Assembly: GCA_963728475.1 (NCBI GenBank)
Contig: CAVSKL010000001.1
Location: 1,674,001-1,738,000, forward strand
DNA from: CAVSKL01 sp963728475 [NCBI: Candidatus Eiseniibacteriota bacterium]
GTDB taxonomy: Bacteria > Eisenbacteria > RBG-16-71-46 > JABDJR01
DNA length: 64,000 nucleotides
Direction: 5' to 3'
Shown piece by piece: positions 1 through 64,000 of this stretch (the stretch's first letter is position 1; the number at the start of each line of letters is the position of its first letter). The translations under genes were made by a program, and so were the position numbers. Under the pieces are notes generated by a model. The model saw only the letters and a list, made by a program, of their open reading frames with translations. It had not been told where the DNA came from and made no database searches.

Positions 1-117
1 CGCCGCGGTCCTCCCCCGACCGGGCCGCGGATGGAACGGAGGCGAGACGCCGTGAAATCCCCGCGCCAGCAGTCTTCACCCGGGCCCCGTTCGGGGCGGT
101 AGGGAGACCGGAAGGGA

Positions 118-3009
118 ATGCGACCCGGAGACTCGGTCGGGCGGTACCGCCTGAAGCGGGAGCTCGGCCGTGGCGGCATGGGCACGGTGTGGCTCGCCCA
201 CGATCCGGTCCTGGAACGGCCGGTGGCGCTGAAGTTTCCGGCCGGGGGCGTCGCGGGGAGCGAGGACGGCCGCCGCCGGCTGCTCCGCGAGGCGCGCGCC
301 GCCTGTGCCCTGGACCACCCCGGAATCGCCACCGTCTACGACGCGGCCGAGGACGACGGCCGCCTCTACATCGCCATGAAGTACGTGGCGGGGAAGACGC
401 TGGCCGATCGCGTCGCCGCCGGTCCCGCGCCTGTCCCCGAGGTCGTCCGCCACGCCCGCCAGGCCGCCGAGGCCCTCGCCCACGCCCACCGCCAGGGCAT
501 CCTCCACCGCGACGTGACCAGCCGGAACATCATGGTGGACGGGGACGGGAACGTGGTGATGGTGGACTTCGGCCTGGCCCGGCGCGAGGGCGCGATGCGG
601 ATCACCCGCACCGGGATCACCCTCGGCACCCTCGCCTTCCTCGCCCCCGAGGTGGTGGTGGGGAAGGAAGGGGACGCCCGCTCCGACCTCTACGGCCTGG
701 GGGTGGTCCTGTACGAGGTGCTCACCGGGGCCCTTCCGTTCCGGCGCGACGGCCTCGAGGCCATGATCTACGCGGTGGTCTACACCGAGCCCGAAGCCCC
801 CTCCACCCTCCGGCCGGATATCCCGGGGGCGCTGGAGGAGGTGGTGCTCCGGCTCCTGGCCAAGGATCCCGGGGAGCGCTATCACTCCGCCGAGGAACTG
901 GCCGCGGTTCTCCGGCGCCTGGAAGCGGACCCGGGTGCGGCCGGGCGGCGCTCCGGCGCGGGCGCCACGGCGGCTCCCGGGGCCTCGGGCGGGGGCGCGA
1001 GGCCGGGGGGCGGACGCATGCGCGCGAAACGCGGGAACCCGGGCCGGGGCCGGTGGCTGGTGCCGGTGGTCGCGGTGGCGGCGTTGGCGGCGGCGTTCGC
1101 GTTCCTGGGGCGGGGACGCGGGCACGCGGGGAGCGGGACGACGGCCCCCTCGGTCAAACCCTGGGTGCTGGTGGCCGAGTTCGATGCGCCCCGGGGCGAT
1201 CGCTCGCTGGGCCCGGCCGCCCGCCACCTGGTGATGGCGGCGCTCGACCAGTCGGAGGTGGTGTCGGTGGTGCCCTCGGACAACCTCGCGGCCGCGCTCT
1301 ACCTGGCCGGGAAGTCCGACACCACCCGGGTCGACGGGCCGGTGGCACGCGAGCTGGCCTTCCGGAGCGGGATCAAGACGGTGATCGAGGGGCGGATCGA
1401 CCGGCTCGGCTCCGGCTACTCGGTGGTCCTGCGGGCCCTCGACTCCGACGACGGTCGCCCCATCTGCGCGGTCCACGGCAACGCATCGGACCAGGGCAAG
1501 CTCATCGCCTGCCTGGAACGGCTTACCGGGGAGCTTCGCCGGGGACTGGGCGAGGAGCAGGAGCAGCTCACCCGGACCCGGATCCGGTGGGAGGCCTTCA
1601 CGCCGTCCTTCGCCGCCTACCGAAAGTACGCCGAGGCGTTCGATCTCCAGCAGATCCAGGGGGACGATCGCGGATCGATTCCGCTTCTCGACGAGGCCCT
1701 GGAACTCGATCCCGACTTCGCCGAGGCCTGGGCGCTCAAGGGCTACGGCTACGTCCATCTGGGCGAGCCGGACTCGCAGCGGGTGTGCCTGCGCGAGGCC
1801 CTGGCCCGCCCCGGGCGCCTGACCGAGAACGGCCGGATGTTCCTCCAGGCCATCCAGGACGTGTACGACGGCAAGCAGGACCGGGCCGACGCCGCCTTCC
1901 AGGAGCTGATCCGGAGAGGCTACGAGCTCAGCAGCTCCTATGGAAACCGCGGCTGGATCCTGTCCGGAAGCGGCCGGTTCCGGGAAGCGATGGAATGCAA
2001 CATCAAGGCCGCCCACGTCGGCCCCATCGCCCCCCAGCAGTGGGTGCTGGGCAACGAGCTGGGGATGCTCCTCCTGTTCGGGCGCACCCGGGAGGCGCAG
2101 GAGGAACTGCCCAAGCTCCGCGGCACCTACGCGGGGTTCTGGACCCTGGGGGTGGCGGTGGCGTCGGCCCAGTGGTCCCGGGTGGACAGCCTGGCCGCGA
2201 TCTACCGCAGCGATCCCACCTGCGACCGCAACAACCGCTGGTGGGCCACAGTGTCTCAGGCGGCCAACCAGAGCGCGTACGGCGGGCTCGAGCGGGCGGA
2301 CGAGATCCTCCGCGAGGGCCAGGCCGAGGCCGCGGAGGGCGGGCGCCCCTACCGGGTCCAGTACCTGGCCATCCAGCGATTCCTGCTCGGGCTGGCCACC
2401 GGGCATCCGGAGCGGACGCCGGATTTCCCCTCGGGCCCGGAGCCGGCCTGCACGAGCGTGGCGGTGGGCGCGTTCGAATACACCGTGCTCGGCGACAGCG
2501 TCCGTGCCCGGGAACTGGTGCGGCGCTACCGGGAGAACCCCGGCGAATGCGACGACCCCGAGGCCACCGCCCCCAAGCTGATCCGGGCCGCAGAAGCGGG
2601 GCTGGCCGGGCGGTGGATCGAGGGCGCGGAGGCCCTGGCTCCCCTCGCCCGGCACGAGTTCTGGTTCCAGGCGGACGTGGGGCCGGCGCTCGTCCGCTGG
2701 ATGACCGCGCAGATGTTCCGGGTGGCGAACCAGCCCGACTCCGCCAACGCCTACCGCGAGCTGGCCCTGAGCAGCCACGGATGCGACTGGGTCTACCGGC
2801 CCGAGGTCCGGATGATCTCCACCGTCGTCCACCTGGAACTGGCCCGGGACTACGCAAGCCTGGGCCGGGTGGACGCCGCCGCCCGCCACCTGGCCCTGGC
2901 CAAGGCCCAGGCCACCCACCCGGATCCGGATCTGCAAGCCGACATCGCGTCGGTGGAGGCGGCGTTGCAGCGCGCCCACCGCGGGCGCGCCGTCACCACC
3001 ACCGATTGA
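118..3009 (+). CDS. Transmembrane Ser/Thr protein kinase with TolB/FlgO-like and TPR sensor region
   Basis: A 963-aa Hanks-type kinase. The cytoplasmic domain (about residues 10-270) has the glycine loop GRGGMG, lysine 39, an HRD triplet at 130-132 and DFG at 150-152. The loop reads HRDVTSRN, where Ser/Thr kinases usually have HRDxKPxN, so the conserved Lys-Pro pair is missing although the catalytic Asp and Asn remain. A low-complexity Gly/Ala/Arg linker leads to one membrane helix (about 313-331). The outer part begins with a stretch resembling the TolB-N/FlgO fold found after such kinases (about 343-470), followed by TPR-like helices to the end. ATG is preceded by GGAAGGGA. It stands alone, so its substrates cannot be inferred. 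Kinase assignment is firm; the sensory role is inferred. Confidence 0.93.
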   Translation: MRPGDSVGRYRLKRELGRGGMGTVWLAHDPVLERPVALKFPAGGVAGSEDGRRRLLREARAACALDHPGIATVYDAAEDDGRLYIAMKYVAGKTLADRVAAGPAPVPEVVRHARQAAEALAHAHRQGILHRDVTSRNIMVDGDGNVVMVDFGLARREGAMRITRTGITLGTLAFLAPEVVVGKEGDARSDLYGLGVVLYEVLTGALPFRRDGLEAMIYAVVYTEPEAPSTLRPDIPGALEEVVLRLLAKDPGERYHSAEELAAVLRRLEADPGAAGRRSGAGATAAPGASGGGARPGGGRMRAKRGNPGRGRWLVPVVAVAALAAAFAFLGRGRGHAGSGTTAPSVKPWVLVAEFDAPRGDRSLGPAARHLVMAALDQSEVVSVVPSDNLAAALYLAGKSDTTRVDGPVARELAFRSGIKTVIEGRIDRLGSGYSVVLRALDSDDGRPICAVHGNASDQGKLIACLERLTGELRRGLGEEQEQLTRTRIRWEAFTPSFAAYRKYAEAFDLQQIQGDDRGSIPLLDEALELDPDFAEAWALKGYGYVHLGEPDSQRVCLREALARPGRLTENGRMFLQAIQDVYDGKQDRADAAFQELIRRGYELSSSYGNRGWILSGSGRFREAMECNIKAAHVGPIAPQQWVLGNELGMLLLFGRTREAQEELPKLRGTYAGFWTLGVAVASAQWSRVDSLAAIYRSDPTCDRNNRWWATVSQAANQSAYGGLERADEILREGQAEAAEGGRPYRVQYLAIQRFLLGLATGHPERTPDFPSGPEPACTSVAVGAFEYTVLGDSVRARELVRRYRENPGECDDPEATAPKLIRAAEAGLAGRWIEGAEALAPLARHEFWFQADVGPALVRWMTAQMFRVANQPDSANAYRELALSSHGCDWVYRPEVRMISTVVHLELARDYASLGRVDAAARHLALAKAQATHPDPDLQADIASVEAALQRAHRGRAVTTTD

Positions 3010-3037
3010 GCGCCTCCGCGCCCCGGCCACGCCGGCC

Positions 3038-3064
3038 CCGGCGGCGGGGCCGGGGGGCCGCCGG
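3038..3064. terminator. GC hairpin after kinase gene (weak terminator candidate)
   Basis: The sequence CCGGCGGC at 3038-3045 pairs with GCCGCCGG at 3057-3064 across an 11-nt loop, between the kinase stop and the next GTG. No T-run follows, so termination is uncertain. Confidence 0.3.
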
Positions 3065-3082
3065 CCCCGGGGAGACCCCATC

Positions 3083-3625
3083 GTGAACCTTCCCCACGCA
3101 CTGGAGACCCCGCGCACCCGCCTCCGCCGCTGGCGCGAACCCGACCGGGAACCCTTCGCTCTCATGAACGCGGATCCCCGGGTGGTCGAGTTCCTCCCCG
3201 CCCCTCTCACCCGCGCCGGGAGCGACGCCTTCGCCGATCGCATCGCCGCGCACTTCGCCGAGCATGGGTTCGGCCTGTGGGCGCTGGAGGTGCCGGGAGC
3301 GGCGGCCTTCGCCGGGTTCGTGGGACTTTCGATCCCGCGGTTCGAAGCCGCGTTCACCCCCTGCGTGGAGGTCGGCTGGCGGCTCGCCCCGGAACACTGG
3401 GGGCGCGGCTACGCCACCGAGGCCGCGCGGGCCGCGCTCCGCTTCGCCTTCGGCCCGCTGGGGCTCGTGGAAGTGCTATCGTTCACCGTTCCCGCCAACC
3501 TCCGGTCCCGGCGGGTGATGGAGAGGCTCGGCATGACCCGCGACCCCCGCGACGACTTCGACCATCCGCTCCTTCCCGAGGGCCACCGCCTGCGGCGGCA
3601 CGTCCTCTACCGGATCTCGCGATGA
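3083..3625 (+). CDS. GNAT N-acetyltransferase, RimJ/RimL-like
   Basis: A 180-aa acetyltransferase of the RimJ/RimL (Acetyltransf_3) type. It opens with the typical TPRTRLRRWREPD segment. The acetyl-CoA loop is WRLAPEHWGRGYATEAARA (about 97-115), and the C-terminal motif is PANLRSRRVMERLGM (about 136-150). Such enzymes acetylate protein N-termini or small amines; the substrate is unknown. The GTG start has the ribosome-binding sequence GGGGAGACC. It overlaps the next gene by ATGA, suggesting translational coupling. Confidence 0.9.
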   Translation: MNLPHALETPRTRLRRWREPDREPFALMNADPRVVEFLPAPLTRAGSDAFADRIAAHFAEHGFGLWALEVPGAAAFAGFVGLSIPRFEAAFTPCVEVGWRLAPEHWGRGYATEAARAALRFAFGPLGLVEVLSFTVPANLRSRRVMERLGMTRDPRDDFDHPLLPEGHRLRRHVLYRISR

Positions 3626-4164
3626 GCCGGCGCATCGCGTTCCTGCGGGCGATCAACGTGGGCGGCCACACGGTGAAGATGGACCGCCTGCGCGCGCTCT
3701 TCGGGGAGATGGGGTTCGCGGAGGTCGAGACCTTCATCGCCAGCGGGAACGTCCTGTTCGAGGGGCGGTCGGGGAGCGGCCGGGCGCTGGAGCGCCGGAT
3801 CGAGGCGGCCCTGGCCGGGGCCCTGGGCTACCCGGTGCCCACGTTCGTCCGCACGCTTCCCGAGCTGGCGGCGGTGGTGGCCGCCGCGCCCTTCGCGCCG
3901 CGAACGGTCGCGGCGGCGACGACCTTCAACGTGGCGTTCCTGGGCGCCGCGCCCCACCGAGAACGGATCGCCGCGGTCGAGGCGCTGCGGGCCGACGGCG
4001 ACGCGTTCCACTTCCGGGGCCGGGAATTCTACTGGGCGAGCCCGCGGAGGCAGGCCGAGTCGAAGTTCTCGAACGCCGTCCTGGAAAAGGCTCTCGGCGC
4101 GCCCTCGACCATGCGCGGCATGAACATGCTCCGCAAGCTGGCGGCCAGGACCGCCCCGGCCTGA
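3622..4164 (+). CDS. DUF1697 family protein
   Basis: A 180-aa protein of the widespread DUF1697 family, recognised by FLRAINVGG near the N-terminus, FIASGNVLFEG around 36-46 and SNAVLEKALG near the C-terminus. Length is normal for the family. No biochemical function is established. The ATG lies inside the stop of the preceding acetyltransferase gene (ATGA overlap), so the two are probably co-translated. Confidence 0.9.
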   Translation: MSRRIAFLRAINVGGHTVKMDRLRALFGEMGFAEVETFIASGNVLFEGRSGSGRALERRIEAALAGALGYPVPTFVRTLPELAAVVAAAPFAPRTVAAATTFNVAFLGAAPHRERIAAVEALRADGDAFHFRGREFYWASPRRQAESKFSNAVLEKALGAPSTMRGMNMLRKLAARTAPA

Positions 4165-4188
4165 CCGGTTACGAACCCTCGCCGAACC

Positions 4189-4869
4189 ATGGGAGACCCG
4201 AACGTGAACGACGACCTGATCCTGGCCGTGGACCGTTACATCGACGACCTCTACGTCCCCGCCGACCCGGCGCTCGACGCCACCCTCCGTTCCACGGTGG
4301 AAGCGGGGATGCCGGAGATCCAGATTTCCCCGAACCAGGGGAAGTTGCTCTACCTGTTGGCGCGGATCCAGGGCGCCCGGAAGATCCTGGAGGTGGGCAC
4401 CCTCGCCGGCTACAGCGCGATCTGGCTGGGACGGGCGCTGACCGACGGCGGGAAGCTCATCACCCTGGAATTCGATCCCAAGCACGCGGCGGTGGCGCGG
4501 AAGAACCTGGAGCGGGCGGGGCTGGGAGACCGGGCGGAGGTCCGCGTGGGCCCGGCCCTGGAAAGCCTGGCCGCGATCGCGAAGGACGGCGAAGGCCCGT
4601 TCGACGTGGTGTTCATCGATGCCGACAAGGTGAACTATCCGAACTACCTGGAGCGGGCGCTGGGGCTGACCCGGTCCGGCAGCCTGATCCTGGCCGACAA
4701 CGTCGTGCGGGCGGGGCAGGTGATCAATCCCGCCGAGGACGATGCCTCGGCCAAGGCCACCCACGCCTTCAACGCGGCGATCGCGTCCGACCCGCGACTG
4801 GAAGCGGTGGTGCTCCAGCAGGTGGGGATCAAGGGCCACGACGGGCTGGCGCTGGTCCGGGTCCGGTAG
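4189..4869 (+). CDS. SAM-dependent O-methyltransferase (catechol/caffeoyl-CoA OMT-like)
   Basis: A 226-aa class I methyltransferase of the Methyltransf_3 family. The SAM-binding motif ILEVGTLAGYSAIWLGRAL starts at about residue 66. FDVVFIDADKVNYPNYLE (about 139-156) carries the acidic residues that bind the metal and catechol-type substrate in relatives. The upstream SPNQGKLLYLLARI is typical of this bacterial subgroup. Two starts are possible: ATG 4189, or GTG 4204, which has a better-placed GGGAGAC ribosome-binding sequence and would give 221 aa. The natural substrate is unknown. Confidence 0.9.
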   Translation: MGDPNVNDDLILAVDRYIDDLYVPADPALDATLRSTVEAGMPEIQISPNQGKLLYLLARIQGARKILEVGTLAGYSAIWLGRALTDGGKLITLEFDPKHAAVARKNLERAGLGDRAEVRVGPALESLAAIAKDGEGPFDVVFIDADKVNYPNYLERALGLTRSGSLILADNVVRAGQVINPAEDDASAKATHAFNAAIASDPRLEAVVLQQVGIKGHDGLALVRVR

Positions 4870-4894
4870 CCGGGCGCGCGGGGAAGGGGGCACG

Positions 4895-5776
4895 ATGACG
4901 GGACCGGACGGCTTGACCTACCGCGAGGGCTACTTCGGGAACCGGCTCCTGCGGAACGAGTTCAAGCGCTTCCTGCGCGAAATCCACGGCCTGGACCTCA
5001 CCCGGTGGGAAGCGTGCGGATTCTGGGACGAAGGGTACCGGGCGTTCTCGCTCCTCGACGGCGACCGCATGGTTGCGAGCGTGTGCCTCTACTCCATGGA
5101 CATGACGATCGGGGGCGCGCCCCGCCGGGTGGGGCAGTTCTCGGGGGTGGGGACGGTCCCCGGCCGCCGCCGGAGGGGCCTCGGGCGGTGGCTGAGCGAA
5201 CGGGCGCTGGCATGGGCCGCGCCCGGCCATGACGGTTTCTTCCTCTTCGCCGACGAGGAGGCGCTTCCCTTCTACGCCCGCCTGGGGTTCACGCGGGCAT
5301 CGGAGAGCGTTCCGGTCCTGGCGGTGGAGCCCCCGGCGCCCCGGCCGGGGATGCGCCGGATCGAGGTCGACGACGATCACGATCTGGCGCTCCTCACCGC
5401 CATCGCCCGCCGCCGTGCCCCGGCCTCCGAGGCCCTGGGCGTCCGGAACCCGGAACTCCTCCTCTTCCATTGCCTCTACACCCTGCCCGGGCGAGCGTGG
5501 TTCGTGCCCGACCTGAACGCGGCGGTGTTCTTCTCGGTGGAGGAGGGACGGCTCACCCTGTTCGACGTGGCCGCCGCCCGGATTCCGTCTTTCGCAGAGC
5601 TGCATCCCTACCTGGCCGGGATCCCGCACCACGAGGTGCGCTTCCGGTTCGAGCCGGACCGGATGGGGGTCGAGCCCTCCTCCCGGCTTCCCCTGGAGGA
5701 GAACAACCTCCACCTCCACCCCTCGCTCCGCCTCCCGGCATCGCCTATTCTCTTCCCCTACACCGCCCACGCCTGA
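4895..5776 (+). CDS. GNAT family N-acetyltransferase
   Basis: A 293-aa acetyltransferase. The N-terminal half carries the GNAT fold with the acetyl-CoA loop VPGRRRRGLGRWLSERALAW (about 88-107) and LPFYARLGF around 125-133. The C-terminal half is a less conserved second domain, reminiscent of two-domain GNATs. ATG 4895 was chosen because GGAAGGGGG lies just upstream and the family N-terminus begins there. It is 25 nt downstream of the methyltransferase stop, so co-transcription is likely. Substrate unknown. Confidence 0.8.
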   Translation: MTGPDGLTYREGYFGNRLLRNEFKRFLREIHGLDLTRWEACGFWDEGYRAFSLLDGDRMVASVCLYSMDMTIGGAPRRVGQFSGVGTVPGRRRRGLGRWLSERALAWAAPGHDGFFLFADEEALPFYARLGFTRASESVPVLAVEPPAPRPGMRRIEVDDDHDLALLTAIARRRAPASEALGVRNPELLLFHCLYTLPGRAWFVPDLNAAVFFSVEEGRLTLFDVAAARIPSFAELHPYLAGIPHHEVRFRFEPDRMGVEPSSRLPLEENNLHLHPSLRLPASPILFPYTAHA

Positions 5777-5783
5777 TCCCCAT

Positions 5784-5806
5784 GCCCCCCGACCGCTGGG
5801 GGGGGC
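5784..5806. terminator. GC hairpin between GNAT and TMEM175-like genes
   Basis: A C-rich arm (GCCCCCC, 5784-5790) faces a G-rich arm ending at 5806 across an 8-nt loop. No T-run follows. It could be a weak terminator or a 5' hairpin of the next transcript. Confidence 0.3.
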
Positions 5807-5831
5807 GTCATCCCGGGCGCAGAGGAATGCC

Positions 5832-6431
5832 ATGCACAAGGGACGACTGGAAGCGTTCAGCGACGGCATGATGGCCATCCTGATCACGGTCATGGTACTG
5901 GAGATGAAGGTTCCCCAGGGAACGGGCCTCGGGGCGCTCCGGCCGATGATCCCGGTGTTCCTGTCCTATGTCCTGAGTTTCGTGTTTCTGGGCATCTACT
6001 GGAACAACCACCATCACATGATGCACGCCGCCGACCGCGTTACCGGCGGCGTCCTGTGGGCCAACCTGCACCTCCTGTTCTGGCTTTCCCTCATTCCCTT
6101 CGTGACCGGGTGGATGGGGGAAAACGAGTTCGCCCCGCTGCCGGTGGCGATGTACGGGCTGGTGCTGATCCTCGCGGCGATCGCCTACACCATCCTTCAG
6201 AGCCGGATCATCCGCGCCCAGGGGGCGGGGTCCCGGCTCCGGGCCGCGGTGGGGAACGATCGCAAGGGGAAGCTGTCCATCGTGCTCTACGCCGCCGCCA
6301 TTCCCGCCGCGTTCTTGAGCACCTGGATCGCGGGCGGACTCTACGTGCTGGTCGCGCTGATCTGGCTGGTCCCGGACCGGCGGATCGAGTCCCGGCTGGC
6401 CGCCCGGCCGCCGGGTCCGCGCAGCGCGTAA
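5832..6431 (+). CDS. TMEM175/DUF1211-like potassium channel family protein
   Basis: A 199-aa integral membrane protein of the TMEM175 (DUF1211) family. The signature FSDGMMAILIT of the first pore-lining helix lies at about residues 9-19, followed by the family-typical YWNNHHHMMH after the third helix. Five to six hydrophobic helices are visible. Bacterial members form K+-conducting channels of single-repeat subunits, so an ion-leak role at the inner membrane is likely. The ATG follows AGAGGAA. The gene is bounded downstream by the composite repeat region. Confidence 0.9.
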   Translation: MHKGRLEAFSDGMMAILITVMVLEMKVPQGTGLGALRPMIPVFLSYVLSFVFLGIYWNNHHHMMHAADRVTGGVLWANLHLLFWLSLIPFVTGWMGENEFAPLPVAMYGLVLILAAIAYTILQSRIIRAQGAGSRLRAAVGNDRKGKLSIVLYAAAIPAAFLSTWIAGGLYVLVALIWLVPDRRIESRLAARPPGPRSA

Positions 6432-6448
6432 CCGCACCTCGGGAAACG

Positions 6449-7337
6449 AGTAATCGTTCCTGATTACTTGTCCCGCAATCGAATACCCGGGTATTCTTTC
6501 TTCCAGCCGGGGTGTGCGACTGTGCGGCTCGACATGCGCGACGCGGGGGCGGCCAGCCGCGGCGCACGGTCCGATTGCGGTGTCGCGGACCTGCCGCGCC
6601 AGGCGATCTGATTGCGGTTCGCGGACCCGCCGCGCCAGGCGATCCGATTGCGGTGTCGCGGACCCGCCGCGCCAGGCGATCCGCGGGCGGCGGTGGGACG
6701 GGGCCGCGAGCCGTGCCGGATGCGGACCCGGGTTTCAAAGGGTTCCAAACCAGATGTGGACCCGGGTCCATCTCGCCCGGCTCGCACCGGCGCGCGGTTG
6801 AGGATGAGAACTCGGGCTCTAAAGGCTCCGAGGGGGGGTGGGACGCGTCCGGCTCACCCCGGCGCGCGGTTGAGGATGAGAACTCGGGCTCTAAAGGCTC
6901 CGAGGGCGGATGGGACGTGGCCGGCTCGCATCGGGGCGTTGCCGTGGCCGCGAACCCGGGTTTCAAAGGGTTCCAAACCAGATGTGGACCCGGGTCCACC
7001 TCGCCCGGCTCGCACCGGCGCGCGGTTGAGGATGAGAACTCGGGCTCTAAAGGCTCCGAGGGCGGATGGGACGTGGCCGGCTCGCATCGGGGCGCTGCCG
7101 TGGCCGCGAACCCGGGTTTCAAAGGGTTCCAAACAAGACGTGGACCCGGGTCCACCTCGCCCGGCTCGCACCGGCGCGCGGTTGATGGTGAGGACTCGGG
7201 CTCTAACGGCTCCGAGGGGGGGTGGGACGCGTCCGGCTCACCCCGGCGCGCGGTTGACGGGCGAACACTGCGGCCGGCCTGTCCGCCGGACCACCGTGGC
7301 GATTGGGTCTGCCGTGGGGATGACCCCATGTTTTACA
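6449..7337. repeat. Composite GC-rich repeat, unit 1
   Basis: This non-coding unit of 889 bp starts with AGTAATCGTTCCTGATTACT (itself an imperfect inverted repeat), then the perfect palindrome GAATACCCGGGTATTC (6481-6496), and ends with GGGGATGACCCCATGTTTT (7316-7334). Inside are three subrepeat families. Family C has three copies of a roughly 36-bp GATTGCGGTGTCGCGGAC-type repeat starting near 6571, 6608 and 6644. Family A contains CTCGGGCTCTAAAGGCTCCG, at 6811, 6883, 7039 and 7195. Family B contains CCCGGGTTTCAAAGGGTTCC and continues to GACCCGGGTCCA, near 6725, 6953 and 7109. Spacings of 156 bp recur. Open frames on both strands are low-complexity by-products of the GC content, and I see no gene. 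Confidence 0.88.
6571..6680. repeat. Subrepeat family C, three tandem copies (unit 1)
   Basis: Three direct copies of a 30-bp core (CCGATTGCGGTGTCGCGGAC continuing to YTGCCGCGCC) at a 36-37 bp period, separated by the short linker AGGCGAT. The counterpart in unit 2 (7457-7560) has period 34 and mostly a CTGT linker. Confidence 0.8.
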
Positions 7338-7456
7338 AGTAATCGTCCCTAATTATTTGTACGACAATTGAATACCCGGGTATTTCTCGTCCAGCCGGGA
7401 TGTGCGACTGTGCGGCTCGACAGGCGCGACGCGGGCGGCCAGCCGCGGCGCACGGT

Positions 7457-7560
7457 CCGATTCCGGTGTCGCGGACCCGCCGCGCCCTGTCCGATTGCGG
7501 TGTCGCGGACCTGCCGCGCCCTGTCCGATTCCGGTGTCGCGGACCCGCCGCGCCAGGCGA
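7457..7560. repeat. Subrepeat family C, three tandem copies (unit 2)
   Basis: Three direct copies of the same 30-bp core as in unit 1, at a 34-bp period, with CTGT linkers between copies. The second-to-last base block alternates between GATTCCGG and GATTGCGG. Confidence 0.8.
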
Positions 7561-7829
7561 TTCGCGGCCGGCGGCGGGACGGGGCCGCGAGCCGTGCCGG
7601 ATGCGAACCCGGGTTTCAAAGGGTTCCAAACCAGATGTGGACCCGGGTCCATCTCGCCCGGCTCGGCCGCGCCGGGCGATCCGCGGGCGGCGGCGGGACG
7701 GGGCCGCGAGCCGTGCCGGATGCGAACCCGGGTTTCAAAGGGTTCCAAACCAGATGTGGACCCGGGTCCATCTCGCCCGGCTCGCACCGGTGGCGCGGTT
7801 GATGATGAGAACTCGGGCTCTAAAGATTC

Positions 7830-9247
7830 GCCTCGTCAGCAGAATCTGTGGGCGAATTCCGGCTCGGGCAAAGCCCCGAGGGCGTGATATAGCGCGATTT
7901 CCGCGCCCCGATAGGTCCGAAAACCAAAAGCTTTTCTCGACGTCAGTTTTGCCTTGCCATTGAAGCCCTCCACGATGCCGCTGGAGAGCTGGCCTTTTGC
8001 GCGAAACCAGTTGAGCAGGAGCGCGCGGTGGCCGCGCAGCATGCGGGCGACTTTCTTCATCGGTGCGATCCTCGAGCGCATCGTCTGCGTGCACCACTGA
8101 TCGAGAAAGCGCCCGGCCCAATACGGCGAGGCGTAGCTCCAGAAGAGCTGGAACTCCTCCTTCAGCAGGTAGGCGCGCACCGAGCGCAGGTTGTATTGCA
8201 GGAGCTCGGCGAGGCGAATGTCCTGCTTGTCGGTGAGGTTCTCCGGGCGCTTCAGCAGCAGCCATCGGCTCTTCGTCAGCACCGGCTCGTACCCCCTCGC
8301 CTTGAGTGCCTTCGTCTCTGCGGCGCGCACCTCGTCCAACGCTTTGCTGAAGTGCGTCATGATGTGAAAGCGGTCGAGCACGTGCACGGCCTGGCCGGCC
8401 TTCTTCGCGATCACCTTCAGGTACGGCTTCCACATGTCCGAGCACACGTACTTCAGCTCCTGGCTGCGCTCACGCCCAACCAGCGGAAAAAGCCGAGCAG
8501 CGTCTTGATCCTGCGGTCCTTCCCGATCCACAGCAGCCGCTTGCAGTGCGCGTCGATCTGGTACACCAACGTCAAGTACTTATGCCCTCGCTGCCAGGCG
8601 ATCTCGTCGATCCCGATCGCCCGAACACCGGAGTAATCGGTCCGGGCTCGGCCCCATTCGACCGCCATCTCGACGGAACGGAATACGCTGTCCCAGGAAC
8701 TCGCAAAAACCTCCGCCACCTCCTTCCAGCTCAGCCGCCTCGCCCAGCGCGCCAAAAACCAGGCATAGGCGTCCGTCAAACGATGCTTCCCCGAGGCCCA
8801 CGGCAGGCGCTCCACCCGCACCCCGCAGCTCAAGCAATCGACCCGTCGCGGCGCGTAGACGAAAAACACCTTCATGCCCCACAGCGGCACAAACTCGAAC
8901 CGCCGCGATGGCAGCTTGTCGTAACCAGGACCCCGTCGCTTGCAGCCTGAGCAGATCGGCCGACTGTTCGACCGGGCCCGAATCTCCACCTCCACCACAA
9001 GCTGGTCATCCTCCCCCTCGGCCCATCGAATCTTCCCGTAGACAAAAGACAGATGCTTCTCAACCCGATTGAGGATAGTCTTGACCTGCACCCTTGGCCC
9101 TCCCGGTTGGTTGGTGTTGCTGCACAACACGCCATCCTCCCAGGATGTGGCCCGGGGTGCGCTCTCTTTCTCTAGCCGCTACTGATGCAAAGGCTTACCC
9201 CGTCCAAGATCAGAACAGCGACTACCCACAGATTCCGCTGAAGACCC
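7830..9247. mobile_element. ISL3-family insertion sequence
   Basis: This element of about 1418 bp contains a transposase of the ISL3 (DDE, zf-ISL3) type on the minus strand. Imperfect 23-bp terminal inverted repeats lie at 7830-7852 and 9225-9247, matching at 19 of 23 positions and sharing AATCTGTGGG. The element is flanked by AAAGATTC (7822-7829) and AAAGATTT (9248-9255), an 8-bp target duplication with one mismatch, the size usual for ISL3. It sits inside a family A copy of the composite repeat, so it arrived after the repeat. Its base composition is visibly less GC-rich than its surroundings. Confidence 0.9.
7836..9130 (-). pseudogene. ISL3-family transposase, frame broken once
   Basis: The N-terminal part (start GTG 9130, open to 8453) contains the zinc-finger region CSGCKRRG and CLSCGVRVE, a helix-turn-helix segment and the first DDE aspartate in AIGIDEIAWQRGHKYLTLVY. 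The C-terminal part (7836 to about 8475) continues with YVCSDMWKPYLKVIAKKAG (second Asp), FHIMTHFSKALDEVR and the last acidic motif SGIVEGFNGKAKLTSRKAFG. The join is at 8475-8477, where CCC on the plus strand should be four C to read FFRWLGRERSQ. All catalytic segments are otherwise intact, so this is a very recent lesion or a consensus error. Confidence 0.9.
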
Positions 9248-9507
9248 AAAGATTTCTCGGCCGGTTCGCATCGGCGCACGGTCGCCGCGAACCCGGGTTT
9301 CAAAAAGGTTCAAAAAAAGACGTGGACCCGGGTCCACCTCGCCCGGCTCGCACCGGCGCGCGGTTGATGATGAGAACTCGGGCTCTAAAGGCTCCGAGGG
9401 GGGGGTGGGACGCGTCCGGCTCACCCCGGCGCGCGGTTGACGGGCGAACGCGGCGGCGGTCACCCTGGCGGGTGGACCTCCCGGGGGAGATGACCCCATG
9501 TTTTGGC

Positions 9508-9529
9508 AGTAATCGTTCCTAATTACTTG
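9508..9529. repeat. Third copy of the repeat head motif
   Basis: The sequence AGTAATCGTTCCTAATTACT recurs here with nothing of the unit body behind it. It closes the array, so the two units are bounded by three copies of the same 22-bp motif (6449, 7338, 9508). Confidence 0.85.
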
Positions 9530-9559
9530 GAGTTCCGCGGATCCCCAACCCGCCAGGTC

Positions 9560-9565
9560 TATAAT
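9560..9565 (+). promoter_or_regulatory. Candidate -10 element for the YVTN-propeller gene
   Basis: A perfect TATAAT lies 61 nt before the GTG start, just outside the repeat array. No convincing -35 box is seen at 16-19 bp, so only the -10 is supported. Confidence 0.4.
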
Positions 9566-9625
9566 TGCCGTCGAGCCGCCCGGCCCTCCCGGCCGGGCCG
9601 TCTCGGATCGGGAAGGAACCGTCAC

Positions 9626-10657
9626 GTGAACCGCCTTCGCCTCTCCGCCGCGCTGGTCCTCGGCGCCGCGCTCCTGGCCGCCGATCCCGCCCCGCCCGGG
9701 TACGCCGTCGCCCACCGCTTCCCGGTGCCGGGGGACGGGTTCTGGGACCTCGTGGCAGTGGACGAGGCCGGCGGGCGGGTCTTCCTGACCCATTCCGTGG
9801 AGGTCCAGGTGGTGGACGGCGCCACCGGTGGGCTCCTGGGAACTATCCCCGGCACCCCGGGCGTCCACGGGATCGCGCTGGCCCCGGCCGCCGGCAAGGG
9901 GTTCGCGACCTGCGGCCGCGACAGCTCGATCGTGGTCTTCGACCTGGCCTCGCTTCGGGTGGTGGACCGCATCCCCTCCACCGGCCGGAACCCCGACGCG
10001 GTGGTGTTCGAGCCGGTCACGGGGCGTATTCTTGCGTTCAACGGGGGGAGCGGGAACGCCACCGTCATCGACGCCGCCACCGACCGCGTGGTGGGCACGG
10101 TAGCCCTTGCCGGCAAACCCGAGCTCGCGGTCGCCGACGGCCGGGGGGCGGTGTTCGTGAACCTCGAGGACCGGAGCATGGTGCAGAAGGTCGACGCCGA
10201 GAGCCTGCTGGCGGCGCCGCCATGGCCGCTGGGCCCGGGGGAGGGCCCCACCGGGCTCGCGCTGGACGCCGCCCACCACCGGCTCTTCTCCGCCTGCGGC
10301 AACCGGGTGATGGTGGTGATGAACGCGGACGACGGCGCGATCGTGGCCACCCTCCCGATCGGGGACCACGTGGACGGAGCCGTCTTCGATCCCGGGCTGG
10401 AGCGGGCCTATGCCGCCGGCGGCGACGGCACCCTCACCGTGATCCAAGAGACCGGCCCCGGCCGATTCCGGGTGCTGGAGACGGTCCCCACCGAGGCGGG
10501 AGCGCGTACGGTGGCGCTGAACGCGAAGACCCATCATCTCTACCTGCCGGCGGCGCGGTTCGGGGAAACCCCGGCGCCCACCGCGGACCATCCGAGGCCC
10601 CGGCCGCCCATCGTTCCGGGCTCGTTCATCCTGCTCGACGTGGCCCCCGCCGGCTAG
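9626..10657 (+). CDS. Secreted YVTN-type beta-propeller protein
   Basis: A 343-aa protein with a signal peptide (NRLRLSAALVLGAALLAAD) followed by repeated beta-propeller blades. Recurrent motifs include VVDGATGGLLGTI, VFDLASLRVVDRIP, VIDAATDRVVGTVAL and NADDGAIVATLPIG, as in YVTN/NHL-type propellers. GTG 9626 was chosen because GGAAGGAA lies 7 nt upstream and the signal peptide starts there. It probably acts outside the inner membrane as a binding scaffold. No catalytic residues are evident and no partner is suggested by the neighbours. Confidence 0.85.
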   Translation: MNRLRLSAALVLGAALLAADPAPPGYAVAHRFPVPGDGFWDLVAVDEAGGRVFLTHSVEVQVVDGATGGLLGTIPGTPGVHGIALAPAAGKGFATCGRDSSIVVFDLASLRVVDRIPSTGRNPDAVVFEPVTGRILAFNGGSGNATVIDAATDRVVGTVALAGKPELAVADGRGAVFVNLEDRSMVQKVDAESLLAAPPWPLGPGEGPTGLALDAAHHRLFSACGNRVMVVMNADDGAIVATLPIGDHVDGAVFDPGLERAYAAGGDGTLTVIQETGPGRFRVLETVPTEAGARTVALNAKTHHLYLPAARFGETPAPTADHPRPRPPIVPGSFILLDVAPAG

Positions 10658-10692
10658 CGAACCCGGCGGGGGGTTCGGGAAAGGAAGCCGTC

Positions 10693-11556
10693 ATGAAGAT
10701 TCGCGACGTGTCCACCACCGTCCACCCCGAGGCCACCCAGGACGGGGCCGGGGTGAAGCTTCGCCGGAGCATCGCCTCCCGCGCGCTCGACTACCTGGAT
10801 CCGTTCCTGCTCCTGGACCACTTCGGGTCGGAGCGCCCCGAGGATTACCAGGCCGGTTTCCCCATGCACCCGCACCGGGGGATCGAGACGGTGACCTACA
10901 TGCTCCGGGGTTCGGTGCGGCACCGGGACTCCACCGGCCGCGCCGGGGTGATCGGGGCCGGAGACGTGCAGTGGATGACCGCGGGGCGGGCTATCCTCCA
11001 CGAGGAGATGCCGGAGGCGGCTCCGGAGGGGAACTTCGGATTCCAGCTCTGGGTGAACCTGCCGTCGGGACTCAAGATGATGCGCCCCCGCTACCAGGAG
11101 TTCGCCGCGGCCTCGCTCCCGGAAGCGACCCTGGAGGACGGCACCCGGATCAAGATCATCGCCGGGGAGGTGGACGGGGTGCGGGGCGCGGTCACCGACA
11201 TCGCCGCCCAGCCCACCTGCCTCGACGTGCACGTGCCCGCCGGGGCCCGCTTCACCCACCCGGTTCCCGCCGGGCACACCGCCTTCGCGTACCTCTACGA
11301 GGGGGCGGCGGCCTTCGGCGCCGGCGACACCCGGGTGGAGTCGCCGATCCTGGTGGTCTTTGGGGAGGGGGACGCGGTCCGGGCGGCCCCCCTCGGCGGC
11401 CCCGCCGCGTTCCTGCTCGTCTCGGGGAAGCCGATCGGCGAGCCCATCGCCCGCTACGGCCCTTTCGTCATGAACACCCGGGAGGAGATCCTGGAAACCA
11501 TCGACGAGCTCCGCGACGGGCGCTTCGCCGAGCTGGCCATGGACCGGGAGGCCTGA
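10693..11556 (+). CDS. Pirin family protein
   Basis: A 287-aa bicupin of the pirin family. The metal ligands of the N-terminal cupin are visible: H59 and H61 in HPHRGIETV, and H103 and E105 in ILHEEMPE, with the spacing of known pirins. Some pirins are quercetin 2,3-dioxygenases; others are redox-sensitive regulators. The C-terminal pirin domain (about 170-275) is present and the length is normal. The ATG is preceded by GGAAAGGA. It is 36 nt after the propeller gene and may be co-transcribed with it. Confidence 0.93.
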   Translation: MKIRDVSTTVHPEATQDGAGVKLRRSIASRALDYLDPFLLLDHFGSERPEDYQAGFPMHPHRGIETVTYMLRGSVRHRDSTGRAGVIGAGDVQWMTAGRAILHEEMPEAAPEGNFGFQLWVNLPSGLKMMRPRYQEFAAASLPEATLEDGTRIKIIAGEVDGVRGAVTDIAAQPTCLDVHVPAGARFTHPVPAGHTAFAYLYEGAAAFGAGDTRVESPILVVFGEGDAVRAAPLGGPAAFLLVSGKPIGEPIARYGPFVMNTREEILETIDELRDGRFAELAMDREA

Positions 11557-11634
11557 CCCCGGGGGCTTGAACCGCCGGCCGCGGCGCCGCCCCTGCGGCC
11601 ATCCGCCGGACGGCCTCGAGCGAGGACGCGCGAC

Positions 11635-12198
11635 ATGGACGAGATCACCATCCGGCCGCTCTCTCCGGGCCTCTGCCCGGCGTTGCTGGAGTTTTTCGAC
11701 CGCGACGCCTTCACCGACAACCCGAAATGGGCGTCGTGCTACTGCTATTTCAACCACGCTCCCCATGGAACCGAGGACTGGGAGGCGCGGACCGGGGAAC
11801 GGAACCGCGCCGATGCCGACGCGGCGGTGCGCGCGGGCCGGATGCACGGGTGGCTCGCCCTGGTGGGCGGGCGTCCCGCGGGCTGGGTGAACGCGAACAT
11901 CAAATCCGCCTACACCACCCTCGATCCCGATTCCGCCGGGGCCGGGCGGGTGGGGGCGGTGGTCTGCTTCGTGGTGGCGCCGGCGCACCGCGGGAAAGGG
12001 ATCGCCGGCCGGCTCCTGCGGGCCGCCTGCGACGGGTTCCGCGAGCGGGGCCTGGCCGCGGTGGAGGCTTATCCCCTCGCCGGGGCCTCGGGCCCGGCCG
12101 CGAACCACCACGGGCCGCTCTCCATGTACCTCTCCGCCGGATTCCAGCGGGTGGGGGAGAAGGACGGCGTGATCACGGTGCGGAAGCTTCTGGGATGA
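11635..12198 (+). CDS. GNAT family N-acetyltransferase
   Basis: A 187-aa acetyltransferase. It has a Cys-rich N-terminal stretch WASCYCYF (about 36-43), found in a GNAT subgroup, then the central strand VGAVVCFVVAPAHRGKGIAG with the acetyl-CoA loop AHRGKGIAGRLL (about 120-131). The C-terminus has SMYLSAGFQRVGE, the usual hydrophobic hairpin. Substrate unknown. The 132 nt to the convergent doxX-like gene hold only GC-rich sequence. Confidence 0.87.
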   Translation: MDEITIRPLSPGLCPALLEFFDRDAFTDNPKWASCYCYFNHAPHGTEDWEARTGERNRADADAAVRAGRMHGWLALVGGRPAGWVNANIKSAYTTLDPDSAGAGRVGAVVCFVVAPAHRGKGIAGRLLRAACDGFRERGLAAVEAYPLAGASGPAANHHGPLSMYLSAGFQRVGEKDGVITVRKLLG

Positions 12199-12330
12199 GC
12201 CGGGTCCGGGCGCCGGGGAGGATTCGCCGGCGGGGCGGACGGGAACGGGGGCGGCGCCCGGGGGACACCGCCCCGTCCGTCGGGAGGGCCGGGGATCGGG
12301 CGAAGCGGCCCGGTCGCCCGGCGGCGAGGA

Positions 12331-12873
12331 TCACGAGGTCGAGGATGCGGGCTGGGGATGCCGTGCGGTCAGGGCGGCCAGCGCCGCCAGAACCGCCAGG
12401 CCGAGGGCGATCCAGGCCAGGGCCGGATTCCAGAGCCCGGTCAGCCCGAGCCAGGCGTCGAGCGAGTAGAGCCCGGGGCCGCCGAACGCGAAGGTCAGGG
12501 CGCCGAGCGCGTACACCAGCGGCACCTCGATTCCGTTCCCGGTGGCGTAGAACCCGTTGGGCCAGTGCACGGTCACCATGGCCACGGTCATGACCACGAT
12601 GATCAGCGCCGGACCGATCGGACCCAGGAACCCGAGGGCGAGCAGGAGCCCGCCGGCGAACTCGCCGAGGCCCGCGGCACATGCGAAGAAGCTCCCCGGA
12701 TGGAACCCCAGATGTTCGAAGAACCCGCCGGTTCCGGTGAGCCCGTGGCCCCCGAACCAGCCGAAGAGCTTCTGGGCGCCGTGGGAAGCCAGGGCCAGGC
12801 CCAGGATCAGCCGGGCGATCAACAGCCCGCCGCTCAGGGCCATAAGGCCGGAAGTGCTCAGATCGGTGAACAT
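12331..12873 (-). CDS. DoxX family membrane protein
   Basis: A 180-aa DoxX-family protein with four hydrophobic helices and the family motif LASHGAQKLFGWFGGHGLTGT in the first third, followed by GEFAGGLLLALGFLGP. Relatives (for example CatD/MhqP of Bacillus) are often under MarR-type repressors that sense quinones or electrophiles. Here a MarR gene lies just upstream in the same direction and an 8-bp palindrome shared with the marR promoter sits before this gene. ATG 12873 has an AGGAGA ribosome-binding sequence. An inner-membrane role in redox or electrophile stress is inferred. Confidence 0.88.
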   Translation of the reverse strand: MFTDLSTSGLMALSGGLLIARLILGLALASHGAQKLFGWFGGHGLTGTGGFFEHLGFHPGSFFACAAGLGEFAGGLLLALGFLGPIGPALIIVVMTVAMVTVHWPNGFYATGNGIEVPLVYALGALTFAFGGPGLYSLDAWLGLTGLWNPALAWIALGLAVLAALAALTARHPQPASSTS

Positions 12874-12909
12874 GATGGTCTCCTTTCGTCCATCGCGCCG
12901 GAAATGCGC

Positions 12910-12917
12910 GTTATAAC
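12910..12917. promoter_or_regulatory. MarR-type operator overlapping the doxX -10 box
   Basis: The palindrome GTTATAAC overlaps a TATAAC -10 box (12915 down to 12910, minus strand), 37 nt before the doxX-like start. The same palindrome occurs in the marR promoter, so both are likely bound by the neighbouring MarR protein. Confidence 0.55.
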
Positions 12918-12961
12918 AACGATATGCCCGAAAAAAACGCGGGCGGGGCGCCGGCCGGTTC

Positions 12962-13429
12962 CTAGACCGGATGGCGCAAGTCGTCCAGAATCGCGATCAG
13001 TTTCTTCAGCCGCGCCTCCCCGACTCCGGTGGTCCAGCGCGCCTGGGCCGCCTCGAGCGGGCCCGTCGACTTCTCCAGGAGCCCCAACCCTTTCCTGGTG
13101 ATGCGGGAGGTGACGTGCCGGCGATCCGCCCGGTCCCGAACACGCGCCACCAAGCCCACGTCCGTCATCCGATCAAGAAGCCGCGAGACGTCGGGCACCT
13201 TGGCGATCAACCGCTCGCCCACTTCCCGCCCGCAGAGCCCGTCCGTGCCGGCGCCCCGGAGGATCCGGAGAACGTTGTACTGGGAGGAGGTGAGCCCGAA
13301 CGGCTTCAACACCTCCGCCAGCGCGTGGTCGAGTATCGCCGCCGTCCGTAGAAGCCCCAATACCGCCTCGGCGGCGGGGCTCGGGAACGGCTTGGTCTGC
13401 TTGATCTCTTCCTGTAACCGGCTCTTCAT
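12962..13429 (-). CDS. MarR family transcriptional regulator
   Basis: A 155-aa winged-helix regulator. Helix-turn-helix residues GLTSSQYNVLRILRGAG (about 45-61) and the wing VRDRADRRHVTSRITRKG (about 100-117) match the MarR family; the DRAD/R motif is characteristic. ATG 13429 was chosen because the family N-terminus begins near it and a promoter places transcription start on that codon. It lies upstream of the DoxX-like gene in the same direction. Autoregulation and control of doxX are inferred from the shared operator. Confidence 0.92.
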   Translation of the reverse strand: MKSRLQEEIKQTKPFPSPAAEAVLGLLRTAAILDHALAEVLKPFGLTSSQYNVLRILRGAGTDGLCGREVGERLIAKVPDVSRLLDRMTDVGLVARVRDRADRRHVTSRITRKGLGLLEKSTGPLEAAQARWTTGVGEARLKKLIAILDDLRHPV

Positions 13430-13916
13430 GACCCCAAGATAGATGTTATAACACACATTGTCAAGGCCCTTTTTCGGGGATCCCGCCGGGGCGCCGTCCC
13501 CCCAGGCGGCGCTTGACACCGCCGGCCGGGCGGCAAAAGATTACCGGATCGGTCCGCATGGGGCGGGCCGGTCGTACCACCTCGAGGATGCATTCCGTGA
13601 AGGAAGGACCCGTGACCGGCTATATCAGCCACCAGTGAGTGGGTGAGCCGGGCGCAGGTCTGCGTCCGCTTCCCTGACTCCACGAAACCGACCGATTCCC
13701 CCCCCCGCCGGCCGGCGCCGTCCGCGGCGGGGAGCCTCGGGGCGGGAAAGGTGCGCGCGGCCCGGACCGCGGGCGCCCGTTCCCGGTCCATCCGGCTCCG
13801 GGACCCGCCGGTTTCACCCCGCCGGTCTGAATCCGTTTCCGAGCACGGCCTCGAGCCCGGCCCCCCGGCGTCCGCCGGGGGGCGGGACCACCCTCGGGAA
13901 GGGAGGCAGGCCTGTC
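13430..13916. other. Intergenic region between divergent marR and porin genes
   Basis: Besides the marR promoter, this 487-nt stretch holds a second candidate promoter on the plus strand: TTGACA at 13513-13518 with AAAGAT at 13536-13541 (17-bp spacing). A short open frame follows at 13558-13638 (26 codons, ending GYISHQ), which I do not recognise. There is a C9 run near 13698. A 9-bp perfect GC stem with a GTCC loop (13861-13882) lies 34 nt before the porin start. No larger gene is supported. Confidence 0.5.
13436..13464 (-). promoter_or_regulatory. Promoter of marR, apparently leaderless, with operator in the spacer
   Basis: On the minus strand TTGACA (13464-13459), a 17-bp spacer and TATCTT (13441-13436) form a strong sigma-70-type promoter. 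The palindrome TGTTATAACA (13444-13453) lies in the spacer. Only 6 nt separate the -10 box from the ATG at 13429, so the transcript should start at or next to the start codon. Confidence 0.7.
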
Positions 13917-15052
13917 ATGTCGCGATGCCGCTCGATTCTGGTCCCGGTCCTTGCTGCCGCCGCCCTCGGTGCCGGCGCGGCGAGGGCCGACGACGCCCCC
14001 AAGCTCACCCCCTACGGATTCGTCCGTCTGGACGCCATCTTCGACGACTCCCGCATGTCGGACCCGCAGTTTCCGGGCTGGGTGCTGAGCGAGCCCGCCG
14101 GGGCCCGTAACGACAAGGAGCTCGACCTTCACCCCCGGCTCACCCGGCTGGGCCTCAAGCTCCTGCCCTGCGACGTCGGACATGGAGTGTCCGCGGACGG
14201 GCGGTGGAGGTCGACTTCCAGAACGGGGGCAAGGAGTCGCGCGAGATCCTCCGCATGCGCCACGCCTACGTCCGGTTCGTGAAGGGCAAGTGGGAACTCC
14301 TGGCCGGCCAGACCTGGGACCTGGTCTCGCCCCTCTACCCGGCCGCCAACAACGACGGCCTCATGTGGAACGCCGGCAACACCGGCGACCGGCGCCCGCA
14401 GGCCCGGTTCACGTATCATCCGGGAGGGGGGAAGTCGCGCCTGGCGCTGGCGGTGGGGATGCCCAACGCGGTCAACGGCCGCGACCTGGACGGCAACGGC
14501 CAACTCGACGGTCTGGACGCGGCGGTGCCGGCGGTCCAGATCCTGGGCGAGGTCCAGGCAGGGCGGGCCCGGGCCGGGGTGTGGGGCCACGTGGCGGTGG
14601 ACCGGGCCTTGGTGTCGGGCCGCGAGAAGAACTTCACCGGAGCGCTTCTGGGGGCCCACTTGCGGGTGCAGGCCTCGGACCGGGTGGCGCTCCAGGGCGA
14701 GGGATTCTGGGGGCAGAACGCCGACGACCTGCGGGGCGGGATCGGCCAGGGGGTCAACCTGGCCGGCGGGCGCGCCAACGTGATCCGCACCGCGGGGGGA
14801 TGGGCCGAGGTCTCGGCCGAGCCCTCGGGCCGGTACGACCTCGCGGTGGGAGCCACCGCGGACCGTCCCGACCGGAACGATCTCCCCTCCGGAGGACGCC
14901 GGCTGAACGCAGCGGGGTACCTCGTTCAGCACTTCCACCCCTGGGCGCGGACCACGTTCGGGCTCGAGTATCTGCACTGGGTGACGCGGTACCTGGACGC
15001 CCCCGAAGGGGTGGCCAACCGGATCGACACGTTCGCGAGCTTTTCGTTCTGA
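13917..15052 (+). CDS. DcaP-like outer-membrane porin, frame broken once
   Basis: The N-terminal part (13917 to about 14204) has a signal peptide ending GAGAARADD and the motif LTPYGFVRLDAIFDDSRMS. The second part continues one frame over as EVDFQNGGKESREILRMRHAYVRF and LLAGQTWDLVSPLYPAANND, features of DcaP/TrbI-type trimeric porins. It ends with FASFSF, an aromatic terminus suited to outer-membrane assembly. The frame changes at 14203-14204, where CGGTGG should be CGGGTGG. Restored length is about 378 aa, normal for the family. It probably forms a channel for small solutes. Two shorter open frames result if the lesion is real. Confidence 0.85.
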
Positions 15053-15110
15053 CCGGAGCGGGCCGGGGCCCGGCTCCGGCCCGGACCATTCCCTTCGAAG
15101 GAGACCAATC

Positions 15111-16091
15111 ATGAACTGCAAGCACCTCTGGACCCTGGCCGCCGCCGGCCTGGCGCTCGCGCCGGCGGGCCCCGCGCGGGCGGCGGACCCCGCCGACGCC
15201 CACGACGCCGCCCATGCCTACGACATGAACTGGACGATCCAGGTCGACGACGTCCCCGCCGGCGCCAACGAGGCCACGGTGTGGATCGCCGTTCCCCAGG
15301 AGCTGCCCGAACAGGCGGTGACCGGCCTGACCGTAGACGCCAAGTACGCCTGGAAGTACGTCGAGGACCCCACCTTCCACAACCGGGTGGTGATGGTGAC
15401 CGTCCCCGACCCGGCCTCCACCTTCTCGGTGGGGCTGGCCGCCCACGTGGTCCGCCGTCCGGTCCTCCGGCCGGAGCCGGCCACCCTGAGCCCGGCCGAG
15501 CGGCAGCTCTACCTTCGCGAGGAGGGACTGGTCAGCCTGAGCCCCCGGATCCGCGCCCTGGCCGACAGCATCGGGGGCACCAGCCGGACCCGGTTCGACT
15601 ACGTGAAGTCCACCATGACCTACGACAAGAAGACCCCGGGGTGGGGCCACGGCGACTCCGAGCGGGCCTGCGACGTCCACAAGGGAAACTGCACCGATTT
15701 CCACTCGCTCTTCATGTCGCTTTCGCGGGCGGAAGGGGTGCCGGCCCGGTTCGAGATGGGCTATCCCATCTCGCTCGCGGGGGAGAAGGATCACGCCGGC
15801 GGCTACCACTGCTGGGCCTGGTTCTACGACGAAAGCGCCCGGGCGTGGACCCCGGTCGACATCTCCGAGGCCAACCTGAAGCCGGAGCGCGCCGACTTCC
15901 TGTTCGGGCACCTGGACGCGGAGCGGGTCACCTTCTCCCGCGGCCGCGACGTGACGCTGCCGGGCATGAAGGGCGGGCCGCTCAACTATCTTCCCTCCGG
16001 CGCCTACGTGGAGGTGGACGGCACCCCGCTTGAGGCGGTCACCCGCACCATCAGCTACACCGTGGACGGGACGGCGAAGTCGGGGGACTGA
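15111..16091 (+). CDS. Secreted transglutaminase-like cysteine protein
   Basis: A 326-aa exported protein with a signal peptide ending PARAAD. The transglutaminase-core triad is visible: C194 in GNCTDFHSLFMS, H233 in YHCWAWFYD and D250 in PVDISEANL. An N-terminal beta-rich domain precedes it (about 38-125). Bacterial members act as peptidases or amidases in the envelope rather than as cross-linkers; the substrate here is unknown. It lies 58 nt after the porin gene with a good ribosome-binding sequence (GAAGGAGA), so they may form an operon. Confidence 0.88.
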   Translation: MNCKHLWTLAAAGLALAPAGPARAADPADAHDAAHAYDMNWTIQVDDVPAGANEATVWIAVPQELPEQAVTGLTVDAKYAWKYVEDPTFHNRVVMVTVPDPASTFSVGLAAHVVRRPVLRPEPATLSPAERQLYLREEGLVSLSPRIRALADSIGGTSRTRFDYVKSTMTYDKKTPGWGHGDSERACDVHKGNCTDFHSLFMSLSRAEGVPARFEMGYPISLAGEKDHAGGYHCWAWFYDESARAWTPVDISEANLKPERADFLFGHLDAERVTFSRGRDVTLPGMKGGPLNYLPSGAYVEVDGTPLEAVTRTISYTVDGTAKSGD

Positions 16092-16166
16092 GCCGGAAAC
16101 GCAGGACGCCGCGGACCGGGCGGAGGAGCGCCTCCACCCGGCCCGGGCCCCCGAGGAGGATCTCCC

Positions 16167-16535
16167 GTGACGCTCCCCGACAAGGTGAACCTGGCCGAGA
16201 AGCTCTCCCGTTTCGACGAGCTCTGGTCGCCGCGCATCGTGGGGGAGCTGAACGGCCAGGAGATCAAGCTGGCCAAGCTCCGGGGCGAGTTCGTCTGGCA
16301 CCGCCACCCCGACGCCGACGAGCTTTTCCTGGTGGTGCGGGGGCGCCTGGCCATCGAACTCCGCGACCGGCGGGTGGAGCTGGCCGAAGGGGAGTTCTTC
16401 ATCGTCCCCCGGGGGATGGAGCACAAGCCCGAGGCCTCGGAGGAGGCGCACGTTCTCCTCATGGAGCCCGCCGGCACCCTGAACACCGGCGACGCGGTGA
16501 GCGAGCGGACGGTGCGCGACCCGGAACGGATCTGA
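16167..16535 (+). CDS. Single-domain cupin protein
   Basis: A 122-aa cupin. The metal-binding motif WHRHPDADELFLVVRG (about 45-60) supplies two histidines and a glutamate. The second motif FFIVPRGMEHKPEA (about 74-87) gives the final histidine. Small cupins of this kind act as isomerases, dioxygenases or simple binding proteins; the activity cannot be told. GTG 16167 is preceded by CGAGGAGGA. Confidence 0.88.
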   Translation: MTLPDKVNLAEKLSRFDELWSPRIVGELNGQEIKLAKLRGEFVWHRHPDADELFLVVRGRLAIELRDRRVELAEGEFFIVPRGMEHKPEASEEAHVLLMEPAGTLNTGDAVSERTVRDPERI

Positions 16536-16681
16536 TCCCCGCCGCCGGTCAGGGAGGGGCCGCGCCCGGAGTGGGCCCGGACGCTGGCGCCCGCGCCGCC
16601 CGGCAGGTAGGATCGGGAGCCTTGGGGGGCCCTCCGGGCATCCGGCCCGGGAGTCGATCCCCCCGGGATGCGGGGCGCGAC

Positions 16682-17119
16682 ATGAGCCGATCGTCGTATT
16701 TCTGGCTTCCGGTGATGGTTTTTTTTCCGCTGGCGGCGGCGGGGTGCAGCGTGGGCGGCACCGCCCATACCGAGCAGGTGACCTCCACCCGGTCGAGCAG
16801 CGGGGCCTCGGTGTCCCTGCACCGCGACCCGGCGGAAGCGGCGCTGGAGCGCGGCCGCCAGGCGGTGATGGAGAGCCGGTTCAAGGACGCCGAGGAGGCC
16901 TTCCGCGGAGTGTACGAGACGTCGGGGGACAAGCCCGAGGCCCGCGCCCAGGCCCTCTACGAGCTGGGGGAACTGAGCCTCAACCTGCTCAATCCGGCCC
17001 GGGACCGGGACCGGGCGTTGGGGTATTTCCGGACCCTGGTGCAGAAGTTTCCCGAGTCCTCGAAGCGGGAGGACGCGGAAGCGCAGATCAAGGCTCTGGA
17101 GGCGGTGGGAAGCGATTGA
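16682..17119 (+). CDS. Small TPR lipoprotein
   Basis: A 145-aa lipoprotein with a signal sequence and lipobox LAAAGC, so the acylated Cys is about residue 22. The mature part has a Ser/Thr-rich linker and then two to three TPR-like helix pairs (AALERGRQAVMESRFKDAEE and ALYELGELSLN). Such proteins are assembly or scaffold factors at the outer membrane. No direct partner is visible. The 146 nt upstream hold no other gene. Confidence 0.8.
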   Translation: MSRSSYFWLPVMVFFPLAAAGCSVGGTAHTEQVTSTRSSSGASVSLHRDPAEAALERGRQAVMESRFKDAEEAFRGVYETSGDKPEARAQALYELGELSLNLLNPARDRDRALGYFRTLVQKFPESSKREDAEAQIKALEAVGSD

Positions 17120-17167
17120 CCGCCGGCGGACCGGACCAGCGGCGCGGCGCCGGGGAGGAGGACGAGG

Positions 17168-17671
17168 ATGTACCGGAAGCTCAGCGACTTCGAGCAGGCG
17201 TTCGGCCACCGCAGCGATGCAACCGCGCGGATGATGGACCGGCTCACCGACGCCTCCCTCTCCCAGCCGTCGGCGCCCGGCCACCGCACCCTCGGCGAGA
17301 TCGCCTGGCACGTGGTGGTCTCGATTCCGGAGATGACCGCGCGCACCGGCCTCCCGCTCACCGCGGTGAATCCCCGGGAACCGCCGCCGGACCGGGCGGC
17401 GCGGATCCAGCGGGCCTACCGGGAGTTGGCGGACGAGCTGCTCCGGCTGGTCCGCGAGAGCTGGTCCGACGAAACCCTGCTCGAGAGCGACGACATGTAC
17501 GGGGAGCGGTGGCCGCGCGGCCTCACCCTGGCCGCCCTCATCCACCACGAGACGCATCACACTGGACAGATGTCGGTGCTCATGCGCCAGGCGGGGCTGA
17601 GGGTGCCGGGAGTGTACGGGCCGGCCAAGGAGGAGTGGGCCGCGATGGGGATGGAGCCGCCGCGCTACTGA
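17168..17671 (+). CDS. DinB family protein
   Basis: A 167-aa four-helix-bundle protein of the DinB/YfiT superfamily. The three metal-binding histidines are visible in GEIAWHVVVSIPEM (about 43) and in LIHHETHHTGQMSVLMRQAG near the C-terminus. Relatives are thiol-S-transferases (bacillithiol or mycothiol dependent) or hydrolases, so a detoxification role is possible. ATG 17168 follows GGGGAGGAGGA. Confidence 0.9.
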   Translation: MYRKLSDFEQAFGHRSDATARMMDRLTDASLSQPSAPGHRTLGEIAWHVVVSIPEMTARTGLPLTAVNPREPPPDRAARIQRAYRELADELLRLVRESWSDETLLESDDMYGERWPRGLTLAALIHHETHHTGQMSVLMRQAGLRVPGVYGPAKEEWAAMGMEPPRY

Positions 17672-17708
17672 GGCGGGAGGAAGCGGCCGCCGAGGAACGC
17701 GGGAAAGG

Positions 17709-18297
17709 ATGGTCATGCGGCGTATTTGTGTGTTCGCCGGTTCGGGGCAGGGCGCCAGGGACGGTTACGGGGATCTTGCCCATGCCCTGGGGGAGACCCT
17801 GGTGGATCGTGGGCTGGAGGTGGTTTACGGGGGGGGGGAAGGTCGGCCTCATGGGAGTGCTGGCCGACGCGGTGCTGGCGCGGGGCGGGTCGATCACCGG
17901 AGTCATCCCCGAGGCCCTGGTCCGCAAGGAGGTGGTCCACCGGGGGGTGACCGAGCTCCGGATCGTGCGTTCCATGCACGAGCGCAAGGCCCAGATGGCC
18001 GACCTCGCCGACGGCTTCGTCGCGCTGCCCGGCGGGACCGGGACCCTGGAAGAGCTCTTCGAGATTTTCACCTGGGGCCAGCTCGGGCTCCACGGGAAGC
18101 CCTTCGGCCTGCTGAACGGCGAGGGCTACTACGATGGACTGGTCGGCTTCCTGGACCACGCGGTGGGCGAGGGGTTCCTCCGCCCCGAGCACCGGGGAAT
18201 GCTCTTCGTGGAGACGGATCCCGGAGCGCTTCTGGACCGGCTCGAGAGTTACGCGCCCCCCGAGACCGGCCAGTGGATCGACGAGACCGAGGTATGA
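17709..18297 (+). CDS. LOG family protein (nucleotide 5'-phosphate phosphoribohydrolase-like), frame broken in a G10 tract
   Basis: The N-terminal part reads RRICVFAGSGQGARDGYGD and continues to LEVVYGGG. The body in the next frame begins with KVGLMGVLADAVLARGGS and carries the LOG signature MHERKAQMADLADGF and PGGTGTLEELFE. The break falls in a run of ten G (17829-17838); nine would keep the frame. Restored length is about 195 aa, as usual. LOG enzymes release free base from cytokinin-type or purine nucleoside monophosphates in the cytoplasm. The end overlaps the next gene by ATGA. The slip may be a consensus error or a contingency tract. Confidence 0.88.
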
Positions 18298-18809
18298 GCC
18301 CCTCCTCCCCGGCCGCCTTCACCATCCGTCCCGCCGGCCCCGACGACGCCCCCCGGATCCTGGCCTTCATCCGGTCCCTGGCCGAGTACGAACAGCTCGC
18401 CCACGAGGTGCGGGCGGACGAAGCGATGGTCCGCGACACCCTCTTCGGCCCCCGTCCCGCCGCTGAGGTGGTGTTCGGCTGCGAGAACGGGACCCCGGTC
18501 GGCTTCGCCCTCTTCTTCCCCAACTACTCCACCTTCCTCGGCCGTTCCGGGATCTACCTGGAGGATCTCTTCGTGGATCCCGCGCATCGCGGAAAGGGTT
18601 ACGGAAAGGCGCTCCTGGCCCATCTCGCCCGGCTCTCGGTGGAGCGGAGCTGCGGCCGCCTGGAGTGGGCGGTGCTGCACTGGAACACCCCCGCCATCGG
18701 TTTCTACGAGAGGCTGGGCGCCCGCCCCCTGACCGACTGGCGGGTGATGCGGCTGACCGGCGAACCCCTGGCGGCGCTGGCCGCGGAGGCGCCCCCCCGC
18801 TCCGCCTGA
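18294..18809 (+). CDS. GNAT N-acetyltransferase (diamine acetyltransferase-like)
   Basis: A 171-aa acetyltransferase similar to spermidine/diamine N-acetyltransferases. It has IRPAGPDDAPRILAFIRSLA at the N-terminus, then YLEDLFVDPAHRGKGYGKAL (about 85-104) with the acetyl-CoA loop, and VLHWNTPAIGFYERLGARP (about 126-144). The substrate is probably a small amine, but this is not proven. It overlaps the LOG gene by four bases and is probably translated with it. Confidence 0.9.
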   Translation: MSPSSPAAFTIRPAGPDDAPRILAFIRSLAEYEQLAHEVRADEAMVRDTLFGPRPAAEVVFGCENGTPVGFALFFPNYSTFLGRSGIYLEDLFVDPAHRGKGYGKALLAHLARLSVERSCGRLEWAVLHWNTPAIGFYERLGARPLTDWRVMRLTGEPLAALAAEAPPRSA

Positions 18810-18831
18810 CCGGTCCGAGGCCTCGGACCGG
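18810..18831. terminator. Perfect 22-bp palindrome, terminator candidate
   Basis: The sequence CCGGTCCGAGG is followed directly by its reverse complement, beginning at the last base of the GNAT stop codon region. It can fold into a very stable stem. There is no T-run, as with the other hairpins in this window. Confidence 0.4.
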
Positions 18832-18864
18832 CGGCCCGGGAGGCCGGGACCGCTCCGCGAATCC

Positions 18865-18894
18865 CTGCCCCCCGCCCCCCGCCCGGGTTAGAAT
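18865..18894 (+). promoter_or_regulatory. Candidate promoter of the Rieske-like gene
   Basis: CTGCCC at 18865-18870 and TAGAAT at 18889-18894, 18 bp apart, lie 37 nt before the ATG. The -10 box is the better match. Confidence 0.35.
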
Positions 18895-18931
18895 GGCCGC
18901 GCCCCCGGTATCCCTGGAAGTGAGGTGGAGG

Positions 18932-19351
18932 ATGGACGTACCGGTCTTGCCCCGGAAGGTGTGGCAGCGGGCCTTGGGGATCTGCGCGACGCGCGCCCCG
19001 GGCGACGCGGCGGCGTGGTCGGTGGCGGCGGGCCGGATCCTGGTCGACGTGGACCGGGTGCCGGAACTCGGGCCCGAAGACTCCGCGGTGCGGCTGGAAG
19101 GGAGGGGACTCCCCGAGCGGATCCTTCTCGTTCACGGCGCCGACGGCGGCTACCGGGCCTACGTGAATCGTTGCGGCCACGGAGGCCGGAGGCTCGATCC
19201 GGTGCCCGGCACCGGGTTTCTGCAGTGCTGTAGCATGGGAAAGTCCACCTACGAGGCCGGCGGAGCCGTGGTCTCGGGACCCGCGTCCCGCGCCCTGGAG
19301 CCGCGTTCGGTGACGGTGGAAGGGACCCGCATCGAGATCGCCTTGTCGTAA
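18932..19351 (+). CDS. Degenerate Rieske-type protein
   Basis: A 139-aa protein whose C-terminal half aligns with a Rieske [2Fe-2S] domain. The first cluster motif is intact (CGHGGRRLDPVPG, with Cys and His). The second reads CCSMGKSTYEAGG, where CPxHG is expected, so the second His ligand is replaced by Met while an extra Cys is present. PASRALEPRSVTVEG corresponds to the usual C-terminal strand. It may bind a cluster with altered ligands or none. The first 60 residues are not conserved with known folds. It has no oxygenase partner nearby. Confidence 0.65.
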   Translation: MDVPVLPRKVWQRALGICATRAPGDAAAWSVAAGRILVDVDRVPELGPEDSAVRLEGRGLPERILLVHGADGGYRAYVNRCGHGGRRLDPVPGTGFLQCCSMGKSTYEAGGAVVSGPASRALEPRSVTVEGTRIEIALS

Positions 19352-19419
19352 CCGGGCCGTATCCCTCCGCGGGAGCGCGCCCGGCCGTCATCAGCCCCGC
19401 GCCCACCACGGAGGAGCAC

Positions 19420-20079
19420 GTGTCCGCCTACGTCATCCTGGACATCGAAGTCACCGACCCCGAGCGCTACGAGCAATACAAGCAGCTCTCCACCCGGGCC
19501 CTGGCTGCATTCGGGGGCCGGTTCGCGGTGCGCGGCGGGCGGGTCGAGGTGGTGGAAGGGAACTGGAGCCCCCACCGGGTGGTGGTGCTCGAGTTCGAGT
19601 CGGTGGCCCAGGCCAAGGCCTGGTACGACTCGCCCGAATACCAGAAGGCCAAGGCGGTCCGGCAGGGTTCCTCCCGCTCCACCATGATCCTGGTGGAAGG
19701 CCCGCAAACTGCCGGCTCTCCGCCCGAGCGGGGCCCGGCGAGGGTCCCCCGGCTGAGCTACCTGATCAGGTTCGTGGACGACATGGATCGCGCGACCGCC
19801 TTCTACCGCGACACCCTCGGGCTGCCCCTCAAGTTCCAGTCTCCGGAATGGACGGAATTCCTGACCGGGGAGACCACCCTCGCCCTCCACCCGGCCTCGG
19901 CGGAGAACCCGGCCGGAACCTCGCAACTCGGGTTCCAGGTGCCCGGGATCGCCCGGTTCCACCGCGACCTGGCCGCCGGGGGGGTGCGCTTCACCCGGGA
20001 ACCGGAGGAGCGGCACGGCACCTGGCTGGCCGAGTTCGTGGACAGCGAGAGCGGGCGGGTGACGGTCTCCGGATCCTGA
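19420..20079 (+). CDS. DUF1330-glyoxalase (VOC) fusion protein
   Basis: A 219-aa two-domain protein. Residues 1-95 form a DUF1330 domain of the dimeric alpha-beta barrel type (VILDIEVTDPERYEQYKQLS, then PHRVVVLEFESVAQAKAWYD and SSRSTMILVEG). Residues 108-219 form a VOC/glyoxalase domain (SYLIRFVDDMDRATAFYRDT, then LGLPLKFQSPEWTEFLTG). The two domains usually occur as separate proteins. GTG 19420 has GGAGGAG upstream. No catalytic activity can be assigned; detoxification is a guess. Confidence 0.82.
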   Translation: MSAYVILDIEVTDPERYEQYKQLSTRALAAFGGRFAVRGGRVEVVEGNWSPHRVVVLEFESVAQAKAWYDSPEYQKAKAVRQGSSRSTMILVEGPQTAGSPPERGPARVPRLSYLIRFVDDMDRATAFYRDTLGLPLKFQSPEWTEFLTGETTLALHPASAENPAGTSQLGFQVPGIARFHRDLAAGGVRFTREPEERHGTWLAEFVDSESGRVTVSGS

Positions 20080-20171
20080 GCGGCCTTGCCGAGGCCCCGC
20101 CGGCCCCCTACAGTCATGCTTCCCGGCGCCGCCGGAGATCGTTCACCGGGAGCAGAAAGGGAACGCCGTCC

Positions 20172-21314
20172 ATGGAATCGGTTCACGCGAAGACGCTCTA
20201 CACCGGAAAGCAGGTCCTGGAGAACGCCTATCTGGCGTTTGAGGAACACCGGATCGTGGGCGTGGGGAAGACCGCCAGGGGAAAGGTGACCGGGAAGTTC
20301 CCGGCGGTGACCCCGGCCTTCATCGACCCCCACAGCCACATCGGCATGCACCGCTCCGGCGAGCCCGAGTCCGAGGGAGAGTCCAACGAGCACATGGACG
20401 CGCTCCTCGCGCTCCCCGACGCCCTCGATTCGGTGCAAATGGACGATGCCGCCTTCGGAGAGGCGGTCCAGATGGGGATGCTTTACTCCTGCGTCCTGCC
20501 CGGAAGCGGGAACATCATCGGCGGGTCCTCGGCGGTGATCCGCAACTACGGCGGCAACGGCACCGAGGCCCTCATCACCCGGGCCGGGATCAAGGCGGCC
20601 TTCGGCTACAATCCCATGTCCACTTCGGAGTGGCGGGGGAGGCGCCCCAACACCCGGATGGGGGCGCTTTCCATTCTCCGGGGAAAGCTTTACGACGTGC
20701 GCCAGAAGCGGGACAAGCGGGCCCGGGCCAAAGGGGACAAGAAGCTGGACCTGACCCCCAACGCGGAGGAGACGATCCTGCTCGCGCTCCTCGAGGGGAA
20801 GGAGCGGCTGCGGGCCCACGTGCACAAGATCGACGACATCGCCGCGCTGCTCCGGATCGTGGACGAGTTCAAGCTCAAGGTCACGGTGGAGCACGCCATG
20901 GACGTGCACCGGCCGGAGATCTTCCGCGAGCTCAAGCGGCGCAAGATCCGGGTCACCTACGGGCCGCTCGACTCCTTCGCCTACAAGGTGGAGCTCAAGC
21001 ACGAGAGCTGGGAGAACGTGCGCCACCTGATGGAGTCGGGGGTCGAGTTCGGCCTCATGACCGACCACCCGGTGACCCCCTCCCGCCAGCTCTTCCTCCA
21101 GACCCGGTGGTTCACCCGCCACGGCTACTCCAGGCAGGACGCGGTGGAGTTGGTGACCCGCAAGAACGCCGGCATCCTGGGGATCGAGGACCGGCTGGGC
21201 ACCCTTGAGAAGGGGAAGTGGGCCTCGTTCACCGGCTGGACCGGGGATCCTTTCGATCTCACCGCCTACCCCGCCGCGGTCTACGGCGAGGGGAAGCTGC
21301 TCTACTCGGCCTGA
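20172..21314 (+). CDS. Amidohydrolase family protein (imidazolonepropionase-like)
   Basis: A 380-aa metal-dependent hydrolase. The first metal motif is FIDPHSHIGMHR (about 52-63, an HxH variant with a further His). Later ligands are in VTVEHAMDVH (about 237-246) and MTDHPVTPSRQ (about 296-306). The C-terminal AGILGIEDRLGTLEKGKWAS is the usual end of amidohydrolase barrels, after which a short beta sandwich closes the fold. The family hydrolyses cyclic amides or amino-acid derivatives; substrate unknown. It is the last gene before the non-coding gap. Confidence 0.88.
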   Translation: MESVHAKTLYTGKQVLENAYLAFEEHRIVGVGKTARGKVTGKFPAVTPAFIDPHSHIGMHRSGEPESEGESNEHMDALLALPDALDSVQMDDAAFGEAVQMGMLYSCVLPGSGNIIGGSSAVIRNYGGNGTEALITRAGIKAAFGYNPMSTSEWRGRRPNTRMGALSILRGKLYDVRQKRDKRARAKGDKKLDLTPNAEETILLALLEGKERLRAHVHKIDDIAALLRIVDEFKLKVTVEHAMDVHRPEIFRELKRRKIRVTYGPLDSFAYKVELKHESWENVRHLMESGVEFGLMTDHPVTPSRQLFLQTRWFTRHGYSRQDAVELVTRKNAGILGIEDRLGTLEKGKWASFTGWTGDPFDLTAYPAAVYGEGKLLYSA

Positions 21315-21391
21315 GCCGCGAAGCCCGGTCCGGCCGGGAAGGAACGCCATGGATCCCCGCGTCGACCGGCGGCCGCACCTCCGCGCGGCGG

Positions 21392-21705
21392 CTAGGGCGT
21401 GAGCCGGGTCACCGTGCTCCGGCCCCGGTCCAGCACCAGGAGCGACCCGTCCGGGGCGAACGCGGTGCCCACCGGCGCCTCGAACCGGGGAAGCCGCACC
21501 GGCCCCCAGGCGGAGCCGGGAGACGGGGGCAACTCGGGATCCGGCCGGCCGCCGGGGGTGGGGATGCCAGGGCCCGGGACAGGGGTAGGGAAGACGGGAC
21601 GGCCATCCCGGCGACCAGGGCGATCCGGATCGCAAGCAGGCCGCGGCCCGGGGGGAGCGACGAAACCCGTTCCACTTGCGGGACCTCCGGGATGCGGGGG
21701 CTCAA
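21392..21705 (-). pseudogene. Remnant of a secreted NHL/beta-propeller-type gene
   Basis: The minus strand starts with a hydrophobic leader (RGLLAIRIALVAGMAVPS). After a change of frame it ends with a single propeller-like blade APVGTAFAPDGSLLVLDRG, then STVTRLTP and a stop at 21394-21392. Whole NHL or sugar dehydrogenase-type propellers have many such blades, so most of the gene is missing. It reads as the end of a deleted gene or as a very short exported protein. Identification rests on one blade. Confidence 0.45.
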
Positions 21706-21776
21706 CCGGGGTTCCAGTCCACTGCCTCCGGCCGGGTCGGCGTTCGCGGGCCGGGCTGCGCGGGGCGAGGCGCCGA

Positions 21777-21805
21777 TTGCCCCGGCCCGGCGGTCATGCT
21801 ATCCT
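21777..21805 (+). promoter_or_regulatory. Main promoter candidate of the glycan locus
   Basis: TTGCCC (21777-21782), a 17-bp spacer and TATCCT (21800-21805) precede the first gene of the co-oriented cluster by about 100 nt. The area is a local AT-rich pocket. It is the only good promoter before a gene chain that continues with overlapping stops and starts. Confidence 0.55.
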
Positions 21806-21904
21806 CTTACGCTCCAATCTTATAGGCTGTGGCCACAACCGCCGGGTCCGGAATCGCGTTCGCCCGGCCCGACACCACCCAATCGGGGAGGATCCCGCCC
21901 TTCC

Positions 21905-22672
21905 ATGGCGCGTCAATCCACCAAGGCGCACTGGGACGCCTACTGGAAAGAGCACACCGATCCCCACGTCACCTACGACAACGACGACCGCGTGATCAAC
22001 GCGATCCTCGCCCTGGGCGACGTTCGGGGCAAGCGCGTCCTGGAGGTCGGCGCGGGCTCCGGTCGGGATTCGATCGAGCTCGCCCGGCGCGGCGCCGAGG
22101 TGGTGGTGCTCGATTACGTCCGCTCCTCCCTGGACGTGGTGGCGCACAACGCCGCCGCCGCCGGGGTGACCCTGCACATGGTGTGCGGGGACGGCACCCG
22201 CATGCCCTTCGACGAAGGGACCTTCGACGTGGTCTTCCACCAGGGGCTCCTCGAGCACTTCCGCGATCCGGTGCCGCTGGTCGCCGACAACCGCCGCGTG
22301 CTCAGGACCGGAGGCCACGTGGTCATCGACGTCCCCCAGCGCTGGCACATCTATACCGTGGGCAAGAAGATGATGATCGCGCTCAACAGGTGGTTCGCGG
22401 GGTGGGAGACCGAGTTCTCGATCCGGGAGCTCTCGCGGCTCGTCGAGCGCCAGGGATTCGAGGTCACCGGACGCTTCGGCGACTGGATGGTGCCGGGGTT
22501 CTTCTATCGCGCCGCCCGCTACGGCCTGCGGGCCATGGGGGTGCAAATCCCCCGGCAGCCCCGGATGGGGGCGCTGGGCCGGGCCGGCGACGCCTGGCGC
22601 AACTGGTTCCGCCGCCGGCCCCTGTCCTACTGGACCTTCGCCATGATCGGGGTGGTGGGGAAGAAGGTGTGA
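21905..22672 (+). CDS. Class I SAM-dependent methyltransferase
   Basis: A 255-aa methyltransferase with the SAM-binding motif VLEVGAGSGRDSIELARRG (about 44-62), then VLDYVRSSLDV and CGDGTRMPFDEGTFDVVFHQ (about 96-115), typical of Methyltransf_11. It probably modifies a glycan or lipid intermediate, as it opens the glycan locus and overlaps the following glycosyltransferase by four bases. ATG 21905 fits the family N-terminus (KAHWDAYWKE). The exact acceptor is unknown. Confidence 0.88.
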   Translation: MARQSTKAHWDAYWKEHTDPHVTYDNDDRVINAILALGDVRGKRVLEVGAGSGRDSIELARRGAEVVVLDYVRSSLDVVAHNAAAAGVTLHMVCGDGTRMPFDEGTFDVVFHQGLLEHFRDPVPLVADNRRVLRTGGHVVIDVPQRWHIYTVGKKMMIALNRWFAGWETEFSIRELSRLVERQGFEVTGRFGDWMVPGFFYRAARYGLRAMGVQIPRQPRMGALGRAGDAWRNWFRRRPLSYWTFAMIGVVGKKV

Positions 22673-23823
22673 GCTACCGCATCTGCGTGATCTCGTACCG
22701 GGACATGAAGCATCCCGAGGCGGGCGGTGCCGAGGTCATCATCCAGGAGGTTTTCTCCCGGATCGCCGGACAGGGGCACGAGGTGACGCTCTTGACCGGG
22801 ATGTTTCCCGGGGCCTCGGAGACCGACCGCATCGGGCCGCTCGAGATCCACCGCACCGGCTCCGTCTACGATTTCAATTTCGCCGCGCCCAGATACTTCA
22901 AGTCCCGCCTGGCCTCCCGAGGCTTCGACCTGGTGGCCGAGGACCTGAACAAGATCCCCCTCTTCATGCCCCGGCACACCGACCGGCCGGTGCTGGCCAT
23001 CGTGCCCCACCTCTTCGGCACCACCGTGTTCCGGCAGGCTCCCCCCCACATCGGGGCCTACGTATGGTTCTACGAGCGGTTCATCCCCGGGGTCTACCGG
23101 GACTCCATGTTCTCGGTGCTCTCGATGAGCACCCGGGACGACCTCGTCGCCCGAGGCATCCCCGCCTCGCACGTCCGGGTCATCCATAGCGGCATGGATC
23201 ACGAGCTCTACCGGCCGGGTCCGGTTCCGGTGGCCGAGCGCCCTCCCCGGATCGTGTACCTGGGGCGGCTCAAGAAGTACAAGTGCGTCGAGCACCCCAT
23301 CCTGGCGCTTCCCCGGGTGCTGGAGCGGGTGGCGGGCGCCGAGTACTGGATCGTGGGGGAGGGGGACTATCGCCGGGATCTGGAACGTATTGCCAGACGT
23401 GCGGGGGTGTCGGATCATGTCCGCTTCCCGGGCTACCTGGGCGGGCGGGACAAGGTCCGGCTCTTGCAGGAGTCCCGGGTGCTGGCCTATACCTCCCCCA
23501 AAGAGGGCTGGGGACTATCCGTGATCGAGGCAGGAGCGTGCGCCACCCCCGTGGTGGCCAGCGACAGCCCGGGCCTGTGCGAATCGGTGGTGGACGGGAA
23601 GACCGGTTTCCTGGTCCGCCACGGTGATCTGGAAGATCTCTCCGCCAGGATCATCACCCTCCTGACCGACGACGAACTGGCCCGGAGCATGGCCGACGAG
23701 GGCGTCCGCTGGGCCGCGACCTTCAACTGGGAATCGTCCGCGAGCCGGACCCTGGAACTCATCGAGGAAATTCTGGCCGGGCCGGGCCGACCGCGCGCCG
23801 CGCGCGGGGAGGTAGCACCTTGA
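22669..23823 (+). CDS. Glycosyltransferase family 4 protein
   Basis: A 384-aa GT-B enzyme. The N-terminal domain begins with RICVISYRDMKHPEAGGAEV, typical of GT4. The C-terminal donor-binding domain has IVYLGRLKKYKCVEHPILAL (about 198-217), the acidic EX7E element in SPKEGWGLSVIEAGACATP (about 275-293) and the closing GKTGFLVRHGD. Donor and acceptor cannot be predicted. The GTG start overlaps the methyltransferase stop, and the end overlaps the DUF2723 gene by TTGA. Confidence 0.92.
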   Translation: MSYRICVISYRDMKHPEAGGAEVIIQEVFSRIAGQGHEVTLLTGMFPGASETDRIGPLEIHRTGSVYDFNFAAPRYFKSRLASRGFDLVAEDLNKIPLFMPRHTDRPVLAIVPHLFGTTVFRQAPPHIGAYVWFYERFIPGVYRDSMFSVLSMSTRDDLVARGIPASHVRVIHSGMDHELYRPGPVPVAERPPRIVYLGRLKKYKCVEHPILALPRVLERVAGAEYWIVGEGDYRRDLERIARRAGVSDHVRFPGYLGGRDKVRLLQESRVLAYTSPKEGWGLSVIEAGACATPVVASDSPGLCESVVDGKTGFLVRHGDLEDLSARIITLLTDDELARSMADEGVRWAATFNWESSASRTLELIEEILAGPGRPRAARGEVAP

Positions 23824-26320
23824 CCACGCTGGGTCGGTACACCGGGGACAAGACGAACACCCTGGTCGCCGCTGCCGTCTTCTTCTTCAGCCTCGCCGTC
23901 TACACCCTGACCATGACTCCCAGCGTCCCCTTCTGGGACAGCGGGGAGTTCATCGCGGTGTCCCACATCCTGGGCATTCCCCACGCCCCGGGAACGCCGC
24001 TCTACGTGTTGATCGGCCGGGTGTTCAGCCTCATCCCCATCGGGACCATCGCCCAGCGGGTGAACTGGTTCTCCGCCCTCTCCTCGGCGGTGACCGTTCT
24101 GTTCATGTACCTGATCACGGTCAAGCTGAGCCGGAAACTCTTCCCCTGGGAGAACAACCCCTCCAACCGCCGCCTGGCCTACGTGGGGGGGGGGTGGCCG
24201 CGCTCATGGTCGGCTTCGCCACCACCTTCTGGGACAACGCCATCGAGGCCGAGGTGTACGCCGCTTCCTGCGCCCTGATGGCGTTCGTGGTGTGGCTGGT
24301 CCTGCGCTGGGAGGAACGGCTGGACCTGGGCGACGAGGACGGGCTGCTGCTCCTGATCACCTACCTGGTGGGGTTGGGGATCGGCATCCACCTGGGGGTG
24401 GCGATCGCCGCCTGGGCGACGGTGCTGTTCGTGGCGGTCTGCCGGCCGAACTACATCTTCCGCTGGGACTACCTGGGCTGGGCCCTGGTCACCCTGTCCC
24501 TGGCCACCGGCATCCACGTGGGGGCGTTCCTGGTGGCGCCGGTGGTGCTGGCCATCACGCTCCTGGTCTGGATTGTGAGCGGCAAGCTCCGCAAGCTCGC
24601 CTTCTGGTCGTCGATCCTGTTCATGGTGGGGGTTTCCGTCCACCTGTTCCTCATCATCCGGGCCAACGACCACCCGATGATCAACGAGGCCGCCCCCGAC
24701 ACCTGGACCGCGCTCTGGAAGGACCTGATCCGCGACCAGTACAAGCCCCCGCCCATCTGGGACCGCAAGGCCGACTTCTGGTACCAGTTCAACACCATGT
24801 ACCTCCGGTACATGTGGTGGAATTTCACCCTGTTCTTCTGGAAGGGCCGCGCCTTCTTCCAGATTCCGGTCCTGCTCCTAGCGGCGGGTGCGATCGTCCA
24901 CTTCATCAAGGAGAAGCGCACCTTTGCCATGATGGCGGTGCTCTACCTTCTCCTCGGTCCCGCCCTGGTCCTCTTCCTCAACTTCAAGGTGGGGGAGGTT
25001 CGCGAGCGCGACTACTTCTTCGTGCAGAACTTCCAGTTCATGGGGCCCTGGGTGGGTCTGGGCGCGGTGTGGCTGGTGACCTGGGTCCGGGACCAGATCC
25101 GCACCCCCGCCCTCCAGCGAGCCTCGATCGGCGGTCTCTCCGCGCTCCTGGTGGTGATGGCGCTTCTCCCCGTCCATACCAACTGGCGCGAACACAACCG
25201 GAGCGGCTTTTACGTGGCCCGCGACTACGCCTACAACATGCTGATCGGACTGGAGCCGAACGCCGTCATCTTCACCAACGGCGACAACGACACCTTCCCC
25301 CTGTGGTATCTCCAGGAGGTGGAGGATGTCCGCAAGGACGTCCGGGTGGTGAACCTGAGCCTCCTCAACACCGACTGGTACATCAAGCAGCTCCGCGACC
25401 TGAAACCCAAGGTGCCGATCTCCTTCACCGACGCCCAGATCGAGAACCTCTCCCCCTACCGGGACCGTAACGGGAAGATCTGGCTGGTCAAGGACATCGC
25501 GGTCCAGGACATCATCAAGACCAACGACTGGAAGCGGCCGCTCTACCTGGCGGTGACGGTGCCGGACCAGATGGGCCTGGACAAGCAGCTCACCATGGAA
25601 GGCCTGGTGTTCCGGATCCACCAGAAGCCCACCGACGAGCGGATCGACGTGGCCAGGACGGTGAACAACCTGAACCACGTCTACCGCTACCAGGGCCTGG
25701 TCATCCGCGACTCCACCGCCGCCAACGGGTTCGGCAAGTTCGACTCCACCGTGTACAAGGACGACAACGCCACCAAGCTTTCCCAGAACTACGCCGCCGC
25801 GTTCAGCCGCGCCGCCATCGCCCTCTACCAGGACGGAAAGACGGCCGAGGCGCTGAACGAGATGGACAAGGCGGAGGTGGTCTCCCCCTATTTCCCGGGG
25901 GCGGCCCTGGCCAAGGGGGTGCTCCTGGAGCAGCTGGGCAGGAACGACGAGGCCATCGCCCACTACAAGAAGATGCTCGCGCGCTACCCCGGGGAATGGG
26001 AGATCGCGCAGCGCCTCGGGCAGCTGCTGCTGACCACCGGGAAGGCGGAGGACTCGCTCCAGTACTTCGAGCTGGCCGCCCGGCTCGCCCCCGACCAGTA
26101 CTACCCGTACCAGGGGATGGTGAGCGCCGACTACCAGCTCGGCCGCTACAACGACGCCCTGGACGCGCTCCAACGGCTGGCCGTGCAGCATCCCGAGGAC
26201 AAGAGCATCGGGCAGTACATCCAGCAGCTTCGCTCGTCCATGGCCAAGGGCCAGCTCCCGCCGGGGGTCTCCGACTCGACCGGGACGGATACCTCGGGGA
26301 CGGAATCCCATGTCCAGTGA
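23820..26320 (+). CDS. DUF2723 (TMEM260-like) membrane protein with C-terminal TPRs, frame broken in a G10 tract
   Basis: The first part (TTG 23820) reads FSLAVYTLTMTPSVPFWDSG and EFIAVSHILGIPHAPGTPLY, the DUF2723 signature with the Asp-Ser-Gly-Glu motif. The rest is one frame over, beginning VAALMVGFATTFWDNAIEAE (about residue 125), with around eight further helices, a periplasmic domain (NGDNDTFPLWYLQEVEDVRK) and two to four TPRs at the C-terminus. The break lies in ten G at 24185-24194; eight or eleven would restore it. Restored length is about 833 aa. Eukaryotic TMEM260 is an O-mannosyltransferase, so a glycosyl transfer from a lipid donor to an external acceptor is plausible. Confidence 0.87.
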
Positions 26321-27299
26321 GCCGGCGCCGGCCGCCCTGGTGACGGGAGCGGCGGGCTTTCTGGGCTCGCACCTGGCCGAGGCGCTCCTCGACCGGGGAC
26401 ACCCGGTGACCGGGGTGGACTGCTTCACGCCGTACTACCCCCGGGAGTACAAGGAGGCGAACCTGGCCGGGCTCCGGTCGCGGCCGGGGTTCCGGTTCCT
26501 GGAGCTGGACCTGCGCGCCGCCCCCCTGTCCGAGGCCACCGAGGGGGCGGCGTGGATCTTCCACCAGGCCGCCCAGCCCGGGGTGCGGGCCTCCTGGGAC
26601 GAGGGCTTCTCCGACTACGTGGGGCACAACCTGCTCGGGACCCAGCGGCTCCTGGAGGCCGCCCGGCGCTCGGGAACCGCCCGCTTCGTGTTCGCCTCCT
26701 CGTCCTCGGTCTACGGGAACGTGGCCGAGGGCGAAGTCGACGAGAACGCCCCCCTCCGGCCGCTCTCCCCCTACGGGGTGACCAAGCTGGCCTCGGAGAA
26801 GCTGGTGGAGGTGTATCACCGCGAATTCGGCCTCCACACCGTGAGCCTTCGTTACTTCACGGTGTGCGGCCCGCGGCAGCGCCCCGACATGGCCTTCCAC
26901 AAGGTGCTGCGCGCGCTCTACCGCGGCGAGGCCTTCCCCCAGTACGGGGACGGGACCCAGGAACGCGACTTCACCTACGTGGCCGACGCGGTCCGGGCCA
27001 ACCTCCTGGCCGCGGAGCGGGGTGCGGGCGGCGCCGTCTACAATATCGGAGGCGGCCACCCGATCGCGCTGGCCGAGGCGGTGCGGGTCCTGGAGGAGGT
27101 GAGCGGGCGCAAGGCGAGGATCGAGCGGCTTCCCCGGGCGGACGGCGATCCCCGGCGCACCGCGGCCGACCTGGGCCGGGCCCGGGCCGATCTGGGCTAC
27201 GAGCCCCGGGTTCCGGTGAGGGAGGCGCTCCGCCGGGAGGCGGAGTGGTACGCCGGCCCCGGAGGGCCGCTGTCCCGGGAGCAGGAAGGGCGGTCGTGA
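26310..27299 (+). CDS. NAD-dependent sugar-nucleotide epimerase (SDR family)
   Basis: A 329-aa extended short-chain dehydrogenase. The Rossmann motif GAAGFLGSHLAE is at about 13-24, the Ser-rich catalytic stretch is FASSSSVYGN and the Tyr-Lys pair is Y155/K159 in SPYGVTKLASEK. The region FTPYYPREYKEANLAGLRS resembles UDP-glucuronate and UDP-glucose 4-epimerases. It probably supplies an epimerised sugar nucleotide for the locus. It overlaps the DUF2723 gene by 11 nt and the next gene by GTGA. Confidence 0.9.
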   Translation: MSSEPAPAALVTGAAGFLGSHLAEALLDRGHPVTGVDCFTPYYPREYKEANLAGLRSRPGFRFLELDLRAAPLSEATEGAAWIFHQAAQPGVRASWDEGFSDYVGHNLLGTQRLLEAARRSGTARFVFASSSSVYGNVAEGEVDENAPLRPLSPYGVTKLASEKLVEVYHREFGLHTVSLRYFTVCGPRQRPDMAFHKVLRALYRGEAFPQYGDGTQERDFTYVADAVRANLLAAERGAGGAVYNIGGGHPIALAEAVRVLEEVSGRKARIERLPRADGDPRRTAADLGRARADLGYEPRVPVREALRREAEWYAGPGGPLSREQEGRS

Positions 27300-28219
27300 A
27301 CGTGGACGTGAGCGTCCTGGTTCCGGCCCTGAACGAGGCCGAGAGCCTGCCCGAGCTGGTGGAGCGGGTGGGGCGGGCGCTGGACGGCCTGGGGGCGAGC
27401 TGGGAGATCGTGGTGGTGGACGACGGCAGCACCGACGACACCCTGCCGGTGCTGAAGCGGCTGGCCGCCGGGAACTCCCATCTGCGCTACCGGTCGTTCC
27501 TGCGCAACTACGGGAAGTCGGCGGCGCTCTCGGTGGCCATGGAGATTGCCCGCGGAGACCGCATCATCACCATGGACGCCGACCTCCAGGACGATCCCGA
27601 CGAGATCCCCTCGCTCCTGGCCAAGCTCGACGAGGGATGGGACCTGGTCTCGGGCTGGAAGCAGGTGCGGCACGATCCGCCCACCAAGACCCTCCCTTCC
27701 AAGATCTTCAACTCGGTGACCGGCTCGGTCTCCGGGATCAAGCTTCACGACTTCAACTGCGGGCTCAAGGGCTACCGCGCGGCCACCGCCCGGAGCCTGC
27801 CTCTCTACGGAGAGCTTCACCGTTTCCTTCCCGCGCTCGCCCACTGGCAGGGCTTCCGGGTGACCGAGATTCCGGTGCTCCACCACCCGCGCCGCCACGG
27901 GAAGAGCAAGTTCGGGGCGAGCCGGTTCGTGAACGGGTTCCTGGACCTGTTGACCGTCACCTTCGTCCATTCCGGGCGCCACAGCCCGCTCCACGTGTTC
28001 GGCCGGCTGGGGCTGGGCCTGGGCGTGGTTGGAGGAGGCATCTTCTCCTGGTTCGTGCTCGAGTGGCTGGGCGGTCACGGGGTGCGCATGCGGCCCATCT
28101 TCTTCATCGGATTGATCCTCATCATCGTGGCGGTGCAGTTCGTATCGCTGGGACTGCTGGGCGAGCTGGTGATCAAGGGGCACGCCCGGCCGGTCTACCA
28201 GTTCCGGGAGGACGCGTGA
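27296..28219 (+). CDS. GT2 glycosyltransferase with two C-terminal membrane helices (ArnC/DPM-like)
   Basis: A 307-aa enzyme. The GT-A domain has VSVLVPALNEAESLPELVER, the Asp motif VVVDDGSTDDT (about 40-50) and MDADLQDDPDE (about 91-101). Two hydrophobic helices follow (about 240-262 and 272-298). This is the layout of enzymes that transfer a sugar to a polyprenyl phosphate, such as ArnC or dolichyl-phosphate-sugar synthases. It could make the lipid-linked donor used by the polytopic glycosyltransferases here. GTG start overlaps the upstream stop. Confidence 0.9.
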   Translation: MNVDVSVLVPALNEAESLPELVERVGRALDGLGASWEIVVVDDGSTDDTLPVLKRLAAGNSHLRYRSFLRNYGKSAALSVAMEIARGDRIITMDADLQDDPDEIPSLLAKLDEGWDLVSGWKQVRHDPPTKTLPSKIFNSVTGSVSGIKLHDFNCGLKGYRAATARSLPLYGELHRFLPALAHWQGFRVTEIPVLHHPRRHGKSKFGASRFVNGFLDLLTVTFVHSGRHSPLHVFGRLGLGLGVVGGGIFSWFVLEWLGGHGVRMRPIFFIGLILIIVAVQFVSLGLLGELVIKGHARPVYQFREDA

Positions 28220-28956
28220 GCGAGCGCCCCCCGGTTCCCGCGCTTCCCGCGGCCGCGCTCCTGGCCGGAGGCCTCGGTACCCGGATCCGCACGGTGGGGG
28301 GAACCACTCCCAAGGTGCTCCTTCCGGTGGAAGGGCGCCCGTTCATCGCCCATCTCCTGGACTACCTGGCCCGCCAGGGGGTGACCGAGGCGGTGCTCTG
28401 CCTGGGGTACGCCTCCGACCGGGTGTGGGAGGCGGCGGTGGGCGCCGCCCCCCCCGGGCTCACCCTCCACGCCTCCCGGGAGGACAAGCCGATGGGGACC
28501 GGCGGGGCGATCCGGAACGCGCTCGGGCTCCTCGGCGACGCGTTCCTGATCGTGAACGGCGACACCTACCTGGAGGCCTCGCTGCATGGACTCTGGCGCC
28601 GCCATCACGAGGCGGACGCGCTCCTCACCCTCACCCTGGTGCGGTCGGAACAGGCGGCGGAGAAGGGGACGGTGAAGGTGGATCCCGCCGGGCGGGTCCT
28701 GGACTTCGAGGAGAAGACCCCGGAGGGGACCGGGCTCATCAACGCCGGAATCTACGCCGCCCGCGCCCGGCTCTTCGACCGCTGCCCTCCGGACGTCGGC
28801 TGCTCCCTGGAGCGCGAGGTGATCCCGGCCGCGCTCCGGGCGGGGGAGCGGGTGACCGCGGTGCGGGTGGAGGGGATGCCGTTCGTGGACATCGGCCTTC
28901 CCGAGGACTACCTCCGGGTGCGGGACCGGCTCCCCCGGCCGAGGGGACAGCGATGA
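28216..28956 (+). CDS. hddC: D-glycero-D-manno-heptose 1-phosphate guanylyltransferase-like nucleotidyltransferase
   Basis: A 246-aa NTP_transferase. The nucleotide-binding signature LLAGGLGTRIRTVGGTTPK lies near the N-terminus, followed by GTGGAIRNAL, IVNGDTYLE (metal-binding Asp) and GLINAGIYAARARLFD. The combination with the heptose kinase immediately downstream indicates HddC, which makes GDP-D-glycero-alpha-D-manno-heptose from heptose-1-phosphate and GTP. Other sugar-1-phosphate nucleotidyltransferases of similar size cannot be excluded. GTGA overlap upstream and ATGA overlap downstream. Confidence 0.75.
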   Translation: MSERPPVPALPAAALLAGGLGTRIRTVGGTTPKVLLPVEGRPFIAHLLDYLARQGVTEAVLCLGYASDRVWEAAVGAAPPGLTLHASREDKPMGTGGAIRNALGLLGDAFLIVNGDTYLEASLHGLWRRHHEADALLTLTLVRSEQAAEKGTVKVDPAGRVLDFEEKTPEGTGLINAGIYAARARLFDRCPPDVGCSLEREVIPAALRAGERVTAVRVEGMPFVDIGLPEDYLRVRDRLPRPRGQR

Positions 28957-29963
28957 AAACCTACCGCGCCAAGGCCCCGCTCCGGATCTCGTTCTGCGGC
29001 GGCGGCACCGACGTCTCGCCCTATCCCGAGGAGCGGGGCGGGGTCGTGCTCTCGAGCACGGTGGACAAGTACGCCTACGCCACCCTCCGTCCCCGCAAGG
29101 ACGACCGGCTGCGGATCCGGAGCCTGGACTACGACATCGTGGCCAACTACCACCGCTCCGAACTGGTCTACGACGGGGAACTGGACCTGGTGAAGGCGGT
29201 GGCGCGGCAGTTCGAGCTTCCCTCCGGCGCCGACCTCTTCATCCACTCCGACGCCCCGCCCGGGAGCGGGCTGGGCTCCTCCTCCACCATGTGCGTGGCG
29301 CTGATGGGGGTGTTCATGGAGTGGCTGGGGCGGCCGCTGACCAGCTACGAGATCGCCGAGGCCACCTATCACGTCGAGCGCGAGGAGCTGAAGATCGCGG
29401 GCGGGCGGCAGGACCAGTACGCCGCCACCTTCGGCGGCTTCAACTACATCGAGTTTCTGGCCGGGGTCACGGTGGTGAACCCGCTCCGGATCCGGCCCGA
29501 GCTGAAGGCGGAGCTGGAGTACAACCTCCTCCTGTGCTACACCGGCCAGACCCGGCTCTCCGCCAACATCGTGGCCAGCCAGACCCGGTCGTTCCAGGAG
29601 AAGCGGAAGCCGGTGGTCCAGGCGCTGGACCGGATGAAGGGGTTGGCCCAGGAGATGAAGACCGCTCTCCTCCTGGGCGAGCTTCCCGAGTTCGGCCGGC
29701 TGCTCCACACCGCCTGGACCGAGAAGAAGCAGCTCGACGACAAGATCAGCTCCGGCCGGATCGACAACCTCTACACCCTGGCCCGGCGCCACGGCGCGCT
29801 GGGGGGAAAGATCCTGGGCGCGGGCGGAGGCGGGTATCTTCTCCTGTTCGTACCCTTCACCAAGAAGCACCGGGTGGCGCGCGTGCTCACCGAGGCCGGG
29901 GGCGAGGTGGTTCCCTTCTCGTTCACGGAAGGAGGGCTCGCCACCTGGAGCGTGAACGGTTGA
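28953..29963 (+). CDS. hddA: GHMP kinase, D-glycero-D-manno-heptose 7-phosphate kinase-like
   Basis: A 336-aa GHMP kinase. It starts with APLRISFCGGGTDVSPY, typical of HddA and of fucose/heptose kinases. The ATP loop PPGSGLGSSSTMCVAL lies near 105-120, and the C-terminal motif GGKILGAGGGGYLLLF near 290-305. HddA phosphorylates heptose-7-phosphate at C1. Paired with the nucleotidyltransferase before it, it would provide the GDP-heptose branch, but GmhA and GmhB are not in the window. The end is coupled to the next gene by TTGA. Confidence 0.8.
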   Translation: MKTYRAKAPLRISFCGGGTDVSPYPEERGGVVLSSTVDKYAYATLRPRKDDRLRIRSLDYDIVANYHRSELVYDGELDLVKAVARQFELPSGADLFIHSDAPPGSGLGSSSTMCVALMGVFMEWLGRPLTSYEIAEATYHVEREELKIAGGRQDQYAATFGGFNYIEFLAGVTVVNPLRIRPELKAELEYNLLLCYTGQTRLSANIVASQTRSFQEKRKPVVQALDRMKGLAQEMKTALLLGELPEFGRLLHTAWTEKKQLDDKISSGRIDNLYTLARRHGALGGKILGAGGGGYLLLFVPFTKKHRVARVLTEAGGEVVPFSFTEGGLATWSVNG

Positions 29964-31114
29964 AGTTCGTCCTCGTCGGCACCGCGTACCCCCACCGCGG
30001 GGGCATCGCTCACTACATCGCGCTCCTGGCCCGGGCCCTCGGCGAGGCCGGGCACGAGGTGAAGGTGATCTCCTTCACCCGCCAGTACCCCTCGATCCTC
30101 TTCCCCGGGCGGACTCAGGACGACGCCGGTCCCGAGGCCATCCGGGTGGACTCCGAACGGCTGATCGACTCCATCGGCCCGGCGAGCTGGCTCCGCACCG
30201 CCCGGCGGATCCGCGAGATCCACCCCGACCTGGTGGTGTTCAAGTACTGGATGCCGTTCTTCGCCCCCGCCTACGGCACCATCGTGCGCCGGGTGCGGGG
30301 GGCGGGGATCCGCACCTGTTTTCTCCTCGACAACGTGATCCCCCACGAGCGGCGGGCGATCGACCTGGCCTTCACCCGCTACGGCCTGGGGCCGGTGGAT
30401 TGCTTCGTGGCCCAGTCCGGATCGGTGGCCGCCGATCTTCGCCGGTTCCGGCCCCACGCCCCCATGGCCGAGGTCCCCCATCCGGTGTACGAGATCTTCG
30501 GCGAGGAGGCCGACCGGGCCGGGGCCCGGCGCCGGCTGGGGGTGGCCGCGAACGAGGTGGCGCTCTTCTTCGGGTTCATCCGGGGCTACAAGGGGCTCAT
30601 GGACCTCCTGCGCGCGGTGGCCCTCATCCCGCGCGAACGCGACTTCCAACTCCTGGTGGGGGGGGAGTTCTACGACGACGACAAGCCCTATCGCGCGCTC
30701 ATCGCGGAGCTGGGGATCGCCGGCCGGGTGGTGCTCCACGACCGCTATATCCCCAACCAGGAGGTGGCCGACTTCTTCGCCGCCGCCAACGTGGCGGTGC
30801 TGCCCTACCGGAGCGCCACCCAGAGCGGGATCATCCAGATCGCGTTCAACTTCAACCGGCCGGTCATCACCACCGACGTGGGAGGGCTGCCGGAGGTGGT
30901 GCGGGCGGGGGAGGTGGGCGAGGTGGTCCCCGCGGAGGATCCCGAGGCCCTGGCCGCCGCCATCGTCGACTACTTCGACGCGGGGAAAGAGGCGGTCTAC
31001 ACCCCGCGGGTGGCCGAGGAGAAGAAGCGCTACTCCTGGACGCGGCTGGTGGAGGCGCTGGAGATCCTGGCCCGGGGGGGCGGCGCCACCGGAAACGCGG
31101 GCGGTTCCGCGTGA
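29960..31114 (+). CDS. Glycosyltransferase family 4 protein
   Basis: A 384-aa GT-B enzyme starting at a TTG. The N-terminus KFVLVGTAYPHRGGIAHYIA contains the glycine-rich acceptor-binding loop. The C-terminal domain includes FGFIRGYKGLMDLLRAVALI (about 201-220), LPYRSATQSGIIQIAFNFNR (about 280-299) and VTTDVGG-type residues in the nucleotide-sugar pocket. This subfamily is common in exopolysaccharide loci. Donor unknown. The TTG lies within the stop codon of the heptose kinase gene. Confidence 0.9.
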   Translation: MKFVLVGTAYPHRGGIAHYIALLARALGEAGHEVKVISFTRQYPSILFPGRTQDDAGPEAIRVDSERLIDSIGPASWLRTARRIREIHPDLVVFKYWMPFFAPAYGTIVRRVRGAGIRTCFLLDNVIPHERRAIDLAFTRYGLGPVDCFVAQSGSVAADLRRFRPHAPMAEVPHPVYEIFGEEADRAGARRRLGVAANEVALFFGFIRGYKGLMDLLRAVALIPRERDFQLLVGGEFYDDDKPYRALIAELGIAGRVVLHDRYIPNQEVADFFAAANVAVLPYRSATQSGIIQIAFNFNRPVITTDVGGLPEVVRAGEVGEVVPAEDPEALAAAIVDYFDAGKEAVYTPRVAEEKKRYSWTRLVEALEILARGGGATGNAGGSA

Positions 31115-32445
31115 CCCGCCGCCGGGTGCTTCTGGTCGCCTACTACTTCCCTCCCTCCGGCGGGCCCGGGGTGCAGCGGGTGCTCAAGTTCGTGCGCTAC
31201 CTGCCCGACTTCGGCTGGGACCCGGCGGTGCTCACGGTGAGCGGGGCCGACTACCCGGCCCGCGACGAGTCGCTCCTGGCCGAGATTCCCGGGAGCGTGC
31301 CGGTGGTCCGCACCACCATCCCCGAGCCCTACACGCTCTACCGCCGGCTCACCGGCAAGAAGAAGGGCGCGGCGGTCGACGTGAACGTGAACACCCGCCG
31401 CGGCGAGAGGGTGGGGACCAAGGAGGCGGTGGCCCGGTGGGTGCGGGGGATGTTCTTCATCCCCGACGCCCGGGTGGGCTGGCTCGCCACCGGGGTGAGG
31501 CCGGGGGCGGCCCTGGCCCGCCGGTTCGGCGCCGACCTGGTGTACTCCTCGTCGCCCCCCTACACCTGCGCGCTCCTCGGCCGGGCGGTGGCGCGCCGCG
31601 CCGGGATCCCCTGGATCCCCGAGTTCCGCGATCCCTGGACCGGGTTCCTGAGCGCGCCCCACCGTCCCCAGCCCGCGCGGAGCCTGGAGCGGCGGCTGGA
31701 GCGCGGGGTCTACCGCGACGCCCCCCGGGTGGTGGTGGCGTGGCAGGGGATCGCCGACGACTTCACCGCCAAGTATCCGTCCGAGGCCTCGGAGAAGTTC
31801 CGCCTGGTTCCCAACGGCTACGATCCCGAGGACCTGGAGGGAACCGGCGCGCGCGCGTTCGACCGGTTCACCGTGGTCTACACCGGCTCCATGTACGGGG
31901 TGCGCAATCCCGACACCTTCCTCCGGGCGGTGGCGGGACTGCTGGCCGGCGGACGGATCGACCCCGGCAAGGTGCGGATCCGGTTCGTGGGGCGGTTCGG
32001 AGAGGAGGTCCGGGCCATGTTCCGCCGGCCCGAGGTCTCCGCGGTGGTGGAGGAGGTGCCCTACCTCCCGCACGCGGAGAGCGTGGCCGAGATCCTGGGC
32101 GCGCACGCGCTGCTGCTGGTGGTGGACAACGTGACCGGGTCGGAGGGCATTGTTCCGGGCAAGGTTTTCGAATACATTGGCGCCCGCCGGCCCGTGCTCG
32201 CGCTGGCGCCGGAAGGGGCGGTGGCGAATCTGGTCCGCCGCACCGGCGCGGGGCGGGTGCTCCCGCGGGACGACATCGGGGCCATCGCCGGCGCGGTGGC
32301 GGATCTCTACGACGAGTGGCGCCGCACCGGCGCCACCCGGTTTCCGGGCGACGAAGCCGAGGTCCGGCGGTTGAGCCGCCGCGAGCGCACCCGCGACCTG
32401 GCCGCGTTGTTCGAAGAAGTGCTGGAGGCACGGCATGGCGCGTAA
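31111..32445 (+). CDS. Glycosyltransferase family 4 protein
   Basis: A 444-aa enzyme with the GT4-type start RRVLLVAYYFPPSGGPGVQR and IPWIPEFRDPWTGFLS in the middle, a motif of a subfamily often annotated as glycosyl transferase group 1. The donor domain has FTVVYTGSMYGVRNPDTFLR and VPGKVFEYIGARRPVLALAP (about 351-370). It overlaps both neighbours (GTGA upstream, 11 nt downstream). Specificity unknown. Confidence 0.9.
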   Translation: MTRRRVLLVAYYFPPSGGPGVQRVLKFVRYLPDFGWDPAVLTVSGADYPARDESLLAEIPGSVPVVRTTIPEPYTLYRRLTGKKKGAAVDVNVNTRRGERVGTKEAVARWVRGMFFIPDARVGWLATGVRPGAALARRFGADLVYSSSPPYTCALLGRAVARRAGIPWIPEFRDPWTGFLSAPHRPQPARSLERRLERGVYRDAPRVVVAWQGIADDFTAKYPSEASEKFRLVPNGYDPEDLEGTGARAFDRFTVVYTGSMYGVRNPDTFLRAVAGLLAGGRIDPGKVRIRFVGRFGEEVRAMFRRPEVSAVVEEVPYLPHAESVAEILGAHALLLVVDNVTGSEGIVPGKVFEYIGARRPVLALAPEGAVANLVRRTGAGRVLPRDDIGAIAGAVADLYDEWRRTGATRFPGDEAEVRRLSRRERTRDLAALFEEVLEARHGA

Positions 32446-34902
32446 GACCACCAGGAAGCCCCCCCCGAGACCCCGCGGCCGGCGCCGGCCGGGAGCTCCG
32501 CCTTCGAACGCCACGGGTTCTGGTGGGCGCTGGCCGGGATCGCCCTCCTCCTCGTCCTCTTCTTCAACCCGGTGTTCATCGGGGGGAAGACCTTCCAGCC
32601 GCCGGACCAGATCGCCAGCCAGGCCCACCGGCCCTACCTCCAGGAGGCGTTCCATTCCACCGGCTCCATCCTCGACCGCTATCCCCTGTGGACGCCCTAC
32701 ATCTTCTCGGGGATGCCGTCGTTCGGAAGCCTGATCGCCGCCCCCTACACCAACCCCATGAGCCTGATCCTGACCCCCATCCCCGGGGTGTTCAAGGTGG
32801 TGGTCTACTACCTCCTGCTGGGGATCTTCACCTGGCTCTTCCTCCGAAGGCAGCGGCTCGGCATCTGGCCTTCCTTCTTCGGGGCGCTGGCCTTCACCTT
32901 CTGCGCCCACGTGATCACCATGATCATGTTCGGGCACAACTCGAAGATCGCCACCCTGGTCTACCTGCCGCTGGTGCTCCTGGCCACTTCCGAGGTCTGG
33001 CGGAAGCCCACCTTGCGCTGGGGCGCCATCCTCGCGCTGGCGGTGGGGACCATGCTCGTCTCCTCGCACCTCCAGGTGGCCTACTACACCTTCCTCGCCG
33101 CCGGCCTCTACATGGTGGTGGCGACGGTGGCCGCGCTCCGGGAGCGGATGAAGGCGGGGAGCGTGCTGGCGCGGTGGGTGGTCTGGGGGATCGGGCTCGG
33201 GGTGGGGCTGGCCGCGAGCGCGGTGCTGTTCCTCTCGGTCCGCGAGTACGCCGCGCATTCGATCCGAGGCGGCACCGGGGGCGGCCTCCCCTACGATTAC
33301 GCCACCAACTGGAGCCTCCACCCGCTCGAGATCACCACCTTCTTCGTGCCCGGGTTCCTGGGGTTCGGGGGGGCGAGCTACTGGGGCTGGATGCCGTTCA
33401 CCGATTTCCCCCACTACATGGGGATGCTTCCCTTCTTCCTGGCCGTGCTCACCCTGGTGTTGTGGCCCCGGGAGCGGATGCACGTCTATTTCCTGGTGCT
33501 CGGGCTCTTCGCGCTGATCGTGGCGTTCGGGCGGCACCTGCCGGTCCTCTACGACCTGATGTTCCGGTTCCTCCCCTACTTCAACAAGTTCCGCGTGCCG
33601 AGCATGATCCTTTTGCTTCTCCAGTTCTCGGTGGCGGTGCTGGGGGCGATCGGGCTGGAACGGCTGTCGGGGGCGGTGACCGGGGCCGAGCGGAACCACC
33701 GGCTCCGGAAGACGTACCTGGTGGCCGGGGTGTTCGGGGCGGTGGTGGTGATCCTCGGAATCTTCACCGCGGCCGGGCTCCAGCACGCGGCGGCGGGCCG
33801 GCTGGCCGCGCGCGCCCCCGGGATGGGGGTGCCGGCGGACCGGGCGGGAACGTTCGCTCTCCAGGAAGCCCGCCAGGTGGTGACCATGGCCGGGCGGGAC
33901 GTGTTCCTGGCGCTCTTCTTCCTGGCCGCCGGGGCCGGCCTGGTGGTGGCGCGGATCCGGGGCCGGATCCCGGCCCCGGCGCTGGTGGCGGGGGTAATCC
34001 TCCTCACCGTGATCGACCTCTGGCGCGTGGACGCCAAGCCCGCCGACTACCACCCCCGCACCCAGGATCCGACCGCGTTCCAGGCCACCGACGCGGTGCG
34101 CTACCTCCAGCAGCAGACCGAGCCCTATCGCATCCTGCCCCTGACCGGGCAGGGGCTCAACAACAACTGGTTCGCCTACTTCAAGATCCCCAGCATCCTC
34201 GGGTACCACCCGGCCAAGGTGAAGATCTACCAGGACCTGATCGACGACCAGGGCCCGGTGGGGATCTCCAAGAGCCTGAGCCGCGGCAACTTCAACGTGG
34301 TGGACATCCTCAATATGCGCTACCTGGTGGCCGACCGGGAGATCCAGGGAGGACCCCTGGAAACCGTGGTCCGCGGCCCGCAGTTCGTGATGCGCAACGA
34401 CGGCGCGCTCCCCCGGATGTGGTTCGTGGACCGGGCCCGGGTGATCGCCGACCCCGGGTCGCATCTGGCCGCGGTGGCGGACCCGTCGTGGAAGCCGCGC
34501 GAGGAGGCGCTCCTCTTCCAGGACCCGGGGGCCCTGGACCCCGGGACCGGGGGCACCGCCAAGGTGACCCTGTACCAGCCGCGCGAGATCCACGCGGAGG
34601 TGAACTCGCCGGGGAACTCGCTGCTCATGATCAGCGAGGTCTACTACGAGCCGGGCTGGGACGCGTGGCTCGACGGGAAGCCGGTAGAGATCCGCCGCGC
34701 GGACTACGTGCTGCGGGCGGTCAAGGTGCCGCCGGGGCGCCACCAGCTCAAGATGCGCTTCGATCCCCCCGCCTTCCGGCGCGGCGTGTTCCTGAGCCTG
34801 GCCGCCTACGCCCTCATCCTGATCGCCCTCGGGGCCTCGGTGGTGGTGGACCGGGGCCGGGGTTCGCGGGGCGGCGCTCCCGGCGGGGAGGGGGAGGCCT
34901 AG
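32435..34902 (+). CDS. YfhO-like polytopic membrane protein, frame broken in a C8 tract
   Basis: The short start region (ATG 32435, ARKTTRKPPP) and the body lie in different frames. They join in the run of eight C at 32459-32466; nine would restore one protein of about 822 aa. The body begins with HGFWWALAGIALLLVLFFNP (first helix) and FIGGKTFQPPDQIASQAHRP, continues with about twelve helices and ends with a periplasmic domain and a last helix before the basic tail. YfhO-type proteins are involved in polyprenol-linked glycosylation of teichoic acid or protein. There is no ATG, GTG or TTG in the body frame before the first helix, which supports a real frame break. Confidence 0.82.
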
Positions 34903-34909
34903 GCCGCCG

Positions 34910-36811
34910 ATGTGCGGTATCGCCGGCGCGTTTCACTTTGGCCGCGTGACCGCGGTGGAGGAGCCGCTCCTCCGTTCCATGGCGGCCTGCATCGCCCACC
35001 GAGGCCCCGACGACGAGGGCTTCCATCTGGATCCCGGAGGCCGGCTGGGCCTGGCCTTCCGGCGCCTCTCCATCGTGGACCTGGCCGGCGGCCACCAGCC
35101 CATGGCCACCGCCGACGGCCGCTACTGGATCGTGTTCAACGGCGAGATCTACAACCATGCCGATCTCCGGCGGGAGCTGGAAGGCAAGGGCCGGGTCTTC
35201 CGCACCCGCTCCGACACCGAGGTGATCCTGGAGTCGTTCGCGGAGTACGGCCCGGGGTGCGTGACCCGGTTCCAGGGCATGTTCGCGCTGGCCGTCTGGG
35301 ATCGCGAGCGCCGGCGGCTCTTCCTGGCCCGGGACCGGGTGGGGATCAAGCCCCTCTACTTCGCCTCGGTGGGGGGCGCGTTCGTGTTCGGGAGCGAGAT
35401 CAAGGCGCTCTTCGCCCATCCCGATCTCTCCCCCCGGCTCGACCGCGGCGAGCTCGCGCGCTACTTCACCTTCCTCTGCGTGCCGCCGCCGGGGACGCTG
35501 TTCGAAGGGGTGCAAAAGCTCCGGGCGGGCCACACCCTGGTGGTCGAGGAGGGCTCCGGGCCCGGCCAGCCCGAGCGCTACTGGACGCCGTTCACGGGGC
35601 CGGTGTCGCGGGCCTCCGAGGAGGACCTGGCCGGGGAGGTCCGTGAAACCCTCACCGAGGCGGTCCGCGCCCGCCTCATGGCCGACGTTCCCTTCGGCGC
35701 GTTTCTGAGCGGGGGGGTGGACTCGAGCGCGATCGTGGCGATCATGGCCTCGATCCTGGACCGGCCGGTCGAAACCTTCAGCGTGGGCTACAAGGACGAC
35801 CCCGGCTTCAACGAGTTCGCCAACGCCCGCCGCACCGCCGCGCTCTTCGGCACGAATCACCACGAGGTGCTGATCGACCACGAGGACTTCCGCGCCTTCC
35901 TCCCCCGGCTGGTGCACCACCAGGACGAGCCGATCGCCGATCCGGTGTGCGTGCCGCTCTACTACGTGGCGGAGCTGGCCCGGCGGAACGGGGTGATCGT
36001 GACCCAGGTGGGGGAGGGGGCGGACGAGCTTTTCTTCGGCTACGACTTCCACAACCGGGTGCGGCGGATGGTGGAGCGGTGGTGGGGGCCCCTGGCCGGG
36101 GCCCCGGGACCGCTCAAGAGCGCGGGCACGAGGCTCCTGGCGCCCTTCGTGGACGCGCAACGCCGCGACTTCCTGCGCCGGTTCCGCGAGGGGGGGGAAC
36201 CCTTCTGGGGGGGCGCGGTCACCTTCTATCCCGAGGAACTCCGCCGCCTGGCCCCGTCGCTCGCCGGCGACCACCGCCGCGAGGAGATCGTGCGGTCGCT
36301 CTATGCCGAGATCGACGCCGCCCGCCCCGGCGCCGACTTTCCCACCCGCGCCGGCTATCTGGAACTCATGTACCGGCTCCCGGAACTGCTGCTGATGCGG
36401 GTGGACAAGATGACCATGGCCACCTCGGTGGAGGGGCGGGTGCCCTTCCTCGACCACCGCATGGTGGAGCTGGCGTTCCGGATCCCCGGCGCGCTCAAGG
36501 TGAAAGGCGGGGTGAAGAAGGCCATCCTGAAGCGGGCGGTGGCGGGGCTCCTGCCCGAGGAGATCATCCACCGGCCCAAGGTGGGGTTCCACGTTCCGGT
36601 GACGCGATGGTTCGAGCAGGTGCTCTCGCCGCTGGCCGACGAGGCGCTCCTCGATCCGCGCATGACCGCGCTCGGCATCTGGGATCCGGCGGGGGTCCGG
36701 GCGCTCCTGGACCGGCAGCGCTCCGGCCGCGGCAACTACGGCATGCGCATCTGGGCCCTGGTCAACTTCGCCCTCTGGTACCGGCACTGGATGCTGGGGG
36801 AGGACCTCTGA
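34910..36811 (+). CDS. asnB: Asparagine synthase (glutamine-hydrolysing)
   Basis: A 633-aa AsnB-type protein. The mature N-terminal nucleophile is Cys2 (MCGIAGAF). The glutaminase domain includes IAHRGPDDEG and FNGEIYNHADLR, and the synthetase domain has the PP-loop LSGGVDSSAIVAI at about 266-278. The enzyme transfers ammonia from glutamine to an aspartyl or, in polysaccharide loci, a sugar-carboxyl acceptor. Its position in a glycan locus suggests amidation of a uronic acid or amino-acid substituent, though cellular asparagine synthesis is possible. It follows the YfhO-like gene after 7 nt. Confidence 0.92.
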   Translation: MCGIAGAFHFGRVTAVEEPLLRSMAACIAHRGPDDEGFHLDPGGRLGLAFRRLSIVDLAGGHQPMATADGRYWIVFNGEIYNHADLRRELEGKGRVFRTRSDTEVILESFAEYGPGCVTRFQGMFALAVWDRERRRLFLARDRVGIKPLYFASVGGAFVFGSEIKALFAHPDLSPRLDRGELARYFTFLCVPPPGTLFEGVQKLRAGHTLVVEEGSGPGQPERYWTPFTGPVSRASEEDLAGEVRETLTEAVRARLMADVPFGAFLSGGVDSSAIVAIMASILDRPVETFSVGYKDDPGFNEFANARRTAALFGTNHHEVLIDHEDFRAFLPRLVHHQDEPIADPVCVPLYYVAELARRNGVIVTQVGEGADELFFGYDFHNRVRRMVERWWGPLAGAPGPLKSAGTRLLAPFVDAQRRDFLRRFREGGEPFWGGAVTFYPEELRRLAPSLAGDHRREEIVRSLYAEIDAARPGADFPTRAGYLELMYRLPELLLMRVDKMTMATSVEGRVPFLDHRMVELAFRIPGALKVKGGVKKAILKRAVAGLLPEEIIHRPKVGFHVPVTRWFEQVLSPLADEALLDPRMTALGIWDPAGVRALLDRQRSGRGNYGMRIWALVNFALWYRHWMLGEDL

Positions 36812-36843
36812 GGGCGGCGGCCGCCCGCCGGCCCCGGGAGACC

Positions 36844-38523
36844 ATGAATTCCACCGAACTCCACCGGGCGTTGTCCGGGCGGCGGGGCGAGGCGCTCCTC
36901 ATCACCCGCAACAACCTGGCCTTTTCCCGCGCCCTCGCCGCCGCGACCCCGGACCTCCGCTGGACCGTGCTCACCAAGGACGATCTGAAGGGGGTGGGCG
37001 CCCGGGGGCTCCTCGGGCGGGTGCGCGGACGGCGGTGGGAAGCGGTGGTCATCGAGGACCGCGCCGGCGAGCTCATCCGCCGCCGCGACCTCTACCGGCT
37101 CATGCTCCTCGTCGCGCGGGCGCGCTCGCGGTGGCTGGCCGCCTCCGGCGACGCCGGCACCGCGGTGGAGGCGGTGCCGTTTCTGCGGGGCTGGCTCCTT
37201 CTGGGCCCCCGGTTGGCGGCGGAGGCGGCGGCATCCCTCCTCGCGCTCCGGTACGCCCGGGGCCTGAGCGACTCGCTCGACCGCGGCCGCTCCGGCCCGG
37301 CCGCGACGCCCCCCGCCGGCAATCCCCGGGTGGCGCTTCTCCGCACCGAGTTCTGGTTCGGGGTGAAGGCGGGGGGGTCGGTCTCGCACGTCGCGGGGGT
37401 GTTGACCGGCATGAGACGCCTGGGATTGCAACCGAGGCTCTGGACCACCTCGCTCGTCCCCGGGCTTCCTCCGGAGATTCCGCAGGCCGAGCTTCGCCCC
37501 GCGCCCCGTCCGGCCCTGGTCGAGGAAGCGGCCATGGCCGGCTTCAACCGCACGGTGATCCGCCGGCTCGCCGGGGAACTCCGCGCCTTCGCCCCCGCGG
37601 TGGTCTACCAGCGGCACGGGCTCTTCAGCCTGGCCGGTCTCGCGCTGGCCCGGTCCCTGGGGGTACCCGCGGTCCTGGAAGTGAACGCGAGCGAGGTCTG
37701 GGCCCGCGAGGCCTGGAGCCGCCTCCAGTTCGGCCGGCTGGCCCGCCGGATGGAGCGCACGGCGTTCCGGCGCGCCGACCGGCTGGTCCTCATCTCCGAG
37801 GAGCTCGTTCCCACCGTGCTCGAGCTGGGCGGCTCCCGCGATCGGATGGTGGTGAACCCCAACGGGGTCGACGTCGAACGGTTCGATCCCGCCGACCGGG
37901 GGGAGTCCGTCCGGCGCGAGCTGGGGGTGCCGGCGGAGGCGGTTCTCTGCGGTTTCGTGGGCACCTTCCACCGCTGGCACGGGGTGCTCTTCCTGGCCGG
38001 GCTGATCCCGGAGCTGGTGAAACGCCGGCCGGACCTCCACTTCCTGTTCATCGGGGACGGCGATCTCCGCCCCCGGACTCAAGCGTCCCTCGCCGAGGCC
38101 GGAGCCGCCGCGCACGCACGCTTCACCGGGCTCATGAGCCCCGACCGGGTTCCCGATCATCTCGCGGCCTGTGATATCCTTCTCAGCCCTCATCTTCCCT
38201 TCGAGGACGGGACGCCCTTCTTCGGCTCGCCGACCAAGCTCTTCGAGTACCTCGCGGCCGGCCGCCCGGTGGTCGCCAGCCGCCTGGGGCAGATCGGGCG
38301 AATCGTGGAGGACGGGCGGATGGGACGATTGGTCCCCCCCGGAGATGGGGAGGCCTTCGGCGCGGCGATCCTGGAGCTGGCCTCGGATCCGGAAAGCCGG
38401 GCGGCCATGGGCCGCGAGGCGCGCCGGGCGGCCGAAACGCGCTATACCTGGGAGGCGAACGCGAGACGGGCGCTCTCGGGCCTGATCGCGCTGCCGGAAA
38501 CCACCCACGGGAATCAGGGCTAA
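36844..38523 (+). CDS. Long GT4 glycosyltransferase with an extra N-terminal domain
   Basis: A 559-aa protein. Residues 1-155 form an extra alpha/beta region (ALLITRNNLAFSRALAAATP, EAVVIEDRAGELIRRRDLYR) that ends in a hydrophobic, Ala/Leu-rich stretch. The rest is a GT4 enzyme: WFGVKAGGSVSHVAGVLTGM at the glycine-rich loop, FVGTFHRWHGVLFLAGLIPE (about 377-396) and GSPTKLFEYLAAGRPVVASR (about 461-480) in the donor site. Ordinary GT4 enzymes have about 380 residues, so the added domain is notable. Its function is not recognisable. The stop is directly followed by the next ATG. Confidence 0.85.
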   Translation: MNSTELHRALSGRRGEALLITRNNLAFSRALAAATPDLRWTVLTKDDLKGVGARGLLGRVRGRRWEAVVIEDRAGELIRRRDLYRLMLLVARARSRWLAASGDAGTAVEAVPFLRGWLLLGPRLAAEAAASLLALRYARGLSDSLDRGRSGPAATPPAGNPRVALLRTEFWFGVKAGGSVSHVAGVLTGMRRLGLQPRLWTTSLVPGLPPEIPQAELRPAPRPALVEEAAMAGFNRTVIRRLAGELRAFAPAVVYQRHGLFSLAGLALARSLGVPAVLEVNASEVWAREAWSRLQFGRLARRMERTAFRRADRLVLISEELVPTVLELGGSRDRMVVNPNGVDVERFDPADRGESVRRELGVPAEAVLCGFVGTFHRWHGVLFLAGLIPELVKRRPDLHFLFIGDGDLRPRTQASLAEAGAAAHARFTGLMSPDRVPDHLAACDILLSPHLPFEDGTPFFGSPTKLFEYLAAGRPVVASRLGQIGRIVEDGRMGRLVPPGDGEAFGAAILELASDPESRAAMGREARRAAETRYTWEANARRALSGLIALPETTHGNQG

Positions 38524-39309
38524 ATGGACGAGTCAGCGCTCAAGAAGGCAGTTCAGACTTACTGGAACGCCCATCCCTGCGGCACTCAGTTCACGGACCT
38601 GGAGTGGGGCTCGCGCGAGTTCTTCCGGGCGGTGGAGGAGGACCGGTACGCGAGACAGCCGTTCATGGAGACGGCGGTGGGCTTCAAGCGCTACCCGGGC
38701 CGGCGCCTGCTCGAGATCGGCTGCGGCCTGGGGACCGACCTCTTCCAGTTCGCCAAAGGAGGGGCCCGGACGGCGGGGCTGGACCTGACCCCCGCCAGCG
38801 TGGCGCTGGCCCGCCGCCGGTTCGAGCTGGAGGGGATGGGGGGGGACTTTCTGGTCGGCGACGCCGAGAACCTGCCCCTGGCCGGGGCCTCGGTAGACGT
38901 GGTCTATTCGTTCGGGGTGCTCCACCATACCCCCGACACCGCCCGCGCCTTCCGCGAGGTGCATCGTGTTCTCCGCCCGGGGGGCGAAGCGGTGGTGATG
39001 CTGTACCACGCGCGCTCCTCCCACTACTATCTGGGCTATCCGCTGGCCCTGGCCTCGCGGCTCCGCCGGGGAGAGGGGATGATCGGCAAGCCCGAGTACT
39101 TCCGGATCTACGACGGGGCGGAGAACCCGCTGGGAAAGGCCTATACGCGGGCCCAGGTGCGGGACCTGTTCCGGGGGTTCGAGATCCTGGAACAGAAGAG
39201 CTACGACACCTGGAGGCCGCACCTGGGAACGGCGAGCAACCGTCTGTTGCTCCGGTTGGGGCGGCGTTACGGGTTCTACCTCGTCACGCGCGCCCGGAAG
39301 CCCGTGTGA
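38524..39309 (+). CDS. Class I SAM-dependent methyltransferase
   Basis: A 261-aa methyltransferase. The N-terminus (AVQTYWNAHPCGTQF) resembles a group of glycan-locus methyltransferases. The SAM motif is LLEIGCGLGTDLFQFAKGGA (about 62-81), followed by DLTPASVALARRR and VVYSFGVLHHTPDTARAFRE (about 122-141). It likely methylates a glycan or lipid intermediate. It starts immediately at the previous stop codon. The acceptor is unknown. Confidence 0.88.
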   Translation: MDESALKKAVQTYWNAHPCGTQFTDLEWGSREFFRAVEEDRYARQPFMETAVGFKRYPGRRLLEIGCGLGTDLFQFAKGGARTAGLDLTPASVALARRRFELEGMGGDFLVGDAENLPLAGASVDVVYSFGVLHHTPDTARAFREVHRVLRPGGEAVVMLYHARSSHYYLGYPLALASRLRRGEGMIGKPEYFRIYDGAENPLGKAYTRAQVRDLFRGFEILEQKSYDTWRPHLGTASNRLLLRLGRRYGFYLVTRARKPV

Positions 39310-39325
39310 GCGAGAGGAGCTAGGT

Positions 39326-40270
39326 TTGTCGGAAGGCCGCCTGGAACTGGTCCTGGGGGGAGCCGGATTCCTGGGCTCGCACCTCACCGAGGCGCTGCTG
39401 GCCCGCGGGAGGAAGGTGCGGGTGTTCGACCGGCTGCACGCCGATCTGGCGAACCTGGAGGGCCTGGCCGGCGACTGGGAGTTCCGGGGGGGCGACTTCG
39501 TGAACGAGTCCGACCTGGCCTCGGCCCTGGCCGGCGCGCGCACGGTCTACCACCTGGTCTCGACCACGCTTCCCGCCACCTCCAGCGCCAACCCCGGCTA
39601 CGACGTGGAGACCAACCTGGTGGCCACCCTCCGGCTCCTGGAGCGGGCGCCGGGGGAAGGGGTGGAGCGGGTGGTGTTCATCTCCAGCGGCGGCACCGTC
39701 TACGGGCGGCCGCAGTCGCTCCCCATCACCGAGGACCATCCCACCGAGCCCCAGGTCTCCTACGGGGTGGTCAAGCTCGCCATCGAGAAGTACCTGAAGC
39801 TCTACCACCGGATCCACGGCCTGGGATACGCGATCCTGCGGCTCTCCAACCCCTACGGCCCCCGGCAGGACCCGGCCGGCATCCAGGGGGCGGCCTCGGT
39901 CTTCCTGGGCCGCGTCCACGAGGGACGTCCCATCGAGATCTGGGGGGACGGGAGCGTGGTCCGCGACTACCTCTACGTGGCCGACGCGGTGGAGGCGATG
40001 ATCGCGGCCGGCGAGCGCGCCCCGGCCGAGGGCACCTACAACGTCGGCTCCGGCCGGGGGGTGAACCTGAACGAGCTGGTGGAGGCGATCCGCGAGGTGA
40101 CCGGGCGACCGGCGCCGGTGACCTATCTTCCCGCACGGCCCTTCGACGTGCCCGCCAACGTGCTCGACGTCACCCGCGCCCGGGCGGAGCTGGGGTGGGA
40201 GCCCCGGACGTCCCTGCGCGACGGCCTGGCCCGGACCTGGCGATGGCTCGAAGCCGGAGGGGGCGCGTGA
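39326..40270 (+). CDS. NAD-dependent epimerase/dehydratase (SDR family)
   Basis: A 314-aa extended SDR of the GalE/WcaG type. The Rossmann motif GGAGFLGSHLTEAL is at about 11-24, the Ser motif VFISSGGTVYG near 121-131 and Y146/K150 in YGVVK are present. ILRLSNPYGPRQDP is a family signature. Start is TTG with a good AGAGGAG ribosome-binding sequence. It most resembles UDP-glucose or UDP-GlcNAc 4-epimerases; substrate undecided. It overlaps the following glycosyltransferase by GTGA. Confidence 0.88.
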   Translation: MSEGRLELVLGGAGFLGSHLTEALLARGRKVRVFDRLHADLANLEGLAGDWEFRGGDFVNESDLASALAGARTVYHLVSTTLPATSSANPGYDVETNLVATLRLLERAPGEGVERVVFISSGGTVYGRPQSLPITEDHPTEPQVSYGVVKLAIEKYLKLYHRIHGLGYAILRLSNPYGPRQDPAGIQGAASVFLGRVHEGRPIEIWGDGSVVRDYLYVADAVEAMIAAGERAPAEGTYNVGSGRGVNLNELVEAIREVTGRPAPVTYLPARPFDVPANVLDVTRARAELGWEPRTSLRDGLARTWRWLEAGGGA

Positions 40271-41049
40271 GCGAAGCCGCCGGAGAGCCCCGCGCCGTTT
40301 CCCCGGCGACCGGAAAGCACGGCGAGCCGCTCCGCCTGTCCATCTTCTTCCCCGCCTACTACGACGAGCTCAACATCCCCAGGGTGGTGGAGGGGGCGCT
40401 CCGGGTGGTGGACGAACTCGGGATCTCCGAGTACGAGATCATCATCGTGGAGGACGGGAGCCCCGACCGCACCGGCGAGGTCGCCGACCGGCTGGCCGCG
40501 AAGCACGAACGGGTGCGGGTGGTCCATCATCCAAAGAACCTGGGCTACGGGATGGCGCTCCGCACCGGCTTCTCCGAGGCGCGCCTGGATTACGTCTTCT
40601 ACACCGACGGAGACAACCAGTTCGACCTCCAGGAGCTGAAGAAGTTCGTGGCTCTCATCCCCTATACCGACATCGTCTCCGGCTTCCGGATCAAGAAGCA
40701 GTATTCCAGCTACCGCAAGCTCACCTCGCACGTGTACAACCTGATCCTGCGCGGGCTCTTCGACATCCAGGACCGGGACGTGGACTGCGCGTTCAAGCTC
40801 TACCCCACCCAGCTCTTCCGGCGGATCGAGCTGGAGAGCCGCGACGCCATGATCGACGCCGAGATCGCGATCAAGGCGCGTCTCCTCGGGTACCGCTCCA
40901 CCGAGGTGGGGGTGACCCACCTGCCCCGGCTGGACGGGGTGTCGACCGGGGCGCGGCCCAGCGTGATCCTGCGCACCATCCGGGAGATCTACCGCTTCTA
41001 CCGCAAGTACCACCGCGACATCGCCGACGCCCGCCGGCGGGGCTGGTAA
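40267..41049 (+). CDS. GT2 glycosyltransferase (DPM-like, no membrane helices)
   Basis: A 260-aa GT-A enzyme with LSIFFPAYYDELNIPRVVEG at the start, then EIIIVEDGSPDRTGEVADRL (about 57-76), and the metal-binding YTDGDNQFDLQELKKFVAL (about 117-135). The family transfers a sugar from a nucleotide donor to polyprenyl phosphate or a glycan. It lacks the membrane helices of the 27.3 kb enzyme. GTG start is coupled to the epimerase stop. Confidence 0.88.
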   Translation: MSEAAGEPRAVSPATGKHGEPLRLSIFFPAYYDELNIPRVVEGALRVVDELGISEYEIIIVEDGSPDRTGEVADRLAAKHERVRVVHHPKNLGYGMALRTGFSEARLDYVFYTDGDNQFDLQELKKFVALIPYTDIVSGFRIKKQYSSYRKLTSHVYNLILRGLFDIQDRDVDCAFKLYPTQLFRRIELESRDAMIDAEIAIKARLLGYRSTEVGVTHLPRLDGVSTGARPSVILRTIREIYRFYRKYHRDIADARRRGW

Positions 41050-41063
41050 CCCGGAGCCCGGCG

Positions 41064-41813
41064 GTGGAACACGAGGTCTACGACTACTTCTTCACCGCCG
41101 AGGACGCCCACTGGTGGTTCCGGGCCCGGCGGCGGATCCTGGCCTCGTTCCTGGCCGGGCACTTCCGGCGGGGGGGGCTCCGGGTGGCCGACTTCGGCTG
41201 CGGGACGGGGGGGATGCTGGGGGCGCTGGCGGAGTACGGAGAAGTGACGGGGGTGGACGCCGCCCCCGAAGCCAGGGAATACTGCGCGCGACGGGGCTTT
41301 CCGCGCGTCCTCACCCCCGAGGCCTGGAGGGCGTCCGACCAGCGCTACGATCTCATCACTGCCTTCGACGTGATCGAGCACGTGGACGACGACGTGGCCC
41401 TCCTCGGCGGCATGGTGGAGCGGCTGGCCCCGGAGGGGCGGGTGCTGGCCACCGTCCCCGCCTACCCGTTTCTCTGGAGCGTGTTCGACGAGATGAACCA
41501 TCACCGCCGCCGCTATACCCGGAAACGGCTGGCCGGGAGCTTCCGCGCGGCGGGGCTCCGGGTGGAGCGCGCGACGTACTTCAATACGCTCCTCTTTCCG
41601 CCGGTGGCGGCGGTGCGGCTGGTGGAGAAGGGGCTCCGGCTGGATCCGGCATCCGACGCCGACAAGCGCAAGGCCCTGTCCCGATGGTTCAAGGTGGGGC
41701 CCCTGAACGGGACGCTGGAGGCGGTGTTCGCCTCCGAGCGCCACTGGCTCGCCCACGCCGGCTTTCCCTTCGGCACCTCGATTCTCATGATGGGGAGGGT
41801 TGCGGGGTCATGA
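41064..41813 (+). CDS. Class I SAM-dependent methyltransferase
   Basis: A 249-aa methyltransferase starting at GTG. It has the characteristic EDAHWWFRARRRILASFLAG N-terminus, the SAM motif VADFGCGTGGMLGALAEYG (about 42-60), YDLITAFDVIEHVDDDVALL (about 95-114) and the later helix-rich segment MNHHRRRYTRKRLAGSFRAA. This family occurs widely in surface-glycan loci. It ends in an ATGA overlap with the bidomain oxidoreductase. Confidence 0.88.
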   Translation: MEHEVYDYFFTAEDAHWWFRARRRILASFLAGHFRRGGLRVADFGCGTGGMLGALAEYGEVTGVDAAPEAREYCARRGFPRVLTPEAWRASDQRYDLITAFDVIEHVDDDVALLGGMVERLAPEGRVLATVPAYPFLWSVFDEMNHHRRRYTRKRLAGSFRAAGLRVERATYFNTLLFPPVAAVRLVEKGLRLDPASDADKRKALSRWFKVGPLNGTLEAVFASERHWLAHAGFPFGTSILMMGRVAGS

Positions 41814-43975
41814 AACAGGTCGTCACCAACAAGTCGGGCGCGCTGGAGGTGATCGAGGCCCCCGCGCCCGGTCTCCGCCCCGGATTCGTCCTCATCCGCA
41901 CCCGGTACTCGCTGGTGAGCGCGGGCACCGAAGGGGCGCAGGTTCGCGAAGGAAAGGCCGGGGTGCTGACCAAGGTGCGCGAGCACCCGGACCAGGTGCG
42001 CCAGGTCCTGGCCAAGCTCCGCAAGGAAGGCATCCGCTCGGTGGCGGCCCAGGTAAAGGACAAGCTGGAGCAGTGGCGCCCCCTGGGTTACAGCGTGGCC
42101 GGCCAGGTGCTGGCGGTGGGGGACGGCGTCGCCGACCTCGCCCCCGGCGATCCGGTGGCGGCGGCGGGGGCGGGCTACGCGGTGCACGCGGAGATCGTCT
42201 GCGTCCCCCGGAATCTGGTCGCCCGGATTCCCGCCGGGGTGGACCCGCGCCACGCCGCGTTCGTGACCCTGGGCTCGATCGCGCTCCACGGGGTGCGCCG
42301 GGCCGAGCCCACCCTGGGCGAGAACGCGCTGGTGGTGGGGCTGGGGCTGGTGGGGCAGCTCGCCGCGCAGTTTCTCAAGGCCGCCGGCACCCGCACCGCG
42401 GTTACCGATCCGGATGCCGCCCGCATGCGCCTCGCGCTGGAGCTGGGCGCGGACCTCGCCTTCGACCCCTCCCGCGACCAAGCCGCCGAGACCTCGGCGT
42501 GGACGGAAGGGGCCGGGCTTGACCTGGCGGTGGTCTGCGCCGCCACCAGCTCCAGCGACCCGGTGCGCAACGCGGCCCGCCTGCTCCGCGACCGCGGCCG
42601 CATGGTGGTGGTGGGGGACGTGGGGTTGGAGCTGGAGCGCGGGCCGTTCTACGCGCGCGAGCTGGACTTCACCCTGAGCCGCTCCTACGGCCCCGGCCGC
42701 TACGATCCGCTCTACGAGGAAGGGGGCCTGGACTACCCGGTGGGGTACGTGCGCTGGACCGAGGGGCGGAACCTGGGGGCGGTCCTGGAGCTGGTGCGAG
42801 CGGGGAAGCTCCGGGTGGAGCCCCTGATCGGCGAGGAGGTGCCGGTGGAGGACGCCGCCGCCGCCTACGAGCGCATCCTGGCCGGAAGCGCGTCCCTGGG
42901 CACGCTCCTCCGCTACCAGTCCATCGGAGCGCCCGCCCGCACCCTGTCCCTTCCCGGCGCCCGCGCCGCGGAGGGAACGGTGGGGGTGCTGGTGGCGGGC
43001 GCGGGATACTTCGCCCGCGCGTTCCATCTTCCCAACCTCGCCGCCACCGGCGGGCTCCGCCTGGCCGGGGTCGTGTCGGGGACCGGCGCCAACGCCAAGC
43101 AGGCGGCGGAGAAGTACGGCGGCGCCTTCGCCGCCACCGACTACGCGGAGGCGGTGGCCCGTCCCGGGGTGGACGCGGTCCTGATCGCCACCCGCCACCA
43201 TCTGCACGTGCCGCAGGCCGTCGCCGCGATCGGCCTGGGGAAGCACGTCCTGGTCGAGAAGCCGCTGGCGCTGGACGCCGGCGGCCTGCGCGCGCTGGCC
43301 GAGGCGCTCCGCGCCCATCCGGTGCGGCTGGCGGTGGGCTTCAACCGGCGCTTCGCCCCCCTCGCGGTCGAGCTCAAGAAGCTCCTGGAAGGGCGCCAGG
43401 GGCCGATCCACGGGGTCTACCGCATGAACGCGGGGCGGCTCCCCCGCGCCCACTGGGTGAACGACCCGGCGGAAGGCGGCGGCCGGATCGTGGGCGAGGC
43501 CTGCCACGTCTTCGACTTCTTCAACTTCCTCACCGGCTCCGAGCCGGAGACGGTGAGGGCGGACCGGCTCCGCTCGCCGGATCCGGACGTGATCGACGAC
43601 GACAACCTGACCGCCACCGTGAGCTACGCCGACGGATCGCTCCTCACCCTTCTCTACGACACCGCCGGACCCAAGGGATGGCCCAAGGAGGAGTTCACGG
43701 TGTTCGCCCCGGGATTCGCGGCCGCGATGACCGACTACCGGGAACTCCACTGGACCGGCGCGCGCTCCGGCCGGAAGACCCTTCGCGCCGAGGACAAGGG
43801 CCAGGCCGCGGAGATGCGCGCCTGGGCCGGCTACCTCACCGGGGCCGGAGGGGAGGTGGCGGACTTCCCTCGCGCGGCGCTTTCCACCTGGCTCACCCTG
43901 CGGGCCCTGGAGGCCGCGCGCACCGGCGCCACCCTTCCGGTGGCGGCGACCCTGCCCGAGGTCCTCGGAGGCTGA
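41810..43975 (+). CDS. Bidomain oxidoreductase: zinc-type alcohol dehydrogenase fused to Gfo/Idh/MocA
   Basis: A 721-aa fusion. Residues 1-380 form a medium-chain dehydrogenase domain (RTRYSLVSAGTEGAQVREGK; NAD site LGENALVVGLGLVGQLAAQF at about 166-185). Residues about 395-721 form a Gfo/Idh/MocA domain (GVLVAGAGYFARAFHLPNLA, then KHVLVEKPLALDAGG, the conserved EKP motif). This fused family usually sits next to heparinase II/III-like genes, as here. A two-step oxidation or reduction of a sugar nucleotide, perhaps involving a uronic acid, is inferred. Confidence 0.9.
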   Translation: MKQVVTNKSGALEVIEAPAPGLRPGFVLIRTRYSLVSAGTEGAQVREGKAGVLTKVREHPDQVRQVLAKLRKEGIRSVAAQVKDKLEQWRPLGYSVAGQVLAVGDGVADLAPGDPVAAAGAGYAVHAEIVCVPRNLVARIPAGVDPRHAAFVTLGSIALHGVRRAEPTLGENALVVGLGLVGQLAAQFLKAAGTRTAVTDPDAARMRLALELGADLAFDPSRDQAAETSAWTEGAGLDLAVVCAATSSSDPVRNAARLLRDRGRMVVVGDVGLELERGPFYARELDFTLSRSYGPGRYDPLYEEGGLDYPVGYVRWTEGRNLGAVLELVRAGKLRVEPLIGEEVPVEDAAAAYERILAGSASLGTLLRYQSIGAPARTLSLPGARAAEGTVGVLVAGAGYFARAFHLPNLAATGGLRLAGVVSGTGANAKQAAEKYGGAFAATDYAEAVARPGVDAVLIATRHHLHVPQAVAAIGLGKHVLVEKPLALDAGGLRALAEALRAHPVRLAVGFNRRFAPLAVELKKLLEGRQGPIHGVYRMNAGRLPRAHWVNDPAEGGGRIVGEACHVFDFFNFLTGSEPETVRADRLRSPDPDVIDDDNLTATVSYADGSLLTLLYDTAGPKGWPKEEFTVFAPGFAAAMTDYRELHWTGARSGRKTLRAEDKGQAAEMRAWAGYLTGAGGEVADFPRAALSTWLTLRALEAARTGATLPVAATLPEVLGG

Positions 43976-43980
43976 GCGGC

Positions 43981-45939
43981 GTGGGCTCCCTCGCCGACCT
44001 CGTCTACTTCGCTCCCGGGCTCGGGGCGTCCCGCACCCTGGCGCTCTTCGCGGCCAAGATCGCCAAGGCCCGGCGGATGCGCCGGGTGGCCGGCGCGCTC
44101 AGGCGGGGGGAGGGGGACGCCGCGCTTCTCGCGCGTCTGGGATTGCCGTCCGAGGCCTCGGCGCGGCGGACCGAACTGAACCGGCGCCTCTCACCCCTCG
44201 CCGCGCAGTTCCTCCCCGATCCCGCCCACGCCGGTCCCGGAGACGAGGACGGGACCCCGGAAGCGACGGTGGCCCGGGCGGAGGCGGTCCTGGCCGGGCG
44301 GGAACTCCTGTTCGGCGCGGAGCGGACGGTCGGCTGGCCGCCGCGCTGGGGCTGGCGCTGGGAGGGGACGCCCCAGGCCGCGGTCTTCGCCGGCGACGTC
44401 CGGAGCACCTGGGAGATCCAGCGGCTCCAGGGGATCCTGCCGCTGGCCCGGGCGGCGCGGCTGGCCCCCGGGGAGGACGGCGGGCGTTACGCCCACGCCT
44501 ACGTGGAGGCGCTTCTCGACTTCCGGCGCGCGCACCCCGGGCCGGACGGCCTGGCCTGGTCGAGCGCGCTGGAACTGGGCCTCCGGCTCGTGGCCCTGGT
44601 CCAGGGGCTGGCGCTGGTCGCCGCAAGCGAGGCGTTCGGGGCCTCGGACGTGGTGCTTCTCGGGATGGTCGACCGCCACGCGCGCTCTCTCGCCGCCGGC
44701 CTGTCGCTGGACAAGGCGGTGCGCGGGAACCACCTCCTGGGCGAGCTGGCCGGGCTCTCGTGCGCGGCCGGGGTGTTCCCGGAGGCGGCGCCGGCCTGGG
44801 GCGCGGACCGGGCGCGGGCTCTCCTGGAGGACGAGATCCTCCGGCAGTTCTACCCCGACGGGGTGAACGTGGAGCAGTCCCTGCCCTACGAGAAGTTCAT
44901 CCTGGAGTTCCTCGAGGTGGCCGGCGTCTGCGGGGCGGCGGCGGGGAGCCCGTTCGGCGAGCCGGCGCGGAACCGGATCCTGGCCGCGGCCCACCACCTG
45001 GAGGCGGCCACCACCCCCGCCGGGGATCTCCCCCGGGTGGGGGACTGCGACTCGGGGCGGGGCGCGGACTGGGGCGAGGCCGATCCCTTTCGCACCGCGG
45101 CGCTTCTCGCGCGGCTCCGGAAGACGTTCGGGGGGGCCTCGGGGGGGGACGCGGGAGCGGCGGAGGTCCCGGCGGCGCGGCTCCACGCCTTTCCGCAGGG
45201 CGGCCACGCCGTCGCCGCCACCCGCGAGGGGCACTATCTCTTTCTCCGGGGAGGGCCCTTCGGCTGGGGAATCCCCGGCCCGGCCTCCCACAGCCATGCC
45301 GACCGGCTGGCGCCGGTGCTCCACCTCGCCGGCGAGCCGGTCCTGATCGATCCCGGGGTCTACGGCTATGGGGTGGGCCGCCGGCTCCGCGACGCCTTCC
45401 GGGTCCGGGCCGCCCACGGCGGGGTGGGGCTGAGACCCGACCCGGGGCCGGTTCCCGGCGGGACCTTCCGGTGGCGGCGGATCACGGGGGAGGCCCGGCT
45501 CCACCTGGAGGCGGCGGAGAACGGGTTCGAGGCGGCGGGAGAGATTTGCTGGAAACCGGGCAACCGGGCTTTGATCTGGTACAGGTCCATACGTTACAAT
45601 CAATTAGAGCAAACTTGGCTGATCTCCGACCGCTTTTCCCAAACCCTTTCCGGCCCCGTGACGTGGGCCTTTCACTTTGCCCCCGGCGTGCGCGTCGAAC
45701 CCGGAACCGGGCCGGGGGTTTTCACGGTGGTCGCGGCTTCGGGAACGCGCTGGAGGCTGGCGCTGGACCCGGCGGGCGGGACGGCGCTGGAGGAGGGGTA
45801 CGCGGCTCCGGGCTACGGAGAACTCGTGACGGCGCCGGTGCTCCGCCGTAGGCTTGCAGCGCCTTCCCCGTCCCGGGTCCTGATCGTTCCGGCGATGCCG
45901 GCCAACCCGGGGGCAGACCCCGAACAGGAGATACAGTGA
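43981..45939 (+). CDS. Heparinase II/III family protein
   Basis: A 652-aa protein. The (alpha/alpha)6 toroid spans about 130-400 with [20 protein letters not shown] and [20 protein letters not shown], and a beta-rich C-terminal domain holds the family signature [20 protein letters not shown] followed by [12 protein letters not shown]. Characterised members cleave uronic-acid-containing polysaccharides by beta elimination. Members inside glycan loci may trim or degrade their own product. No signal peptide is evident. A sharp AT-rich patch lies at 45571-45620 within the gene. The stop overlaps the next GTG. Confidence 0.9.
45571..45600 (+). promoter_or_regulatory. Candidate internal promoter inside the heparinase gene
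   Basis: TTGATC (45571-45576), an 18-bp spacer and TACAAT (45595-45600) occur in the only strongly AT-rich patch of this gene, 336 nt before the UDP-glucuronate decarboxylase gene. It could give the second half of the locus its own transcription. Confidence 0.4.
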
Positions 45940-46877
45940 ACATTCTCATCACGGGCGGGGCGGGGTTCATCGGGTCCCACCTCTCCGACTTCCTCCTGGG
46001 GCAGGGGCACCGGGTGATCGCCATGGACAACCTCTCCACCGGCACGGTGGACAACATCGCCCACATCCGCGACCCCAAGTTCACCTTCTTCCAGTACGAC
46101 GTCACCAACTACATCTACGTCGAGGGGCCGCTCGACTATGTGCTCCACTTCGCGAGCCCGGCCAGCCCCATCGACTACCTCCAGCTCCCCATCCAGACCC
46201 TGAAGGTGGGGGCGCTGGGCACCCACAAGGCGCTGGGCCTGGCCAAGGCCAAGGGGGCGAAGTTCCTGATCGCCTCCACCAGCGAGACCTACGGGGATCC
46301 GCTCGTCCATCCCCAGCCCGAGACCTACTGGGGCAACGTGAACCCGATCGGGCTCCGCGGGGTGTACGACGAGGCCAAGCGGTTCGCGGAGGCCATCACC
46401 ATGGCCTACCACCGCTACCACAACCTCGACACCAAGATCGTGCGGATCTTCAACACCTTCGGACCCCGCATGCGGAAGAACGACGGGCGGGCGGTGCCCA
46501 CCTTCATCAACCAGGCGCTGACCGGCGAGGACATCTCGGTGTTCGGGGACGGTTCCCAGACCCGGTCCTTCGGCTACATCTCGGACCTGGTGGCGGGCAT
46601 CTACAAGCTCATGCTCTCGGAGGAGAACGAGCCGACCAACATCGGCAATCCACAGGAAATGACGGTCAAGGACATGGCCGAGCTCATCATCGAGCTGACC
46701 GGGTCGCGGAGCCGGATCGTCTACAAGGAGCTTCCCGAGGACGACCCCAAGGTGCGCCAGCCGGACATCTCCAAGGCGCGGCGGGTGCTGGGGTGGGAGC
46801 CCGAGACCCCGGTGCGGGACGGGCTCGTGAAGACGGTCGAGTGGTTCCAGGCGAACCATCGCAGTCGCACCGCCTGA
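45936..46877 (+). CDS. UDP-glucuronate decarboxylase (UDP-xylose synthase-like)
   Basis: A 313-aa extended SDR that matches the UXS family. The Rossmann motif [15 protein letters not shown] is at 7-21. [20 protein letters not shown] (about 71-90) is the strong UXS signature, with Y144/K148 in [11 protein letters not shown] and NTFGPRM following. The enzyme converts UDP-glucuronate to UDP-xylose or the 4-keto intermediate with NAD+. It fits the uronic-acid theme of the neighbouring genes. GTG start overlaps the heparinase stop. Confidence 0.9.
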
Positions 46878-46883
46878 GGTGAC

Positions 46884-47597
46884 GTGAAATCCCTGGTCAT
46901 CGTCCCCACATACAACGAAGCGGACAACATCCGCCAGCTGGTCCCCCGGGTGCTCGAACAGGATCCCGGGGTGGAGGTGCTGGTGGTGGACGACAACTCC
47001 ACCGACGGCACCGGCCGCCTGGTGGAGGAGATGCGGGCGACCGAGCCCCGGCTCCACGTCCTCAATCGTCCCCGCAAGATGGGCCTCGGCACCGCCTACG
47101 TGGACGGGTTCCGGTTCGCGCTGGAGCGCGACTACGACAACGTGTTCGAGATGGACGCCGATTTCAGCCACGACCCCGACGCGATCCCCGCCTTCCTGGA
47201 GGAGATTCAGGAAGCGGACCTGGTGATCGGCTCGCGCTACCTGAACGGGGTCACGGTGGTGAACTGGCCGCTCTCCCGCCTCATCCTCTCCTACGGCGCC
47301 AACGTCTACACCCGCGTCGTCACCTGGATGCCGCTCAAGGACGCCACCGGCGGCTTCAAGTGTTTCCGCCGCGCCACCCTGGAGAAAATCGACCTCGACC
47401 GCGTGACCAGCGACGGCTACGGATTCCAGATCGAGATGAACTTCAAGGTCTGGCGCCGGGGCCTGCGGATTCGCGAGATCCCCATCCTGTTCGTGGACCG
47501 GCGGGTGGGGGTGAGCAAGATGAACAAGCGGATCGTGTGGGAGGCGATGTGGCTGGTATGGAAGCTGCGCGTCCGCGACCTGTTCGGAAGGCTCTGA
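46884..47597 (+). CDS. Polyprenol monophosphomannose synthase-like GT2 glycosyltransferase
   Basis: A 237-aa soluble GT2 enzyme of the DPM1 type. Its features are SLVIVPTYNEADNIRQLVPR, VLVVDDNSTDGTGRLVEEMR (about 32-51), FEMDADFSHDPDAIPAFLEE (about 88-107) and ATGGFKCFRRATLEKIDLDR (about 154-173). DPM1 relatives transfer mannose from GDP-mannose to polyprenyl phosphate. The product could be the donor for the polytopic DUF2723, YfhO-like or ArnT-like enzymes of this locus. GTG start, 7 nt after the UXS stop. Confidence 0.9.
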   Translation: MKSLVIVPTYNEADNIRQLVPRVLEQDPGVEVLVVDDNSTDGTGRLVEEMRATEPRLHVLNRPRKMGLGTAYVDGFRFALERDYDNVFEMDADFSHDPDAIPAFLEEIQEADLVIGSRYLNGVTVVNWPLSRLILSYGANVYTRVVTWMPLKDATGGFKCFRRATLEKIDLDRVTSDGYGFQIEMNFKVWRRGLRIREIPILFVDRRVGVSKMNKRIVWEAMWLVWKLRVRDLFGRL

Positions 47598-47601
47598 GCC
47601 C

Positions 47602-49736
47602 ATGAACCCCGAGATCTCGGTCATCATCGTCTCCTACCGGACGCCGGACCATCTCCGGCGTTGCCTGGAGGCGCTCGGCCGGGACCGCTCTCCGCGTTCC
47701 CGCGAGATCCTGGTGGTCGACAACGCGTCCGGGGACGAGAGCCCGGAGGTGGGACGCTCCTTCGCGGGGGTGCGGGTGATCGAGAGCGGGGCCAACCTCG
47801 GCTTCGCCGGCGGGGTCAACCTCGGACTGTCCGAGGCCCGCGGACGGTACCTCGCGATCCTCAACCCGGACGTGGAAGTGCCCGAGGGCGCCCTCGACCG
47901 CCTGGCGGCGTTCCTGGAGGAGCACCCCGAGGCGGGGCTGGCCGCGCCCAAGCTCCTGAACTCCGACGGCACCCTCCAGTATTCCTGCCGCCGCTTCTAC
48001 ACGCTCGGCACCATCCTCCTTCGCCGGACCTTCCTGGGCCGGCTCTTCCCGGGGGCGCGGGCGCTCCGCCGGCACCTGATGATGGATTACGACCACGCGA
48101 CCGCCCGGGCGGTGGACTGGGTAGCGGGGGCGGCGATGATGGTCCGGCGGGAAGCGGTCGAGGACGTGGGGCCCATGGACGAGCGCTACTTCCTCTACTT
48201 CGAGGACGTGGACTGGTGCACCCGGATGCAGGCCCGGGGGTGGCTGGTCTACTACGTCCCCGGGGCGGCGGTGACTCACCACTGGCAGCGGGCGAGCCGG
48301 AGCTTCGGGCCCGCCGCCCGCCGGCACCTGGGCAGCGGACTCCGTTTTTACGACCGGTGGGGGAGCCTCCTCTACCTGCTCCGGGGCTACGGCGCCGCCT
48401 GGCGGACGGTGTCGCTGGTCGCCGGGGACGTGGTCGCGGTGGCGGCGGCCCTGGTGGTGGCCTTCCTCCTCCGCCAGCAATTCGCCTTCATCCTCCACAA
48501 GCCGGTATGGCCGCTCATCTTCTACGGCGGGTTCTTCGTGGCCAGCCTCCTGGTCTACCTGGGCACGTTCGCGGTCCAGGGGCTCTACCGGGACCTGAAG
48601 GACGGCGACTGGGTGGACGTCGCCTTCCGGGTGGCCAAGTCCGCCACCCTGGGCGCGCTCATCCTCATGGCCGCGACCTTCATCCTGAGCATGCGTTCCT
48701 ACTCGCGGTTCATCGTGTTCGGATCCTGGCCCCTGGTGGCGGCGTTCGCCTTCCTCTCGCGCCGGCTCCTCTACGCCTTGGCGGTTCGCACCCGCCGCGA
48801 CCGGTGGAACCTCCGCCGGGTGGCGCTGGTGGGCGACGATCCGGTGCTCGACCGGCTGGAGCGCTCGCTGGCCGCCGCTCCCGAGCTGGGCTGGGAGCCG
48901 GTGCGGTTCCGGAACCGGGCGCCGGGCGGGTTCGGGGTGGAGGTGCTGTTGAAGCGGCTGGGGGGGAGCGGGTGTCGGTGGCGGTGGTGACCCCGGGCTC
49001 GCTGGGGGTATCCGAGGACGCGGTGGCGGAGGCGGTGCTGCCGCTCCGGCGGGCCGGCTTCGGGGTGCGGGTGGTGTCGGAGTTCATCGCCGCCCTTCCC
49101 CGCCGGGCCCGCCTGGAGCGGGTGGGAGAGGTGACATGGCTGACTCTGGAGCGGCCGGCTCTCCACCCCTCCAAGCCGAGCAAGCGGATCCTGGATCTCG
49201 TTGCCGGGTCGGTGATTGTGGTGTTGGGAGCGGTCCCGTTCGCCCTGGTGCTGGCCGGGCGGGCGCTCTCCGGGAAAAGGATCCTGGAACCGGAAGAGGT
49301 CCTCACGGGTCGATGGGGTGAGCGGCACGGGGTCCGGCTCCTGGCCGGCCAAGGGTGGCTTCGCGAGTACCCCCTGCTCGGGAGCGTCCTCGCCGGCCGG
49401 TTCAGCCTGGTGGGCCCCCGCCCGCTCCGGCCCGGCGAGGCCGTCCCCGGCGGAGACGCCTGGTTGCGGATACGGGAACGGCATCGGCCGGGGCTGGTGG
49501 GGCCGTGGAGCCTCGCCCCCGCCCCGTCCCCCGAAGAGGAGATGCAGCAGGAACTTCGTTACATGGAGGACTGGTCCGCCGAGCTGGACCTGAAGCTCCT
49601 GGCCCGCGTGGCGCTCCGGCGTCCCGGCGGAGGGCGCGGTCGGGGTTCCCCCTCCCCGGTCACGCGGGCGCACTCCAATCAGGAACGGGCGGCGGCCCCC
49701 TCGCCGGACGCCCCTTCCGTGGGGATTCGAACGTGA
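47602..49736 (+). CDS. Rhamnosyltransferase-like GT2 fused to a WbaP-type phosphoglycosyltransferase, frame broken once
   Basis: The N-terminal GT2 domain (1-250) has ISVIIVSYRTPDHLRRCLEA, VVDNASGDESPEVGR and YFEDVDWCTRM, as in rhamnosyltransferases. It is followed by four to five helices, a Rossmann-like linker (RRVALVGDDPVLDRLERSLA) and, one frame over, the membrane domain KRILDLVAGSVIVVLGAVPF with the late motif AGRFSLVGPRPLRPGEA and EDWSAELDLKLLARVALR. The frame breaks in seven G at 48960-48966; eight restore a 711-aa protein. The phosphoglycosyltransferase core lacks the usual KFRTM segment and visible Asp-Glu dyad, so initiation activity is uncertain. Both halves are normally separate. 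Confidence 0.83.
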
Positions 49737-52054
49737 GGCTCAACTTTCTTGCCCTCGGCTCGCCGCGCCCGGCGCGGCCCCGGTTCGTCTTCGCCTTGCT
49801 CGCCGCGCCCCTGCTCGGCCTGGGCGCGCCCGCGGCGAGCGCCCAGAACGTGGTGGACGCCTTCACTCCGTACGTGAACGCGTACGATCTTCGCGACCTG
49901 GACCACGACGGGAACGGCCACCTGTGGGCGGCCAGCATGGGAGGCGGCGCGGTGCGCTACGACCTCGCCGCCGGGACCTGGACCCAGTTTCCCAAGCTTC
50001 TGAACGGCCCCCGCGGCAACGACCTCGCCACCCTCTGCATCGACGGCTCCGGCCGGGTGTGGACGGGAAGCGCCACCCGGGGCTACACGTTCTACGATCC
50101 CGCCACCGGCCGCTGGGACCGGCTGGTGGACGACTGGCCCGATCCGCACATCCGGGTGATCCGTTGTTTCGGGAACGGGGTGTACATCGGCACCCAGGCC
50201 GGGCTCACGCTCAAACCCAGCGCCAGCCGCACCGACGTCTGCGCGCCGGCCGCTCCCGGCTGCATCGTGCCCTCCTACATCGTCAACGACTACGCTCTCT
50301 CTGGCGATACCCTGTGGGTGGCCACCCAGGCCGGGCTGGCCCGCTTCAGCGGAGGCACCTGGGATTCGGCGGGGACGCTGCCGGCCGGCTCCGTGGGTTC
50401 GGCGGTGCAGTCGCTGGCGCTGCACCGGGGCGTCCTGTTCCGGGCCGGCGCCCAGGGGGTGCAACGGCTGGCCGGGGGCGCCTGGGTCCCGACCGGCCTC
50501 GCCGCCGACCGCCTGGTGGCCCAGGGGGACACCCTGTTCGCCCTTCGCGGGAGCGTTCGCGAGTTCTACCGGTGGGACGACGGGCAGGAGGCGTGGAGGG
50601 CGGTGGCGCTCTCGCGCTACCCCGACGGCGACCTCAACGACGTGGTGCAGTTGGGCGGCGTGTTCTACTTCGCCACCTCCCGGGGCATCTCCACCGCGCG
50701 GGAGGGGGACTCGACCTTCGGCGCCCAGCTCCTCCCCCCGGGGCCCCCGGTGGCCTCGCCGGTCGGGGGCATGGGGGCGGACGCCCAGGGGACGGTTTGG
50801 GCGGGAACCCAGGAGTCGGCGATCGGGCTCATGAGCTTCAACGGCGATGTCTGGTCGGCGTACACCCCGGCCGACGGGCTGCACGAGGACTGGATCTTCG
50901 GCGTCTTCCCCGACCGCCAGGGCCGGGTCTGGGTCGGGCACTGTTGCTGCGGGGACAACCTGAACGGGTGCCCCATCGATCTCCGCCTGCCCAGTGCGAT
51001 CGTCCCGTTGCCGTCGGTCCGCAACGTCTACTCCCTGGACGAGGACTCGCAGGGCCGCATCTGGACCGGCACCGACGGGCTGGGCGCCTACGTGCTTCAG
51101 GACCAGGGAGGCAACTCCTGGCAGCCGGTGCTCCATCTCGACCAGGCCTCGACCGGCGCCCGCATGGCCTCGAACTTCGTGCGCGCGGTGGCGGTGACCC
51201 CGGACGGCGTCTACCTGGGCCACCTGGCCGCGGGGCTCGACTACTGGCCCACCCAGGGGAATCTCGCCCAGGGCGCCGACGGGTCGAACTGGATCCACCT
51301 CGGCGCCGGCGCCTCCGGCCTGCTCGACCCCAACGTGACCGCCCTCACCGCGGTGGGCTCCGACGTCTGGCTGGGGACGGCGGGAGGGGGCCTTCATCTC
51401 CTCCGGGGCGGGGTGCTCCAATCCCGATGCCCCACCCGGGTCTCGGGACAGAGCGGCGACCAGCCCCGGCCGGTGAGCGCGATCGTCGCCGACCGCCAGG
51501 GAGGGATCTGGATCGGAACCTCCGGGGGGGTGCTGTACCTGCCCCGGGGCGGGACCTGCGATGCCTCGGGCGGGGAGTTCACCGTCTTCACCACCGACAA
51601 CTCCGCGCTCCCCGACGACCAGGTCACGGCGGGGACGCTCGACCCGGTGGACGGCGCGGTGTGGTTCGGCACCCGGAACGGATTCCTCCGGATCGACCCC
51701 TCCGTCTACACCGGCGGCGCCCCGCCCGCCGAGAGATACGTGCTCTACCCCAACCCCATCGATTACACCCCGGGAAGTCCGATCAGCCTGCGCCGCGTCC
51801 ATCTCGGAATCCAGGTGCGGGAGGGGGTGGTGAACCCGGTCGACCGCGGCGCCGCCGGGAAGCCGCTGGTCTACGACATCGCCGGACAGGAAGTGGGCGA
51901 GTTCGAGGAGGACAACACCACCGGGGGGAACGGGTCCTGGAGCTGGGACGGGAAGAACACCGCCGGGAACGTGGTGGCCCCCGGCCTCTATCTGGTGCGA
52001 GCCCGCACCGGCGCCAAGGGGACGGTGGTGCTCCGGTTGGGAGTGGTGCGGTGA
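49733..52054 (+). CDS. Exported propeller protein (two-component-regulator type) with FlgD-like C-terminus
   Basis: A 773-aa exported protein with a signal peptide ending APAASAQNV. It contains many blades of the two-component-regulator propeller type: DLDHDGNGHLWAASMGGG, SGRVWTGSATRGYTFYDP, VWAGTQESAIGLMSF and IWTGTDGLGAYVL. The C-terminal 90 residues are an Ig-like domain (YVLYPNPIDYTPGSPI, then SWSWDGKNTAGNVVAPGLYL) similar to FlgD-like or secretion-sorting domains of the FCB group. It is probably anchored or exported at the cell surface. GTG start is inside the previous stop. Its role in the glycan locus is unknown. Confidence 0.85.
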   Translation: MRLNFLALGSPRPARPRFVFALLAAPLLGLGAPAASAQNVVDAFTPYVNAYDLRDLDHDGNGHLWAASMGGGAVRYDLAAGTWTQFPKLLNGPRGNDLATLCIDGSGRVWTGSATRGYTFYDPATGRWDRLVDDWPDPHIRVIRCFGNGVYIGTQAGLTLKPSASRTDVCAPAAPGCIVPSYIVNDYALSGDTLWVATQAGLARFSGGTWDSAGTLPAGSVGSAVQSLALHRGVLFRAGAQGVQRLAGGAWVPTGLAADRLVAQGDTLFALRGSVREFYRWDDGQEAWRAVALSRYPDGDLNDVVQLGGVFYFATSRGISTAREGDSTFGAQLLPPGPPVASPVGGMGADAQGTVWAGTQESAIGLMSFNGDVWSAYTPADGLHEDWIFGVFPDRQGRVWVGHCCCGDNLNGCPIDLRLPSAIVPLPSVRNVYSLDEDSQGRIWTGTDGLGAYVLQDQGGNSWQPVLHLDQASTGARMASNFVRAVAVTPDGVYLGHLAAGLDYWPTQGNLAQGADGSNWIHLGAGASGLLDPNVTALTAVGSDVWLGTAGGGLHLLRGGVLQSRCPTRVSGQSGDQPRPVSAIVADRQGGIWIGTSGGVLYLPRGGTCDASGGEFTVFTTDNSALPDDQVTAGTLDPVDGAVWFGTRNGFLRIDPSVYTGGAPPAERYVLYPNPIDYTPGSPISLRRVHLGIQVREGVVNPVDRGAAGKPLVYDIAGQEVGEFEEDNTTGGNGSWSWDGKNTAGNVVAPGLYLVRARTGAKGTVVLRLGVVR

Positions 52055-53517
52055 CCGAGACCCGGATCCTGATGGTGGGGGCGGGGAGCGCAGGCCGGAT
52101 GGCGCTCACCGAGCTTCGCGCGCACTCCCGGTCGGGCATGATCCCGGTGGCGTTCATCGACGACGACCCGGCCAAGCAGGGGACGCGGGTGGACGGGGTT
52201 CCGGTCCTGGGCGGCCGCGGGGACATCCCGAGGGTGCTGCGGGAGACCGGCGCCACCGAGATCCTGATCGCGCTCCCCTCGGTCCACGGCGGCGTGATCC
52301 GGGAGATCGTGGAGACCTGCCGCGCCGAGCGGGTCCGCTTCCGCATCGTCCCCGGGATCTGGGAGATCATCCGCGGCGACGTCCGCCTGGACCAGATCCG
52401 CAAGATCGAGCCCGAGGACCTGCTGGGCCGGGAGACGGTGGAACCCGACCGGGCCCTGGTCGCCCCGGTCTATGCCGGGAAGACGGTGCTGGTGACCGGC
52501 GCCGGGGGCTCGATCGGCCGGGAGCTGGCCCGCCAGGTCCTCGGCCTGGGACCGGAGCGGCTGGTGATGCTGGGGCGCGGCGAGAACAGCCTGTTCGAGA
52601 GCGAGCTCGCGCTCCGGGGAAACGCGGGGACGCCGCCGCCCGAGCTGGCGCTGGTGGACCTCCACGACCGGGCCGCCCTCCGGCGGGCCCTGGACCGGAT
52701 CCGTCCCGACGTGGTGCTCCACGCCGCCGCCCACAAGCACGTCACCTTCATGGAGCGCTACCCGGAGGAGGCGATCCTCAACAACGTGCTGGCCACCCGC
52801 GACCTGGTGGACGCGGCGGAAGCGGCGGGGGCCGGGCGGCTGGTCATGCTGAGCACCGACAAGGCGGTGAATCCGCAGAGCGTGATGGGGGCCTCCAAGC
52901 GCCTGGCCGAGCTTCTGCTGGCCGAGCGGACCGCCCGCGGCTGCCGCACCCGGCTCCTGGCAGTGCGGTTCGGGAACGTGCTGGCCAGCCGCGGATCGGT
53001 GGTGCCGCTCTTCCTCCATCAGATCGCCCGCGGGGGACCGGTGACGGTCTCCGACCCCGGCGCCACCCGCTACTTCATGACGGTGAAGGAAGCGGCGATG
53101 CTGGTGCTGGAGGCGGGGGCGCTGGGGAGCGGGGGAGAGATCTTCATCCTCGACATGGGCGATCAGCTCCGCATCCTGGACCTGGCCCAGGACCTCATCA
53201 TCCTCTCCGGGCTCCGCCCCGGGGTGGACGTGCCGGTCACGGTCTCCGGCCTCAAACCGGGGGAGAAGCTCCACGAGGAGCTGACCCACGACTTCGAGGC
53301 GCTCGAGCCCACCCCGGTTCCCAAGATCCGCGCCGCCCGCCGGGTGCGGGGGGAGAACCCGCCGGTGGAGGCGTCCCTGGCCGAGCTGGAGCGGTTCGCC
53401 CGGGCCGCCGATCGCGAGAGCATCCTCACCGCCCTCGAGCGGCTCCTTCCCGAAGCGCGCCTCCGGCACGCGTCCGTTCCCGGTTCCGAGGCCCCGCGAC
53501 CCCGCGGCGGGGCCTAG
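52051..53517 (+). CDS. Soluble CapD-type sugar-nucleotide dehydratase/epimerase
   Basis: A 488-aa protein. It starts directly with a Rossmann-like CoA-binding region (RILMVGAGSAGRMALTELRA), then the dehydratase Rossmann motif VLVTGAGGSIGRELARQVLG (about 149-168) and LSTDKAVNPQSVMGASKRLA with M279/K283 in place of Tyr-xxx-Lys, as is typical of long CapD/PglF proteins. LAVRFGNVLASRGSVVPLFL is the C-terminal signature. Standard members have about four N-terminal membrane helices; these are absent here. It should act on UDP-GlcNAc-type substrates (4,6-dehydration). Confidence 0.9.
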   Translation: MTETRILMVGAGSAGRMALTELRAHSRSGMIPVAFIDDDPAKQGTRVDGVPVLGGRGDIPRVLRETGATEILIALPSVHGGVIREIVETCRAERVRFRIVPGIWEIIRGDVRLDQIRKIEPEDLLGRETVEPDRALVAPVYAGKTVLVTGAGGSIGRELARQVLGLGPERLVMLGRGENSLFESELALRGNAGTPPPELALVDLHDRAALRRALDRIRPDVVLHAAAHKHVTFMERYPEEAILNNVLATRDLVDAAEAAGAGRLVMLSTDKAVNPQSVMGASKRLAELLLAERTARGCRTRLLAVRFGNVLASRGSVVPLFLHQIARGGPVTVSDPGATRYFMTVKEAAMLVLEAGALGSGGEIFILDMGDQLRILDLAQDLIILSGLRPGVDVPVTVSGLKPGEKLHEELTHDFEALEPTPVPKIRAARRVRGENPPVEASLAELERFARAADRESILTALERLLPEARLRHASVPGSEAPRPRGGA

Positions 53518-53523
53518 CCCACG

Positions 53524-54507
53524 GTGATCCGCGTCTCCGCCCGCGGCCGCCCGCCCCAGGAGTGGGCGGCGCTCTGCGCCCAGGATCCGCACGCCACCTT
53601 CTTCTCCGGTCCCCGGTGGATGGACGCGCTCACCCGGGCCTACCCCGCCTACCGGCCGGGCTTCCTGGTGGCCCGGGAGGGGAAAGCGGTGGCCGGCGTG
53701 CTTCCGTTCGTGCGGCTCCGCAAGTACGGTCTGAGCCAGATCCTCTCCCTGCCGTTCGGCACCCACGGCGGGCCGATCTTGGCCGCGGACGCCCCCCCCG
53801 GAACCGCGCCCGCCCTGGCCAGGGCGTTCGGCCGGCGGGTGCGGCTCCCCTCGGTGCTGCGCTACGAGATGATGGTCTACGACCCCACCCCCGCCCGCCG
53901 CGCCGCCCTCGCCCCGGTCTTCGGGCGGGTGTTCCAGGAGTTCCGCACCCACGTGGTGGACCTCACTCCCGGGTTCGAGGAGATCTGGACCCGCCGTTAC
54001 GACAAGAACACGCGGAACTGCGTGCGGGTGGCGGAGCGCGCGGAGGTGACCGCGGGCGAGGAGCGGGGGCCCGAGGCGGTGGACATCCTGTACCGGTTCC
54101 ACCTGGAGCAGAGCGAGGGCTGGCCGGGGATCCGGCCCCATCCCCGCGAGGCGCTGGCCGCGGTGGCCGGTTCGCTGGGGGAGGGGGCGCGCATCTACGT
54201 GGCGCGGGTCCAGGGCGAGCCGGTGGCGGCGGTGCTGTTCCTGGAGAACGAGGAGGAAGTCCACCCCTGGGTGAGCGGAGCCTCGGAGGAATCCCGGCCG
54301 GTGCGGGCCTTCCACTACCTGCTGAACCGCGCGCTCCGCGACGCCTGCGACCGGGGAAGGCTTCGATGGAACTTCGGCGCCAGCGGCGGGAACCCGGGCA
54401 TCGAGAAGTTCAAGGAGTCGTTCGGGGCGCGGCCGGTGCCGCTTCTGCGCTGCTTTCACGCCGCGGGGTGGCTGAAGCGGATCCGGAAGGGGCCGAAATG
54501 GGACTGA
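53524..54507 (+). CDS. FemAB-like GNAT acyl/aminoacyltransferase
   Basis: A 327-aa double-GNAT protein (Acetyltransf_6). ATFFSGPRWMDALTRAYPAY opens the first half, RRYDKNTRNCVRVAERAEVT (about 158-177) and ARIYVARVQGEPVAAVLFLE (about 221-240) belong to the second, and WNFGASGGNPGIEKFKESFG ends the fold. Related proteins are found in exopolysaccharide and PEP-CTERM loci, where they are thought to acylate or aminoacylate a glycan. No exosortase is seen here. It overlaps the following gene by 10 nt. Confidence 0.87.
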   Translation: MIRVSARGRPPQEWAALCAQDPHATFFSGPRWMDALTRAYPAYRPGFLVAREGKAVAGVLPFVRLRKYGLSQILSLPFGTHGGPILAADAPPGTAPALARAFGRRVRLPSVLRYEMMVYDPTPARRAALAPVFGRVFQEFRTHVVDLTPGFEEIWTRRYDKNTRNCVRVAERAEVTAGEERGPEAVDILYRFHLEQSEGWPGIRPHPREALAAVAGSLGEGARIYVARVQGEPVAAVLFLENEEEVHPWVSGASEESRPVRAFHYLLNRALRDACDRGRLRWNFGASGGNPGIEKFKESFGARPVPLLRCFHAAGWLKRIRKGPKWD

Positions 54508-56132
54508 GCCCGCGGCTTCACGTTCCGCTCCTGGCCGCGGCGGGGCTGGTGGTGGCGGCGGCCTTTCTCCTCCCGTTCCGGGCGGTGACCTTCGCCCGTG
54601 CCGACGGCGCCACCGTGCGGATGCCGGCGCCGGAGCGGCTCTACCACCATTCCGACGCCTGGGACTACCTCCAGCTGGGCCGGCGGCTCTGGCAGGGGGA
54701 CGGGTTCACCAGCCGTTTCACCTACGTGCCCTTCCTGCCGGAGTCGGTGCCCGCCGGGGGCGGGAGAGCGGACGCCTTCCCGCTCCTCTGGCGCCAGCCC
54801 GGGTTCCCGCTCCTGGTGGCGGCCGCCTTCACCCTGGCCGGGGGGCCCGATCCGAACGCCTATCTGGCGCTCCAGGCGCTGACCCTCGTGCTCCTGCCGC
54901 TGGCCGCCTACTTCCTGGGTCGCTCGGTGCTGAGTCCGGGGTGGGCGGCGACGGCCTCGGTGTGGGCGCTCCTTTCCCCGGTGGTGGTCGGGGTGGACGA
55001 ACCGATCATCGCCACCACCTTCTACGCGGTGTGGGTCACCCTCCTGTTCGCGGTGATGCTCCGGGCCCGGGGCGGGTTGGGGGCGCTGGGGGCGGGGATG
55101 CTGGTGGGGGTGGGGGCGCTCCTGCGGCAGGAGACCTGGGTCCTCTTGCCGGGGCTGATGCTGGCCTACGTCCTGGCCGGAGAGCGCCGCCGGAAACGGG
55201 ACCTGGTGATCCTGGCGGCGGCCTCGGTCCTGGTCGCGCTCCCCTGGAATCTGCGGATCTGGCGGATCACCGGCGCCCCTCTCTACAACACCGGCTCCCT
55301 CCTCTATCACGCCACCCGGAGCTTCCCGGACTGGACCGCGTCCCGGACCCTGGCGGTGCGGGGCCTTCATCCCTGGAGTTTTCTGCTGGCCCATCCCGGG
55401 GAACTCCTGGGGAAGGGGGCCCTGGACCTCCTCCGCTATCTCCGCGACCTCGCGCTCATGCCCTCGCTCTTCCTGACCCCGTTCCTGGCCCTGGTGGTGC
55501 TCCGCCCGCCCCGGGAGCGGCGGGCGCGGGCGCTGGTATGGGGAGGGCTCCTGGCCACCGGTCTCCTGGTCCTGGTGCTGGCCCCCATGGAGTACTCGCG
55601 GCGCTTCCTGGGACCGCTCATTCCCGGGCTGGCGGTGGCCGCGGCGATCGCCCTCTCGAGGTTTCCCCGCCGGCGGGCGCTGTTGGGGGGGGCGGCCGTC
55701 GTGGTCGGCCTCGCCACCCTCGCCGCCGCCATGCACGCGCGGCGTCCCGACGGGTCCTCCGCCCGGGTGGCGGCGGAGCTGAACCGGCTCCTTTCCGATC
55801 CCGGGATCGCGAGCCGGATTGACGGCGCGACCGTGATCAGCGACGCTCCCACCCTTTACGCCTGGATCTGGGACCGCCCCGCGGTGGTATGGCCGGTGCC
55901 GGAGGACCTTCCGCGCGTGCGGAGCCTCGTGGGCCCCAGCCTGGGGCTCTTCACCTGCTACGCCGGACCCCGGGATGCGTTCGCCTCCGCCACGGTGGCG
56001 GCGCTGGCCGCGCAGGGGGGGCGCGAGGTCCTCGGTCCCTGTCCGGTGGCGGTCGTGTGGGACCGGCCCGCCGATCCGAACCCGTCGTCGCGCCCCGGAG
56101 CCCCCGGCCCCGGGCAGGAGCCGCCCCGTTGA
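54498..56132 (+). CDS. Polytopic glycosyltransferase (ArnT/PMT, GT39/83-like)
   Basis: A 544-aa membrane protein. After the first helix comes the large external loop YHHSDAWDYLQLGRRLWQGD (about 50-69), where the Asp lies in the usual metal-binding position. About ten further helices follow, and the C-terminal part is periplasmic (ATVISDAPTLYAWIWDRPAV). ArnT and PMT enzymes transfer a sugar from a polyprenyl phosphate to an outside acceptor. It overlaps the FemAB-like gene and is coupled to the flippase by TTGA. Donor and acceptor unknown. Confidence 0.78.
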   Translation: MGLSPRLHVPLLAAAGLVVAAAFLLPFRAVTFARADGATVRMPAPERLYHHSDAWDYLQLGRRLWQGDGFTSRFTYVPFLPESVPAGGGRADAFPLLWRQPGFPLLVAAAFTLAGGPDPNAYLALQALTLVLLPLAAYFLGRSVLSPGWAATASVWALLSPVVVGVDEPIIATTFYAVWVTLLFAVMLRARGGLGALGAGMLVGVGALLRQETWVLLPGLMLAYVLAGERRRKRDLVILAAASVLVALPWNLRIWRITGAPLYNTGSLLYHATRSFPDWTASRTLAVRGLHPWSFLLAHPGELLGKGALDLLRYLRDLALMPSLFLTPFLALVVLRPPRERRARALVWGGLLATGLLVLVLAPMEYSRRFLGPLIPGLAVAAAIALSRFPRRRALLGGAAVVVGLATLAAAMHARRPDGSSARVAAELNRLLSDPGIASRIDGATVISDAPTLYAWIWDRPAVVWPVPEDLPRVRSLVGPSLGLFTCYAGPRDAFASATVAALAAQGGREVLGPCPVAVVWDRPADPNPSSRPGAPGPGQEPPR

Positions 56133-57706
56133 GCCGGATCCGCACCAACACCCTGGCCCTGGGAAGCTCATTCTTCGTGACCGCGGTGCTGGCGTTCCTC
56201 CAGGTCAAGATCATCACCAACTTCCTCGGCCAGGAGGCGGTGGGGGTGTGGTCGGCGGTGCTCGCGGTGGGGGCCCTTCTGGGTACCCTGTCCGAGCTCG
56301 GCCTGCCCCAGGTGCTGGTGCGCTACGGTGCCAAGTACGACGCCGAGGGGCGGCTGGCGCGATTGGGGAAGCTCCTCTTCTTCTCGCTCCGCATCTACCT
56401 GGTCGCCCTCGTCCTGGTCACGGCGGTGCTGATCCTGATCGGTCCGTGGGTGAGCCGCCTTCTGGGCGGCACCGAGGCCTCGGTGCTCGGACGCCGGCTC
56501 CTGGTGATCGGGTACCTGGCGGTGGCCAGCGGGAGCGCCCGCGCCATCAACAACGCCTCGTTCCGGGGAATCCGCCGCATGGTCATCGTGGCCGTGCTCG
56601 AGATCACCTTCTCGGTGGTGGTGACCGGCGGGTACTTCCTGATGCGCCACCGGCTCTCGGTGGAGCTGGCCCTGGTGGTGTTCCTGGCCGCGAGCGTGGC
56701 GGTCGCGCTCCTGGGGCTGGGGGCGCTCGTCCGCTACCTGCGGCCGATCCGGGCCCAGGCCGGACCCGGGGTCTTCGCGGGGCCGGTGCTCCCGGAGGTG
56801 AAGGGCTACTGGCAGGGAGCGGCGGCGGCGGGCATCTTCCTCATCGCCATCGAGCAGCTCGACAAGCCGCTCCTGGCCACCCTGGTCTCGTTCGAGGCGC
56901 TGGCCATCTTCCACGTGGCCGCGCGGCTGGCGCTCTTCGCCCGCCGGCTCCTCTACATCCCGTTCCAGGTCATGAACCCGGAGATCACCCACAAGTGGGA
57001 GGGGCCGCGCCGGCCCGAGCTCCGCCGCGACATGGAACTCTTCATCAAGCTCGAGCTGGGCCTGGGACTCATGCTCCTGGCCTTCCTCACCATATTCGCC
57101 CGGCCGCTCCTCCTGCTGGTGAGCACCCCCAAGTTCCTCCCCGGCGCCCCGGTGCTCTGGATGTTCACCCTGGTGGTGCCGGTCCTCTGCCTGAACCAGC
57201 CGCTGGTGCTCTTTCTCCGCGCCATCGGCCACGTGTGGTACGCGTTCGGCAACGATTCGGCCTGGCTCGTGATCTACCTCGGCGCCGGCTCGCTCATGGT
57301 CCGCCGGTTCGGACTCCCGGGCTTCGTGTCGGGGCAGGCGCTGGCCTCGGTGGTGGTTCTCACCTATACCCTCATCGTCTTTCACCGGTTGCGCCTGCCG
57401 CGCCCGCCGGTGGGTTTCTTCCTCAAGCGCGCATCGCTCTCGATCGCGGTGTGGGCGGTATGCGTCACCGCCGGCCGGCATCTGCCCCTGTGGCCCTGGT
57501 GGGCGTACGTCCTGGTGGCGGGGGGAGTGGCGGCGGCGGCCAACTTCCTCCTGGTGCGCGGCGGCTTCCTGACCCGGGTCGAGGAGGAGCGGGCCCTGGC
57601 CATGTTCGCGGGGCGGGGGCCGGTGGGGCGCGCCGCCCAGATGGTGCTGGCCTGGCCCCGGGCCTCGCTCCGCCGCACCGTGTTCGGCTCCGGGCGGAGG
57701 CGGTGA
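56129..57706 (+). CDS. Wzx-type polysaccharide flippase
   Basis: A 525-aa integral membrane protein of the MOP/Wzx family with about 12-14 helices. The start LGSSFFVTAVLAFLQVKIIT followed by NFLGQEAVGVWSAVLAVGAL, and the central ASFRGIRRMVIVAVLEITFS, are typical of polysaccharide transporters. It should flip the polyprenyl-linked glycan across the inner membrane. TTG start inside the previous stop. It is the only flippase in the locus; no Wzy polymerase is recognisable beside it. Confidence 0.9.
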   Translation: MSRIRTNTLALGSSFFVTAVLAFLQVKIITNFLGQEAVGVWSAVLAVGALLGTLSELGLPQVLVRYGAKYDAEGRLARLGKLLFFSLRIYLVALVLVTAVLILIGPWVSRLLGGTEASVLGRRLLVIGYLAVASGSARAINNASFRGIRRMVIVAVLEITFSVVVTGGYFLMRHRLSVELALVVFLAASVAVALLGLGALVRYLRPIRAQAGPGVFAGPVLPEVKGYWQGAAAAGIFLIAIEQLDKPLLATLVSFEALAIFHVAARLALFARRLLYIPFQVMNPEITHKWEGPRRPELRRDMELFIKLELGLGLMLLAFLTIFARPLLLLVSTPKFLPGAPVLWMFTLVVPVLCLNQPLVLFLRAIGHVWYAFGNDSAWLVIYLGAGSLMVRRFGLPGFVSGQALASVVVLTYTLIVFHRLRLPRPPVGFFLKRASLSIAVWAVCVTAGRHLPLWPWWAYVLVAGGVAAAANFLLVRGGFLTRVEEERALAMFAGRGPVGRAAQMVLAWPRASLRRTVFGSGRRR

Positions 57707-57786
57707 AGCGCGCCGGTGCCCCCGGCCCGCCGGCGCCTCCGCCGCCGGAATTCGTCTCCGGCGGGCGGATGCCCGGCCCCCGTGCC

Positions 57787-57815
57787 TTGTCCCGCGGCCC
57801 CGGGTTCTCTAAACT
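57787..57815 (+). promoter_or_regulatory. Candidate promoter before the lipoprotein gene at 57.8 kb
   Basis: TTGTCC (57787-57792), a 17-bp spacer and TAAACT (57810-57815) lie 31 nt before the GTG. It follows the longest intergenic gap inside the glycan locus (139 nt), so the last three genes may form their own unit. Confidence 0.45.
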
Positions 57816-57845
57816 CCATGGGTTTTCGCACCTGGAGCATGGCCT

Positions 57846-58937
57846 GTGACCGCAACCAAAGCGCTACTTCGCGCCGCCTTCGCGGCCTCCCCGGAAGGGA
57901 GGCGTGCGCTCCTCCTCGTCCTCGGGATGGGGGCGGCGGCGGCCGGCGTCCTGCTCGCCGCCGGTTGCGGCCCCCGGGCGCGCCTTCAGGACGGCTGCAA
58001 CCGGGGGGACGAGGTCCCCAGGCAGGTCCGGGAGCAGGTGCTGTCGGCGGCCGAGGCTTTCTACACCCGCCTCCACGCCGGCGACTGGAAGGCGATCTAC
58101 GAGAACGCCGCCGGGGCGGTCCAGCGGCAGCGCTCTCCCCAGGAATTCATCGGGCCCATCGCCCGGGTGGCCGGGCAGCTCGGCGTTCCCGGGAACCTCG
58201 CGACCCAGTCCCTGGACGTGATCCGGTTCGGGCCGAACTTCCCCCATGCCGCGCGCGTCTCCTGCACCGCCGCCGGAGACGCGCGCCCCACCGTCTATCT
58301 TCTCACCGACCACCCCCTCCAGGCCTCGCTGGTCCAGACCGGCGAGCAGGCCGGCGAGACCTTCTACTACTCGACCCTCTGGTACGGCGGCGACGACGGC
58401 ACCTGGAAGCTCGCCGCGTTCTTCGCGAAGCCGGCCACCGTGTACGGGAAGGACTGGAAGGGGTATGAATCCGAGGCCTCGGACCAGAAGCTGGCCGCCC
58501 ACCTTCGCAACGCCGCCCTCCTCTACAACGTGGCCATCGACCTGGCGGTGCCGGCGGCGTGGGTGAAGCCGGCGTCGGTGGACGAGCTTCAGCGGGAGCA
58601 GCGGCGGATCTCGGTGGACCGGCTTCCCGGAGGCCGGGTCGACGCCTGGCCCGCGCCGCCCGATACCTTCAAGGTGTTCACGGTGGGGTACACCATCCGC
58701 GAGGGGGGGCTGGGGCTCATCTTCCGCTACCAGACCCCGGCCGCCCCCGCCGACAGCGCCGCCCAGGCCGCCTACGGGAAGAAGCTCCTGGCCTACATCG
58801 AGCGGGAGTTCCCGGAGTATCCCGCGGTGTTCCACTCGGTCACCCTGCAGGCGGCCAGTCCCGGGGACCGCAAGCTCCAGTGGTACGGCACCTACCCGCT
58901 CCCCGCCGGCTCCTCGGGGACGGAGGCCGGGCGTTGA
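57846..58937 (+). CDS. Exosortase-unrelated lipoprotein of unknown function
   Basis: A 363-aa lipoprotein with a basic N-terminus, a hydrophobic helix and the lipobox VLLAAGC, so the acylated Cys lies at about residue 40. I do not recognise a family. The mature part contains a possible NTF2-like stretch (AEAFYTRLHAGDWKAIYENA, about 70-89, and GTWKLAAFFAKPATVYGKDW) repeated loosely in the second half. Its end overlaps the following glycosyltransferase gene by TTGA, linking it to glycan assembly. Function unknown. Confidence 0.7.
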   Translation: MTATKALLRAAFAASPEGRRALLLVLGMGAAAAGVLLAAGCGPRARLQDGCNRGDEVPRQVREQVLSAAEAFYTRLHAGDWKAIYENAAGAVQRQRSPQEFIGPIARVAGQLGVPGNLATQSLDVIRFGPNFPHAARVSCTAAGDARPTVYLLTDHPLQASLVQTGEQAGETFYYSTLWYGGDDGTWKLAAFFAKPATVYGKDWKGYESEASDQKLAAHLRNAALLYNVAIDLAVPAAWVKPASVDELQREQRRISVDRLPGGRVDAWPAPPDTFKVFTVGYTIREGGLGLIFRYQTPAAPADSAAQAAYGKKLLAYIEREFPEYPAVFHSVTLQAASPGDRKLQWYGTYPLPAGSSGTEAGR

Positions 58938-60064
58938 GCGAGCGGAAGCCGCTCCGGCTGGCGTACCTCTCCATCGGCCGCCACATCCACACCGAGCGGT
59001 GGCTCACCTGGTTCGCCCGCCGCGGCCACGACGTGCACCTCATGACCGTGCAGCCGGGACCCATGCCGGGCGTTCACGTCCACGACATCACCACCGGGTC
59101 CGGACCCAAGCCCTTCCGCTACGCGGTGAGCCTGGTCAAGGTGCGCTCGATCATCGGGGCGCTCCAGCCCGACCTCCTCCACACCCACTTCCTCACCGGT
59201 TACGGCTACTGGGGGGTGTTCAGCGGCTGGCACCCCTTCGTGCTCACGGTGTGGGGGGACGACGTCTACGTGACCCCGCACGAGACCCGGGTCAAGAACC
59301 GCCTGGCCCGCGAGGCGCTCCGCAAGGCGGACTACGTGACCGGCGACTCCGCCGACATCATCGACGCCTGCGTGGCCCTGGGCGCCCCCCGCGCGCGCAC
59401 GGAGGTCGTGCAGTGGGGGGTGGACTTCACCCGGTTCCATCCCGGGGCGGCGGGGGGGGAAGTGCGCGAGCGCCTGGGGATTCCGCCCTCGGCGCCGGTC
59501 GTTCTCTCCACCCGCTCCTTCACCCAGCCCTACTACAACATCGACGTGATCGTGGACACCGCCGCCCGGGTGCGGGAGCAGTTTCCCGACGTGCACTACG
59601 TCATCGCCGGGAACGAGGGCGACGACGCCCGTTTCCGCGAGCACGCCGGCCGGCTGGGGCTCCGTGACCGGGTCCACTGGGTGGGCCGCATTCCCCACGC
59701 CGAGCTTCCCGGCTACCTCACCGCGAGCACGGTGTTCCTCACCGTCCCCTCGGTGGACGCCACCGCGGTGAGCCTGCTCGAAGCCATGGCCTGCCGCGGG
59801 GCGGTGGTGGCGAGCGACCTCCCCTCCGCCGCGGAGTGGATCCGGGACGGCGAGACCGGCCTCCTGGTGCCGCCGCGGGATCCCGACGCGCTGGTGGCGG
59901 CGATCGCGCGGTTCCTCTCCGACCCCGGGCTCCGCCGCCGCCTGGGCGAGGCCGCCGAGGGGGTGGTGCGGGCCAAGGCCGACCACGACCGGAGCATGGC
60001 CCGGGTGGAGGAGATTTACTACAGCCTGGTGGCCGGCCGCAGCCCCGCCGCCGGCCGGGCCTGA
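58934..60064 (+). CDS. Glycosyltransferase family 4 protein
   Basis: A 376-aa GT-B enzyme with LRLAYLSIGRHIHTERWLTW at the start, LVKVRSIIGALQPDLLHTHF, VLTVWGDDVYVTPH and the donor site VPSVDATAVSLLEAMACRGA (about 273-292) followed by GETGLLVPPRDPDALVAAI. The TVWGDDVY region resembles a group of surface-glycan transferases. TTG start lies within the stop of the lipoprotein gene. Specificity unknown. Confidence 0.9.
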   Translation: MSERKPLRLAYLSIGRHIHTERWLTWFARRGHDVHLMTVQPGPMPGVHVHDITTGSGPKPFRYAVSLVKVRSIIGALQPDLLHTHFLTGYGYWGVFSGWHPFVLTVWGDDVYVTPHETRVKNRLAREALRKADYVTGDSADIIDACVALGAPRARTEVVQWGVDFTRFHPGAAGGEVRERLGIPPSAPVVLSTRSFTQPYYNIDVIVDTAARVREQFPDVHYVIAGNEGDDARFREHAGRLGLRDRVHWVGRIPHAELPGYLTASTVFLTVPSVDATAVSLLEAMACRGAVVASDLPSAAEWIRDGETGLLVPPRDPDALVAAIARFLSDPGLRRRLGEAAEGVVRAKADHDRSMARVEEIYYSLVAGRSPAAGRA

Positions 60065-60075
60065 GAGCGGGCGCC

Positions 60076-61005
60076 GTGCGCCTTGCCGTCGTCACCCCCA
60101 CCCACAACAAGTCGGCGCTCCTGCGCCGGACGCTCGCCTCGCTGGCCGCCCAGGACCTGGACCCCGCCGGCTACCAGGTGGTGGTGGTGGACGACGGGTC
60201 CACCGACGACACCCCCGCCTTCCTGGCCGGCTACCGGCCCCGCCACGGGTTCGAGGCGGTCCGGGTGGAGGCGAACCGGGGGCGGGCCGCCGCCCGGAAC
60301 CGCGGCCTGGAGCGGGCGGAAGGCGAGGTGGTGGTGTTCCTGGACGACGACATGGAGCTGGTCCCCGGCTTCCTCGCCGCCCATCGCGCCCTCCACGAGG
60401 CCGGGCCGGGGACCGCGGGGATCGGAAACGTCGTGAATCACCCCGAGGTGGTGACCGCCCCCGTCGACCGGTACATGTCCACCCGGGGCGCGCAGAAGAT
60501 CCGCGACTCCGGGCCCCTGCCGTGGAAGTACTTCAGCACCAACAACTCCTCGGTGCGCCGCGAGGACCTCCAGGCGGTGGGGGGGTTCGACGAGAACTTC
60601 GTCACCTACGGGTTCGAGGACCTGGAGCTGGCCTGGCGGCTGGAGCGGGAGCGGGGATTGGGGTTCCGGTTCGTGGAAGGGGCGCGCTCGTTCCACATCC
60701 ATCCCCACTCCCTGGCCGAGGTCCTGGAAAAGAAGACCTTGTGCGGAATGTCCTCTTTGCCGTACTTATTTAACAAGCACCCCGAGACCCGACGGGCCCT
60801 GGGGTACGACCGGTTCGATCCCCCCAGGGCCGGCGATCCGTGGAAACTGAACGTCGCCCGGGTGGTGTACCGGACTCTGTTGACGCGGCCGGTGTATTCC
60901 GTGGTGAAGCCGTTGGCCCGCCTGCCCCTCGGCGGGCTGACCGACCGGGTGCTGGACTACCTCGTTCAGTATCACTACCTGGAAGGTCTTCGCCGGTCGC
61001 GCTAG
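60076..61005 (+). CDS. GT2 glycosyltransferase
   Basis: A 309-aa GT-A enzyme (RLAVVTPTHNKSALLRRTLA, VVVVDDGSTDDTPAFLAG, FLDDDMELVPGFLAAHRALH), with FSTNNSSVRREDLQAVGGFD and FEDLELAWRLERE in the acceptor half, as in chondroitin-synthase-type GT2 enzymes. The C-terminal part contains an AT-rich patch at 60735-60780 that stands out from the rest of the locus. It is the last gene of the co-oriented glycan cluster. Specificity unknown. Confidence 0.9.
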   Translation: MRLAVVTPTHNKSALLRRTLASLAAQDLDPAGYQVVVVDDGSTDDTPAFLAGYRPRHGFEAVRVEANRGRAAARNRGLERAEGEVVVFLDDDMELVPGFLAAHRALHEAGPGTAGIGNVVNHPEVVTAPVDRYMSTRGAQKIRDSGPLPWKYFSTNNSSVRREDLQAVGGFDENFVTYGFEDLELAWRLERERGLGFRFVEGARSFHIHPHSLAEVLEKKTLCGMSSLPYLFNKHPETRRALGYDRFDPPRAGDPWKLNVARVVYRTLLTRPVYSVVKPLARLPLGGLTDRVLDYLVQYHYLEGLRRSR

Positions 61006-61009
61006 CCCC

Positions 61010-61021
61010 GCCCGGCCGGGC
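61010..61021. terminator. Palindrome after the last glycan-locus gene
   Basis: GCCCGGCCGGGC is a perfect 12-bp palindrome 5 nt after the stop of the final glycosyltransferase. As elsewhere in this window no T-run follows. Confidence 0.3.
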
Positions 61022-61063
61022 CGGGAGTCCGTTCGAACCGTTCAAGGGCCAAGGCAGGCGGCC

Positions 61064-61795
61064 ATGAAGATCACGATGCTGGCGCTCACGCGCCCCTACC
61101 CGGTGGATTTCGCCGCCGAGTTGCGCCGCCTGCTCCGGCGCCTTCCCCCCGAGCACCTGGCCGGCCTCTCCCGCATCGTCGTCTCCGGGGGGCGGCCCCT
61201 GGACGAGCGCCACGGGGAGGAGATCCTCGGGCAGTATTTCGAGGCCTACGAGGGCGAGCCCGCGTTCATCATGCTCTACCCGGAGGAGATGGCCGGCGAT
61301 CTGCCCTCGTTCCTGCGCAAGGTGCCGACGGTCTGGCGGGTGGTCCTGGCCGAAACCCTCTACCACGAGGTCGGGCACCACTACCAGCGCTTCACCCACG
61401 GCATCCGCAAGCCCGCCCAGGAGGACCATGCCGAGAGCTACGGCCTGCGCCATGCCCGGGCCGCCTTCCCCGCGGTCTACCGCTTTCTGGACGGGTGGCG
61501 CCGGCTCCGGACTCGCGTCCGCCGGGTCCAGCGATGGTGGCTGGAGCGGCAGCGCAACTGGGGCCGCGCCTCGGCCGCCTCCCTGTACGAGCTGGGTCGC
61601 ATTCACTGGGAGGGCCGCGACTGGTTGCGGGTGATCGAGGCCTGGGAGGGCGCTCTGGCCCTGGATCCCGGATACGCGGTGGCGGTGGAGTGGCTTCCCC
61701 GGGCCCGCCGCCGGCTGCAGATCGAGTCCCGGCGCTCGCGCGGAGGCATCCGTCCGGCCCGTCGCCGCCGTCCGAGGCGCCGCCGCCGCCGCTGA
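61064..61795 (+). CDS. HExxH zinc-metalloprotease-like protein with TPR-like segment and Arg-rich tail
   Basis: A 243-aa protein I cannot place in a named family. The motif HEVGHH (101-106) with E120, H122 or E124 in QEDHAESYG could complete a zincin-type site. The C-terminal part has a helix pair resembling one TPR (LYELGRIHWEGRDWLRVIEA, about 171-190) and ends in a run of Arg residues. No signal peptide is seen, so a cytoplasmic location is likely. Protease activity is a guess from the motif. Confidence 0.6.
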   Translation: MKITMLALTRPYPVDFAAELRRLLRRLPPEHLAGLSRIVVSGGRPLDERHGEEILGQYFEAYEGEPAFIMLYPEEMAGDLPSFLRKVPTVWRVVLAETLYHEVGHHYQRFTHGIRKPAQEDHAESYGLRHARAAFPAVYRFLDGWRRLRTRVRRVQRWWLERQRNWGRASAASLYELGRIHWEGRDWLRVIEAWEGALALDPGYAVAVEWLPRARRRLQIESRRSRGGIRPARRRRPRRRRRR

Positions 61796-61829
61796 CCGCG
61801 GCCGCTTTCGCGGGGGCGCGCCGGTCGGG

Positions 61830-61835
61830 TATGCT
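61830..61835 (+). promoter_or_regulatory. Candidate -10 element for the endonuclease III gene
   Basis: TATGCT, 54 nt before the ATG, with TTCGCG 17 bp upstream (61807-61812) as a poor -35. Low confidence. Confidence 0.25.
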
Positions 61836-61889
61836 CTGCGCCATGCACGTACCCCCGCTTCGGTTCCGCCGCTCCTCCCCGCGCTCCGC

Positions 61890-62939
61890 ATGACCCGGCC
61901 CCAACGCGCCCGAGAGGTGCTCGTCCGGCTGCGGGACGCCTATCCCGGGGCGCACTGCGCCCTGGTCCACCGGAGCCCGTTCGAGCTCCTGGTGGCCACC
62001 ATCCTCAGCGCCCAGTGCACCGACGAGCGGGTGAACAAGGTGACCCCCGGTCTCTTCCGCCGCTTCCCCGATCCCGGGGCCATGGCCGCGGCCGACCCCG
62101 AGGAGGTCTCCGGGCTCATCCGGTCCACCGGCTTTTTCCGGAGCAAGACGAAGTCGATCCTGGGCGCGGCGGGGCGGATCGAGCAGGCGTACGGGGGGGC
62201 GGTGCCGCGGACCATGGACGAGCTCCTCACCCTGCCCGGGGTCGCCCGCAAGACCGCCAACGTGGTGCTCGGCACCGCGTTCGGACGGAACGAGGGGGTG
62301 GTGGTGGACACCCACGTCCAGCGCCTCTCGCAGCGGATGGGGCTCACCGGCCACCAGGATCCGGCCAGGATCGAGCGCGACCTGATGGACCTCTTCCCCC
62401 GCGAGGAGTGGACCGATCTCAGCCACCGGCTGATCCTGCACGGCCGGTTGGTCTGTAACGCCCGGCTCCCCCGGTGCGCCCAGTGCGTGATGGGGCCCGG
62501 CCTCTGTCCGTCCTACGAACCCGACCCGGCCCGGTGGCGGTCGGGCGCGGCGGAGACGGCGGGCAAACCGGGAAGGAAGCCGCGCGGCGCCGCCAAGGAG
62601 TCCGGGGAGGGAGCCGCGCCGGGGAAGCAGACCCCCGCCGGGAAAGCCGCCACCGGGAAGTCCGCCCCCGCCGGGAAGCGGGCGGCGGCCGGGAAGACCG
62701 CCGTGTCCGGAAAGAGCGGGGCCCCCGGGACGTCCGCGAAGAAGAAGGCGGCCAAGAAGGCCGCCGGGAAGCGGGCGGCGACGAAGCCGGCCCGGAAATC
62801 GGCGGTGAAGAGCGCCGCGACCAAGCCGGTCCGGAAATCGGCCCCGGCACGGCCGTCCGGAAGCGCCGCCCGCCGGACCAAGCCGAAGGCCCCGGCCGGG
62901 AAGGCCGGGGCCTCGGGTGGGAAGCGAAAGCGCTCTTAG
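61890..62939 (+). CDS. nth: Endonuclease III with a histone-H1-like Lys/Ala-rich tail
   Basis: A 349-aa protein whose first 215 residues are endonuclease III. The helix-hairpin-helix LPGVARKTANVVLG carries catalytic K121, and D140 lies in VVVDTHVQRLSQRMG. The [4Fe-4S] ligands are C189, C196, C199 and C206, with the last spacing one residue longer than in E. coli Nth. It removes oxidised pyrimidines and nicks abasic sites in base excision repair. The remaining about 125 residues are a disordered tail of AKKKAAKKAAGKRAATK-type repeats, absent from normal Nth (about 211 aa), suited to non-specific DNA binding. Confidence 0.93.
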   Translation: MTRPQRAREVLVRLRDAYPGAHCALVHRSPFELLVATILSAQCTDERVNKVTPGLFRRFPDPGAMAAADPEEVSGLIRSTGFFRSKTKSILGAAGRIEQAYGGAVPRTMDELLTLPGVARKTANVVLGTAFGRNEGVVVDTHVQRLSQRMGLTGHQDPARIERDLMDLFPREEWTDLSHRLILHGRLVCNARLPRCAQCVMGPGLCPSYEPDPARWRSGAAETAGKPGRKPRGAAKESGEGAAPGKQTPAGKAATGKSAPAGKRAAAGKTAVSGKSGAPGTSAKKKAAKKAAGKRAATKPARKSAVKSAATKPVRKSAPARPSGSAARRTKPKAPAGKAGASGGKRKRS

Positions 62940-63044
62940 CCCCCCGTCGAAAAACTGGATCCGGCCGCGTTCGAAGCGCCGCCGCCCCGGATGCCGGGCG
63001 GCCGAGTCCCGTCTCTCAACGGGCGGCTATCCGCCGGCCGCCTG

Positions 63045-63653
63045 CTACAGGCCCGCCTCCACGTCCGGCTCTTCCTCGTGTCCCGGAGCCAGCGGAGGTT
63101 CGGCCTGGAGCTTGGCTCCCAGGGTCTCCATCGCGCTCAGGATGCGGTCCATGGCCTCCACCATGCTCTGGGCGTGGTCGGTGAGGTACTCCAGGTTCGC
63201 CTCGCGGTACCCGTCCCGGCTCGCATCCACGTCCGCGTCCCCGTTCGTGCCCGCATCCGGATCCGGGTCCTCGTTGAGTTCCTCGTAGCGGCTCATGGTG
63301 TCGTGCATGAGCCGGGCGAGAACTTCCATGTTCTCGCCCAGATGCTGGAGTTCGGCGAACTCGGGTCCGCGGCCCATGTAGTTGTCCGTGGAGAACCCGG
63401 AGTTGGTCTTCTCGACGTCGCCGGCGCGCCGCTCCATCTCGCTCACCGACCGCATGACCGTCCGCATCCGGCTCGCCCGCTCATCGGGGGCCACGCCGGG
63501 CGTCCCGCCCGGAAGGCCGCCGCCGTCCTCCCCGCTTCCGTGCTGAAGCGCGGGCTGCGCGGTGGTGGTGCCGGAACCGGGGTCCGCCGCGGAAAGGACG
63601 GCGACCGCCGTCAGGCCCGCCAGGATCGTCGCCAAGGTCTTGATCGAACTCAT
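63045..63653 (-). CDS. Secreted protein of unknown function
   Basis: A 202-aa protein with a signal peptide (SSIKTLATILAGLTAVAVLS ending at SAADPG). The mature part is acidic and helical, with repeated Glu/Asp-rich segments such as EFAELQHLGENMEVLARLMH and a calcium-binding-like Asp stretch DPDPDAGTNGDADVDASRDG. I do not recognise a family. ATG 63653 has GGAGG upstream and a TATAGT -10 element (63749-63744, minus strand) further up. It is transcribed opposite to the endonuclease III gene. Confidence 0.65.
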   Translation of the reverse strand: MSSIKTLATILAGLTAVAVLSAADPGSGTTTAQPALQHGSGEDGGGLPGGTPGVAPDERASRMRTVMRSVSEMERRAGDVEKTNSGFSTDNYMGRGPEFAELQHLGENMEVLARLMHDTMSRYEELNEDPDPDAGTNGDADVDASRDGYREANLEYLTDHAQSMVEAMDRILSAMETLGAKLQAEPPLAPGHEEEPDVEAGL

Positions 63654-63882
63654 GCTTTGGTACCTCCATGAATGGCCGGGGCGGATCGACCGGGATGATG
63701 TGATGAGGATGATGGGGACCCGTCCTGCCGGCCCGATCCATCGACTATACGCCCGGGACCGGCGCCGGGGGGGAGGGGGAAGTGGGGCCCCGGGAGCCAC
63801 TCGATCCGGGCCGCCCGGTCCAGGGCCCGCACCTGCCCGGGCGGGCCGGCCGGCGCGCCGGGGACGGTTGGGGACCGGTTTG

Positions 63883-64000
63883 CTAGCGGAGCCACCCCTT
63901 GGCGGTAGCCAGCCGCTGGAGCATGTCCATGATCGCCGCCGCCCCTTCCGGGCCGGAGCCGTTACAGAGGGCGCCCAGGTTGGTGTTGAGCGGGAAGAAG
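63883..64000 (-). CDS. 3' end of an unidentified minus-strand gene (cut by the window edge)
   Basis: The minus strand is open from the right edge to a TAG at 63885-63883. The last residues read NTNLGALCNGSGPEGAAAIM then DMLQRLATAKGWLR. The codon use looks like a real gene, but the fragment of about 38 residues is too short to identify. The stop lies 230 nt upstream of the secreted-protein gene, in the same direction. Confidence 0.5.
   Translation of the reverse strand, partial: FFPLNTNLGALCNGSGPEGAAAIMDMLQRLATAKGWLR

What the first reader, a model, noticed from the sequence alone, without database searches (positions are those of the whole stretch)
6449..9529. Two-unit composite repeat with nested subrepeats and three boundary motifs
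Seen directly: a 22-bp motif (AGTAATCGTYCCTRATTAYT-type) at 6449, 7338 and 9508 delimits two units, both ending in GATGACCCCATGTTTT and both carrying a CCCGGG-centred palindrome near the head. Inside each, three subrepeat families (A, B, C) recur in different order and number, with several 156-bp spacings. No reading frame is convincing and no known mobile family is evident to me. Such a modular non-coding element might be a large REP/MITE-like structure, a structured RNA or a nucleoid or partition site.
Basis: seen in the sequence. Interest (0 to 1): 0.72.

Follow-up and report, generated by a model that had tools for sequence, protein, structure and literature searches.

The report
Tandem non-coding modular repeat element
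Between two ordinary genes lies a pair of related, gene-less repeat blocks separated and flanked by the same short palindrome-like motif, one of them broken by a common jumping gene; it looks like a modular bacterial repeat element, but with only one locus in hand its movement and function are unproven.

Summary
A 22-bp motif (M) occurs three times and nowhere else in the window. It delimits two homologous non-coding units (889 bp; 744 bp once an insertion is set aside) that agree at 659 of 739 aligned columns and share head, subrepeat families A, B and C, and tail.

A reading frame and a known mobile family are thus present, but as a passenger, not as the repeat itself.

The units look non-coding: no codon-position bias, and gaps between units that are mostly not multiples of three. 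No Rfam family reaches its threshold; folding is weakly better than shuffles on both strands.

No relative was found, but the host genome is not held and its close relatives could not be reached, so whether it is a dispersed family is open.

Best reading: a gene-less composite intergenic repeat in M-X-M-X-M geometry, arising by recombination at M, with slippage remodelling the inner arrays. Confidence is moderate to low.

The parts
6449..6470 (+). M1: 22-bp boundary motif AGTAATCGTTCCTGATTACTTG (7-bp arms around 6 bp), 17 bp after the stop codon of the TMEM175-like gene
   Evidence: 3 matches, 0 in 100 shuffles; arms; position
6449..7337 (+). Unit 1 (889 bp): M1, head, C array, A/B array, tail
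6481..6496 (.). head palindrome GAATACCCGGGTATTC, unit 1
6570..6683 (+). C array of unit 1, 37-bp period, 3.1 copies
6722..7257 (+). A/B array of unit 1: A cores at 6724, 6952, 7108; B cores at 6808, 6880, 7036, 7192
7319..7334 (+). tail motif GATGACCCCATGTTTT, unit 1
   Evidence: family D8
7338..7359 (+). M2: AGTAATCGTCCCTAATTATTTG, junction of the two units
   Evidence: imperfect arms
7338..9507 (+). Unit 2 (744 bp plus a 1418-bp IS and one 8-bp target duplication)
7371..7384 (.). head palindrome AATACCCGGGTATT, unit 2
7443..7554 (+). C array of unit 2, 34-bp period, 3.3 copies
7547..7829 (+). A/B array of unit 2 left of the IS: A cores at 7605 and 7724 (119-bp period), B core at 7809 cut by the IS
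7822..7829 (.). target-site duplication AAAGATTC, left of the IS
7830..9247 (-). ISL3-family insertion sequence; transposase split between 8453-9130 and 7836-8531 (frameshift); terminal repeats agree at 19 of 23 positions
   Evidence: (pair I2)
9248..9255 (.). target-site duplication AAAGATTT, right of the IS (7 of 8 match)
9256..9488 (+). rest of unit 2: last A (from about 9289), last B core (9374), region before the tail
9489..9504 (+). tail motif GATGACCCCATGTTTT, unit 2
   Evidence: D8
9508..9529 (+). M3: AGTAATCGTTCCTAATTACTTG, right outer boundary, 96 bp before the GTG that I take as start of the beta-propeller gene

Best explanation
A gene-less composite intergenic repeat element (head, C array, A/B array, tail) present as two diverged tandem copies in the layout M-X-M-X-M between a TMEM175-like gene and a beta-propeller gene. 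M, a 22-bp palindrome-like motif, is the joint at which units were gained: a unit integrated at M through a recombinase supplied from elsewhere, or a unit flanked by M was copied by exchange between M copies. Slippage then changed the numbers of C, A and B repeats in each unit, and an ISL3-family IS landed in a B repeat of unit 2 and decayed. Shown: layout, homology of the units, lack of coding signal, the IS insertion. Inferred: that M is where recombination happened, that slippage changed the arrays, that first-type and last-type A copies were distinct before the units split, and that the CCCGGG-centred palindromes are bound by a dimeric protein.
For: M lies three times exactly at the unit ends, 0 in shuffles. 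The third M calls for an M-X-M ancestor, which duplicating a unit with M on one side only does not give. Units align end to end, 659 of 739 columns identical. The 16-bp tail beside M is identical, while the 40 ungapped columns before it match at 29; the 44-bp tail-M stretch is 86% alike (D8). G+C at the three codon positions is flat in the units (0.68-0.74) against 0.445-0.90 in TMEM175 and 0.53-0.92 in the propeller gene. Gaps between units: 1,1,1,1,1,1,2,3,3,71,27,11,15,3,14. Last A copies share AAGACG and CCACC in both units; u1A1, u2A1 and u2A2 share CAGATG and CCATC. Perfect palindromes of 12 bp or more: 8 in 1,654 nt of the units, 48 in the other 62,346 nt; the 8 are copies of two sequences.
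Against: No second locus, empty site or recombinase is known. Scans of viral contigs, one pattern in genome contigs, plasmids, phages and 392 genomes of one group gave no match that I accept as a relative. M does not resemble dif: best 10-11 of 28, background mean 9.0, maximum 13 of 619 places. No recombinase among the 10 further window proteins scanned. Stem extension beyond M is no better than with random flanks (465, 791 and 1941 of 2000 as low), and M2 is an imperfect palindrome. The middle A of unit 1 mixes both A types, and by raw distance the last A of unit 1 is nearer to its own middle copy (2 differences) than to the last A of unit 2 (5), so old positional identity rests on few shared bases. 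With units 89% alike overall, a 16-base identical tail is not by itself remarkable.
Confidence: 0.4

Rival explanations
1. A local, non-mobile cis-acting array (protein-binding sites) between two genes, doubled by unequal crossing over between M copies and reshaped by slippage; the palindromes serve as binding sites of a dimeric regulator or chromosome-organising protein.
For: ACCCGGGT sits in both head palindromes and twice in each of the six A copies: 14 of the window's 20, 2.8-3.9 expected in the whole window. Only one locus in 64 kb: the best blastn matches elsewhere in the window are short, E 0.001 or weaker. Palindrome arms differ (AAT/ATT, TGG/CCA) while the core is kept.
Against: The 14 copies are duplicates of three sites. 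Match to the Noc-site consensus is 10 of 16, which 14 of 172 CCCGGG-centred 16-mers in the window reach, these included. No partner gene recognised among the 10 proteins; the MarR-like gene there (12962-13519) has no shown link. An IS inside unit 2 suggests that at least that copy is dispensable.
Confidence: 0.35
2. A large structured non-coding RNA made from the plus strand, starting in the head and ending at the tail hairpin.
For: In unit 1 the tail can form TGGGG-ATGA-CCCCA followed by TGTTTT. Predicted energy of unit 1 is below the shuffle mean (z -1.92, 0 of 20 shuffles as low).
Against: The minus strand does so too (z -2.28, 1 of 20). The tail hairpin is not in the predicted fold of unit 2. 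No promoter-like site. All 7 terminator-like hits are on the minus strand, 6 of them at A palindromes and 1 in the IS; shuffle mean 2.6. No Rfam family at threshold, two far-below-threshold hits with relaxed limits. Array length differs strongly between units.
Confidence: 0.1
3. Degenerate remnants of a gene for a repeat protein.
For: Long open frames cross the units, and the 72- and 156-bp periods are multiples of three.
Against: 34-, 37- and 119-bp periods, 1- and 2-base gaps between units, flat codon-position composition, no Pfam match at E 0.1 for five such ORFs.
Confidence: 0.03

Closest known systems
BOX elements of Streptococcus pneumoniae (PMC3049150; passages read)
   Same: Composite repeat without a gene: end modules around a variable number of inner tandem modules
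   Different: BOX elements are 67-637 bp interspersed repeats with one inner module type; here units are 744-889 bp with three subrepeat families, joined by a 22-bp motif, and known from one locus. No BOX sequence was compared
MITEs (definition as given in PMC3049150)
   Same: Non-coding, palindrome-bearing, intergenic
   Different: No terminal inverted repeats at unit ends; GC-rich rather than AT-rich; flanked by direct 22-bp copies of M rather than a short target duplication
Xer-site modules and IMEX elements (listing titles and abstract starts only)
   Same: Segments flanked by short recombination sites (layout partly recalled)
   Different: M shows no dif similarity; no genes carried; recombination not shown
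ISL3-family insertion sequences
   Same: The 1418-bp insertion in unit 2 is one: PF01610 transposase, terminal repeats, 8-bp duplication; that 8 bp is usual for ISL3 is recalled
   Different: It is a passenger, not the repeat element; its transposase is frameshifted
Noc-binding sites (consensus from a passage of PMC7383237)
   Same: Palindrome centred on CCCGGG
   Different: Outer bases do not match; 10 of 16 is common for CCCGGG sites in this window

Membership tests
ISL3-family IS (for 7830-9247) | DDE_Tnp_ISL3 transposase | tested here: met
   PF01610 E 9.8e-61 and 1.2e-9 in two frames; 63% identity to transposases annotated ISL3 family on Paraburkholderia plasmids
ISL3-family IS (for 7830-9247) | terminal inverted repeats and 8-bp target duplication | tested here: met
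   19 of 23; AAAGATTC / AAAGATTT, 7 of 8
MITE | terminal inverted repeats at the unit ends | tested here: not met
   best 9-11 of 30 positions; 476 to 965 of 1000 shuffles as good
MITE | dispersed copies in the genome | not testable with these tools
   no genome held; one locus in the window
BOX element | end modules with a variable number of inner modules | tested here: met
   likeness of layout only
BOX element | sequence match to boxA/boxB/boxC | not tested
   no BOX sequence was compared
Xer/dif module (IMEX, pdif) | boundary motif matches dif | tested here: not met
   10, 11 and 11 of 28 against E. coli dif (sequence recalled), background mean 9.0, maximum 13; dif of the host is unknown
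Known structured RNA family | match to an Rfam model at its gathering score | tested here: not met
   0 matches in the window
Noc-binding site | match to the NBS consensus | tested here: not met
   10 of 16, reached by 14 of 172 CCCGGG-centred 16-mers
parS cluster | match to the parS consensus | not tested
   parS was not scored
Integron cassette array | attC core sites and integrase | not tested
   only a by-eye look for core sites (motif recalled); no integrase among the 10 proteins

The most novel reading that the evidence does not exclude
A gene-less element that inserts site-specifically at a 22-bp palindrome-like motif, using a recombinase supplied from elsewhere, leaves the motif on both sides and can therefore stack in tandem, while its inner arrays of dimeric protein-binding sites expand and shrink: a new class of parasitic or regulatory integrating DNA.
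Probability: 0.12. Interest if true: 0.65.

Novelty: new variant of a known kind. Interest (0 to 1): 0.3.

Why it matters
If copies are found elsewhere in the genome or in relatives, this would be a large modular non-coding repeat family with a defined joint sequence, and comparing empty sites would directly show whether gene-less DNA can integrate at such a motif in trans. If it is confined to this spacer, it is an ordinary local satellite.

Tried and rejected
Searches for relatives. Viral contigs: shared A/B core 0, M 0, head 22-mer 0, tail+M 0; a looser M gave 2 stretches, 35% and 30% G+C, in which blastn finds no part of the element other than M itself in one and nothing in the other; read as chance. 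Plasmids and phages by blastn: none. Two genomes reached through those loci: 0 of 2. 392 genomes of the group of G002 (probably Planctomycetota, from its record title): 31 of 392 had matches, 34 places of 26-70 nt, best E 1.9e-5, read as GC-rich chance without inspecting each; no more than two candidates per genome were scored in the rows shown, so this is a weak negative. Beta-propeller protein: 120 of 392 and 37 of 148 genomes matched, highest identities among the leading full-length hits 51 and 52%; none of the 10 loci held from them has an M-like site within 5 mismatches, so no empty site was seen. ISL3 domain: 11 of 59 genomes and one viral locus at 45% identity, showing only that the family is common. 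The plasmid relative fetched did not help to place the IS ends.

Extended hairpin around M: seemed striking in M1 and M2, rejected after a random-flank control. dif and Noc-site likeness: rejected. Coding origin: rejected. Rfam with relaxed limit: mir-322 (22 bits, threshold 62) and sR30 (15.9 bits, threshold 38) only. Papers: "Eisenbacteria + repeats + intergenic" held by 0 papers; a six-term general search gave one review, seen as a listing only; listings were used for leads.

Changes after re-checking: one search was run; M2 is now described as an imperfect palindrome, the tail comparison was recounted, the terminal-repeat test of the units was done properly, and the distances that speak against old positional identity of A copies were added.

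Full report
What is there. The span lies between a TMEM175-like gene (5832-6431, PF06736) and a beta-propeller gene, whose start I take as the GTG at 9626 (the listed frame opens earlier, at 9503). It holds three copies of a 22-bp motif M, at 6449, 7338 and 9508: with three mismatches allowed there are 3 in 64 kb and none in 100 shuffles. M1 has 7-bp palindromic arms, M3 6-bp arms, and M2 one mismatch within them. M1-M2 bound unit 1 (889 bp); M2-M3 bound unit 2, which is longer only because an insertion sequence of 1418 bp sits in it.

The insertion. Two overlapping minus-strand frames (8453-9130, 7836-8531) match the ISL3-family transposase model PF01610; the best plasmid matches are transposases annotated as ISL3 family, 63% identical in Paraburkholderia. 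The ends carry related inverted repeats (19 of 23 positions) flanked by AAAGATTC and AAAGATTT. This is an ordinary IS with an 8-bp target duplication, inserted in a B subrepeat (core at 7809) and carrying a frameshift.

The repeat units. With the IS set aside, the units align over 739 columns, 659 identical. Both have M, a head with a CCCGGG-centred palindrome, a C array (37-bp period in unit 1, 34-bp in unit 2), A and B modules, and a tail ending in GATGACCCCATGTTTT. A occurs six times, B six times (one split), C six times by an exact pattern. A and B share a core (GAACYCGGGYTYNAAAGGSTYC: 11 matches in the window with up to 3 mismatches, 0.06 expected, none outside the units; the last A escapes it by an indel). 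The last A copies of both units share AAGACG and CCACC, and u1A1, u2A1 and u2A2 share CAGATG and CCATC; the middle A of unit 1 mixes the two. This suggests that first and last A were distinct before the units separated, and that extra copies came later. Against this, the last A of unit 1 is nearer by raw count to its middle neighbour (2 differences) than to the last A of unit 2 (5), so the inference is soft.

Coding and RNA tests. Codon-position G+C is flat in the units and uneven in the two flanking genes and the transposase. Gaps between units include lengths 1, 2, 11, 14 and 71. Five ORFs across the units have no Pfam match at E 0.1. Rfam gives nothing at threshold. Unit 1 folds slightly better than shuffles on either strand (z -1.92, 0 of 20 as low; z -2.28, 1 of 20), as palindromes would cause; unit 2 was not folded as a whole. 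No promoter-like site was found; the 7 terminator-like hits are all on the minus strand, 6 at the A palindromes and 1 in the IS, against a shuffle mean of 2.6.

Mechanism. The geometry M-X-M-X-M means that a single-unit ancestor probably had M on both sides. Exchange between two M copies, or integration at M, gives the third M; duplication of a unit with M on one side only does not. M1 looks like a recombinase site in outline, but M does not resemble dif, no recombinase was found among ten further window proteins scanned, and the apparent longer stem around M1 and M2 disappears against random flanks. I hold integration and simple M-by-M duplication nearly equal. The ACCCGGGT palindromes (14 of 20 in the window; 2.8-3.9 expected) hint at a dimeric DNA-binding protein, but they are copies of three sites, and the likeness to Noc sites is no more than usual.

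Limits. The window's genome is not held, so the most important test, whether copies exist elsewhere in the genome or in near relatives, could not be made. Negative scans cover viral contigs, one pattern in genome contigs, plasmids, phages and one probably unrelated group, the last with no more than two candidates scored per genome in the rows shown. They do not show absence in relatives. The organism is unknown; G+C is 71%, and a link to Eisenbacteria or their neighbours is only my guess from protein style.

Comparison. In layout it is nearest to BOX elements (passages of PMC3049150): end modules around variable inner modules, no gene. It differs in size, in having three subrepeat families, and in being joined by a 22-bp motif. 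It fails the inverted-repeat criterion of MITEs and the dif criterion of Xer modules. I rate it a new variant of a known kind, of modest interest until a second locus is found.

Noticed in passing
window 16429, 18815, 31781, 44150, 56472, 58471: The 12-mer palindrome CCGAGGCCTCGG occurs six times (0.04-0.07 expected by Markov models). Five lie inside frames that I take as genes; one is the centre of a 22-bp perfect palindrome (18810-18831) just after a stop codon. It recalls the highly iterated palindromes of cyanobacteria (abstract start of PMC4390886).
   Followed up: partly
window 7836-9130: Transposase of the ISL3-family IS is split by a frameshift between two overlapping frames: decay or an assembly error.
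   Followed up: partly
window about 21000-61000: Long run of genes that read like polysaccharide biosynthesis (glycosyltransferases, nucleotide-sugar epimerases, flippase-like protein), judged by eye from the translations; not scanned for families.
   Followed up: no
window 49355-52054: A frame that reads like a two-component-regulator propeller protein ending in a FlgD-like segment (VYDIAGQEVGEF...), a style I associate from memory with FCB-group bacteria.
   Followed up: no
L017 2303-2324: A 35% G+C viral contig carries a near-copy of M (1 mismatch of 22) without the rest of the element; probably chance.
   Followed up: partly
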